Position numbers and translations under genes: made by a program. From Gossypium raimondii (lineage: Eukaryota > Streptophyta > Magnoliopsida > Malvales > Malvaceae): a stretch of DNA of 64,000 bases. Location: NCBI RefSeq assembly GCF_025698545.1, contig NC_068576.1, forward strand, positions 53,974,390 through 54,038,389. The letters are read 5' to 3'. A model generated the notes under the pieces. It was given only the letters and a program-made list of their open reading frames with translations. It had not been told where the DNA came from and ran no database searches. This document shows, one piece after another, positions 1 through 64,000 of this stretch (positions are counted from its first letter, which is position 1; each line of letters opens with the position of its first letter).

Positions 1-1304
1 AGTAACTCTTTTTACTTATTATTTTATTAATTTGGGGTGTAATGCACTGAGATTTCTAGAACCCTGTGAGCGACTTGGATTTGGTACTAGATTTTGGAGG
101 TGACGACTGACCCTACCTTTTTTATACTTAAAGGCGGGAAATATACGTATTTAGCCGACAATTGGGTTTAAATGAATTACTTACAAGGAAAATTTTATAA
201 CTAACTCCATACATTTGAAAATTACATCATCCTGATTTATATAAGCAATAAAGAAAAATATATTTTTTATTTTTTAAATCTGTAGTAATATGATTTATAT
301 TCTTTAATATGTTTTTTTAAGTTTTAAAAAATAGACATCATTGCTATTACAATTACTGAAAAGATGTGGGTTTAAATACACACTTAAATATATTTTTCTT
401 GAGAAGAGACTATAATTAGAAATAGGCACTGCATTTAGAAAAAAAAATAGAAACAATAAAAGGATTAAATCTAAGGAACTTCTGCAGAATTTGACCAAGA
501 GTCATGCGTTGAGTAATTACACCTCCATCCAAGGCATAAAAGATAGAGGTGCAACAACAGAACAAAAGATTTGAAGTTAGACAGCGACAGAAGATGAAAG
601 CTTTTGCCTTTTTGATGTTGAAAGTTACTTATGTAATATGCTTTATTTGAAAGTTAATTCTCTCCGCTTAACCCAACCATCGAAAGTTACTTATATTCTA
701 TCATTAAAACAAAAGGAAATAATTAATTTACTCGATTTAGTAACAAGTGAAAGTTTTCTCACAAAATTATATATAAAAATTTGAAAATTTTGATATTTTC
801 TCTTTCTAAAATAATAAGGGTATAATTCATGTTTTTCAAATTTCATAAAAGTTAATCTATATTTGTGTTGTTGTTAAAGAGAAAATTATAATATATATTA
901 TAAATACTTTTAAAATAAAATTATTCTCTTTAAATTTTTAAAATTATTTACTGTTTTCTTAATTGAGCTGATGGTCAATTAATTTGAGAAACTAATTCAT
1001 CCCATCATTTTATAAGCAGGGTAGATTTTTTTTCACCCACATTTTGGGTGATACAATTTCAGTATTCATATAATTTTTAATTAAGTTTCGCCTAGTCAAT
1101 TAACCAAATATTAATTTAGTTTAATTTTTAAAAAAAATAAGATTGTAAATGTTATGTAACGTAAAATTTTAAAGTATATTTTAAAAATGTTCAAGATTTA
1201 AAATTATTTAAATTTTAAAACTATTTTTTCATATATATGAAAATTACTTAACGAAATAGTTGAAGTCCGCCCTAAAGCAGCGGATTCGGCACCTCCTGGT
1301 TCAA
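1..1304. other. Gene-free AT-rich spacer
   Basis: No open frame here looks like a protein domain, and no RNA gene is recognisable. The stretch is AT-rich with many short homopolymer runs, as in plant intergenic DNA. Confidence 0.6.
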
Positions 1305-1685
1305 ATGGAAATGGAAAAACATCATAAATAGTCCCCATGTTTTATCAAATATTCGCATTAGTTACTTTCAATTGGTTTCATGTCTAGAAATTTGTTGGAG
1401 CTAAAAATAAATAAGTCATTTATTTTATTAATTTATTCTATTTTTGATAAAATGATGAGGGACCATTTGTGATATTACTCCATTTTAGTCCAAAGCATAG
1501 AAGCAAGTTGTTCTTACGTCAACTAAAAGAAAGGAATAATGTGACAAATGGTCTCTCATAATTTCATCAAAATTAATCTATTAATATTGTGTTGAAACTG
1601 GAAAAAATATATTGAAAGTAAGGAAAGTTAGTTACAATGAAAGTTTGGTAAAATATAGGGACTATTTTTCATAAATTTCCCTATT
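1305..1685. mobile_element. Long-TIR MITE (probably Mutator-like)
   Basis: The left arm (about 1325-1390, starting with an ATAAATAGTCCCCATGTTTT-like stretch) is matched as an imperfect reverse complement by the right arm (about 1610-1680, ending AGGGACTATTTTTCAT). The arms are 60 bp or longer and the centre encodes nothing. This is the architecture of long-terminal-inverted-repeat MITEs common in plants. I could not define a target-site duplication, so the ends are uncertain by about 10 bp. Confidence 0.6.
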
Positions 1686-2936
1686 GAATTTGAACGACGG
1701 CAACTTTGAAAGTTGGTTTGCCTTAGGTCGTTAATTCATTTTCAACCTCATTTCTTTGTTTTTTCCCCCTCAATTCTAATTCATGTATAACTCCTTACTC
1801 TTTATTTTCCATTTTTAGTTTCTTAATATTTGATATATTGTCCATGCATATGTCTCAAATTTAAAATTTTGAGTTTTAACATTTTTTTATAATTAAATGA
1901 AATTATTAATATTTACTACATCAAATACTCCACTTTATTTCATATATATTTTAACTTCTTTTAAAAATTATTCATCTATCATCTCTCGTATAATTTTTAT
2001 TTTTATTTCGTATGTAGTTAACGTTAAAAGCCTGAGGGAAAAATGAAAAATAAAAAATAGAAAAGCTGGAAACAGCCGGGTCGGGGCCATTTTGCTTGCA
2101 TTCAGTCAGTGAGGCACACGTGAACGGGCCTGGGTGCTTGTGGGTGTCGGTTCCCACCTTAAAGTTTTGTGAATGACGCAATCTGGACCGTCCATCAAAA
2201 TAGTGTTTAATGTTTTGAATTGACGTTTACTGTTTGTTCCTTGATGATGTTTGTAGGTCGGATTGCAACACAATCACACAGCTGCCACGTTGATTATTAG
2301 ATTAATGCATGCCTTTAAAATCCGATATGATCTTTTTTCCAATTAATAATTGAAAAAATTAGAGTAGGATCTATACAACCATTAAAAAGAGTAGGGTTGA
2401 TTCCATCAAAAAGTTTTCGAATTTTAACTTTTCTCTAAATTTTAAAAAGTATTGGTTTTATATTAACTAAATAATTGAATCAATCTAATCATCGATCTAA
2501 ATGTTAAATATTAATTTAGATTTGGTGTGGATAACTTATAAATAAATGGGTAAACTATTTAATTAGTTACTCTTTAACTTTTAAAATGTTTTATTTTAAT
2601 CATCTAAAATAAAATCTTTACAAATTTATCACCCAAAATTTTGATTGGTATAATATTAAAATTTTGATAAATAAATTACAACATTATAAGATATGGCAGT
2701 CAATTAAAATTTAACAACGTGTGATGGACTTATTCTTACACGTATGGGACTCTGCAAATATGCAATGCATGTTAAGGTTAATATATGGTTAGAATCGGAC
2801 CAGACCACTGTTGTGCAAAAGCTGGGCTATATGACTATATCCAACATGACAATGCCCAGTTGAGTTACTCATTGAGTCTCTGTCCAAGACCTCTTTTTCT
2901 TTAAACTTCTAAATTCTCTCATAAACCCCGAAACCT
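1686..2936. other. Gene-free spacer upstream of the PPR gene
   Basis: AT-rich sequence with a short GC-richer island at about 2085-2190 that contains an ACACGTG (G-box core) at 2116-2122. I see no coding domain. The proximal part probably contains the PPR promoter. Confidence 0.5.
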
Positions 2937-2943
2937 TATATAA
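2937..2943 (+). promoter_or_regulatory. Candidate TATA box of the PPR gene
   Basis: TATATAA lies 39 nt before the chosen ATG. If it is used, the 5' leader would be very short, so a longer leader from an upstream start is also possible. Confidence 0.35.
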
Positions 2944-2981
2944 TGACAGTGGTCAAACTCCTCCGTTAATAACCAATATGT

Positions 2982-5408
2982 ATGAAGAAACTAACAGTTA
3001 CTCTCACCCGCCATGGACCCTCCATCAAAGTCCTCATATCTCAAAATCTCCCCCCTCAAGCTCTCAAAGCTTCTCTCTCTCCACACTCTCCGTTCCTCAC
3101 TGACCAAATCTACTCTCATTTCATCAAATCAGGCCATTCTCTGGACCCCTTTCTCTCCACCACTCTCATCTCCCACTTCGCCAAACATGGTGACTTCTCA
3201 CGCGCCCTTTCCTTCTTTCTCGACAACCCCAACCCCGATACAATCTCTTTCAACTCACTCATCTCTGGTTTCGCTCGTTTTGGCCGAGCCGGGCCGGTGC
3301 TTGGGTTGTTTAATGAGTTGAGGCATTTGGGGTTGAAGCCTGACGTGTTCACGTTGAGCAGTTTAGTTAAAGGGTGTGAGAGAATAGAAGAAAACGAGAT
3401 TGTTCATGGGGTTTGTTTGAGATTGGGGTTTGGAAATGGGGCTTTTGTGGTTAGCGGATTGATTGAGAATTATGCTAAAAGTGGGGACTTGGTTTCAGCT
3501 GAGAAGTGTTTTAGAGAGTGTTTCGATGTTGATAATGTTGTTCTAACGGCTATGATTTGTTGTTATTTTTGGAATGGGGAATTCGATAAGGGTAGACAAG
3601 TTTTTATGAAACTGAGGGATTTGGGATTTGAATTGAATGAATTTAGCTTGACAGGTTTGATCAGCGGCTTGTTTGATGTAAAAGAAGGTCAACTGATCCA
3701 TGGGGTTGGCTTAAAGATGGGATTTTTATGTGGTGGTTCCCTTCATTTTAACAATGCTGTAATGAGCATGTATGCTAGGTGTGGAAGTAAATTGGACGCT
3801 GTTAAGGTATTCGATGAAATTACTGAACCAGATATTGTCTCATGGACTGAAAGGATAGGAGCAGCTCTTGATAGATTCGAGGCCTTTGGAATTTTTAATA
3901 GTTTACGTCGTAAAGGTTTGGGTGTTAATGAATATACAATGACCAATGTCTTGTCTGCTGTTGCAGGAGAGGGGTTGTCGTGTTTAGGGAGGCAAATCCA
4001 AGCAGTTTGTCAGAAGGAAGGGTATTTGAAAGTGGTTTTTGTTGGCAATGCGTTGATTTCTATGTATAGTAAGTGTGGGAAAATGGATGATGCGAGGTGC
4101 ATTTTTGATGATATGGTCTTTCAGGATTCTGTGTCCTGGAATTCACTGATTGCTGGATATTCGGATAATGGATTTGTTAGTCTTGCTCTTAAGATGTTCT
4201 CTGATATGCGTGGTCATAATGTTGAAGTGAATTGTTATACCCTCGCTAGCATTCTTGAAGTGGCGTCTGACTTGAACTCTTTGCACCTTGCAGTGCAGAT
4301 ACATTCCTATATGATTAAATGTGGATTCATGTCGGATGACTATGTGGTGTCTTGCTTGATAGCAACGTATGGGAAGTGCGGCAGCTGTAACGAGTCAAGA
4401 AGGGTATTTTCTGATGTTGATAAGACAAGTGTCATGCATCTTAATGCAATGTTGAATACTTTGGTTAATGCTGATTGTCATGTTGATAGTCTAGATCTCT
4501 TCCGAAACACAGTGGATTCCAAACTTGAAGTAGACAGCAAAACTTTTAGCATCGTTCTTAAAGCTTGCAGTGCTATGACAGATTTGGAACAGGGAAGAGG
4601 CATTCACTCCCTTGCTCTTAAATCTGGATTTCATCAAGATTGCTTTGTCGAGACTGCTGTTATTGACCTTTGCTGCAAGTGTGGAAACATAAGTGATGCA
4701 GAGAGGGCTTTTAGATATGCATCTGTTGACAACTTGGCTGCATGGAATGCAATGATAACAGGATATGCTCAACATGGTTGCTATAATGAGGCTTTCAAAC
4801 TTTATGATAGAATGACTGTATGTAGAATTGAACCTGATGAGATAACTTATCTTGGACTCCTTACTTCATGCTGCCATGCAGGACTACTGCAAGAAGCACA
4901 GAGTTACATGAACTCTATGGTTGAGTGTCATGGTCTAATCCCACATTTAGAACATTACGCTTGCTTGGTTGATCTGCTTGGCCGAGTAGGTCTCCTGGAA
5001 GATGCAAAGAAGACCATAGATGAAATGCCTATCGAACCAGATGCTCAAATATGGCAGATTCTGCTATCTGCATGCAACATCCATGGAAATTTTGATATGG
5101 GAAGAGTTGCAGCCACCAAACTTCTTGAACTGCAGCCTGATAATGAATCTGCCTATATTCTTCTTTCGAATCTCTGTGCTTCAGCTGGTATGTGGAATGC
5201 TGTCAGAAAATTGAGAAGAGAAATGAAGGAAAAACTAGTTTCCAAGGAACCGGGTTCTAGTTGGATTCAACTAAGAGGATCCATGCATTACTTTTTTGCT
5301 GATGATCTGTTGCACCCTGAACATAAAGCAATATTTTTGGAGCTGTCAAAGTTGTATGAACATATGCAAGATTCAAAGACAAATGGTAATTTTTTATTGG
5401 ACTTATGA
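2982..5408 (+). CDS. Pentatricopeptide repeat protein, PLS class with E/E+ tail, no DYW domain
   Basis: Single uninterrupted frame of 808 codons. Degenerate about 35-residue PPR units run from about residue 40 to 720, with the usual landmarks: NALISMYSKCG near residue 360, VSWNSLIAGY near 385, AAWNAMITGYAQHG near 590 and the LVDLLGR unit near 665. After the repeats comes an E-type region containing GSSWIQL and HYFFADDLLHP, and the protein stops without a DYW cytidine-deaminase domain. Such proteins bind organelle RNA site-specifically and usually support C-to-U editing with a DYW partner. No typical targeting peptide is obvious, though the first 25 residues are basic and hydroxylated. An out-of-frame ATG sits at 2978, 4 nt before the chosen start. 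Absence of introns is normal for this family. The RNA target cannot be read from sequence here. Confidence 0.93.
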   Translation: MKKLTVTLTRHGPSIKVLISQNLPPQALKASLSPHSPFLTDQIYSHFIKSGHSLDPFLSTTLISHFAKHGDFSRALSFFLDNPNPDTISFNSLISGFARFGRAGPVLGLFNELRHLGLKPDVFTLSSLVKGCERIEENEIVHGVCLRLGFGNGAFVVSGLIENYAKSGDLVSAEKCFRECFDVDNVVLTAMICCYFWNGEFDKGRQVFMKLRDLGFELNEFSLTGLISGLFDVKEGQLIHGVGLKMGFLCGGSLHFNNAVMSMYARCGSKLDAVKVFDEITEPDIVSWTERIGAALDRFEAFGIFNSLRRKGLGVNEYTMTNVLSAVAGEGLSCLGRQIQAVCQKEGYLKVVFVGNALISMYSKCGKMDDARCIFDDMVFQDSVSWNSLIAGYSDNGFVSLALKMFSDMRGHNVEVNCYTLASILEVASDLNSLHLAVQIHSYMIKCGFMSDDYVVSCLIATYGKCGSCNESRRVFSDVDKTSVMHLNAMLNTLVNADCHVDSLDLFRNTVDSKLEVDSKTFSIVLKACSAMTDLEQGRGIHSLALKSGFHQDCFVETAVIDLCCKCGNISDAERAFRYASVDNLAAWNAMITGYAQHGCYNEAFKLYDRMTVCRIEPDEITYLGLLTSCCHAGLLQEAQSYMNSMVECHGLIPHLEHYACLVDLLGRVGLLEDAKKTIDEMPIEPDAQIWQILLSACNIHGNFDMGRVAATKLLELQPDNESAYILLSNLCASAGMWNAVRKLRREMKEKLVSKEPGSSWIQLRGSMHYFFADDLLHPEHKAIFLELSKLYEHMQDSKTNGNFLLDL

Positions 5409-5994
5409 CCATTGAAAAGGATACGTTGTCGTAGCTTTTGCAACTGAGAATATTTAGGTTCTCCGATGTTCTAAATTCTAATCCATCAACCTTATCAATC
5501 ATCTAATTTGATGTGATGAACTTTTGGATTTTGGCAAGTTGAATAGAAACTGGCAATTTAACTTGGATTCTAAGAAGTTACTACAATATAGACAAGACAA
5601 CAAAGAACAGGGATTGCTTCAATACATTAATAAGTTAAATCGGGTTCATGGCATTTTTTACATTAGTTAGACATGACAATAGCCGTGAAAACCAGGGTCA
5701 AGGAACCCTTCTGGTTCCTCAGGGCCAAGACGATAAACCATCATGGTCCATGGACAGGACACTGTTAACCGTTCCACCTTTAACCCATGGCAAGCAAAAT
5801 GCAGCCTAAAGCCCCTAACGGAGATTCCTTGATTCTTTCAGAAGGTAATGGAAGGAAGCCTTTTCTTGGTGTTAAAGGTATAAACTTGTTACTTTATTCC
5901 TTGCTCTACCATGTGATAAATGCCATAAACCCTACTTTAAACTACATTTTCTCATTACCTGACAATCACTTTGCTAATCTCACCTTGTTAGGCC
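5409..5994 (+). other. Spacer and possible 5' leader exon of the next gene
   Basis: An ATG at 5787 opens a frame of about 95 codons that overlaps the next gene's start out of frame and shows no domain. A GTAATG after 5844 and the TTAG before 5992 could border a leader intron, so this part may be transcribed leader rather than coding sequence. I did not call it a gene. Confidence 0.35.
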
Positions 5995-7344
5995 ATGGCT
6001 ATTGCTGTCAATTTCTCAGCCCAAGCCTTGAGGCCGAGGACATTTCCGAGGGCAATGGCAGACCTTGCCCTTAATCCCTTCCCTTCCCAAACATCACACC
6101 GACTTGAGCTAAAGAGAACGAAGAAGCAGCCTAATGGGGTGGCTATTAAAAAGCAGGAACAAAATAAACTAACCTACAACCGAGGAGTCTCTTCGGTCAT
6201 GTCGTCATCGAACAGTGATATTGAGTCAATTTTGGGTCAACCTTCTGCAGCTGATACAATCAAGGATTTCTACATGTGCATCAATGAGAAAAATCTGAAA
6301 GGACTTGAGGGTTATATCTCAGAAGACTGCTACATCGAGGACTGCTCTTTCTACAACCCATTTAACGGAAAAAGGGTTACCTCTCTTTGTCTCTGCTTAC
6401 GTATTTAAGCTACAACATGTATTATCATATCTGATACGGAAACATAGTTTGCAGGAGGTTATTCATTTCTTCTATCTGCTCATGGGAAGCATGGGTCAAA
6501 ACATGAAATTCATCATCGAACACATTTGCGAAGGAGATAGTTTTACTGCAGGAGTAAACTGGCATTTAGGTAACACTATATATATGTGATATATCGACCA
6601 CTTTTCTTGAGCTTTTAACTCTTATAGTAACTTGCTTTAACAAGAGGCTGAGGAATTATTTTCTGATAATATTGCAGAATGGAAACAGACGCAGATTCCC
6701 TTCACCAGAGGGTGCAGCTTTTACGAATGCTCGGAAGAAGGGGAAATATTAGTTATAAAGTAATGTATAGCATATCAGTGCCCGTTTTAGGCCATTTTAA
6801 TCGACACTAACTTTTGATTCAATGCAGGAAAGCTCGGATCATTATCGAGTCACCTCTGAAACCAGGGGGAGTGGTGCTGGTAATCTCCCCTCGAGAACCA
6901 TTCAGTTTAACACTACTTAATCAAGGGCTAATTAAGCTTCCTGTTTGTTGGTTCTGAGCCATCTTTTTTTCTCGATACGTCAATTCATTTAGGTCCTGTT
7001 GAAGAACGTGACTACAATATTCGACGAGTTCCCGCAGGTTGCCGAATGTATGCAACACTTTCACCAATATGCTAAAAACGTCAAATGACAAACATACACA
7101 CAAATCTCTTGGCTTTATAATATAACGAGCCATATAATTTGCTTTTTCTTGTTTGAAACCTTCAGGGTTCTTGAAGAGTCCGCATGTGATATTACAATGG
7201 TTACTGAAGATTTACGCAATATTCGTGGCACCTTTGATAAACCCACTATTGGCAGGCTACGTAAGAATCGGGAAATTCATGGCGGGGTTGTTTGCTTTGG
7301 CCATCAAAATCGTGGTCTACATCTCGAGGATTTTCTCCAGGTAG
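5995..7344 (+). CDS. NTF2-like/SnoaL-like domain protein, probably plastid-targeted, hydrophobic C terminus
   Basis: Six exons fit one 287-residue frame: 5995-6375, 6455-6569, 6678-6759, 6828-6879, 6993-7047 and 7166-7344, all with GT..AG borders and consistent phases. The first 60 or so residues are Ser/Arg/Lys-rich with few acidic residues, as expected of a chloroplast transit peptide. Residues about 80-215 match the NTF2/SnoaL pattern: a helix (AADTIKDFYMCINEKN), an EDCYIEDCSFYNPFNGKR core, and later strands around GVNWHLEW and TRGCSFYECSEEGE. Residues about 235-287 are strongly hydrophobic (HVILQWLLKIYAIFVAPLIN and KFMAGLFALAIKIVVYI), suggesting one or two membrane segments. Related plant proteins are annotated only as NTF2-family or unknown, so no reaction is assigned. 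The phase-1 junction after 7047 restores a Trp codon, which supports the model. Confidence 0.8.
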
Positions 7345-9077
7345 TGGTAAATTAAGGGTTCTTTTTCTCACATCAAAGGCAGCTCTATCAGAGCATGACG
7401 GCGAGTCCACGTTTCTAAGAATAAGGTGGCTGTGATAGAAGGCTTGCTCAAGGCAACAACATTATGCTACAAACAAATACCTACTATTTCCATTTGGTAT
7501 CACCAGTAAGGCGACTCCAAATATATATATAAAGTAAACTTATGCATTGTTTGATTAGGGATTGGAAATAAAATAAATTTAAACAATTTATTCTTTTTAA
7601 TTCCTTTCATAATGAAAACCATGAAAAAAGTTTGATATATTGAAAAATTAAATCTACTAACTTAAAGTGCGGTACATAACATTCCCCTGGGCGTCATCCA
7701 ATAAGAGATGATTCAAGCAACCGGGAGAAGTAAAACGGACACAAAACAAGTCTTGAAAGTTAACTACATCTGAGGGAGAAGGTTGAAAATTGCTCTCGAG
7801 CATGGGCACATTTGCTCCCTCCATGAAAAGCATGCTCATATTAGGGAGGAGCATTTTAGACTCATGAATCAGGAGATAACATAAGATTAGAATTAGAAGT
7901 GTTTTTTTCTCTTGAATAATAGTTGTAACATCTACTTCCATCTAATAGATAAGATGTTTAAGCCACGAGTTAGCATAAATCTGTCTCCAAGGGTCCAAAA
8001 ATTCTGCTTCAAAGCTAGTTGCACTACGGCGGAATAAAATTATGTGTACCAAATACCATTATTTCATTTGATAATAGATGTTGATTTTTTAAAAATTACA
8101 TATTTATTTCATAGTTTAATTTTATTAATATAACCTTTTATTTTATTTTCAATAATTTTAGATAAAAAAATTAAATATAATAATCGAATATTGTATTTAG
8201 TGTTATATTTTAGATTTAAATATTTGTATTTGATGTATTATCGGTGTATAACTTTAAAATAAATATAATTAAACCTTTTGGCAATTAAATATAATGTATG
8301 AAACTTTTGTAAGGGTACAATTACAATCTCATTTACAATTAATGCATTCGTATAATTAAAATCAATATTTTTATTACAATGCACAAACAAAGTAATAACG
8401 GGAACATATTTAGGCTTAGACAGAAGAGTAAATCTTGACAAGATTTTTAAGGATAAGAACATTAAATGCCCATTATTTACGTGAGCTTATATTTATGAAC
8501 TTAAATCATTTTAAGGATTCTTGTGGAAAATTAAAATCTAAAATATATAAACAATCGATAATATGTTAATATTTGAATTTACGTATTTTAATTCTAGATA
8601 ATTATTGGTACATAAGTGGTGGGAAATTTTAACTTCATAAGCAATCGAGATTTTATCACATGGACACATGCATGGCCCCGAAAGTGGAAATTTATGTTTT
8701 CAGTCCTTTTAAAATCTGTAATTTTATACGCTAATATATGATAAAATTGTATTTTGGTTCTCCAAAATATAAAATTTTGATTTAATTTTTTAAATATAAA
8801 ATTAAAAGTTAATACAGTAGTAAATTTGTATTTTGAGTATCATAAAAATTATAATTCAATCTCGATTTTTTTAAAAAAATTCTTTCATCACCATTAGACA
8901 CACAATAAAATTTCAACCCACTAATAAAATTAAATTTTGTATAAATATATTTGTTATGTATTTTTATGTAAATTATAAACGTGCCATAATCTAATAATAA
9001 AATCTCTATGGGTATCTTGGCTTGCAATTTTTTTTAATAATTTCATTATAGGCTCTGATCGTATCTGTTATTTGTTG
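7345..9077. other. Gene-free AT-rich spacer
   Basis: Contains the presumed 3' UTR of the NTF2-like gene. A 94-codon minus-strand frame at 7657-7941 shows no recognisable domain. The rest is AT-rich without a clear repeat border. Confidence 0.5.
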
Positions 9078-9232
9078 ACACAATATTTAGAACTACCAAT
9101 AATCCTTTTTTAATTCATAAATAGGAGGATAATGCGCTTCAACACACTCAGACCTACGCCTTCTTACATTAACAACAATACTCATGTCAATCGAGCTAAA
9201 ACTCAATTGGTATCTTGACTAGCAAATTAAGC
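9078..9232 (-). mobile_element. tRNA-derived SINE-like repeat, antisense
   Basis: Read on the minus strand, the block contains a TAGCTCGATTGACAT-like box A and, about 45 nt on, a box B-like GGTCTGAGTGTGTTGAAGC, followed by GCGCATTATCCTCCTATTTA. Two related copies lie at 22716-22855 and 22970-23136, in the same orientation. Internal RNA polymerase III-type boxes and dispersal point to a SINE. The family name is not known to me. Confidence 0.5.
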
Positions 9233-10953
9233 GGAGATGAAATTGGAAGGATTAATAAGGAAAAGGAAGTTTTTGAGTGTTGGAATAATTTTCATGTGTG
9301 AAGTTACACGTCATCTGTACCTATTCCATCTCCATCACCACCAAGCCATGAAAATTGAAGCTTGGAGGCTTCTCCTTTTAATTGTCTTAATCCATTTTGA
9401 ACAAAATTTAGATATTATGCCGAAGGCTCTTCTTACTCTATTCATACTTTGCTTGCACGCCTTCTTTTCCCTTTATTTTACTTACCATCATTTATGTTAT
9501 ATCAACTGCATTGTAAGTATGCTGATCCTAATATCAAGTTTGATCACTACTAAACTTTTACCTTATTTTTCTAAAATAATTATATTACAGCAATTGCTCA
9601 ATTTTTTTGGATGGATTTAGAGTATTTAAATTTTAGAAAGAACAAAAAAAAAAGAGAGACTTTTTCTAGGGTCAAATGAAGATGAACTAATAAAAACAAA
9701 GCATCCGTAGGAAGGAAGGAAGGCGTAAGAAATAAGGAGAGGCTGGTCAGTGGTGAGCTGAGTTAGCCAATAAAGAGTTATTTATGTAGGCAGGTGGTAG
9801 CGGTGAATTTACACGCGCAAAAGATGTCACCCACGAGCGCTGACGTTGCACTGCTCGTGGTCTGCGTCTCCTAACCCACCCCATCAGCTTTCTCCTTTCT
9901 CCGGGTTATTTTCATATTTTTGTTGTGATTAAAAAAGTTTTGATTTTGAAAAATAAAATTAAAAATATGTGAAAAAGAGTGATTCATAATTTCAGTTGTT
10001 CAGTATTATTGTAAAAAATTAAGGTGGAAAAATGTTTATTTTATACATGTGATTGGGAACTGAAAAAACTAATTAATTAAAATAATGTTTAAAGAATTTA
10101 ATAGAATTATATTTAAAATATACAATTTAAATATTTTTAAGTAATTAATATAAATTATATTTTTCGAAAGAAAATCAATTTATTCATTTCATCTATTTAA
10201 GTAAAATGAGAGATTTAATATTTTAAAATTTTAAATATAATAATATATGAAATGTAAATTAGACTAAATAGTTAATAAGAATAAAAATATTTAAAAACAC
10301 ATTGATTATAATGGTGGGGGCTCAATATTAATGCCAACAAAATCATAAAACCAGTGAATCCTCGTTCTCACAACGTCTCTATCCACAAAGGTTAAGTGTT
10401 AAATTTAGGGGTCTTCAAACGGGCGGATAGATTAATATCCGAATTAAATTATTATTAATTAAATTATTTAAAATATAAAAATATTTAATCACTAATTGAA
10501 TTGAATTTTTTAAATTATTAGATCGGTGAAATTTATATGTTTTTAATTTTTTGATTAAAATAAATATAATATATATATATAAATAAAAGTACATTGCTAA
10601 TGTTTAAAAATTTATATGGAGGTGAAAACAATAAATAAGACATTAGAAATACTACATAAATCTTGAAATTGAATAACGATAACTGAAATTCCAGAAAATC
10701 ATTAATTGACCACCGATTGATTAATCAAATTAAATCGATTCGATCAATTAATTCGAGTTTAACCAAACTATAAATACCCCTGATGAATTTTTTCAAACCC
10801 TTTAATTAAATCAAAATATATGTAAAAAAAGGGAATGTAGAATAATTTGTAATTTAAATAAAACAAATTTAAGGGGAATTTGGATAAGAAGACTACAGCG
10901 GACCTTGAATAAAGCGATGGACACCGGGTAGCCTTCATTCATTAATTAATGTT
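9233..10953. other. Gene-free spacer with a possible hAT-type MITE remnant
   Basis: A 127-codon plus-strand frame at 9237-9620 has no domain and an AT-biased composition, so it is not called. At about 10408-10785 the ends TAGGGGTCTTCAAAC and AAATACCCCTGA are roughly inverted, as in cotton-type hAT MITEs, but no target duplication is clear. The rest is AT-rich. Confidence 0.4.
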
Positions 10954-12463
10954 TTATTCGCTTTCTTTGCCTTCAGATGGAACTTTCTTTTCCAGTTCCT
11001 TCAACCCTCCAACTTCCTCTAATTCCTGGAAAATTAAATAAAATATTATATATGTGCGTATTCAATCAAATTGGTCACTTTTTTAATTGGAAGGAATTAA
11101 AAGGTTGCCTGAGGTCCTAGAAACAAGCCATATGGCACTCCATCGAATTTGTCTGCATGATGAATCTGCTTGATTGAAACAAAACCCAAATTAAAAACAT
11201 GACAAAAAGGAAGTATTATTATGCAGACAAGTGTTGCCTTACTTGGTGGGCGGCAGCTACTTTCCGCAGATAAGGTACATTAGCAATGGGACCCACAGGG
11301 AATCGACGGTGGACAAGACCATCGTGTACGAACATGTAGGCCATACCAAAAACCGTGATTCCTAATCCCTGTAAATTGAAATTTACATTAGGAACAAAAA
11401 CTTCTGTTCAATTCCCATCATGCCCACCATTTTGGTGAGAGTTGGGTTGAATCAAGTCAAAGTGTTGTCGTTTTGAAGTGAGATTAAAAAATATTTTTAA
11501 ATTAATATTTAAAAAATGAAAACCAATAAGGGCCTTTTTAACATCTTATAAGAAAAAATAAAATTAAATTACCGCGCCAAAACAAAGTCCCGGGACAAAT
11601 CCACCATTCAAGAAACCGTAAGAGAGCAAAGCAATGGCAGGAAGTGCATTAACTACTGCAAACACGTCATTGAGTTCAAAGGCTCCCTCTCTTGCTCTAT
11701 GATGAGACTGCCAAAATGCTTGTCTTTAGCTCAACATGTATCTAATATCTATGTTGTAATTGGAGTGGAAGGAGTTTATATCTCACCTCGTGCATCTGCC
11801 ACAATGAAGCATGCCATAAAGCTCTATGAGCCCACCTTGCCCAATACTCCATCCCCACCTGAAATTACAACCTTTTAATTTATACCCCAAAACGCCAAGA
11901 TTTCAATCAGGGGAAGTTTAGAATGGGAATTTATGCTTACTGCAGCACCAACAGAGAGAGCAAATGTGCCAAACATCTCCAGCAGTTGAAATTCCCCACC
12001 CTGTAATTATTCAAAACCAAAACCACATCAAGACCTGAACATAACCCAGAAAAAAAAAATAGGTTTAAGTTGTTATAATTACCTCCATCTGCCATGAAAA
12101 CCTGCAATAAACAGCCATAATCGCCATTGAAGAGATGCCTAAACTAGACAAGATAGCAGCAACCAAGTAAGTTGTTCTCTCGAATTTCTTCTTAGCTAAT
12201 CTCTCCTCCGATTTCGAGAGTTTGATTTGGCTGACGTGATTGAAAGCTTCGTAACTCTTTATGGCATCGCTGTTGTTAATCATGATCTCCTTTTCACTCT
12301 TGAGGTTTTTCCTTCTCTGCTGCAACACCATGCATACGTTCAGTTCATTCCTTTTCCGACCGTTTCCGAAGCAAACCACAGTAGAGTTGGGTATTGCCGT
12401 TGAAGCAGTGTTACGTCGGAACGGATAGATTACAGTGCTGGTGCTTGTGCGCAAAGTCGCCAT
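10954..12463 (-). CDS. BCH: Non-heme di-iron beta-carotene hydroxylase (beta-ring hydroxylase), plastid
   Basis: Seven exons (complement of 12083-12463, 11941-12000, 11787-11858, 11573-11707, 11243-11368, 11109-11165, 10954-11025) give exactly 300 residues, the usual size. The enzyme hydroxylates the beta-rings of beta-carotene to beta-cryptoxanthin and zeaxanthin in plastid membranes. All four His motifs for the di-iron centre are present: HRALWH, HESHH, HDGLVH and HQIHH. An N-terminal transit peptide of about 50-60 residues is followed by hydrophobic segments (from about 105). Every internal junction is phase 0. Intron 6 appears to use a GC donor (CAG|GCAACC) with a normal AG acceptor. A TATA-like ATAAATA on the minus strand near 12575-12582 lies about 110 nt before the ATG. 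The start was chosen as the first Met before the transit-like sequence. The Arabidopsis counterparts are the BETA-OHASE genes. Confidence 0.95.
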
Positions 12464-12969
12464 GTATTTCAATAAATAATATACGTTTAGCTCAAATTTA
12501 AGGTAACAGAAATATGCTGCGGCAAAAACGAAGACTTTTTTTTTTTTTTGAAAACTTAGAAGCAAGGCGAGGGGATATTTATGGGAAGGAAGAAAGAGAA
12601 ACATTTTTGAAGTTTTGGGTAATTGCGGCGCTGACGTTGAATGACAGTAAATAGATACAGCTGTTGACATGTGGCATTGTTTGGCTATTCGTTTGCTAAA
12701 CCGCCCTTATAATGTTTTGGGTCTAACATTCAGTCCAAAGGTAACGGTACTTATGCTATAGTTAATGCCTAATCGTTCATGGCCAACCCCAAAAATCATA
12801 TGTGTGCTTTATATATTTTGAATATCGATTTAATTATGTTTTGTATTTATTGATTTTTTTAAAGAGTGTTTATTGATTTTAATTATAATTATTTGGATGT
12901 GTTATTTATAATTTTGATTCTAATTTTTTAGGATAAAAAAGTTAAATTAATGGCTTTTGAATGGTATAA
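12464..12969. other. Upstream region of the hydroxylase gene
   Basis: Contains the presumed promoter of the minus-strand hydroxylase gene and then AT-rich spacer. A T-run of 13 bases lies at about 12537-12549, within the likely leader. No other feature is seen. Confidence 0.4.
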
Positions 12970-13447
12970 TAATAAATTTAATTTTAACGCTTATATTTTT
13001 TTAATTTAACTTTTTTATTTAAATTTAGCCATCAAATTTCTAAAAGGAATTAAATTTGATCAATAATCTTTTAAAAATAGTTGAATTATTGTTTTTAACG
13101 GAAATATTGACTAAAATATTAAATTTTTAAACATAGTAGCCTGCTTGGTATATCACATGCACTTCAAGCTAGTATTTTGAATTTTTATGAATTATTTATA
13201 TTTATATTTTTGAATATTTATAAATTTTAAATTATATATTGACGTGTCATATATAACGAATGGTGTCATATCAGCATAAAGTACACATAAATTGTCACGA
13301 GGTTGCCATGCCACCATCGTTAAAAAATTAATATTTTGGTCAGTATTTTTGTTAAAAAAATAATTCAACCTTTAAGGTTAAATTTAACTAAAAAAAAGAG
13401 AGAGACCAAATTGATAAAAGATGCAAATATTGAAGGCTTAATTTACC
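12970..13447. mobile_element. Long-TIR MITE
   Basis: The left arm (about 12972-13130, including GTTTTTAACGGAAATATTGA) and the right arm (about 13310-13445, including TCAGTATTTTTGTTAAAAAA) are imperfect reverse complements over more than 100 bp. The centre contains a GACGTGTCATAT stretch and no coding capacity. The arm architecture indicates a MITE. Exact ends and target duplication were not resolved. Confidence 0.55.
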
Positions 13448-13835
13448 AGTATGCCATTTTGAATTGATTTGTTTACGATTTTTAAATATACTTGTAATTA
13501 TATGTATAAATTATTAAATATATTTTTATATGTATATGGTATTTCTTCCTTAAAAAGAAAAGAAAAGAGAGAGAAATAGACATATTCATGCGTTGGGCTA
13601 CCCATCCAAATTCGAAGGCTAGTCCGAAATTTAGGAGGATTTGAATAAAAATATTAGGTTTGCTTAAAATATGGTCCAGGATTAGGCTTAAAATTGCTAA
13701 GGTGATTATAAATAAAATTTTAATAAATAAAAAATATATAAAATTATTAAATATTAAACTAAAAACAATATAAATATATATTTTAAAGTTTTTAAATTTA
13801 GACAAACATAAATTTTCTTAGTATCATGCATAGCG

Positions 13836-14276
13836 CAACAGAGTAGAGCTGTCCATGGGCCGGGCCGGGTCCGGAAAGAATTTTCGGCCCGACTCTTAGG
13901 CCTGGGCCCGGGCCCGGGCCCGGCCCGAAATATGGGCCTAAAATTTTACCCAGGCCCGGCTCGGGAAAAAAAGAGTAAGTCCAGCCCGGCCCGGCCCGGA
14001 CCGGCCCGGCTCGATTTTTAATAAACACAAAAAATATTTTAAAAATAAAAAAATATTTTTGAAGTATTTTAAAAATAAAAAATAAAAAATATATATTTAT
14101 TTTATTCGGGCCGGGCCGGGCCCAGACAAAAAAAGTTGAGCCCGAGCCCGGCCCATTTTTTAAACGGGCCTCGTTTTTTGCCCAAGCCCATATTTTGGGC
14201 CTATATTTTTACCCGAACCCTCCCATATTTCGGGCGGGCCTTCGGGGCCCGGCCCATGGACAGGTCTACAACAGAG
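13836..14276. mobile_element. hAT-superfamily MITE with 8-bp target duplication
   Basis: The element body is 13844-14268 (425 bp). Its terminal inverted repeats are TAGAGCTGTCCATGG and, read inward from the right, TAGACCTGTCCATGG, a single mismatch in 15. A perfect 8-bp direct repeat CAACAGAG flanks it at 13836-13843 and 14269-14276, the target-duplication length of hAT transposons. Both arms are extremely GC-rich runs of GGGCCC/CCGGGC and flank an AT-rich core, so the whole element can fold on itself. The 76-codon minus-strand frame made of Pro/Gly in this region is a by-product of the arms, not a gene. Confidence 0.85.
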
Positions 14277-14855
14277 TAGCCCATGGAATTATCCCCGGCT
14301 AACATGTCTTGATTACATAGAAAAGTCGACACACGGTATCATATGATAGCGACATTCTATTTAATTTTTATTCTGATTATCAAATGATTAAATCTCTGTT
14401 AATTTTCCAATCATTTAAATTAATTTTCTATGTTTAAGCAATTAAGAATTATAATAAGAAAAAAAACACTACAACTACCATCCACCATGACAATGACAAA
14501 AGCTCAGTTTTGTTCAAAATAGGCATATAAGTGGTTACGTGAAGCCAGCATTTGTGCGTTTCGTTTTGTTCCAATGGGCCATCCCAAAGCATTACGTTTG
14601 AAACGCTCACTCGAAATTTTGGGAGTTTAGGTAAAATATTAAAATTGAACAGCACCATATTATAACATAAATATTATAAGTTATGGTTTGGGGAAATGGG
14701 GCGAAGAAGGTCGTTATTAAATGTGATAGCTGTTCAATCACCAAATTGGTTAAATGAGGAGTAATAGGAAGAAAGTAACTTATCCTTGGTGAGGAGAATC
14801 AGATAGCCAAAAAAGGATGAGTGAACATTATACATTTATTCCAAGACGCTTCTCA

Positions 14856-15433
14856 ATAGTGATAGCAACGGGCGGGGCGGGGCGGGACAGGTCTGATTTT
14901 TGTTCGTCTCCATATTCTATTGCTATACTTTGATCTTGAGTTTAAAAAAAATGAACTTTCTTTGAATTCCAACCTAAAAGTTAATTGTATATTCAATCCA
15001 ATTTGAGTTTAAATTTTTTATTTGAAATTATGAATAATTAAATTCTTTTTAATAAAAAGATTATACTTAAGATGATCAAGTAAAAAAGAAACATATATTC
15101 CATCATAAAAAAAATATAAAGAACGAAAATGAGAGAGAGGCTTGGAAAAATAAATTAAAATGAAAGGGGGAAAGAAATTAGTGTGAAATGGGAGTAAAGG
15201 TGGTAAAATGATGTTGATAGTGATAATTTTTTTACCTAATTATTATTAAAAATGTATAAGGGTAATTTCATAAATATCTTGGGGTAAGGTGAATTCCCAG
15301 TAAACCCGATTCCTACCCGACCATTCTCTAAAGGTAACCCGACCTGAAAACCAATTTAAAAAAAACACCCAACCTTATCTGGTCAGATAGACTCGAAACC
15401 CTTTGGTTTTAGATTATTTTTTGCCATCCCTAT
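14856..15433. mobile_element. Possible degenerate hAT-type MITE
   Basis: Left end AATAGTGATAGCAA and right end TTGCCATCCCTATT are inverted repeats with two mismatches. A GGGCGGGGCGGGGCGGG run sits just inside the left end, and CCCGACC-type motifs sit near the right. The flanking 8-mers match at only about five positions, so this is an old or mis-bounded copy. Confidence 0.4.
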
Positions 15434-15949
15434 TAATCAAGTAACTGATTCATGGTGAAGCACACTTTGAATTATATGTATTAATCAAGTATAAAAAGTA
15501 TTTAAAATATTTTTATTTTTTTAAAAGAATTCATTAATTACTAGTGTGACATACACATAGATTATCATGTCAATAAAGTTAATAAACGTTAATTTTCTAT
15601 TCATTTAAGGGTGATTTGACAAATAATACAAATTTAAAAGCTAAAAAGAACAAAAACTTAAATGAACTAAAATGAATTTTTATAAAGTTGAAAAGTCAAA
15701 TAATTAATTAATTTGAATAAGAAACTAACGGAAATAATCTAAATAATTTTTTTTTTACTAAGCGAAAGAAAATATTATTAATAATTTAATAAACCCAAAA
15801 GGGTAGTTATACATTATAGCCAAATCATGACTAGAAGCACAACTGTGAAAAAGCATACAATCACCTAAATTAAGCAAAAACCCATTATACAATTATAGCA
15901 CACCTTAAAATATAGCAGCAACCATTATTCATCTTTCAAGGAAGATCAT
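15434..15949. other. Gene-free spacer
   Basis: AT-rich sequence. I see nothing beyond generic repeats. Confidence 0.4.
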
Positions 15950-16195
15950 GGAACTCAAGAGAGATACTTGAAGTTTCTTACAGTTGGGCGATTCATTTTT
16001 TCTCATCATCTCGAGAAGCATCGATCAACTGTCTCAAACGTCTTTTTGAAGCATATATTGCTAAAGAACGGGTCTTTTTTAATACTGACGTTGCAATGCA
16101 ATTGGATTCCAGATATGCTGCTGTTGGGGGAGTTGTTCGTGATAAACATGGAGATTGGATCGTTGGTTATCATGGGTACCTTGGAAAATGTTCGA
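15950..16195 (+). pseudogene. LINE RNase H-like fragment, left half
   Basis: From about 16078 the + strand reads as an RNase H-type domain start (NTD near 16080, then AAVGGVVRDKHGDWIVGYHG), typical of the C-terminal domain of plant non-LTR retrotransposons. The frame then breaks. The matching downstream half resumes after 17539, so the copy was interrupted by the CACTA-type element between them. Confidence 0.6.
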
Positions 16196-16661
16196 TCTAG
16201 ATCGAAAATTAATATAAATTTTAAATAAATAATTTTTGAAAATTTAAGTAATATTTAAAAGAAATAGATAAAATTATAATTTTTAATTTTTGTATTTCAT
16301 TTTTATTTGTTATAATTTGGTCCTATCCAAAATAGATAGTTACTTATCCATATCAATCATTACTTTTTATTTATTTATTTATTTATCAATGTTTTTTAAA
16401 TCTAATATTTAAATATATCAAATGGTTTAGATGAAATATTTTTAAATATAACAAGATTAATTTATTGTATAAAATTTCATCATTTAACAAATTTGAAGTA
16501 AACCTTAAATCTTAAACCATTTAATATATATAAATTTTATCTATTATCTCTTAAATAATTTAAACTATAATCATAATTTTAATATATTAAAATTAAAATT
16601 ATCTCTTTACAATTATATAAGAAATTATTTAATATATAAATTAAAAACACTAATTAATCTA

Positions 16662-16842
16662 AACCCTAAACTCCTAACCCTATCTCCTAAACCCTAAATC
16701 ATAAAACATAAAACATAAAACATAAACCATAAACCCTAACCCTTAACCCCAACCCTTAAACCATAAACCATAAATCATAAACCATAATCCCTAAACCTTA
16801 AAATAGTAACTCCTAAACCTTAAACCCTAAACCCTAAATTAT
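16662..16842. repeat. Degenerate interstitial telomere-like repeats
   Basis: The block is dominated by CCCTAAA/CCATAAA/CTTAAA heptamer variants of the plant telomere unit CCCTAAA. Perfect adjacent copies are few, so this is a degenerate interstitial tract within the CACTA-type insertion, not a chromosome end. Confidence 0.75.
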
Positions 16843-17124
16843 AATGATAATTAATTCAATATTTTAAAATTAATACTATCTCTTTTACGATTATATAAGA
16901 AATTATTTAATATATAAATTAAAAACAATCAGTCATGTATCCAAAAACTTTAAAATTATTTTAAATAATAGTATTTTAATTTTTTCATTTTAACAAATAT
17001 TTTTCTATATTTTTACTTTCAAATTTTTCTACGTGTCATTATTTTTTTCTGAAGAATTTAAATATTCAATTAAAAATAAATTGTATTTTAATTAATATAA
17101 ATAAACCAGTTAAAACAGATAAAA

Positions 17125-17515
17125 TGCTTTTTGCGCCATTTTTCAAAAAGCACTGCCACTAAAGCTCACGGCGTTGTGCTTAATATCTTTGCGGCGTTTT
17201 TCAAAAGGCTCCGTTAATGGTCGACAGCGGCGTTTTTCAAGAAGCGCTGCCAAAGCTCGACCTATAGCGGCGTTTTTCATAAGGTGCCGCTAATGCTCGA
17301 TCTATAGCGGCATTTTTCAAAAAGCGCCACTAATGCCACGGCATTGTGCTTAATTTTTTTGCGGCGTTTTTCAAAAAGCACCTCTAATACTCGACCTAGA
17401 TCGACGTTTTTTAAGAAGCGCCGCTAATGCTTAATCTATAGCAGCGTTTTTTAAAAAGCGCCGCTAAAGCTCGATCTATAGCGGTGTTTTTATCCAAACG
17501 CAGATAAAAGTGCCG
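17125..17515. repeat. Palindromic subterminal repeat array of the CACTA-type element
   Basis: About eight units of roughly 48 bp, each a near-perfect hairpin (GCGGCG ... CGCCGC around a T-run/A-run) joined by AAGCTCGATCTATA-like linkers. In CACTA elements such motifs are transposase-binding sites. Some units have decayed by single substitutions. Confidence 0.7.
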
Positions 17516-17539
17516 CTAAAAACCTGTTTTAATGTAGTG

Positions 17540-17905
17540 TCTTTGATATTGAACTTTGAGGCATTTTTGAGGGACTCAAGCTTATTCAATATAGAGGTCA
17601 TGATTAAGTTATCATTCAATCAAACAGTTTGGAAGTCGTTAAGGCCATCCTTGGAAGCAATTCCACCGTATCAAACTCAGCCTTGATTAGAAGAATCCAA
17701 AGCTGCGATACATCTCAAGAGAGCAGAATCAAGTTGAGGACTGCTTGGCTAAACAAGCCTTGACCAGGAAAGATGATTTGCAGGTGTTTGAAGTCCTCCT
17801 ACGGTGGTTCGCACTTTTTTTAATATGGACAAATCTAAAGGTGGTCTTTCTTTTCAGAATGTTGTTATGTAATTAGTTAGGTATTATTTTATTATCACCA
17901 AAAAG
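17540..17905 (+). pseudogene. LINE RNase H-like fragment, right half and 3' end
   Basis: Continues the RNase H-like similarity of 15950-16195 (an FDIEL.GIFEGLKLIQ-like stretch from 17541, with an in-frame stop at the dot) and ends with a TTATTATCACCAAAAAG-type tail typical of plant LINEs. It carries stops and is not functional. Confidence 0.55.
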
Positions 17906-19737
17906 AAAATAGCAGCAACCACATTCAAATAGGGTACAAAATACTGCTGGTCACTAAGCAAATTAAGCAGTTGAGTGCATGAGTATAGTCAGGGTCCAAG
18001 TAGCCGAGTAAGACTCTCTGTAACTTTACCATTTTGAACAAAGTAAGACTCTTTTGTTTCAGCTTCATTCTTTACTAACTTATATACAGACACTAAACCT
18101 ACGAACTCAATCAATCAGTGACCTACAAACCTAGTCTATAACTAACAGTAGTAAATATTTTAATTATTTCATCATCGCACGATTTTTTTGTGTTACAAAA
18201 TAAATATAACTCTATGTTCGCTTTACATTTCTTAAATAAGCTGCTCATCAATGTCTGTGTGCCTTTTTGTTTTTTATTTGTGCGTGGTTCCTATGGTGGA
18301 TATCCATTGAAATTGTTGGTAGGATTTTAGGATCTTTTAAGTGTGTCCCACTCTCCATTTATGTCCACTAAATGGGTTACAAATTGAGGTAAGCTAGCTT
18401 CATCATCGTGTATCTCCACCAGTGCATTACCTTCATGCTTAACTAATCATGTATACATGCATACATAACATACATATATATGTTTAGCTCCAAATTTAAC
18501 ATAATATATGTAATAAACTTAACAAGTTGGGATTAATTCTAAATATGCTTGAAATGGCGAGTAAGTGATCAGAAACGCCTAGCTGAAAAAAGGATATACT
18601 AAGAGCATATATATACTTTTTAGACAGAATAAATGTTGAAGGTCACTTCATTTTCAGGTTTTAAGCCCCACCGGTTGTGCTTTCAATGTCCTCAAGATTC
18701 AGTGGCTGCCATTTTACATATCCTTTTTAGGGCCACTTGCCAGTCCTTTTTAGACAGAATAAATGTTGAAAGTCATCGATATATTATTTTTCCATCACCA
18801 AATGCAAAATATTATATATGCACTCGAAATTCAATCTCTCAGTCAACTAATTGCCAAGGTTTGAAATAGTCTTTATGTAGCTTTGAAGCAGGTTCAATTA
18901 GCTTTAGAATTTTTTTGTGACCAATTTACCTTGTTGGTGCAATTGTGCAGTAATTATGCATTAGCTGAAAGCTGCATTGCTTAGGCCTACAGGCTTCCTT
19001 CCCACCGAACCTTACCAGCTTAGTTCCTTTTTCATATTCTTACTTTATTATCCCCTATCAAAGGAATACAAGTCATAAAGGGGACCAACCAACAACCAAA
19101 TTAATTATGATTAACTCCCCTTTATACATATAGGCTTCTTTTAAACTCTCCCATTATCTTTGATTTAACCCCATTAACACACTGCTTTAGCTCTTAATTA
19201 ATGTGCATTATTGATGATAAAATTTACCTAATTAGGTTACAGTAAAACCCCAATGCAAAAAGCTTATCTTAAAATATTTGAACTTTCTTTTTTATAGTGA
19301 GTGAGGTACCATCACCTCAGTACGCTGATTTTGATCGGTTTGATTAGACCGTGTAAGTTGCAAAGATCGGCAAGTCCTGGCTAGATGCCCCTCAACAGTA
19401 GTCCAGCCGCTAAATGGACCCCAGGTTAAGCAACCATGTATTGAAGTAATGATATGTAGGTTAAGCAATCCCAAGTCTCGATTACCTGTCAACACTGTTC
19501 ACCTAAGAAGAACCACTAAATCATCATAATTATTGTTCATTATAATTTATCTAAATGGCCTGATTTGAACACTTAAACCAACTCATCTCTCTTCTTCTTT
19601 TGCAGCGAGACAGTTCTCGAGTCATTTTTGTGCTACCTTTGCATGGTATATGGTTGTTGGGTTATATATGTTTACGCCACATCTTGCAATCCCCAAATCC
19701 CAGAATATCCTAGTGTAAATAAAATTTCTGTAATGGC
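17906..19737. other. Gene-free spacer with a short direct repeat
   Basis: No gene seen. A near-exact direct repeat (CTTTTTAGACAGAATAAATG, continuing TTGAA) occurs at about 18616-18640 and again 130 bp later at about 18746-18770. Small frames at 18633-18869 and 19292-19495 show no domain. Confidence 0.4.
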
Positions 19738-20098
19738 TGGTTTAATATATACAAAGATACTTGAATTTGATATTTGATATTTGATATTTATTTGGTATAT
19801 AATTTTTTTTGGACCTAATTGATACCTAAGTTTGGTACTCTTTTAGGTACACTGTTAAAATACGCTAATATGATATTGGTGACGAACAGCATGGTGACAC
19901 GTATCAAAATGCGAAGCTGTCACGTGCAATCATGTTATTGGTCGACAGTGCTACATTAACATATTTTAACAGTGTTAGTCAGATATTTAAAACAAACAAA
20001 AAGTTGACTTACAATTTTTAAGTTTAGGTACTAAAAAAAATTTTAAATACTTAGTGTAAGTTGTCAAGTTCAAGTAGTTTCGCATATATTAACCTTTG
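19738..20098. mobile_element. Long-TIR MITE
   Basis: The left end (GGTTTAATATATACAAAGATACTTGAA) and the right end, read inward on the other strand (GGTTAATATATGCGAAACTACTTGAA), are inverted. The similarity continues inward through GTACCTAA...AAGTTTAGGTAC-type arms and CACTGTTAAAATA...TATTTTAACAGTG around 19848-19973. There is no coding content. The target duplication was not resolved. Confidence 0.6.
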
Positions 20099-20606
20099 AT
20101 ATATATACATGTATCTATATATGTGTAATTTGAAGTTAAAACAGAGTTTATTGAAATTTGAATCTAAGGTCTCATGTGTAAAGACGAATAATCTAAAAAA
20201 TCAGGTATTATTATTGTATATATATGTCCATAACTACTATATGTGTAAAAAATAATATCCTAGCACTGTAAATTTTTCATGTGTTTAATAATTTTTTTCA
20301 TGATTCACGTGCTAACTGATGATCGTTGTTTAAAGTTACGTCTCACCTAGAAATTAGTGGCATATATACACACATACGTACATCTCTATTGCAAATTGCA
20401 ATTAGTTTATTTTTCCTATTTGCCATGGCTTGGTAATTATTGGTCAAGTAGGTATGATGCATACGTCATAACATGCATGCACATATACATGGCCCCATCC
20501 ATATCTACATTACATACACTGTCCCTAAACCCATCATATATTAGGGTTCCTTTTCCCCCTTGTTTGATATTTCTTTGTTAACTAAAAGCTTGTAGTAGTG
20601 GAAAAC
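20099..20606 (+). promoter_or_regulatory. Upstream region of the SPIRAL1-like gene
   Basis: AT-rich promoter-like sequence with TATATA clusters (20215-20225, 20362-20368) and CATATATTAG at about 20534, roughly 70 nt before the ATG, the most plausible core promoter. A CATGCATG motif lies at about 20474. No competing gene seen. Confidence 0.4.
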
Positions 20607-20997
20607 ATGAGTAGAGGTTGGAGCTACGGTGGCGGCCAAAGTTCCTTGGGCTACCTCTTTGGTGCCGATGAGCGGCCAAGTGCACCCACCGTCACACCAC
20701 CGATCCAGCCTCCATATGGCATAGATATTACCCCAGAGAACCCTCCCCCTCAATATAAACCAAGTTCAGAGCAACAGACTGAGAAAAACACCACCAACAA
20801 CTATCAGAGGGCTAAAGGACAGAATGCAGGCAACTTCATAACTGTGAGTTGTTATTATTATTACACACATATGTATATATAGCTTTTAACCTAATTTATG
20901 TAACGGTGTTGTGAAATTTTAGGATCGACCATCAACAAAGGTGAAATCAGTTCCAGGTGGAGATTCCTCCCTGGGTTACCTGTTTGGAGACAAGTGA
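20607..20997 (+). CDS. SP1L: SPIRAL1-like microtubule-associated protein
   Basis: Two exons (20607-20843 and 20923-20997) give 103 residues. Both ends carry the family signature: N-terminal GGGQSSLGYLFG (residues 8-19) and C-terminal GGDSSLGYLFGDK (about 91-103). The linker is Pro/Gln/Asn-rich and low in complexity. SPIRAL1-family proteins bind cortical microtubules, and loss gives helical, anisotropic growth. The junction is phase 0 between Thr and Asp. The ATG at 20607 is preferred because the conserved MSRG start follows it directly. The exact member (SP1L1-5) cannot be assigned without a tree. Confidence 0.93.
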
Positions 20998-22715
20998 TGC
21001 AATGATTAATTCCTTCTTACAAGTTTTTAAGAAGAAAATTAGCGAACTGCTTCCGACAAGGAATTGAAGAGGAACAGATAAGTGGGTTTTTTTAGTTAAA
21101 TACATGTGCAGAAGTTGCTAAATAAAGCGGTTGAGTTCCCCATGTCAGTGTCGAATTTGCCAGGGGTGTCTGTTTAACTAAGTATTCAAGTTTGGAGCAA
21201 TAATTAATGAAGTTTGTCTTTTGTATTAAATAGCCGAATTTGGAAAGTGGGAAATTTTCCCATTTCGGATGTTCCGATGAAAATAATTTGTTAATATTAA
21301 AAACTTGCCAGTGTTTTCTTGTGTGTATGTTCCATCTGAAATTAAAATTACCCAAAGGGGCTGTTATTATGTTGTTGTTTAACTGTCCTGCTGTTCTTAT
21401 TCTTTTAATTAAAGTGAATTAAAACTTTAAAAAGGCTTAATTAAACTGGATTAGAACTAATTCGAGTCTTCATTTTGATGTCTTAAAGGATTTGAATTCC
21501 TCATTAACAATATGTAACAAGTAACACTTTTAATCCCTACTTTCCCTCAATTTTTTCCTTCATTAGTGATTAATTTTTGTGTTTTTGATAAATTAATTAA
21601 CCAAAATTAGAAGCATTCAGCAGTGTTATGCTATAATATTACTTGCTTTACCATTGTGTGTTTTTGTTTATATTATGCATATGCATTTAGATTAAGTAAG
21701 TGCTTGGTATAGCTAGCTAGCTATATATATATTTCTTTTCTTTTACCATTATTAGTTCTTTTAAGAATTTCTTTTGACTTGATGAACTGCCTTTTATAGC
21801 TAAGTTGAATTAGGAGCATGCCTTTCTTGATAATCTTCTTGTGCCAAAATTGATATTGAAATTAGTTTTGTCATGTTTAATAAAATAGATTTTATTTATT
21901 TATAACTATATATTGGGCATTTAGTTAATTGTATTGTTCACATGGCTCAAATTATTCATTCAAACCTAAATAATCGTTTGAAATTTGTAAGGGTTTGAAC
22001 AAAATATTAAATTCGAAAAATGAGCATAGACAAAATAAATTAGGCTTATTTAAAATATGAGTTGAATTTGGATTCCAATAATCAAAGCCCAAACGCAATC
22101 TAGTTTATAATATATTATTTTTATTATTTTATATCTTATAAAAATTTAATATATTACTCTATATTAATATAATTATTAAATATATATATATCAAGTTGCT
22201 TGGAAATCCTTTCATAAACAAGATTAAGATGTGTAATATGTCTAATTTATTTTTTTATAATTTTAAATATATTTCAATGGACACATGTCATCGTCTTAAC
22301 ATTATTTGCGATTATTTCCACTAGTAATCTAATTATAGTCTAATTTAATAAACTGCTAGAAATTGATATATTATTAGTAGCAAATTTTATTCTATGGCCA
22401 AATGTCCTTTTCTAATTATTTTTATTATTTGCATGTATTGCACATTTATTATAGAGTTTTAAATACTAGTAATAATGTATGGAATAAATTTTTCATTAAC
22501 ATATTATATATACTAGATTTTATCGTATGATGTGAGTAAAAAATTTATGTTAAAATATTTCCTTTCAAAATTTATTCACTAACAAAAATAGGTAAAGTGG
22601 TAATGAATTTGTATTTTAATACTAACAAACATGTCTTTGATTATTGAATTTGTAATTATTTTTTTTAACATTAATCTCATTGTAAGTTGTTGTCATAAAT
22701 GTTCTTTTTGATAGA
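20998..22715. other. 3' flank of the SPIRAL1-like gene and AT-rich spacer
   Basis: The first 400 bp or so probably contain the 3' UTR. A TAGCTAGCTAGC plus TATATATATA run lies at about 21710-21731. Nothing else recognised. Confidence 0.45.
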
Positions 22716-22855
22716 ATGTCTAGAACTACCCATAGTCCCTCTCTAACCCTTAAATAGGAAGATAATGCGCTTTAACACACTCGAACTCATGGCCTCCTGC
22801 ACTGACAATAATGCCGATGCTAATCAAACTCAGACTCAATCGATAACTCAATAAA
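22716..22855 (-). mobile_element. SINE-like repeat, antisense, second copy
   Basis: Shares the order of motifs with 9078-9232: GTCTAGAACTACCCATAGTC, AAATAGGAAGATAATGCGCT, CACTCGAACTCATGG (box B on the minus strand) and CAATCAAACTCAGACTCAATCG (box A side). This copy keeps the box B-like GAGTTCGAGTGTG better than the first one. Confidence 0.5.
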
Positions 22856-22969
22856 ATACTTAAATATAAGTATTAGATAAATATATTATCATAATTTTAT
22901 GTGCATGAGAATTGGATTTTCCAAGATATAGTGGAGTGTCCATTCATGTAATCCATGCTAGTTACTTTG

Positions 22970-23136
22970 TCTAACGTTTAAATAGGAGGATAAATACATT
23001 TAAATGCATTCGAATTCACATTTTTTATTGATAACAATATCGAGACCGATTAAATTAAGACTCAATCAACTACAACTCAATTATTGATAACAATATCGAT
23101 ACCGATTAAATTAAGACTCAATCAACTACAACTCAA
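22970..23136 (-). mobile_element. SINE-like repeat, antisense, third copy with 56-bp tandem duplication
   Basis: Carries AAATAGGAGGATAAATACAT and CATTCGAATTCACA (box B side) followed by the box A side. That last segment is duplicated in tandem: 23025-23080 and 23081-23136 are 56-bp copies with a single visible difference (GAGACC versus GATACC). Confidence 0.5.
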
Positions 23137-23626
23137 AGCAAACAATGCATACATTTTCTAATGTGACATAGACTAAGTGCTATCGAAAACCCACACTACC
23201 ATATATAGGCTTTCAATCTTATGCTACCATAGGATGAAAGTCCAAATAAAATACGATATATATGCTATTCCTAAATATCTCGTAAATTTCAGTTGGTTTT
23301 TGTTAATAAAAATTCGCTAATTCATCGTCTTGGCAATACAATGACTAATGGAACCAAAACAAAACATGGGTCCATGATCAATACAACATCCATTCACTAA
23401 GCAGTATTACTAAGGAAGATCTTTGTCTGTTTTCTTGTTCATATAGGAACCTAAACTAACATCTGGTTGGGCTTATGCCAAACCACTTTGGGTACCAAAT
23501 CTCACAAACAAGTAATATTTAATCTCCTTGTAGATTAGTTAAGGTTCATATGACAATGAAGCAAAGTTGAATGATGTTCCTAGTTTCTATATATCAACTT
23601 CATTGAATGGTGAAGAACAACATCAC

Positions 23627-23650
23627 ATATATATATATATATATATATAG
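23627..23650. repeat. (AT)n microsatellite
   Basis: An uninterrupted AT dinucleotide run of about 12 units, in the 3' flank of the MAP kinase gene about 70 nt past its stop codon. Confidence 0.9.
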
Positions 23651-23718
23651 GGAATTCGGGGGAAACAAACCATGATTCCCACTATATATTTTACATAAAA
23701 TATCTAGGACAGATTCTC

Positions 23719-26190
<2,472 letters not shown>

Positions 26191-28469
26191 TTTCTCTGCT
26201 TCACCTGCTAACCAGCTCAAAATATGTATATAAATCTTTAAACAAAGAACTCAGACTGGGTTTGTTTCCTTTCAGCGCTATATCTGGAGATTCATTCTTG
26301 GCAATTTTGCTTTGTATAATTTTCTTTTCTTTTCTTTGTGAAACTTTTTGGAAGAGAGTGTTTTTTTTTTCCCCCCTTTTGGCTTTGATATGATCAAAAG
26401 TTTTATGGTTCGAAAATCCGTGAAATGTTATGAGACTTTTGTAGTTTTCTTAAGATTTTTTTTTTATTAAAAATAAAATTAGTCCTTCACGCAGCTTAAC
26501 ATGTGGTTTCTTTTAACATCACCCAAGTGAGATATGAGTAGATGGGTGCCAAGTATTTGTTTAGCCAACTGCTTTCGGATATGGTGGTTGTGCTGATCAC
26601 GGGACGCTTGCTGTCTTAACCCCTGATGATGGCAAGTGGCAACTCACCTGCACCTGTTTTTATCACACTTCTTTTTTTGGACCATAAACCCATAATTGGA
26701 ATGGGACTTGATTAAGGCCTAGATTTCTGGGTATACTGTGTGGCTTCATTGGACTATCATGGCTTGCCTTTTGCAGCTGTGCTGGATGGAGGCCCATCTT
26801 GTTGAATTATATTGTATGATGGAAAAGAACTATTGGGTGATTCTTTGAACAATAAAGCGATTTTCTTGGTTTCTCCAAATTCTAATTGCCATCAGAAGGT
26901 TGATCAAATTGCTTTGCCAAGTGCAGCACTCGGATTTATTTAATAAATCAACTTAATGCTTCCTTGAGTAGATACGGTAATAAACAAAAGGTTTGGAAAG
27001 ATAATTTTACTGGTATCTTAATATATTTGGACATAAATTTATTGTAAATTAAAGTAGTTGAATACAGAAATAACATTGAAGAGAATGAAATTTGTTAGGC
27101 GGGTCCATAATTAAGGGATGAAACTTAAGGCTCACACAGTCCAAAGGGTCCAATACACACCTATAAATGATAACCGGCCACATAAGACATACAACAGGTA
27201 AGCACTGACACTGTTACGATTCTACGGAGTTGTTTAGATTTTTCATATTAATTTTTTGTTTTAGATTTTTAAACTTATTTTAACAAAATAAAATTTATGA
27301 CTTTTTTAAGAACTTTTAAATTATTTTTACTATTTTAAATATAATTTTTTATTTTTATATAATAAAAAAATAAAATTTACTATAAAAAATTCAATTTAAT
27401 TTCACTTGTATTCCATAAACCATCTTAATACTTCAATACAGATTTTCAAAAATTTTTTTACTTTTAACCCTACTGCCAAACTCGCACCCAACAACCACTT
27501 CTAAAGTTGTCAGCCAAGCATAAAAAGCACGAGCCAATTCCATGCACTATTTCCTTTGGACCCTTTATTGGTTTAAGATCGGTGAGGGTTTGGAAGTGCA
27601 ACTCCTATGCCTAGTTAACCCAGACCAAGCTCTTAGAGTACCCCAAAAAATAAATGATAAGCATGACGCAGGATAAATTTTGGACATATTCTTAAGATTC
27701 CATCAGAAAAGTCAGATTTCCAAACCGACCATGGTGTATTTTTGTCAAGGCCTGGACCAAAAACCGACAAGACAACTTAATTTAAGCCGCTAAAGGCTCT
27801 TTCCTTGGGAAAAAACAATAATATTTATAGAGACAGTTATGCTTTTGTAACGGTAACGGGTAACGGGTAACGGGTAACTAACATAATTTTCTTTTGAAGT
27901 GCAGATGCAAGATGTTGACGGTTCATAATCAATTCCCCTATTATTTTTTTATCTTTCTTTTTCATTATTTTCAACTAAAGAACAGTGAAAAGTTACTTTT
28001 GAGTAATCATAACATATGCATTGAAGTTTTAAAGATTAAAATTAGTAGTTTTACTTGCAATTTACTCATCTGTCAAAAAGGAATTATTATTTCAACACAG
28101 TCAAATGAATTTACATTATGTCCATCATATTACTTGCCCTTGAATAATATTCTATCACCAAACATTTTTTTCTACCATCTTTTGCCTTGAATCAAAATAA
28201 AGAAACATTCCGATTAATTCACAAAGTCAAGAAGTAAATTGCAACTTTGGCCTTGGATTTCAGGGATTAATTCATTACATTAACACAACCATGATTCGTT
28301 TGAGCTGGATCCGAATCTTTTTATTAAAAACATGTGACTGTTTCGGGATTTTTTTGAAATTAACAAGGTACTTGGATGCTGAAAGGTGTCTTGCATCCTA
28401 AATATACGATCTCCCTGATCTTTTAGTACTGTGTCAAATATTTACGGGTGGCGTTGGTCAGCTTCAGGA
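26191..28469. other. Gene-free spacer upstream of the MAP kinase
   Basis: The part next to 26190 must contain the kinase promoter and leader (minus strand). A short tandem run of GGGTAAC heptamers (about 4 copies) lies at 27850-27877. A 98-codon plus-strand frame at 27894-28190 has no domain. The last part (from about 28300) may be decayed LINE sequence. Confidence 0.4.
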
Positions 28470-29545
28470 CTTGTTATTGTCTAAGATAGCAACTCGTGAT
28501 CAATAAAGAACGGGATTTGAAGGGTCATTTGGATGCATAAGAGTCCTCAGCGAGCCAAACAATTTCTTTGGCTGGTTTTGAAGGGAAACTTTTGACTAAT
28601 GAAGAGCTTGTAAAAAGAAACATTACTTGGGATCCTCGTTACCCGATTGTGGTAGGGAGGTACAAACGATTCTGCATGTTTTACGGGATTGTGACTTTGC
28701 TTAGGATGTTTGGTTTCGTGTTTTGCCTGCTCATAGTGTGACCGGATTTTTTACAATGAAGTGCAACTAGTGGGTAATTGGTAATATTCAAAATTGTCTT
28801 AATATTGTTGTGTTGAATCTGGAATGGGATTTATGTTTTTCTTTGCTGATTTCGAGTTTATGGCATGCCCATAATAAATCGATTTTCATTGAAGATAGCG
28901 TGTCGCTGGTGGAAATAGTGTCTTATTGTTATGTTATTTGTCTAAGCATATTTTGGATGCAGATCAACACATGAAGTTCGTTGCTGGTAGTTTGGAATTG
29001 AATACGCATTGGCAAGCTCTTGCATTGGATGGATTAAAATCAATTGTGACACAACGATGCACTCGAATTCAAATGAGGCATCGATTGGGGGGCTTATACG
29101 AGATCATTAAGGTAATTGGATGGCGGGGTTTAGTGGATACTTGGGACTGAGTTCGATGTTACGGGCAGAATCTCATGCTATTTGGGAGGGATTGTTGGTT
29201 GCGTGGTTTCAACAAGTTATTGCTGAGAGTGATTGTGCTGATGCTGGAACTTTGATCAACTCTTCTTCCCAAGCCTCAAGTGTGTTGGCGGTGGTTAATA
29301 GCATAAAGGAACTGTGTAATCGACAATGGACTGTGTAGGTTAGATAGGTGCGACGAGAGGCAAACCAGACTACAAATTCTATGGCAAAATTGGCTGTTGT
29401 GGGCTGGTATAAAGTGATTTATTTCTACTTACCTTCAAGAATGGTTATTTCAGGCATTAAAAATGACCTTACCCATTCCTCTTGATAGGCTTGTTTTTAT
29501 TTCTAAGTTCGATTAGGGTGCAACCCTCTTTATTTACCAAAAAAA
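28470..29545 (+). pseudogene. LINE (non-LTR retrotransposon) 3' fragment: zinc-binding RT region and RNase H domain
   Basis: Across shifting frames the + strand shows, in order, a zf-RVT-like region (KLLTNEELVKRNITWDP near 28590, CDFA and VWFRVLPAHS near 28690), then an RNase H-like domain (GGLIRD near 29090, WMAGFSGYLGLSSMLRAESH near 29118-29180, IWEGL and the later REANQTTNSMAKLA near 29350). It ends with a CTCTTTATTTACCAAAAAAAG tail at 29528-29548, typical of plant LINE 3' ends. Several stops and frame changes show it is dead. The reverse transcriptase proper is not visible, consistent with a 5'-truncated insertion. Confidence 0.75.
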
Positions 29546-30769
29546 GTATTGGGTTTTGTTGCACAAATCATTCAGTTTTCCATCTTGCTTTTTAAGCTAC
29601 TCTTGATTTTCCTAAATCAATATCATTTTTTCCCTTGTAGAGATTTCACATACTTGGATTTTTACTTCCTCAAGAGGAGTAAAGCATGTTGAAGAATGAG
29701 GCTAACCTTGAGACACTTGCAAATTATGAATTAGTTTCCCACATGGCTTCGAATAATGGTTGCTCCTTCAAACCAATCCATTTCATTGCTTTTGACGATA
29801 CAAAGACAGTCTCCAATTAGTACCTATGTCCCCACTTGGTACAAAATGTACAAGTAGACTAAACACAGTAATAAATTTTTTTAACTCTCACTAGACTGGT
29901 ACCTCAATCGGTTCTTAGTCCAACTAGTTTGATTGATCGATCTAGTCTGGTTCAGAAAACATTGTTTGTGACACAAACTCAATCAAACACTTTATTTATA
30001 GTATAAATTTTAAAAAATAAAAACTAGTGAAAAGAATGCATATTATGTAACACCTCTCACTCGGTCCAAGTAAGAGATGTTACATTTAAACACTAAACTC
30101 ACCACTTAAATAACAATTCTTAAAAGAAAATAGAAGTTTTATTTTTTAAATAAGGAATAAATCTTAAAATTATACATGAACTTTAATTTAATGTGCAATT
30201 TGATACATGAATTTGAAGTTGGTGCAATTATATACATGAAACTTTGACTATAGTTCAAATGTATACTATGAAATTTTAATTTTTATTCAATCATACATAT
30301 TTAAAGAAATAAATACATCAATTTATTTTTATATTAGATAAATATAATTATATTTGATGTAATATATAAATATAAAATGATGTTATACCAATAATTATGT
30401 TAATAATTTGTGAAAATTGAATCAAATCAAAATATATAAAATTATACAAAATCAAAATACATATATAATTTTGAAATTTATACCTAAAAATTCATGTATA
30501 GTTGCATATTTATAGAGGAATTTTGGGAAAAAAATATTAATAATAAAATAACACTGACTGAGTGCCAAGTCAGGGCTCCAAAGAAGGAAGAAAGAACGGG
30601 TCGTCGTCCCCGACAATTCCACCTCCATAAATTTCGCTCCCGTTATTTAACTCCCTAACCCCTTCTCCTTTTTAACCTTAAACACCGTCCCTTTTCCCCA
30701 TCCCACTCCCTGTTTCTTCTTCCCTTCTTTTCATTGGCTTTCAATTTATCCAAATATCTTCCAACTAAG
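29546..30769. other. Spacer with a possible MITE, upstream of the ROH1-family gene
   Basis: At about 30160-30520 the arms AAATTATACATGAACTTTAA and (other strand) CAACTATACATGAATTTTTA face each other, with an AT-rich core, suggesting a long-TIR MITE. The segment 30560-30769 is less AT-rich and pyrimidine-rich, likely promoter and leader of the next gene. A CCCGTTATTTAACTCCC near 30641 is a weak TATA candidate. Confidence 0.4.
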
Positions 30770-31921
30770 ATGACGGGAACCGACCAAAGCTCCTTCTTGG
30801 GACGAATCAGCATCAGGCGGAACCAAGTCAACGCCATGGAAGGGTACCACGAGCAAGAGATTGAAGACCTAGAGCTTTTCCAAAGGCAGCTCTCCGATCG
30901 CTTTACCGAGCTCTTATCTGCCCCCGACGACGCCCCCACTGAAGCCTTTCTCTCTATTTCCTGGATACGCAAGCTGCTCGACGTGTTCCTTTGTTGCGAA
31001 ACCGAATGCAAGGCAATTCTCTTGATGGAACGGGACGCGGCTCAGATCTCCAAACCCCCTCTCGATCGCTTGATTCCCGAACTTCTCGAACGCGTCGTTA
31101 AAGCTATGGACATTTGTAATGCGGTAACCAACGGGGTGGAGTTGGTCAGGCATTGCCAAAAGCTGGCGGAGATTGCCGTTTCGGCTTTGGAACAAAAACC
31201 TTTCGGTGAAGGACAAGCGAGGAGGGCCAAAAAAGCGTTGGTTTCACTAATGTCGGCAATGCACGTCGACGACAAAGAAAGCTCCGTTCAGAAAACGGCG
31301 GAGCGGAGCTGGTCGTTCGGCCGCCGAAGTGGTAATAAAGATCGACACCATGGACATTACAGGTCACTTTCTTGGCAGGTAGCCAAGCATTGGTCAGCAT
31401 CCAAACAGATTCACGCCATGACCATGAACCTCGCTGCTCCACGTGGACCGGAGGCCTCCTGTTTGCCCGCCCCGGTTTACATACTGAGCTTGATTATAGT
31501 TTTTGTTATGTGGGTATTGATTGCTGCGATACCTTGTCAAGAGAGGAGCGGTTTGACAACTCATCTTCCGATTAATAAGCACGTGAACTGGACCCATAGT
31601 CTGGCCGGTATACATGATAAAATCGGTGAGGAGTGGAAGAAGAAGGAGAAGAAAGGGATGGCTGGGTTGTTATACGAGATGCAGAAGATGGAGAAACTCG
31701 GCCAGAGTTTGATTGAATTCACTGACTCATACCAGTTCCCCGGAGAGAAAGAGAAATCGGACGAAGTGGCTGCACAAGTGGCGGAGCTGGCGGAGGTTTG
31801 TCGGAGAATGGATGAAGGGTTGGTGCCTTTGCAGATGCTGATTAGGGAAGCGTTTCATAGGTTGGTAAGAAACAGAACTGAGTTTCTCGATGTGTTGGAA
31901 CAAGGTGCCCCGGTCGTGTAA
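30770..31921 (+). CDS. ROH1/BYPASS1-family protein (DUF793)
   Basis: Intronless frame of 383 residues from the ATG at 30770. The frame is open 36 nt further upstream but without an ATG. Features match the plant ROH1/BPS1 family: an N-terminal IRRNQV-MEG-HEQEIEDLELFQ helix (about residues 12-45), a KLLDVFLCCETECKAIL segment (about 75-95), a hydrophobic stretch around residues 235-258 (YILSLIIVFVMWVLIAAIPC) and a C-terminal VPLQMLIREAFHRLVRNRTE helix. Arabidopsis ROH1 was found as an interactor of an EXO70 exocyst subunit, and BPS1 restrains production of a root-derived growth signal. The biochemical role is unknown. The 3' UTR has a 12-14 base C-run at 31981-31994. MDAR follows 1.3 kb downstream on the same strand, matching the order I recall in Arabidopsis. 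Confidence 0.88.
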   Translation: MTGTDQSSFLGRISIRRNQVNAMEGYHEQEIEDLELFQRQLSDRFTELLSAPDDAPTEAFLSISWIRKLLDVFLCCETECKAILLMERDAAQISKPPLDRLIPELLERVVKAMDICNAVTNGVELVRHCQKLAEIAVSALEQKPFGEGQARRAKKALVSLMSAMHVDDKESSVQKTAERSWSFGRRSGNKDRHHGHYRSLSWQVAKHWSASKQIHAMTMNLAAPRGPEASCLPAPVYILSLIIVFVMWVLIAAIPCQERSGLTTHLPINKHVNWTHSLAGIHDKIGEEWKKKEKKGMAGLLYEMQKMEKLGQSLIEFTDSYQFPGEKEKSDEVAAQVAELAEVCRRMDEGLVPLQMLIREAFHRLVRNRTEFLDVLEQGAPVV

Positions 31922-33207
31922 CTATGTCGGGCATTTTTGTCGGTCAATCTTTTGGTCCGAACAAGGCCTTGAAGGTTGTTCCCCCCCCCCCCCTTGTTTT
32001 ATTTTTTAATTTAACACCGGCTTCAGGCTCCAGAGTCCAGGCTTCAGCCACTATGGTTGTGGTGAAGCAAGCATTTTCTTTGTGAAATGTAGGCTTCTTT
32101 TTTTTTTTGGTTAGCTTTGGCCGTTTGTTTAATATGTTGACTATGATTTGAGTACAGAAGCTTTGAGGGAAATGTAAATACGCAAACTACTATATAACAT
32201 TTTTGTATTCAAGTGAGAGTTTCTTACTTTGCAGAAAGTACATGTATGTTGGATTGACATTTTCATATGTTCTTGTTGGTCAATTTGGAAATGTGAAACA
32301 TGCTTGATCTTCTTTAAGGCAATCAGTTTTGTTATGGTGTTGGTTCCATTTAAACAGACCTGAGACAATGAATAGAATCTGTGTTTGCTTTTTAACTTTA
32401 TATTCAGCAGGTTCAACCCTTGTTAAATTTCCTAAAGAACAACCATAAAGATTTGTTCTTGAAATGAAACATTGGATAGTTTGTACCCAATTTTAGGACA
32501 AATGGTAAACGTGTAGGGGTTTGAATCTATCTATGATTCCCGAGCTTTGTTCCGTGCAAGTAAATGGAATTAGTGCTGACAAATTCTTTGGGTCGATTTT
32601 AGACAAAATTGCGATTTCAATTAATTAAACAGTAAGTTTCCTCAAATTTTTAATCAAAGTAAAAGATGTTCAGACCTGTGTCTTATTCCCATTTCACACA
32701 GTGGTTTATTTCTTAATAAAAGTTTTGAGAGATTGAATGTCGTTTATGCTTGGTTTAATCTTCCATTATACATGAATATTTGTTTTCCTGGCTTTAGAAA
32801 AACACTAAGCAGCGTGGGAAATTTTAAAAGCTTGAAAAAGTATTGCAGACTAAAATAGGCAGAGTGCCACGACGACCTCTCGTCTCTGATCATTGGGCAC
32901 CCCGTTTGTCAAAGATCACTGGCACGGTGTTGAACCATCCTTAAAAGGCCTAAACTGCTTTCCAATCGTCAATCTTATGCCCTTTGGCTATCTTCTAGAG
33001 CCAAAGTCGCCTCAATAATTAATAAACTATTCAGTCTTTAAGCGTTTTCTCTCACTACAAAAATCACCTTCAAATAACATGTACCCAGGTCCACCCTCCA
33101 CTCAAATCTGCTGTTGCTACTGCAATTCCTGATCCTTTTAGTCAAATACTTTCATATCTTCTAAGCATTTCTTCCTTTTCCATTCCTTTTTTACAGCTCG
33201 AAAAGCA
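31922..33207 (+). other. 3' UTR of the ROH1-family gene and MDAR promoter region
   Basis: Contains the C-run at 31981-31994 and a T-run at 32099-32108. From about 33000 the sequence becomes pyrimidine-rich, as in plant leaders. The MDAR frame is open back to a stop at 33139 without an ATG, and TTTTTTACAG just before 33197 could be the acceptor of a leader intron. Confidence 0.45.
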
Positions 33208-37340
<4,133 letters not shown>

Positions 37341-40286
37341 TTGCGCCGCTGAACCTCTCATCGAAAAGTAGTGGTCTTTGCACAAGAACACCACCATGCA
37401 GTTAGCTTTTGGTAATAAAATCTTGAAACCTTACCATGAAATAATTGTTTGAAACCTAGAGTATACAGCCTACTTTGATATGCAGAGAGAGAGAGAGAGA
37501 TGTACCACCTTGAAATTTTGGTAGGGTGTTGGTGGATCCAATAATAACTGATTCAGTCATTTGTGAAGTATGCATCTTTTTTTTTTTTTTGGCTTTTCAT
37601 GATATAAAAATGATTAAACTGATTCCTAGTTTGAATTATTAGGGAATAAAATGGTTAGATGATGTAAAAACTAACCAAGTAATATAATAGCAATGGAAAA
37701 TTAATAAAAAATCTGAAACTTGGCAGAAGACTAGATGGCAATAAAATTGTTAAATACTCATTTCCATTTCCTGTACTAACTAAGACCCTCTTAATACATG
37801 AGTATGTATTAACAAAGAAAGTTGAAATACTTAACCTTATTAATTATTTGATGAAAGAAAATCACGGAAAAACTCACATTAATATCTTAATTGGAATAGT
37901 TAACTAATAATATTAGAGCCTAGACCAAAAGTATAGCTTAATCTAACAAAAACTAGTTCAAATAGGAATGGAAATGTAGCAGCCTGGGATAAATGTTGCT
38001 AAATTTATGATGTATGATATTGAAAAAAGTCTTGTCTCAATGTAATTTTTATTAGTTATTTATAACATTTTTATAACACATTTTTATATGTTTATTCTTT
38101 TAATAGTTAAACATTTATATAATAAAATAAAATAAATATTTACCATAATGATTCCGTTTCTAATTTAATAGAAAATAAGATAATTGGGATTTTACTATCC
38201 TTAAATCAAAAGCACAAGTGATTAGGACAGGTAAGTCATACAGACCCAGAGCAGTCCAAGTGGCCTACGTCTTGCCATATGTTAATTTGACGTCCACTAT
38301 TCAAGAAATATTTTATAATTTAATTTTAATTTTAACCTGACTTTAATCAGGCTAGGCTTACCGAGTCAGGTGGGCTACCCACCATTACAGGTTTAAACAA
38401 AAGTTTTTTTTCTTTTTTCATAAGCCAAGCCTAGATCAACCAACAACATAGTCTCGTGGCTTGAAAATAGTGTAACGAAAAAAAATGAAAATAATCAAAG
38501 AAAAATAATTTAGAAGAAAGAAAATAAAACAATAAAAGAGAAAATAAGGCTTTGGCATGGAGGTATTAAATTTTCAATATGTGCAAACATATATGTGATT
38601 TTTAGTTTTATTAACATTTAAAAGAGAAAAATTAAGAATATCATCTTAAAATAAAGCTGAAGTTCTAAAACTACAATACCTTAATGAAAGATCTATTGAC
38701 CACTATCCACATATTAACTTAAACGGACCATGGATGAACTCTGGTTGAAGAGTTCATCAAAATTGCTTTGCTCTCTCATTTTTTCTTTTCTTTACTTTGT
38801 TTATAAAAATTGAAAAATAAAAGTTATCCGACCGCTTATTAGAAGAGTAAAAGGTATAGTGAATTTCTCGCACATAATGAGACTATTTTTAGTGTGTCTG
38901 TAATCTCCAAAAACACAACTTCATATTTGCTTCAAACCAAAACTCATGCCATTACCCTTACCCTCATGTTCATCACGGTTCAGGTGGATTGCTCGACTAA
39001 ATTTAAAATATTTTTATTTAAATTTATATATTTTATTATTTTGAAATCCCAGCTTGAAGTGCGAAAAACTCTATATAATGAAACAAAAATATATTAAAAG
39101 GAATCAGAATGAGGCATGGTCTGATGTTTGATTTGGGCTGTCTAAAGACCATTTCAACATCCTCGGTGTCACTTATGGGCGCTTGCCCTGCAAATTTTAC
39201 TACTACCAACACTACAATCTTTTTTTTTATGTCCTTTTATTTGCTGTTATATATATGCTGAATCAATTATGATAGTCAGAATCGTATCGGGTAGTACGTA
39301 TCATTCCGATTTTAAATCTATATCAATTAATTTATGTTTCGTTTTGATTAAAATTTTAGCGCATTTCAATCATTTTGATGTATTCTGGTCCGTTTCTATC
39401 AATATCGACTTGTATCGGTGCGTATCTACCTATACTTGTACAAAAAAATTTAAATTTTTCTATAACTATATTTAAAATTAAAAGCTAATAAATTAAATTA
39501 TTGACCCTAATTAATAATTTTAAAATTTATATTTACATATAAATATATTTATATGGATGTAATTTACACATATTTGCATGCATATATAATATATAATTTA
39601 TTAAGAAACTAAAAATAAGATTATAAAAATATATAATATTTAAATGTATATATAATTTATCAAGAAATTAAAATGAGACTATAAATATATATAAAATATT
39701 TAAAATATCGATAAATCTAAAACGATATATCAGACCAAAACAAAAATAATATGCCTACTACTTGCAATCAACACTAATCAATTTCTAATGAATCTTTGGT
39801 TGTTTAAGCAAAACGTGGTTTATCATTTTCAGAGCATGCAATTCATGACAATGACTAATTATTAAATTGTAAATAAACGAAAAATAAAAGTATGTTAATG
39901 TTAGTTTTTCTGTCACACATCATATAATTTCTTCTTTCTTCCTTAGCGAAGAAGAGATTTCCTCACAATATATAAACACTGACATTTTTTTTCTTACGTT
40001 GTTCTGAATTCAAGAAATAATAATAATCCTTTATTGAATGGGTCAGCCTTACAAATTCACAAACGTCTTTTTTCCCGCGTACATTGTTGTAAATAAAGAA
40101 AGAAAAAAGAAAAGAAAAACAACCAACAATAGTATATGTTGACCTTTCCTTACAGTATTTCACTTTTACATGTGAGGAAACACCCAAAAAACTTACAATT
40201 GTTGAACAAATAGGGGTTTCATATAGACTGCAGCAGAAAAAGGTTTGAAGACTGTATAATGTGGTCAAAAGTCTTTGTTGATCAGC
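37341..40286. other. Gene-free spacer between MDAR and ACC synthase (convergent 3' ends)
   Basis: Starts with the MDAR 3' UTR, which has a (GA) run at about 37485-37500 and a T-run near 37578-37591. The rest is AT-rich without a recognisable domain or bounded repeat. Small frames at 38894-39097, 39269-39475 and 39963-40268 are not supported. The last 300 bp probably hold the ACC synthase 3' UTR. Confidence 0.5.
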
Positions 40287-42345
40287 TTAAGTCCTGGCAC
40301 GGACAAGGGGTGATTGAGGTATGGGAGAGTGAGGAGACATCATGTTTTGGGACATGAAATCGTCCCTTCTTCGAGATAAGCTGAGTTTAAGGCTGGCTCG
40401 TCTGCATAGTTTACGAGGAACCATGGCCTCGTTGTGCTTATGCATAAAGGTCGTTATTCTCAACAAAGCAACTTCCATGGTATTGTCATCCATGTTAGCA
40501 AAGCAAACCCTGAACCAACCCGGCTCGTCACAATGGAAAGAAGAACCAGGGGAAACATTGAGCTTAACTTCATTGATAATCACTCGCCACAAGTCCATTT
40601 CAGCATCGAACGTCTTCTCTTTTAGGAGCTTACGAAGATCCATCCATATGAACAATCCAGCATTGCTCTTCAACGAACCGATACCGACTTGAGAAAGACT
40701 CAAAGTGAAATACTTGTGCCTTTTGAACAACTGCTCCTTGCTCTCCACAATGAAACTGTCCACAAAATCATCATCGGACAGCATCGTCGCGATTAAATGC
40801 TGAGTTTGCGAAGACACCAGTCCAAAGCTAGACATTTTCCGAGCACAGCTCACCACTGCATCGTTGTACGAGTATACTATGCCGACTCTGAAACCAGGGA
40901 ACCCCATGTCCTTAGAAAGACTATACACAATGTGGATGAGATCACGATTACACTCCACTTCCTCAATAATCTCCGATATACTAACGAACTCGGGTTCCAT
41001 GAAAACTGTGGCAGCATATATCTCATCACCGATTAAGTGTATGTTCTTTTCGTTTATGAACTTTACAATACCCTTCAATGTGTCTCGATCCAAGATAGTA
41101 CCTAAAGGATTTGATGGATTGGTTATGAGCAAACCCTTGACTCTCAAGTTAGCTTCTTTTGCCTTTTCATATGCAGCTTCCAAGGCAGCTCTAGTGATCT
41201 TGAAATTATTGGAACTTTCACAAACGACAGGAACAAGTTCAACCCCTGTTCTCCACCTCAAGTCACGATCAAATCTGCAAATCAATGGTGAATATTTGAG
41301 TAATCAAAAGTTGGCAAGAACTGTTCAAATTATTGTCCACCATCCTTGAAGGTTCTAAAGTTTTCTATAACTATTGAAGAGTAACTCTGTACTTGATAAT
41401 TATACAGGTCCTTTCAATGAATAAATACACACAGATGGGCCAATAGCTATAAAGTCTATGATATTAAAACAAAGAGACAACGTCGCTTTCAATGAATCCC
41501 ATCCGTGGAATATGGATAGAAAATTAGAAGAAAAAAAAAAACTTGGATGTCAAGATTTTTCTTCTTCAGTTGCATCGTCACATTTGACGTTATTGCTATG
41601 TTGACTATGATTTTTTTTTTCTATCAATGATCTTAGTCATAATTTAATTATTTATTAGTAATTCCTCCACCTTCTTCCTTACTTTCCGCGTGTGTCTGGG
41701 TTAGGGACAAAGGTGAAAAAAATTCAAAACCCAAATTAAACGATCCAAAGGAAAACCCCAAAATGAAAATGTGAAAAAATGATGCATTACCCTGGATAAT
41801 AAGGAGTGGGAACCAGAAAAGCTTCACCGGGATCAGCCAAGCAAAAAGCAACCATCTCATGAGCTCCGGTGGCTCCACCGCTCATAACAATGCGGTCTGG
41901 GTCAAATTTCACTCGACCACCCCTCACTTTCCCCATAAATTTTGCAACAGCCTCTCTGAACTCAGGCATCCCATGATAGTCTTGGAACAGAGCCGTCTCC
42001 TCGAATTTGTTCACACCTTCTGCACTGCACAGAGACGCTTCTGGATGTTCCATGACCCACTTTTTTATAAAGTTAAAGCAAAGCTGCAGAGATTAATAGC
42101 AAAGAAACCATCAGTATCTCCATAGATAAGATAAGCAGTCATGTTACTGTAAAATTCATGGAAGGGAGGGGAGGGGGTCTTTAACTCTTTATAGTTACCT
42201 GATTCTCAGCTAGACCCATCTGAATGACACCATCAGGTCTATCAATGGGATGAAAAGGGTTGGTCTCATATGCCTTCCATCCATCGAAATAAGGTGAGTC
42301 TTCACCATGACCATTACCAGTTGCAATCTTAGATATGGCCACCAT
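40287..42345 (-). CDS. ACS: 1-aminocyclopropane-1-carboxylate synthase, type I
   Basis: Three exons (complement of 42199-42345, 41791-42083, 40287-41274) give 475 residues, within the usual ACS range. The PLP enzyme converts S-adenosylmethionine to ACC, the rate-limiting step of ethylene synthesis, in the cytosol. Landmarks: GLAENQ at the first exon end, [36 protein letters not shown], and [14 protein letters not shown], whose Lys (about residue 268) forms the PLP Schiff base. The C terminus keeps RRRDDF followed by three Ser-Pro sites ([15 protein letters not shown]), the type I tail (ACS2/ACS6-like) targeted by MAP kinases and calcium-dependent kinases to stabilise the protein. A minus-strand TATA box lies about 175 nt upstream, and a solo LTR begins 718 bp before the ATG. 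Confidence 0.95.
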
Positions 42346-42519
42346 TTTTTTTTTCTATAAAGAAAATAAATTAGCTTTGGTAGTTTACAGAGAAAGAATA
42401 GATTTAGCTTTGGTGATGTAAACAAGAAATTAAAATAAATGAAGAGAAAGAAAGAAAGAATAGATTAGCTTTGGTGAGTGTGTTGAAATGGTTGAGCTAT
42501 GGTGGATCTGGCCTCAAGG

Positions 42520-42527
42520 TATTTATA
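42520..42527 (-). promoter_or_regulatory. TATA box of the ACC synthase gene
   Basis: TATAAATA on the minus strand, about 175 nt before the ATG. It is the best core-promoter match between the gene and the upstream retroelement, and implies a leader of about 140 nt. Confidence 0.55.
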
Positions 42528-43062
42528 AGTGTTGAATGATATTTGATATCTACCTGTACTGAACAAAGTCTTTACGATGGCTTGGGTATATCTAAGAAAG
42601 TTCCATGGAGGAACAAAGAATACTCTTTTTTAACGTCACTTTTGGATTTTTAGTTACCATTTTTTATATTTTTTTGCTAATGGAATTCTAGAAAATTAAA
42701 TAAAAAATTGGAAAAGAATATATAGATTTTATGTTAAGTATTAAATTTAAGAAATAATTTTAATGTACCACTTATAAATAAATATTAATGATTTTATTTT
42801 GACATAACTAAACATTAATAGTAACAATTATGCTAAATATTAATAACTCCTGAATTTAGGTTTTAGAGTTGTAGTATCTATTTATAATTAATTATTATTT
42901 AATTATATTTAAATAAAATAATTAATATTTATTTATAAGCCCATAATTATGTTTTTTATTTAATGATGAAGTACCATGTTATTATTTTTCTTAAATTTAA
43001 ATGTAATTGCTTGTAATTAGATATTTAATATATTTATTTGGATGATCATTATAATAAATGAG
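42528..43062. other. ACC synthase upstream region
   Basis: AT-rich sequence between the TATA box and the solo LTR. It should hold the proximal regulatory sites of the ACC synthase. No specific motif can be called with confidence. Confidence 0.4.
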
Positions 43063-45682
43063 TGTAACGACCCGATAGTTATGGGTGTCGAAAATTGTAT
43101 TTCTGGAACTCCATTTTCGTAAATCAGACTCGTAAATATTTATTAGATATATTTATAAAGTTAGTTGTGTATTTAATTAGGTTTTGGTTCAGTGAATTTG
43201 CATGAATTAAGAGTAATTAGGTAAAAGGACTAAATTGCATAAAGTGTGAAAGTTGAAATGGTTACACAATTCTAGACAATGCTAGGGGTTTCAAAGTTTT
43301 CAAGTTCAATTGGTTAGGCAATTTAGTCCATTTTTCTTGTAATTTTTATGTTTTTGGAATCCCGGTGTTAAATACTACCCGACCCATGTCGAAATTTTAG
43401 AAATTATTGAGTTTTTAAGTGTTGTATATGTTGAATAATTTTAGAATTAGGGATTAAATTGATAGATTTTAAGCTAGAAATGAAAAGGGATTAAATTATA
43501 GAATAAATTGTAATTTTTGAGTAATAGGAACTAAATTGTAAAAATTTGAAATTTAGGGATTTAAGTGAAAATATGGATTTAAGTTAAAAATAGGGAGTTA
43601 AATTTAGTCTAAAGTGGAATTTGCATGAAAATAAAGAATTAAATGTGAAGAATAAAAGTTAGTCTCAGTTTAGGGACTAAATTGGAATTTAGGCAAACAT
43701 TGAGTAAAAATTGAAATATTCAATATAAAATTTAATTGTGTTGTATTGATGAATTTTAATTGTTTTAATTTTGTAGCTAAAGTCGTACCGGAATCTTCGA
43801 CTAAAAAGGGAAAAGATAAAGTCGACGAGGAATAGCTCAGAGTTTTCGGTTTGTATTTATATAACCCGAACTTAGTTATTAATTGTTGTATTTTTTATTT
43901 AATGCATATGGTAAGTATTGAGGTGAATATTTGACACTTTGTCATTGAATTGAATTTAAGTTGATTGAATGGATTGAATTGGTATATATATATATTGAAT
44001 ATATTGATTATTTGAATTGAAATGAATATTGGTTGTATTCGAAAAGTGAATTGGAACCCTATTAACTGTATCGGGCTCAGTCAGATATAGATGGCATGCC
44101 ATAGGATTGGAAGAGTTCAGAGATTTCTTCGACTTTAAGTCGATGAGACACTGGGTGTTAATTTATTACTTCAGATTTATTCGATGAGGCACTGGGTGTC
44201 AATTTACTTCGGTTTAACCGATGAGACACTGGGTGTCAATTTACTACTTCGAATTATCCGATGAGGCACTGGGTGCCAAACTGGTGTGTTTGGTTGGATC
44301 AGTGTATCTGTCCGAGTCTGAGTCGTGTTAATAGGGGTAATTAAATAAAACAGTATTATAATTGATATGGTATGTGAATTGAAAATGAAATAGTGAATTG
44401 AAATATGCAAATGAAATACATGAATTATGTATTCATGAATTGGATATGAAATGAGTAATGTTATTGTTAAATGATATATGAATCAAATTGTGAAAAGCTA
44501 TTATATCGCAACTGATGAAAATTGAGTAGAGTATAAAATGAGGTATTCATGATTTGAGTATTGAATGGTTAATGCTATTGTATAAATAAATGTGGTTTTA
44601 AACATGTAATTGCGCTTAACATTTAATTGTGTATGTTATATTGTTTTGTTTTTAAATATTCGGATTATAGAAATACCACTGAGTTTTACTTAGCGTACGG
44701 TTTTGTTTTCTATGCGCAGGTTAGGTACTTAATTTTGATCGCTAATTCAACATCCAACAACGATCCCGAACTCAAACGTGGTGATGTTTATCCTTTTGAA
44801 ATGTGTCGCCATGAACCTAAGGTGTCTAAATAATAATTATTTTGTGGATTGATTGTAAATGAGATTATAAGTTTAATATTGGTTGGCATATATCTATAAG
44901 TATGTGTTTAGGTTTGAAGCCTTATTATGGTATGTTAAATTGATGTTTAAGTGTTCATGTTTAAGGCGAAAATGGATTGAAATTGGTATGTTTGTAATTT
45001 GGATTAAATTGATGTTTTGGTGATTTGTTTTGATGATATAATTGTGGTGCCAATCAGGGTACATTGGTTGGACACCTAAGATGATTGTTTCAACATGTTT
45101 TGAATGTGTTTGATTGTGATTTGAAATAGTTAAACGAATGATTTTTGAGTTGTTTAATGTCCAAGCTTGCAAAGATTGGTAAACTTGTTATTTAAGGTAC
45201 ATTTTGAGTCCACACGGCTAGCACATGAGCGTTCGAGGCCGTTTCGAAAGGGCACACGGTCTGACACACAGGTGTGTGGCTTGGCCGTGTGACCCAAGTT
45301 AGAGAGCTATACGGGTATAGACACGGGCTGGGACACGGCCGTGTGTCCCTATTTTGAATACCCACACAGTCTAAGACATGGGCGTGTCTCTTGGCCATGT
45401 GAGTCACACAGCCTAACCACATGACCATGTGAACCTTGCAGCTTTGAAAATTTTTATTATTTTTCGAAAATTTCTCTAAGTTTCCGAATTAGTCCCGATT
45501 TGTTTCAAACATGTATTTTGGGCCTCGAGGGCTCGAATAAGGGACAATATTTATGAGTTTAATTTTTTTTACTTGAATATAATATGATAAGAAATGTTTG
45601 AAATTTATGTCTGTTTGATCGATAAACTTCGGTAATGCTCCGAAACCCTATTCCGACGACGGATGTGGGTTAGGGTGTTACA
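43063..45682. mobile_element. Probable solo LTR of a Ty3/gypsy-type element (2620 bp)
   Basis: Begins TGTAACGACCC and ends GGGTTAGGGTGTTACA, flanked by a near-perfect 5-bp duplication (ATGAG at 43058-43062, ACGAG at 45683-45687). There is no protein domain, primer-binding site or polypurine tract inside. It contains GC-rich CACACGG/CCGTGTG palindrome clusters at about 45205-45430 and the motif CCGACGACGGATGTGGGTTA near its right end, shared as CCGTCGTCGG...TAACCC with the left end of 52806-56027. Long LTRs with this style are known from Tekay/Del-type gypsy elements. That family call is inference. Confidence 0.7.
44141..44280. repeat. Tandem repeat inside the solo LTR (about 40-bp units)
   Basis: Four copies starting CGATGAGRCACTGGGTGY occur at 44141, 44182, 44219 and 44259, so the period is 37-41 bp and the last copy is partial. 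Confidence 0.8.
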
Positions 45683-48600
45683 ACGAGTCTCATTATACTA
45701 AGGTAAAAAATAAAAATAAAAAATCACTTGACTAATTAATTAACCATTATTTTCTTGTTTGTTATATATTCCTTTTATGGATGATATTCGAGTTTATGTA
45801 AAAAGTACTTTAATATATTTTAAAAAAATATAAAATAATTGGCGGTAATTGTGTTTAATCGAATTTAAGCTTCACCCAAAAGTCTATTTTATTAACTACA
45901 CAAAGTTGATTTATCTAATAAAATAAATTCCATTCTTATATTTTCATTTGTGTTGGGATTAAATTTTAATTAATTAATTATTTAGAACAAAATATACTGT
46001 GGTACTGTTTTTCCTCAATCAACACGCTACATCTGTTTAAGGAAATTTGGTTTTTTTTTTCTGGCCACGACAATAATTTCAGTCTGGCAATGCAATAATT
46101 ATAGAAGCCCAAAAAAGATCCACCATCCACACGGTGTGGTGTGGTCACCGTGTATTATTACATACGTGTATTAAATGAGGTTAGCCTAATCCAAAAATGG
46201 TCCCATGTGATAATCATACTAAATATTTCATCTATTACATGACTACCATGTGATACTATGTTCCATTTTTAGTGTATGAAATTGTTGTTTTTCACATTTT
46301 TAATAACACATTACATGATATGCATAAAGTGGATGTTAGATCTACCGACCAATCATTGGGTTGTCTTTCCCAACCGAACCCTTTTTTGGTCCTCCGTTGA
46401 TTACTCTCTACTTTTTGTTTTAAACCTCCATATTTGCTTAAACTAATGATACCGCCCTTCAAAATTGGAAATCAAGGTTAGTGGTGTATGATTGAGAGCT
46501 CTTGTTCAACATTTTGCACTCTGCATACCCACGTATGAGACATTTTTCTATTAATTATTTTTAGTTTGTTTTTATTTTTCCATAATGTGAGCAACATCTT
46601 AGCACCAAAAAAAAATATAGTGAATTTTTGTTTATCATTTTTAAAATTGTAAAATTTTTAAGTTAAAATATTGATAATAATTCAATTCTATCCTTTTAAA
46701 ATGGTAAATTTAGAGTTTAAGTTTTTAGGTATTGTAAAATATTAAGTTTAATACATTAAGAAAATTACATTTTAACTCCTCCAAACCTTATATCAATTAA
46801 TTTAATGTAGCTTATCTCTTTTAACATGCACTAGCATGACACACACATATATATACTTTGATATTTTCTATATGGTTGGATAATTTTTTACACATTTTAA
46901 AAAATGAGAAAATGTACAATATTTTTAATTATACAAAAATGCCTATATATATACCACATTATTGCATGCTTTAAACAAACTAAATTACGCCAAATTCTTT
47001 GATGGTTAAAAAATATGTCTTAACACTAAAAACTTAAATGATAAAAATCCTCGTAAAATAAATCAACAATAAATTAAGCCCATGTGATAATCATACTAAA
47101 TATTCCATTTTTCGTAGGATACCGACTTGTAAGAAATTGGTCCTTATTTCACTCATTAGTGTCTACCTTTTGTTTTAAACCACCATGTTTGCTTCAACTA
47201 ATGATAGGCCCCTTGAAAACTGGAAATCAATGTTGGTGGTGTAGGAGGACTCTTGCTGAACATAGAACATTTGGATAATTTGAGTTTACAAGTTTTGGGG
47301 TGTGCATACCGACATAGAAAATTGCTTTAGAGAGATAAAGGATGAAATATAAAATTTTAAAGGGTTAAAACTGTAAATTTGTTGTTATATTAACATGTAA
47401 TTTTTAAAATTTTGAAGGGACTACAAAATAATTTTACTATTTTAGAGGGCCAAGATCATTGCGTGCTCCTCTATCTACGCCCCTACATAGTACCTGTTTA
47501 CTCCCTTACTTGTACCATGCGTGTTTGATGGTTTTAGTTTTTCTATTATAAGCTGATCATTTATAATTATTCTCTTTTTTTTTTGAAATATGTAATTTTG
47601 TATCTTATATATTTCTTTTACGATTTATATTTGAGATTCGTGATTATTTTTCTTAACAATGTCGAGTGTTTGAAACTTACATTCTCTCATTAGAAATACA
47701 ATCATGTTACTATTGCATCTAACACTTATTCCAAATGTATATTTTTAATTTAGCAAGGGTAATGCCAAGTGAGGGCAACCACCGTGGCACAAAAACATGT
47801 TATGACATGGCACACGTAAAATTTTATAAAAATTGGATACAATTTTTTTTTTTGCATTTAAAGAAAAAAAGAGAAAAAGAAAAGAAATATACTATTTATC
47901 TAACTATAAAAAAAATGCCAGAATGTATATCACATTTAAATAAAACAAGTCATATGAATTTATTTTAATGAAATTAAAAAAAATTGGTCTCAAAAATACG
48001 AAACGACTAAAAATAATAAAAATTATAGTAGTGAATCCACCAAAAAAATGCGTAGTAAAAGCACCTTCCATAGCTTGGAAATCCATTATGATGGACAACT
48101 AATTAATTGGATAATTATATGAAGCCACCTTCAGTTTTGACAGGTTCAGGAGTCTCACCTGTAACTAGTCTTATGTGCCTAACACATTAAAATATTTATA
48201 TATAAATATTCTGCAAGCACTTCTTTAATTAGGAAGTCAAAGCATTTGGTTGCTGCAAATGCGGCTTTGAAAATTCTTATGTGCTTCAATAACACTAAAG
48301 CTATTGTGTTTGAAATGGTCGAACCATAAGTTTAGAAGAGCTTTATTAAATTAAATAACAAAAATAATTGGATTTAATTGCCTTTGGTTAGGAAAAAAAA
48401 AAACATGATCTTCAATACTCATGTGAAATTCATGAAGCTTATGTATGTTGATGTTTCAATGGTGAAAAAAGAAAACCTTGAGAGAATGGTTCAAAGACTC
48501 AAAACAAATGGTGGAACACGTGAAGGCAGCCATGGTCACTTTTTGATGTAGCAGAAAAGTAAGATTTTTAAGAATACAAGGAATTGAACATGGGAAGTTG

Positions 48601-49551
48601 ACTGACAAGAAGTAAAATAACATAAATATGTTGGCATTTTGACAAAATCATGTTAAGACTTATTGACCATGTGTTGGAAACTGTTGTACCGTCAAAATTC
48701 ACCATTATTCTTCAAGTTTTGAGAATTCAACATTTTGTCCAACCAAAACTAGGATGATGTTCAGGGTATATAAATATACTCTCTCATCAGCAGCATCACT
48801 TTTCGGGTCGGGGTTACCCTGCAAGCACATTGCAGGGTGGTTGATGTGGGAAGTTTGAAGTCATCACGAAACAAAAGGATATCAATTTTTGCAGAATCCC
48901 GCCAATACAGAGCTCTTTACTTTTTTTTAAGTCATGTTTACAACGTGGACTTGCATGCACAATCACTAGCTTGATAGAATCTAGGAATACGTCAGGTTTT
49001 CTTAAGTTATGTACATGCATATGCCATATTAGTTATCACAATCCAATATAAAAACTTAAATAAACAAATTAACCTGTTAGATTCATTGTATCAGATAAAG
49101 CATGTAAGGTTCAGTGCATTCTGATTGAAGAAGTCACCATCAGATTCTAAAGCATTACAGTATTGCTCCACCGAAGTAGTGTGATATGCACCACTCCACT
49201 CAACACAGCAGACATACCTCTATTTATTTGCTTTTGCTAACGATGTAAGATAAACCACTTATTTTCTTTGAACTAGAAGACTCGGTTTTCGGTTCTGAGA
49301 ATATACTATAAATTTAACAGGAACCCGAACCCTGCTCTTGGACTAAAACCCATGTTATGGGTTTGAATAACACTTCTTGTTATAGTGATAAACCAACTAT
49401 AAGTTTGATTTGTACATACAAAATGTACAGGTACGTCATCCTGGTTTTACAACAATGAATAAGCAACTTTGCTTTGATAGTTTCTATGATAGACATTTTA
49501 TATGAGAGGATACAATTTACCTGAGCACAAAAGGAACACAAGAAAATCACA
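45683..49551. other. Gene-free spacer with a diverged duplicated segment
   Basis: No gene seen. About 46190-46530 and 47078-47330 share the ordered motifs ATCATACTAAATATT, CTTTTTGTTTTAAACC, GCTTAAACTAATGATA or its variant, and TGGAAATCAA...GGTGGTGTA, so one is a diverged copy of the other. The interval 47340-47490 is likely old transposon debris. Small frames (47735-47968, 47904-48098, 48814-49020) have no domain. The right end adjoins the last exon of the DDA1 relic. Confidence 0.45.
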
Positions 49552-50481
49552 TTATGTAGTTGAAGCCTTAGCTTGCTTGCATCCATGTTCTGGGATTAGA
49601 TGTTCAGTGGCAGCTCTCTTCGGTCTCAACTGCAATGGAAAAGCAGTAAGAAACTGCATTAAACACCCCACACCTACTCTCATATTTTATGCATGCGTCC
49701 ATGAATTTCTATATGTGACTAGGAAGTTATTTAGATGCAGTCTTATAACATGAAAGAATCATAAAAAAAAAGCTACTAACCTTCTCCTCGTCATGCTGAT
49801 AGAAATTTCTAGTAAGTAAATTTTGTCTCAGTAGTTATAACTGTTAGAAGTGTTTGAGATATCAGTCACGGATAAAGAAAATGTTCCTAGAAGGATTAAA
49901 ACAAAAAACTATTCATGATAAAATTCTAGACTTCAAAGTCAATGAGCTATGGCACTCTGAATCAGGATGCAATTTGAAGTAGTTCTTTTATATTTGTAGC
50001 TCAGACAGTTCACATGGAGAAATAAGATTGTCAACATTTTCATTCCAATTGACAGACTTCAGAGAACAATTTAAATGATTTAAGTGATACAATCGTTGTA
50101 TTCTGATTACAAATCTCCATTCTCTGTTGATTTCAAAACAAAACTGTCTGACAGAACGTGAACAAGGCTAAATCAGTTCCACCTTTTCAGAGGAAGATAA
50201 GAAAAAGTAGTTGCAAATTGCAATGCCATGTACCAAGTGCTGCATAAATTTTAGTTTCTCAACTGTATCCATCTATTTGAAGCCCAATTGTCACAACAGT
50301 ATCTTTGTCGAACTAATCAAATCAAAATATCAAGTTCCAGTTCAGACTAATCAAATCAAATATCAAGTTCCAGTTCAGACATATCAAGATACTTTTCCAG
50401 CAATCATGGTCTCAAACACAAGACAACATTCAACATCCAAGAAAGGTATCCTAGCCAAATAATTATTATGGTATATGGCAT

Positions 50482-50975
50482 TGTTGAAGTTGGCTTTCAT
50501 GCAGCACAAGAAGCAGCACAAGGAGCAGATCAAGCTGCCCGAGCCATGCAAATTGCAGCTGGAGTACATGTTGACATTTTGTTACTTTTCAGCTTATGTT
50601 TTGTTGCTTAGTTAGATTTGAACCAAGTTTGTAATGAGTTTGTTGTAAGTTGGTGCTGATAAGATTTGATAAGTCAGCACTACAAGATGTACAAGCAATG
50701 TTTTATTAGTTTCAAGGCAATGTTAGTGGAGTTAGGTGAGTTTAGGTAAATTTTTGCTGTAATCAACTTCACAATCACTTGATATATGTAATGTTTTACA
50801 TTTTCAAATATGAATGAATAAATTTTTCATCAAATTCTCCCTTAGTTCTCTGCTTAAAATTCTTCTTTATTTTGTTCTTCATACCCGATTCTGCTTGTTT
50901 TGCTTAACAAGTCATTGAGCCTTCTAGCTCAAGTATCTGTTAACTTCATTCATCTTGCATTCTTAGTTCTAACAA
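50482..50975 (+). repeat. 5' LTR of the copia element
   Basis: 494 bp, beginning TGTTGAAGTTGG and ending TTCTAACA. A TATATG promoter-like motif and an AATAAA signal near the CAAATATGAATGAATAAA stretch (about 50806-50823) suit an LTR promoter and polyadenylation region. Confidence 0.93.
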
Positions 50976-50977
50976 TT

Positions 50978-50990
50978 GGTATCTAGAACT
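50978..50990 (+). other. Primer-binding site of the copia element
   Basis: TGGTATCTAGAAC starts 2 nt after the LTR and resembles the initiator-Met tRNA complement TGGTATCAGAGC used by plant copia elements. Confidence 0.7.
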
Positions 50991-52800
50991 CATCTTCTTA
51001 GTGGACCTGTCATTTTTCAATCCTTAAAACCATGTCTTCATTTGGATTCTCTCCAGCTCCACCACCAATGTTCAATGGAGAAAGCTATCACATTTGGGTA
51101 GTAAAAATGAAGACCTACCTGTAGGCATTTGAACTATGGGAGGTTGTCAATTCATACGTTGAACCAGCACCTCTAAAAGCCAATCCCACTGTGGCTCAGA
51201 TCAGGCAACACATAGATGAAGGAACCAAAAGACACAAAGCCATGTCATGCATCCAAAACAGTGTGTCTGATGTGATTTTTACAAGGATCATGGCTTGTGA
51301 GTCTCCAAAACAAGCCTGGGATAGACTGAAGGAGGAGTTTCAAGGGATTGAAAGAACGAGACAGCAACAACTACTGAATTTGAGAAGGGACTTTAAAATT
51401 TTGAAGATGAAGGAAGAAGAAATAGTAAAATAATATTCAGAAAGAAACATGGATGTTGTGAACAGCATCAGATTGCTTGGGGATCAGTTTAGTGAAGCAA
51501 GAATTGTAGAGAAGGTTATCTCAACCTTGCTTGAGAGATATGAAGCTAAGATTTTTATCCTGAAAGATTCAAGAAATCTGTCAAGCATCTCCTTGACTGA
51601 GCTGACCAATACTCTCTATGCTCAGGAACAGAGAAGAGCTAGCAAGCAGGAGGAGCATCAATAAGGTGCCTTCTAAGCTAAGAGCAGACATGCCTCGAGC
51701 TCCTCTGGTCATAAAGGTAAGAAGACCTGGTCAGACAAGCCTAGAAGAGATGGAGCAAGAATAAGGTATTCACCTTGCCCACATTACAAAAGGCTCAGCC
51801 ATCTAGAAGCAAACTGCTAGTTCAGGCCTGATGTGCAGTGCAAATTTTGCAAAAGGATGGGTCATTTTGAGAAGGTTTGCAGAAACAAAGGCAAGTTGAA
51901 GCAAAATCAACCTCAACAGCTTAGAGCTAAAGCTCAACTGGCAGAAGAAGGTAGTGATCAAGAAGAGCAAGTCTTTGTTGTCTCATGCTCAGCTGCCAAA
52001 AGAAAAGCCACAAAAGGATGGTTGATTGACAGTGGCTGCACAAACCACATGACCCCTCATGTTGCTATCTTTAAGAACATAGATAGAAGCATCAAAACAA
52101 GGGTAAAAGTTGGCAATGGACACTTCATCAAAGCAGAAGGCAAGGGAGATGTGCTGATTGACACTCCTACAGGTACCAAACTTGTTTCTAATGTCTTGTT
52201 TGTGCTTGAAATTGACAGAAATCTGCTTAGTATTGCTCAGTTGCTTGAAAAAGGATACTCGGTTGTATTCAAAGGCAAAGAATGCCTAATTAAAGATCTA
52301 AGAGGATTTAAACTCATGTCAGTGACCATGGCTGACAAAAGTTTTGTAGTAGATTGAAACAAGAGTTCAAACAGTGCCTATAAAGCTGTCTTAAATGAGT
52401 CTAAGCTATGGCACAAAAGGCTAGGTCATGCAAACTACAAGTCACTGGTTCAGCTGACCAAAAGGGACTTGGTTGAAAACTTCTCCAAATCAATCGAGAA
52501 AGAAGATGTTTGTGAAGTGTGTCAGCTAGGAAAGCAAGCTAGACTATCATTTCCTTTGAACAATGCCTAGAGAGCCTTTGAAAGGTTGCAACTAGTCCAC
52601 ACTGATGTGTATTGCCCTATGAAAACACAGTCCTTGAATGGTAGTAGGTATTTCATCCTTTTCATTGATGATTTCTTGAGGTTTTGCTGGGTTTACTTCT
52701 TAAAGAACAAGTCAGAAGTGGCATCAGTATTTTGGAAGTTCAAGGCTGTAGCAAAAACAGAATCAGGTTGCAAGTTCAAGACACTAAGGTCTGATAATGG

Positions 52801-55800
52801 CACAGTGTAACACCCCTAACCCGTATCCGTCGTCGGAATAGGGTTACGAAGCATTACTGGAATATACAGATCTAGTAAACAGATATTTCATTTTATACAG
52901 TATTCATGTCATAAATCAAACATAAAGTCCCTTATATGAACCCTCGAGGTTCAAAACATGCATTAGAAATAAGTCAGACTAAACCGGGTACTCAGAGAAT
53001 TTTTCGCAAAATCTCAAAATTTTTCCTAAGTGTAGGGGTCACACGCCCATGTCTCAGGCCGTGTAACTCTCTGACTTGGGTCACACGGCCAAGCCACACG
53101 CCCGTGTGCTAGGCCATGTGTAAATACCTGAGCATTCTATTTTGAAATTTTAAAGATGCAAGAGACACACGGCCAAGTAACACGCCCATGTGTTAGGCTG
53201 TGTGTCACACACGACTGAGACACGCGCCCTTGTCTCTGCCCATGTAGATGAAAATAGGCTATTTTCCAAGCTATATTTCTCACCTTATTTTGTCATCCTC
53301 CTACACCAACACTTTAACACATTCATAAGCTATTATAGGTCATTTAACCCAACTCAAAATCAAGTCCTATACATGATATAGTACCTGATATAATCAAGTA
53401 TACGCACTTACTTAAATAACCAAGTTCACATATATGCATATCTTATCAAATATGGTAACTTAATTCAATCATCAATATGCCAATATAATTTCTATCAATC
53501 AACCATTTCAAACACATACCAAACATATCCATCACAAGTCATTCCAATGGCTAGTTACAATTAAAGTATCTATATGCCGATATTGGCTAATTAACCTACA
53601 CATGTCATTATAACCATAATTAATTTACCATAAATATACCGAAATAGGTTGATGGATAACGTGAGTGATCTCCGCCAAGCTTTCAATCCAACGAGCCTCC
53701 GAATTACTATAGAACAGGGAAAATAAAACAAAGTAAGCATGAAATGCTTAGTAAGTTTGTATAACATGGTAATTAACTTACCACTCATTTAAATTCAATA
53801 TAAACATACAAGACACATTCAATCAACTTGATCACGAGCCCTAACACATATCCTCATCACCCTTGTTAGTAATATATTTCATATAAATATTAAGAAACAT
53901 GTATGGGCTCAACAATAATTAGATTTCCATGTACATATACTTTTCACATCATGTATTCATATAACATATACAAATCATATCCTTGTATTTGAATTACAAT
54001 TTCCTAATAATTTGTCTTGAGTCCAGATTATTTCATGTCGGAACTTTGCCCATTAAATCATTTGAAATGTCAGTGTCACACGGGTAATACACTCAAGGTG
54101 TATAAATCTATAATCATGGATGAACATATTCATCAAACAAATTCCATATTCATATATTATCATCTTGTATTTCCATATATCATGTATCATCATTTTCATG
54201 TATTTAAGGTAGATACGTGTATTAATTCATTTCATGTTCATATTTTCTCATGTCAAGATTTTGCCCGTTGAATCATTGAAAACATTGATGGATACACAAG
54301 TAGTACACTCGAAGGGTACAAATCAGAAATCCATCAATTCATATTCAAGAGTGCTTTTTAAAGCACCTAATCGGGAAATTCTCTCTCAAGCCATATAACA
54401 GGAAGCTCACAAAGAGCCATTAATTGGGAAGCTCACAAAGAGCCTATCTGAAAGCTTATCCGGGCTATATAACAGGAACTCACACAGAGCCATAATCAGG
54501 AAGTTCACAAAGAACTTTTAATCAGGAAGCTCACGAAGAGCCTTTAAACGGGAAACTCACGAAGAGCCATTAATTAGGAGCTCCGGATAGCCACATATCG
54601 GGAAGTTCAAGCGAGCCATATCAGGACACTCACAAAGAGTTGCGTTTGTGTCTGCAACATATGCAGGATCACAACCGATCATAAAACAGGACGCTCACAA
54701 AAAGCTGCGGTGGTCCGCAACACATGCAGGATCACTACCGATCAGGATGCTTGCAGGAACCATATAACGGGAAGCTCGAGAGGGCTTATAACGGGATGCT
54801 TGTAGGAGCTGTGGTCTGTCCGCAATACATGCAGGATCACAACCAATCGGGAAACCCTGTATCCATCGAATTCCATTATTCAAACGAGATTTAATATTTG
54901 TCGGGATTTGTCGGATATTTAACCAATTTCATATATTTGGAACTTATAAAATTCACATACACAACATTTAATTCAAGCATATAAATATACACAATTTAGT
55001 TACACGAACTTACCTCGACAAATGTTCGTGTACGTAAAATCTACTAATTCGACATTTTCTCTTTTCCTCGTTCTAACTCCGAATTTGGTCTATCTGAATC
55101 TATATGAATGAATTTAACATTAATTCATGTTCATTTCAATTCAATTCACATCTTAGGCAAAATTACCATTTTACCCGTAGACTTTTAATTAATGACGATT
55201 TCATCCCTAGGCTCGAAAAATGAAATTCATGCACTTTACAAAAGCCTAGCCTATTTTTACATGTAAAATTTACAGCTCATGCATTTCATAAAATTTAGAA
55301 TTTTTCCATGAATTTTACATATTTTCAATTTAGTCCTTAAATCATAATTTCATCAAAATTCCCTTTACAAAAGTTATTTATCTATCAACAACCTTTCATT
55401 TTCTACCATAAAAATTCATAATTCATCTATGTTCATCCATGGCAAAACCCTAGTTCTTTGATAACTTTACAAATTAGTCCCCGAGATAGCTAGATTAAGC
55501 TATTACGATCTTGGAAACATAAAAACCATTAAAAATATGACAAGAAAACATACCTAATTGATCAAAATAAGCTTGCTTGAGCTATTTTCTCTTAGCTAGG
55601 GTTTCCATGGAAATAATTTGGGAAAGATGAAGAAAAAAATGATATTTTCATTAATTAATTAATTATCATCTTTTATTTTTTTTACTTTCCAATTTCATCA
55701 TTTTCTTTATTGTATTTTCCATGGATGAATCATCATCCTTAACCACTAAGCATTTTTAAATGGTCTATTTACCATATAAAGACCTCAACTTTAAATTTCT

Positions 55801-56032
55801 ATAGTTATTTAATCCTTTTAGCTATTAGAACTCAACTTTTTCACTTTGTGCAATTTGGTCTTTTATCAAATTAAATATGTAATCGGTAAAATTTCTTTAC
55901 GAAATTTTTATACGACATTACTATCATACTATAGACCATAAAATAATATAAAAATAATTTTCCTTCTGAAATCATATTTGTGATCCCAAAACTATTGTTA
56001 TGATTTTACCGAAAATGGGCTGTTACACACAG
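52801..56032. mobile_element. Solo LTR-like insertion in the copia integrase (3222 bp)
   Basis: Body 52806-56027, starting TGTAACACCCCTAACCCG and ending GGGCTGTTACA, with a perfect 5-bp duplication CACAG (52801-52805 and 56028-56032). No coding domain, primer-binding site or polypurine tract. Its left end is the reverse complement of the right-end motif of the 43063 and 58057 elements, so it lies in the opposite orientation to them. GC-rich ACACGGCC/GGCCGTGT clusters lie at about 53038-53245. The small frames inside (for example 53190-53381 and 54017-54271) are not genes. Confidence 0.8.
54360..54860. repeat. Degenerate short tandem repeats inside the 52806-56027 LTR
   Basis: Many copies of a GGGAAGCTCACAAAGAGCC-like unit at about 20-30 bp spacing, followed by two or three longer units containing GCAACACATGCAGGATCAC and ACCGATCAGG. 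The copies differ by substitutions and spacer length. Confidence 0.75.
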
Positions 56033-58051
56033 AATACACTTCAGCCAAGTTTCAAGGCTTTTGTGATGAAGCAGGTATCAAGCACCAGCTCACGAAGACC
56101 TACACACCTCAGTAAAATGGTGTTAGTGAGAGAAAGAATAGAAGCTTGTTGGATATGGCAAGATGTTTGTTGTTTGAGAGAAATTTGCCCAAGACCTTGT
56201 GGGCTGAGACAATTAACACTGCTGTATATCTTCAAAACAGGCTACCAACCAAAGCATTGGTTCAAAAAACTCCATTTGATGCCTAGTTTGGGCTCAAACC
56301 ATCACTTGTTCACCTGAAGGTCTTTGGCTGCATATGTTATACACATATTCCAGCAGTAAAAAGGGACAAATTAGCCAATAAGGCTCAACCTGGCATTTTG
56401 ATGGGCTACAGCACTGTGAAGAAAGGGTATAGGATTCTAGATCCTTCATCTAATAGGGTCTTTGTAAGCAGAGATGTAGTCTTTGATGAGAAATCAAGCT
56501 GGAACTGAGATAAAAATGAACCAGAGACTGCTGCTGAAGACCTAGTGTAAGATCAAACTGAAGCTGATCAAAATGATCCTGAAATGGATATTGATGATGT
56601 GCCACTTAGGGGAACCAGACCATTGGTTAAAATATATGAGAAGGCTGATGTGGCTGCTGTTAAACCAAGTTGTTTTGAAGAGGTTGAAGCTCAACAAGGA
56701 TGGAAACAGGCTATGCTCGATGAAATGAGCACAATTGATAAGAGTCAGACTTGGGAGCTAGTTGTTAGACCAGCCAATAGAAAGGTCATAGGAGTGAAGT
56801 GGGTGTTTCGAAATGTTGATGGAACTTTGAACAAGCTGAAGGCAAGCCTGGTAGTGAAAGGATTCAATCAGAAGTATGGCATTGACTACTTTGAGACATT
56901 TGTACAAGTGGCCAGACTTGACACAATCAGGCTGTTGGTTGCTTTGGTCGCATAGAAGCAATGGAAGATACATCAACTCGATGTAAAGTCTGCCTTCCTT
57001 AATGGTTTTCTTGATGATGAGATTTATGTTGAGTAGCCTGATGGTTTCAAAGTTGTTGGTAAAGAGGATAAAGTGTATAAGCTGAAAAAGGCCTTGTATG
57101 GCTTGAAACAAGCACCAAGAGTCTAGTATGAAAGAATCGATAGCTACCTAGCTAGTTTAGGGTTCGAGAGAAGCATCAGTGAGCCAACCTTGCATGTGAA
57201 AAAGGAAGGTGATAAAACACAACTCATAGTCTCCTTGTATGTGGATGACCTGCTGGTGACAGGAGGAAACAATGCCATATTGGCTAATTTTAAAGGAAAA
57301 ATGAAGAACATGTTCGAGATGTCAGACTTGGAAGAAATGACTTACTTCCTTGGCATGGAAATGTCACAGACTCAGCAAGGTATTTTCTTAAGCCAAAAGG
57401 CTTTTGCCTTGAAGATTCTAAACAGATTCTCTATGGAAAATTGTAAGGCTACAAGCACACCAGTTGTTGTTGGAGAAAAGTTGACCAGCCAATATGATTT
57501 TGAGAAAGTAGCTAAGTCAACCTACAGGAGTTTGGTTGGATGTTTGCTCTATTTGACAGCCACGAGACCAGACATCATGTTTGTTGTAAGTTTGCTATCT
57601 AGATTCATGCATTGCTGCAACGTAAAGCATTTCCAAGTTGCCAAAAGAGTCCTCAAGTACATCAAAGGTACATTGAACTTTGGAATGATGTTCACCAAAG
57701 TTGATAGCATGAAGTTACTTGGTTATGCTGATAGTGATTGGGCTGGATCGATAGATGATATGAAGAGCACCCTAAGGTATCTGTTTACCCTTAGTTCAGC
57801 CATTTTTTGTTGGAGTTTGAAGAAGCAAAATGTTGTTGCTCAATCAACTGCTGAGGCAGGATATGTAGCAACTGCAGGAGCTATTAACCAAGCTATTTGG
57901 TTAAGAAAAATCATGGCCGATTTGAATCTACACTAAAGGGAAGAAACAGAGATTAAATGTGACAACAAATCTGCTGTTGCAATTGCAAAGAATCTAGTAT
58001 TCCATGGGAAAACAAAGCATTTCAAGATAAAGTTTCATTTTGTTAGGGAAT

Positions 58052-61000
58052 GCAACTGTAATAGCCCAATTTTAGGCCCATTCGGAACAGTGGTTTCGGG
58101 ACCACAAATCCGACGAGAAAAAGAAATGTAAAAAAAATGTAATGCCCTGAATTTTCAAAGGTGTCAGAACGGTGATTCGAGATCACTAAATTTGACAAAT
58201 GAGTAAAAAATATTATTAATTTAGTGAGTATAAGTTAAATGGAAGTTAGGAAAATTTTTTAAATAGTGAACAGTGCACTAGAAATAAATATTAAAATAAT
58301 TAGAATCGAAAACGAGGTATTGAGACATCGAAGATTTTAAACCGAGCCATAAATATTTTTATAAATATTTATGGAGTGTTAAAAAGTTAGTATTAAACTT
58401 TCGTCAAGAAATTTTAAAGTTCCGATAATTAATTGAACAAAAAGGACTAAATTGTAACAAATGCAAAATTATAGGAAATGATTAAATAGCTTAAATGATA
58501 AAAGGAAGATGGCTTAAAAGGAAAATAGGCCCAAGGTCTATTTGGGCTGGACGGCTAAGGCATGAAATCAACAAGAAAGTAAGAAGAACTAAGGGCAAAA
58601 TTAGAATATTGCAAAATTTGCTTAATAAAGTTAGGACCAAAGTGGAATTATCTAGATTTCTCTTCATTTTTCTGCATTCTCATCAGCTAAAACACCATGG
58701 AAGGGTTTCTTCAAGCTGGTTCTTCATATTTTTACTGCAAGTAAGTTCAATTCTTGATCATTTCTTGAAATTTTTGTGTTTTTGTGACTTTTACAACTAG
58801 GCCCACTTGTTGAATTCATTAGTTTTTGATTCTATGAAAGAAGTTTAAAGTTGCTATGAATATTTTCTGGAATTTTATGATTTTATATAATGAAATTGAA
58901 GCTTTAATTTGTTTATGAGATGATTTTATTAGGTAATTTCTATAGAAATTGATTTGTAGGACCTAATTGTGAAAATGTTTGGAATTAAAGTCTAGTGCTA
59001 AAATTCTGATTTCCAAAGGTTATAAAGTAGTTTAAAGTGATAGAATAAAGTGTTGATAGAGAAAAATCAGCTCAATTGAGAGGTTAATTGAGCAGGGATG
59101 AAATTATCATTTATTGAAAGCTTAGGGGAAAAATGGCAATTAACATCATGCACTAAAACAGTTTTGGATAGCAGCAGTAGTCTAACTTTGAAAAATCACC
59201 AGAAATTTTAGAGATTGAATTAGAGGATGAAACGGTGTAAGCAATGGAATTGTAAATCATGAGATATAATAGATTTTGTGAGACAAGGTCAGAATGAATT
59301 CGGGTTCCCTTTTTTGGATTTGGAAAATCATTAAAAATTGTAAAAAAATGATTATGAGTTATAATCTATATGGTTAGAATCTTTAATGAGTCTATTTTCA
59401 TAAAAAACAAACGGAAACATCATCCAAATTTTGTACAATGAGGTAATTCATTTTTAGTGAAGAGTGGTCGGAACTGTCAGACAGCAAAACAGAGGAAACT
59501 TAAAAGAATAAACTATATTATTTGGCTGAGCCAAAAATTCTGAAAATTTTATGGTAAGAAGATATGTGAGTATAGTTTCAAGGAAAATTAACGGATCTTA
59601 ATTTGGAGCTCTGTATCTCCAGATAAAAAATAATTTAGTGACTCTGACTCGGATAAACAGCTTTGAATATACATGTGAGTGAATAGTGAAATTATAGTTA
59701 ATGTTGATTAAGTGTGATATACACATTAAGGATTTGGAATGGAGAGGAGGAGGAGGAAAATTGGGAAATAGATGAATGATTTGTGTATAATTGGTCATAT
59801 GTTTAATTATAATTGATAAACGATGAAATAGATATGATGCTTATATTTGTGCATTATTGGTCATGGTTTAAGCTCATGTGTGAAAATAAAGTTTCATAGT
59901 ATGTGTGTAAGGTATATTCGGTATATGATTTGGCATGAAATAGTGTCATGAATGATTTATGAATTAACACATGTTGGTAAGCCTGATACATGAATAAATG
60001 TTGTGCTCATCCATGCTTATAATGCTTATGCTATATGTGTATTTGGCTAACATATTTGGTATACATGCTTAGGCTTTGGCCAAGTAGTGGCTAGACTATG
60101 CCACGTTAAATTTATAAGTTATGCATTGAAATGGTTTATCATGTGGTTAGCCCCAAAAAGAGTTATGTTTAAATACACTAGCTTGCGACTATGGTTGAAT
60201 GATATGTTTATATCTTGTGTGATGTGTATAGAAAACGAGTGTGGAAAGATAATGAAAGGTAAGTTCATATGGCTGAAATTTAATGATTAAATGTTAATTT
60301 CATGAATTATATAATGTATGATGAAATATATATTTATTGATGAAATGAGAATAAAATAAAAATGTGAAAACTGAATAAATGATCAAATTGAGCGGAACGC
60401 CGGATTTGAGTACTTCTGATCAGTGACAAGTGACAAAGTGATAAGTGGTAGCTTTAGCTACACTTATCTAATCAAGTGACAAAGTGATAAGTGGTAGTTT
60501 TAGCTACACTTATCTGATCAAGTGACAAAGTGATAAGTGGTAGCTTTAGCTACACTTATCTGATCAAGTGACAAAGTGATAAGTGGTAGCTTTAGCTACT
60601 TTTATCTGATCAAGTGACAAAGTGATAAGTGGTAGCCTAGCTACACTTATCTGATCAGGGACAAGTGATAAGTGATCATACGTAAGACCATAGTTATACT
60701 ATGGTAAAGTGAAAGTGAAGTACTCAATTTTCCGTAACCGTTCCCTAATTTGATTAAGGATGGTAAGTGACAAATGGGCCCAAAAGAATTAAAGTAAATG
60801 GATAAGTGGTAGTGTATTTATACCAGGATGATGTTATTTTAAAGTGATGTTTTCATAGCAAAATTGAGAATTTCATAAATGTGTTAATGAATGGTATAAT
60901 CGATAAACGTTGATTTAAATGGTAAATACGTATTAGTGTTAAAATTAGTGACATTGAATTGTACTTGAATTAAATGGGAATTGGTAGTGATATGATTTAA

Positions 61001-61272
61001 ATTGTGAGCATGAGAAATTGCGAATTGAATGAAATGGAAATAAAACATTGAATTGCATGAGTATGTATCGGGTCTCGTAGGCCCTAATTATTATGATTAT
61101 AATATTTTGAGGATATATTGTGAAAAGTTATAGAAGCATGTTAATTATTTTGAAAGTTTTAATTTAGATGAAATTTTTTAACTCGGTTAAATACGTTTAC
61201 AAATGTATGTGTTTTAGTAATGCCTCGTACTCTATTCCGGTGTTGGATACGGGTAAGGGGTGTTACAGGAAC
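58052..61272. mobile_element. Solo LTR-like insertion in the copia 3' coding region (3211 bp)
   Basis: Body 58057-61267, starting TGTAATAGCCCAATTTT and ending GATACGGGTAAGGGGTGTTACA, with a duplication GCAAC (58052-58056) / GGAAC (61268-61272), one mismatch. It begins like the reverse complement of the 52806 element's right end (TGTAAYAGCCC, then a ...TTTYGGGAYCACAAAT motif), and the two are almost the same length, so they are probably one family in opposite orientations. The first 80 bp look partly duplicated (a second TGTAATGCCC at 58140). No coding content is seen inside. Confidence 0.75.
60428..60656. repeat. Five 46-bp tandem repeats, each able to form a hairpin
   Basis: Units start AAGTGACAAAGTGATAAGTG and contain the inverted pair ATAAGTGGTAGCT / AGCTACACTTAT around a 2-base centre. 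Five copies are present. The last is one base shorter, and single substitutions mark the others. Confidence 0.9.
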
Positions 61273-61376
61273 AATCTTAAGAAGTTAGACTGATTCATTG
61301 CAATTCTGAAGATCAGCTTACTAATATCTTGACAAAGCCTCTTTGTGTGTCAGCTAAATTGGGAGTATGCAATATG

Positions 61377-61390
61377 CAAGGCAAGGAGGA
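61377..61390 (+). other. Polypurine tract of the copia element
   Basis: CAAGGCAAGGAGGA ends one base before the 3' LTR, the expected place and composition for the plus-strand primer. Confidence 0.75.
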
Positions 61391-61391
61391 T

Positions 61392-61884
61392 TGTTGAAGT
61401 TGGCTTTCATGCAGCACAAGAAGTAGCACAAGGAGCAGATCAAGCTGCCCGAGCCATGCAAATTGCAGCTGGAGTACATGTTGACATTTTGTTACTTTTC
61501 AGCTTATGTTTTGTTGTGTAGTTAGATTTGAACCAAGTTTGTAATGAGTTTGTTGTAAGTTGGTGCTGATAAGATTTGATAAATCAGCACAACAAGATGT
61601 ACAAGCAATGTTTTATTAGTTTCAAGGTAATGTTAGTGGAGTTAGGTGAGTTTAGGTAAATTTTTGCTGTAATCAACTTCACAATCACTTGATATATGTA
61701 ATGTTTTACATTTTCAAATATGAATGAATAAATTTTTCATCAAATTCTCCCTTAATTCTCTGCTTAAAATTCTGCTTTCTTTTTTTCTTCAAGCCCGATT
61801 CTGCTTGTTTTGCTCAACAAGTCATTGAGCCTTCTAGCTCAAGTCTCTGTTAACTTCATTCATCTTGCATTTTTAGTTCCAACA
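61392..61884 (+). repeat. 3' LTR of the copia element
   Basis: 493 bp, near-identical to the 5' LTR. Visible differences include GCAGCA/GTAGCA near the start and several in the T-rich part at about 61770-61795. Confidence 0.93.
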
Positions 61885-61889
61885 AGCAT

Positions 61890-62062
61890 GAACCGTTAAA
61901 TATATATTATGACCAAGTCACTAAAGCTTGAAAGATTTCACCAACCAAAGGTTAGAACATTGTCACCACAGACAGTTTAAAGTGCTAAGAATATCTCACT
62001 TCCACTTAAAAAGAGATTATTTGACAAGTAAAAACAATGAGGAAGAAATAAATGTTCAATAC
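61890..62062 (-). other. Remainder of DDA1 intron 2 right of the copia element
   Basis: Together with 49841-50476 this would form an ancestral intron of about 0.8 kb. Nothing else recognised. Confidence 0.5.
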
Positions 62063-63075
62063 CTTGATCAGGTGGTGGAGGAGTCTGGCTATGACTAGAG
62101 TGGTAGGTGACAAGCATCAATTTCTAGCCAAAAAGAGATTGTTAGACTATAAAAGAGAAGTGCAATCAATTCTTAATTTCTTATGAAAATAAGGAGCTCA
62201 ATATGAAATTTGTTCAACAGTATAGCATTTCACATGTTGCAACAGATCAAAAGGATTGAATGGCAAGTGAAATTTGTTCTATACCATTTCGACCTTTCAA
62301 GTACTTTGAGCTTAATCGGAACGCTATAACTGATAGGCAATGAACCAATGTAAACTATATAGCCACAGAAAAATAAGCTCTCAACAATCGTGTTAGCTAA
62401 AACATAGTACTTTGTGAATAAGAACCAGTACTACGAACTAAAAATACCGAGTATACAACTAGAAAGCATTTCTCTTAATCATTTTAGCAAACAGGTAATA
62501 ACAAGTATTAGCATTATTTAGATGCGTCGTTATCATCACCATATTATACTCTATTGAATCAGATTGGATCAACATCCTAAAAATAAGTGTATCTTGCAAT
62601 GCAAGAGACAAAATCAGTAAGCTGATATATTCATTTGTAACCACAAACAACTTTATCCAAATTAAGGTCCAAATTCAATAATTTGATAATGATTAAAACG
62701 AAATCAACTAATCGTAACCCAGAAACCTAAGCATAAGAATGTAATAATATTGCAGCAAAGGAACATCTGAAAGAAACAACTTATTCAGTTCAAACACGAA
62801 GATAAATATCGATACGTTTACGTAATTTGGAAAAATGGGGGCAGCTACTTACACAAGGATTAGAAGGATCTGAGGGACGAAGTTGATTGAAGTTGAAAGG
62901 GTCAAACGACGGCAAGACACCGAGCAAAGACCCCATTGCTGGTTTCTGGTCAACAACCAAAGAATCAATGGAGACTAATAGAGAGATTGGAACAAGAGAC
63001 AAAATTGATAGAGAAACCACGAAAGTGGATGAGCTGGTTCTAGAAACAGCCTTGTGTTTTGTGTTAGTGCTGGAT

Positions 63076-63089
63076 GTATATATAATATA
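63076..63089 (-). promoter_or_regulatory. TATA-box region of the DDA1 relic
   Basis: TATATTATATATAC on the minus strand, about 140 nt before the ATG at 62936. It is the clearest core-promoter candidate, so transcription may persist even though the frame is broken. Confidence 0.45.
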
Positions 63090-63607
63090 GGAATAGCTTA
63101 ACCATCCATTTTAGGCAGTGTCCAGTTTTACATGTCCCATCCCCATCCTGTAGCCAACACAAACTACGTATCGGCTAACAGTAAATATATATTATTAATT
63201 AAAAATGTCAAATAAAATATTTAATATTCCAATTCTAAATTATTGAGATTCAAATTACCAAAAATATAATCTTAATTACACTTGGTAGGTTCGTAATTAC
63301 ATGTTCTAAAGCAAAGGCCAAATTACCATATATGAACATGTAGGCAACAGATATTATAGAGTAGAAGGTTACAATAAGGTATTTAGGAATGTCTTGAGAA
63401 TATTTTAAGTGGTGTATATAAATTTTTATTTATAATGAAAACTATATCAATAAACCAAATGAAATTATTTTTGTAAATAATATTGTTGAGAGGATGAAAC
63501 CCCACTAAAAGGAGTTAAACTATGATAATGGTAGCAAATGCATAGGTATGACAATCTCTCAGTAAAAATGTTATGAAAGCTTTTATATCAGAATTTGGAT
63601 TCCACTT
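63090..63607. other. Gene-free spacer
   Basis: AT-rich sequence upstream of the DDA1 relic. I see no gene or bounded repeat. Confidence 0.45.
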
Positions 63608-63862
63608 AAAAATAGGTAAATTGGTCCCTATACATTAAATCAAAGAGCAAATTAATCTTTATGTTAAAAATTTTATCCATTTTTATTATTAAAAATTAGT
63701 CCCTATAAGTCAGAATGAGGTACACCTGACATGCCACGTGTAACTTTTTGGTTATTCTGTTATCAGGGCTAGTTTTTAATAATAGAAATACATGAAATTT
63801 TTACTAGAAAGGACTAATTTGCTATTCAATCTAACATATAAGAACTAATTTACCCATTTTTT
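63608..63862. mobile_element. Long-TIR MITE
   Basis: The left arm (AATAGGTAAATTGGTCCCTA, then a region around CAAAGAGCAAATTAATC) and the right arm read on the other strand (AATGGGTAAATTAGTTCTTA, then GAATAGCAAATTAGTCC) align as inverted repeats for about 100 bp. The centre carries CATGCCACGTGTAAC. This arrangement is a common plant MITE type. The exact target duplication was not resolved. Confidence 0.7.
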
Positions 63863-64000
63863 TAATAAAAGATACAAAATGCAATTTAACTTCTAATACA
63901 AGAACCTTGATCATATGTTTACCAGTCTCCCCAATCCACACAACAACCACTACTAAACAAACGATGTTGTTTCTCTGAACCCCATGTTGGTTTGGTAAAT
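63863..64000. other. Window end
   Basis: No feature recognised. Confidence 0.4.

Follow-up and report, generated by a model that had tools for sequence, protein, structure and literature searches.

The window (the whole stretch of 64,000 nucleotides of Gossypium raimondii DNA analysed here, also referred to as segment C12) carries on its minus strand four short exons of a DDA1-like gene. Exon 1 (62853-62936, 84 nt, 28 aa) is the counterpart of the DDB1-binding part of the protein, and numerous residues are altered in exon 2 (62063-62123, 61 nt). Exon 3 (49781-49840) has 60 nt where 62 are expected, with a frameshift at an A-run (49821-49824) and a premature TAG, while exon 4 (49552-49629, 78 nt) includes the original stop. 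The preliminary description of this DNA had read these exons as encoding DDA1, with the borders that we found. The introns measure 729, 12,222 and 151 nt, and the 12.2 kb said to part exons 2 and 3 is intron 2 (49841-62062, minus strand, 12,222 nt), which comes to 814 nt once a Copia element and one target duplication are subtracted. All six splice borders, those of the swollen intron 2 included, retain GT and AG.

When the interrupted codon is read as X, the full PF10172 profile is matched by the product (1-66, E 1.1e-17), whose 64.4 bits pass the family cut-off of 24. The 58-residue product alone, without any bridging of the frame break, still matches PF10172 (5e-14, 52.7 bits), and the 38 residues past the break, scanned alone against Pfam, gave no match. 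No second DDA1 copy and no second exon 3 rose above chance-level matches within the window. No DDA1 was found when the protein was compared with a PDB set, no relatives were confirmed in bacterial and archaeal genome, viral and plasmid collections, and two peptide strings looked for in papers were not found there.

A family search of the plant's own genome, in which 18 candidates were scored, gave PF10172 matches at two other places, C8 and C2. Both hold intact DDA1 genes of four exons: 84, 61, 62 and 78 nt with an open frame of 94 residues on C8, and 84, 61, 62 and 84 nt with an open frame of 96 residues on C2. The count of intact paralogues in the same genome, which had been proposed as a check, is thus at least two; it is a lower bound, as the window copy itself is absent from the matches of this search and other decayed copies could be missed. 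In its DDA1 domain, its four-exon structure shared with C8 and C2, and the absence of a SAP domain from the residues scanned, the window gene resembles plant DDA1 of the DDA1a lineage, described in one report as having the DDA1 domain alone (PMC10794948). Unlike plant DDA1, it has the exon 3 frameshift and several changes at residues common to C8 and C2.

The frame of the window copy is broken only once: exons 1, 2 and 4 remain open, and two bases are missing from the A-run of exon 3, which is 62 nt long in both intact copies. The deficit of two nucleotides in this exon had been deduced beforehand, and alignment of the exons to the C8 and C2 genes upheld it; the missing bases had been placed near 49817, a position to be corrected to the A-run at 49821-49824. 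As also anticipated, and as is directly visible in the reading frame, translation would run for 58 codons and then meet a TAG, 28 nt upstream of the exon 3/4 junction, so that there is no full-length open reading frame. One extra base, instead of two missing ones, was considered as well; it gives 60.1 Pfam bits against 64.4, and the 62-nt exons of the paralogues favour two missing bases. Alternative splicing that keeps the frame was also tried and is not supported. With 10, 7, 6, 7, 3 and 12 GT/AG choices in the vicinity of the respective six sites, 2,300 four-exon combinations reach the original stop. Every one of them uses at least two non-canonical sites; of the 23 that use exactly two, 2 retain FYQHDEEK of exon 3. 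A direct junction of exons 1 and 4 is in frame (53 aa), which requires skipping both middle exons.

Retrotransposons in the second intron

Intron 2 has grown 15-fold. It contains a Copia element (50482-61884, plus strand, antisense to the DDA1 copy) of 4,960 nt without its two insertions, bounded by a 5' LTR at 50482-50974 and a 3' LTR at 61392-61884, both delimited by LTR alignment and both on the plus strand. Its LTRs are paired and of the TG..CA type, and Retrotran_gag_2, Pol_BBD and RVT_2 are recognised in separate pieces, the coding parts lying in several separate frames. The target duplication is GGCAT at 50477-50481, with the partner AGCAT at 61885-61889. Within the element, one insertion of 3,222 nt (52806-56027) is flanked by CACAG on both sides, its longest stop-to-stop frame having 86 aa, and another of 3,211 nt (58057-61267) is flanked by GCAAC and GGAAC, with a longest frame of 101 aa and a 46-bp tandem array inside. 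The two share related ends (TGTAA..TTACA) in opposite orientation and have no frame longer than 101 aa; they look like solo LTRs, perhaps those of Ty3/gypsy elements. The target duplications agree at 4 of 5 positions for Copia, and at 5 of 5 and 4 of 5 for the insertions, a joint chance of about 1e-6 when random 5-mer pairs from the window are used. The earlier reading of intron 2, one copia element with two insertions of its own, is thereby confirmed.

On either side of the Copia site, window intron 2 can be aligned with the second introns of C8 and C2, where only tens of bases, with no Copia, lie between the aligned blocks. The site is thus empty in C8 and C2. The Copia LTRs differ at 16 of 496 aligned positions (97% alike, K2P 0.033), which dates the element at 1.3 to 6.6 My, depending on which of five rates is applied, and at about 4.7 My with a cotton rate of 3.48e-9 (PMC7203012). 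The arrangement is like that of nested LTR retrotransposons of plant introns, with a Copia element, later insertions, target duplications and an orientation antisense to the gene; nothing in it is notable beside them, the insertions of the window looking like solo LTRs of about 3.2 kb.

Decay of the window copy and constraint on its relatives

Decay of the window copy extends beyond the frameshift. Against 64.4 Pfam bits for its product, C8 scores 100.6, C2 100.4 and human DDA1 105.4. The exon 1 score is down by about a third (22.1 bits vs 32.3 for C8 and 33.0 for C2), and that of exons 2 and 3, with one X counted in, by about four tenths (36.5 vs 58.8 and 59.0). Upstream of the gene, a stretch of 61 bp resembles C8 (82%, E 8e-10), and C2 weakly (E 0.025); because this stretch still resembles C8, transcription of the window copy is possible.

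Over 93 codons (94 less the interrupted one), pairwise dN/dS is 0.17 between C8 and C2, and rises to 0.42 between the window and C8 and to 0.31 between the window and C2. Changes were then assigned to branches, after six positions at which no two copies agree had been set aside. The 29 changes counted on the window branch (10 synonymous, 19 nonsynonymous) compare with 16 on the C8 branch (8 nonsynonymous) and 13 on the C2 branch (3 nonsynonymous); the ratio of synonymous to nonsynonymous changes differs between the window branch and the C8 and C2 branches taken together (18 + 11; one-sided Fisher p 0.032). Codon-based maximum likelihood gave an omega of 0.62 on the window branch vs 0.19 on the others (LRT p 0.038), and for the window branch the test against an omega of 1 is not significant (p 0.29). 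When the null model was simulated by parametric bootstrap, 13 of 300 replicates reached the observed LRT, the window branch being the higher one in 8 of these 13. The nonsynonymous share on the window branch does not depart from neutrality (p 0.24 to 0.43 for the three kappa values used), whereas that on the other branches does (p 1e-5 to 1e-4); one codon was recounted after this test. Constraint is thus relaxed relative to the intact copies, in a small sample: the p-values are modest because there are only 93 codons, and an omega of 0.62 on the window branch could arise with no past constraint as well as with some.

The direction of the changes differs too. C>T or G>A accounts for 17 of the 29 changes on the window branch, with a single transition in the reverse direction, compared with 9 of 29, and 8 of 29 in reverse, on the other two branches (Fisher p 0.007). 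Drift to AT without constraint fits this excess. Decay driven by methylation was considered and is not supported, as the C>T and G>A changes of the window are not enriched in CG or CHG (4/39 vs 13/86).

An aminotransferase exon (40290-41303, minus strand) served as control gene and synteny anchor. It is still constrained, with an omega of 0.09 in the window and an omega of 1 rejected (p 8e-6), and the decay is therefore confined to DDA1 and does not concern the whole segment. In each of the three segments, DDA1 is followed downstream by the aminotransferase on the same strand. Stretches just beyond the window (64.8-67.9 and 73.3-74.5 kb in window coordinates) have matches on C2 with their order preserved. 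A further stretch, at 13.8-14.3 kb, is matched in the C8 and C2 segments alike, out of order on C2. Of the window genes, PPR and ROH1 had no match in the 120 kb of C8 or the 100 kb of C2 that were compared, and synteny among the three segments is thin. The dS values are 0.39-0.44 for DDA1 and 0.73-1.19 for the aminotransferase, and because they disagree we give no firm date for the duplication. We infer that the three segments are ancient duplicates, stemming from polyploidy in the cotton lineage.

How the copy was probably lost

We consider it probable, at roughly 0.87, that the window DDA1 copy is an ordinary nonprocessed duplicate pseudogene, two intact copies remaining in the genome. It combines retained introns and intact paralogues with a disabling mutation (the 2-nt loss relative to both of them) and relaxed constraint. 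A segment with DDA1 and the aminotransferase gene would have multiplied long ago, leaving the three copies found. The DDA1 copies of C8 and C2 would have stayed intact and constrained, while that of C12 would have lost constraint, piled up mostly nonsynonymous changes and lost two bases from the exon 3 A-run; Copia would have inserted antisense in its intron 2, and the two further LTR-element insertions would have entered Copia later. The window copy is presumably without function. Nothing distinguishes it from known post-polyploidy nonprocessed pseudogenes, with their retained introns, intact relatives, near-neutral codon changes, frameshift and constrained neighbour, its own frame being broken only once. 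A literature search for papers naming DDA1, pseudogene and cotton together, limited to these three words, found none.

The question then concerns the part played by the insertions. According to one scenario, the loss was recent and driven by transposons: the gene worked until Copia disturbed its splicing or expression, and the frameshift and the other changes came after. The LTR divergence (K 0.033, hence 1.3 to 6.6 My, or 4.7 My at the published cotton rate of 3.48e-9, taken from PMC7203012) and the 15-fold enlargement of the intron speak for it. However, the insertions sit in the intron, outside the exons, and neutrality over the age of Copia predicts about 5 changes in the 279 nt of exons, less than the excess on the window branch (29 changes vs 16 and 13), which has about 14 changes above the mean of the C8 and C2 branches. 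If the window omega is taken as a blend of a constrained part (0.19) and a free part (1), simple arithmetic leaves about half of the branch free, a span of some 6.6 times the Copia age whatever the rate (with DDA1 dS near 0.41). Because the excess of exon changes is larger than the age of Copia accounts for, the DDA1 duplicate probably lost constraint before Copia landed, a rough estimate from 93 codons, and the order of the two events is presumably the one given above. With GT and AG intact at every border, splicing may have continued despite the insertions. We regard transposon-driven loss as unlikely, and Copia and its nested insertions as probable passengers of a duplicate already decaying. 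The preliminary description was right in recognising the loss of a DDA1 duplicate; its view of a gene caught during that loss is not supported, since the near-neutral changes outnumber those that the age of Copia would yield and constraint seems to have gone first.

A second scenario is that the assembly is wrong, the consensus having dropped two A bases from a gene that is really intact. Long-read sequencing errors occur at A-runs, and the frameshift site is one. However, the same window contains a PPR frame (2,427 nt, with 11 runs of at least 5) and a ROH1 frame (1,188 nt, with 6 such runs) that both stay open, as well as runs of up to 14; moreover, the decay of exons 1 to 3 is independent of the deletion. 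An assembly error is very unlikely on these grounds.

Finally, a truncated protein of 58 residues could be made and compete for DDB1. In human DDA1, residues 2-19 and 34-49 touch DDB1 and 54-67 form the DET1-contacting helix (PMC12808801); a fragment of residues 1-28 is reported to have roughly the DDB1 affinity of the full protein (about 45 nM), and binding to be lost when charge changes are made at Pro9, Asn15 or Phe16 (PMC6288126). In the window the break falls at the position corresponding to human residue 52, such that the peptide would retain counterparts of the two DDB1-contacting stretches and stop short of the DET1-contacting helix; Pro9, Asn15 and Phe16 all appear retained, judged by position only. 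With 28 nt between it and the last junction, the stop falls below the 50-55 nt reported for intron-aided decay in plants (PMC4417159), and by this rule the transcript would escape decay of that kind. In contrast, the N-terminal part has not been clearly spared, exon 1 having lost about a third of its bits and exons 2-3 about four tenths. From the sequence, a DDB1-binding peptide of 58 residues may be possible, though unsupported, exon 1 having decayed too; that it escapes decay and dampens CRL4-DET1 as a natural competitor seems highly improbable, and a competing truncated protein is the least probable of the scenarios considered.

As a pseudogene with two intact copies and a constrained neighbour as internal controls, the locus offers a clean, small example of duplicate loss, and it argues against a large transposon insertion as the breaker of this DDA1 copy; what is known of DDA1 and of transposons is unchanged by it.

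A MIR7502 hairpin was also detected; the MIR7502 family is reported from Gossypium arboreum in an earlier paper (PMC5471329).

Sequences shared by the DDA1 copies

Within intron 2, the copy in the window and the intact copy on contig C2 of the same genome (L005) share a 122-bp stretch that is 84% identical and a 146-bp stretch that is 76% identical, the window side being the intron flanks left around the Copia element (49841-50481 and 61890-62062). Such identities are high, given copies with a dS near 0.4. These stretches may correspond to a conserved noncoding element; alternatively, they may reflect a best-stretch effect.

Upstream of the start, a 16-nt stretch, GGCTG.TTCTAGAACC (63036-63051 in the window), is common to the window copy and to the intact C8 and C2 copies, lying 115, 122 and 127 nt from the start, respectively. 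The window copy has retained it despite its decay.

MIR7502 hairpin and retroelements

A MIR7502 hairpin (RF04225), scoring above the family cut-off on both strands and with a folding z of -6.3, is found at 63662-63806, about 0.7 kb upstream of the window DDA1 start. Similar sequence occurs on both strands some 7 kb away from the DDA1 copy on C2, a pattern that looks like a MITE-type repeat.

In the second solo-LTR-like insertion, a 46-bp unit is repeated 5.5 times in tandem (60427-60674). A related Copia element, with protein pieces mostly 50 to 85% identical, lies on C8 (about 38688929-38692744); between its end and the DDA1 gene downstream on that contig there are about 9 kb.

Other genes of the window

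Two open frames, a PPR gene of 808 aa (2982-5408) and a ROH1-like gene (30734-31921), serve as a check on homopolymer errors in the window.
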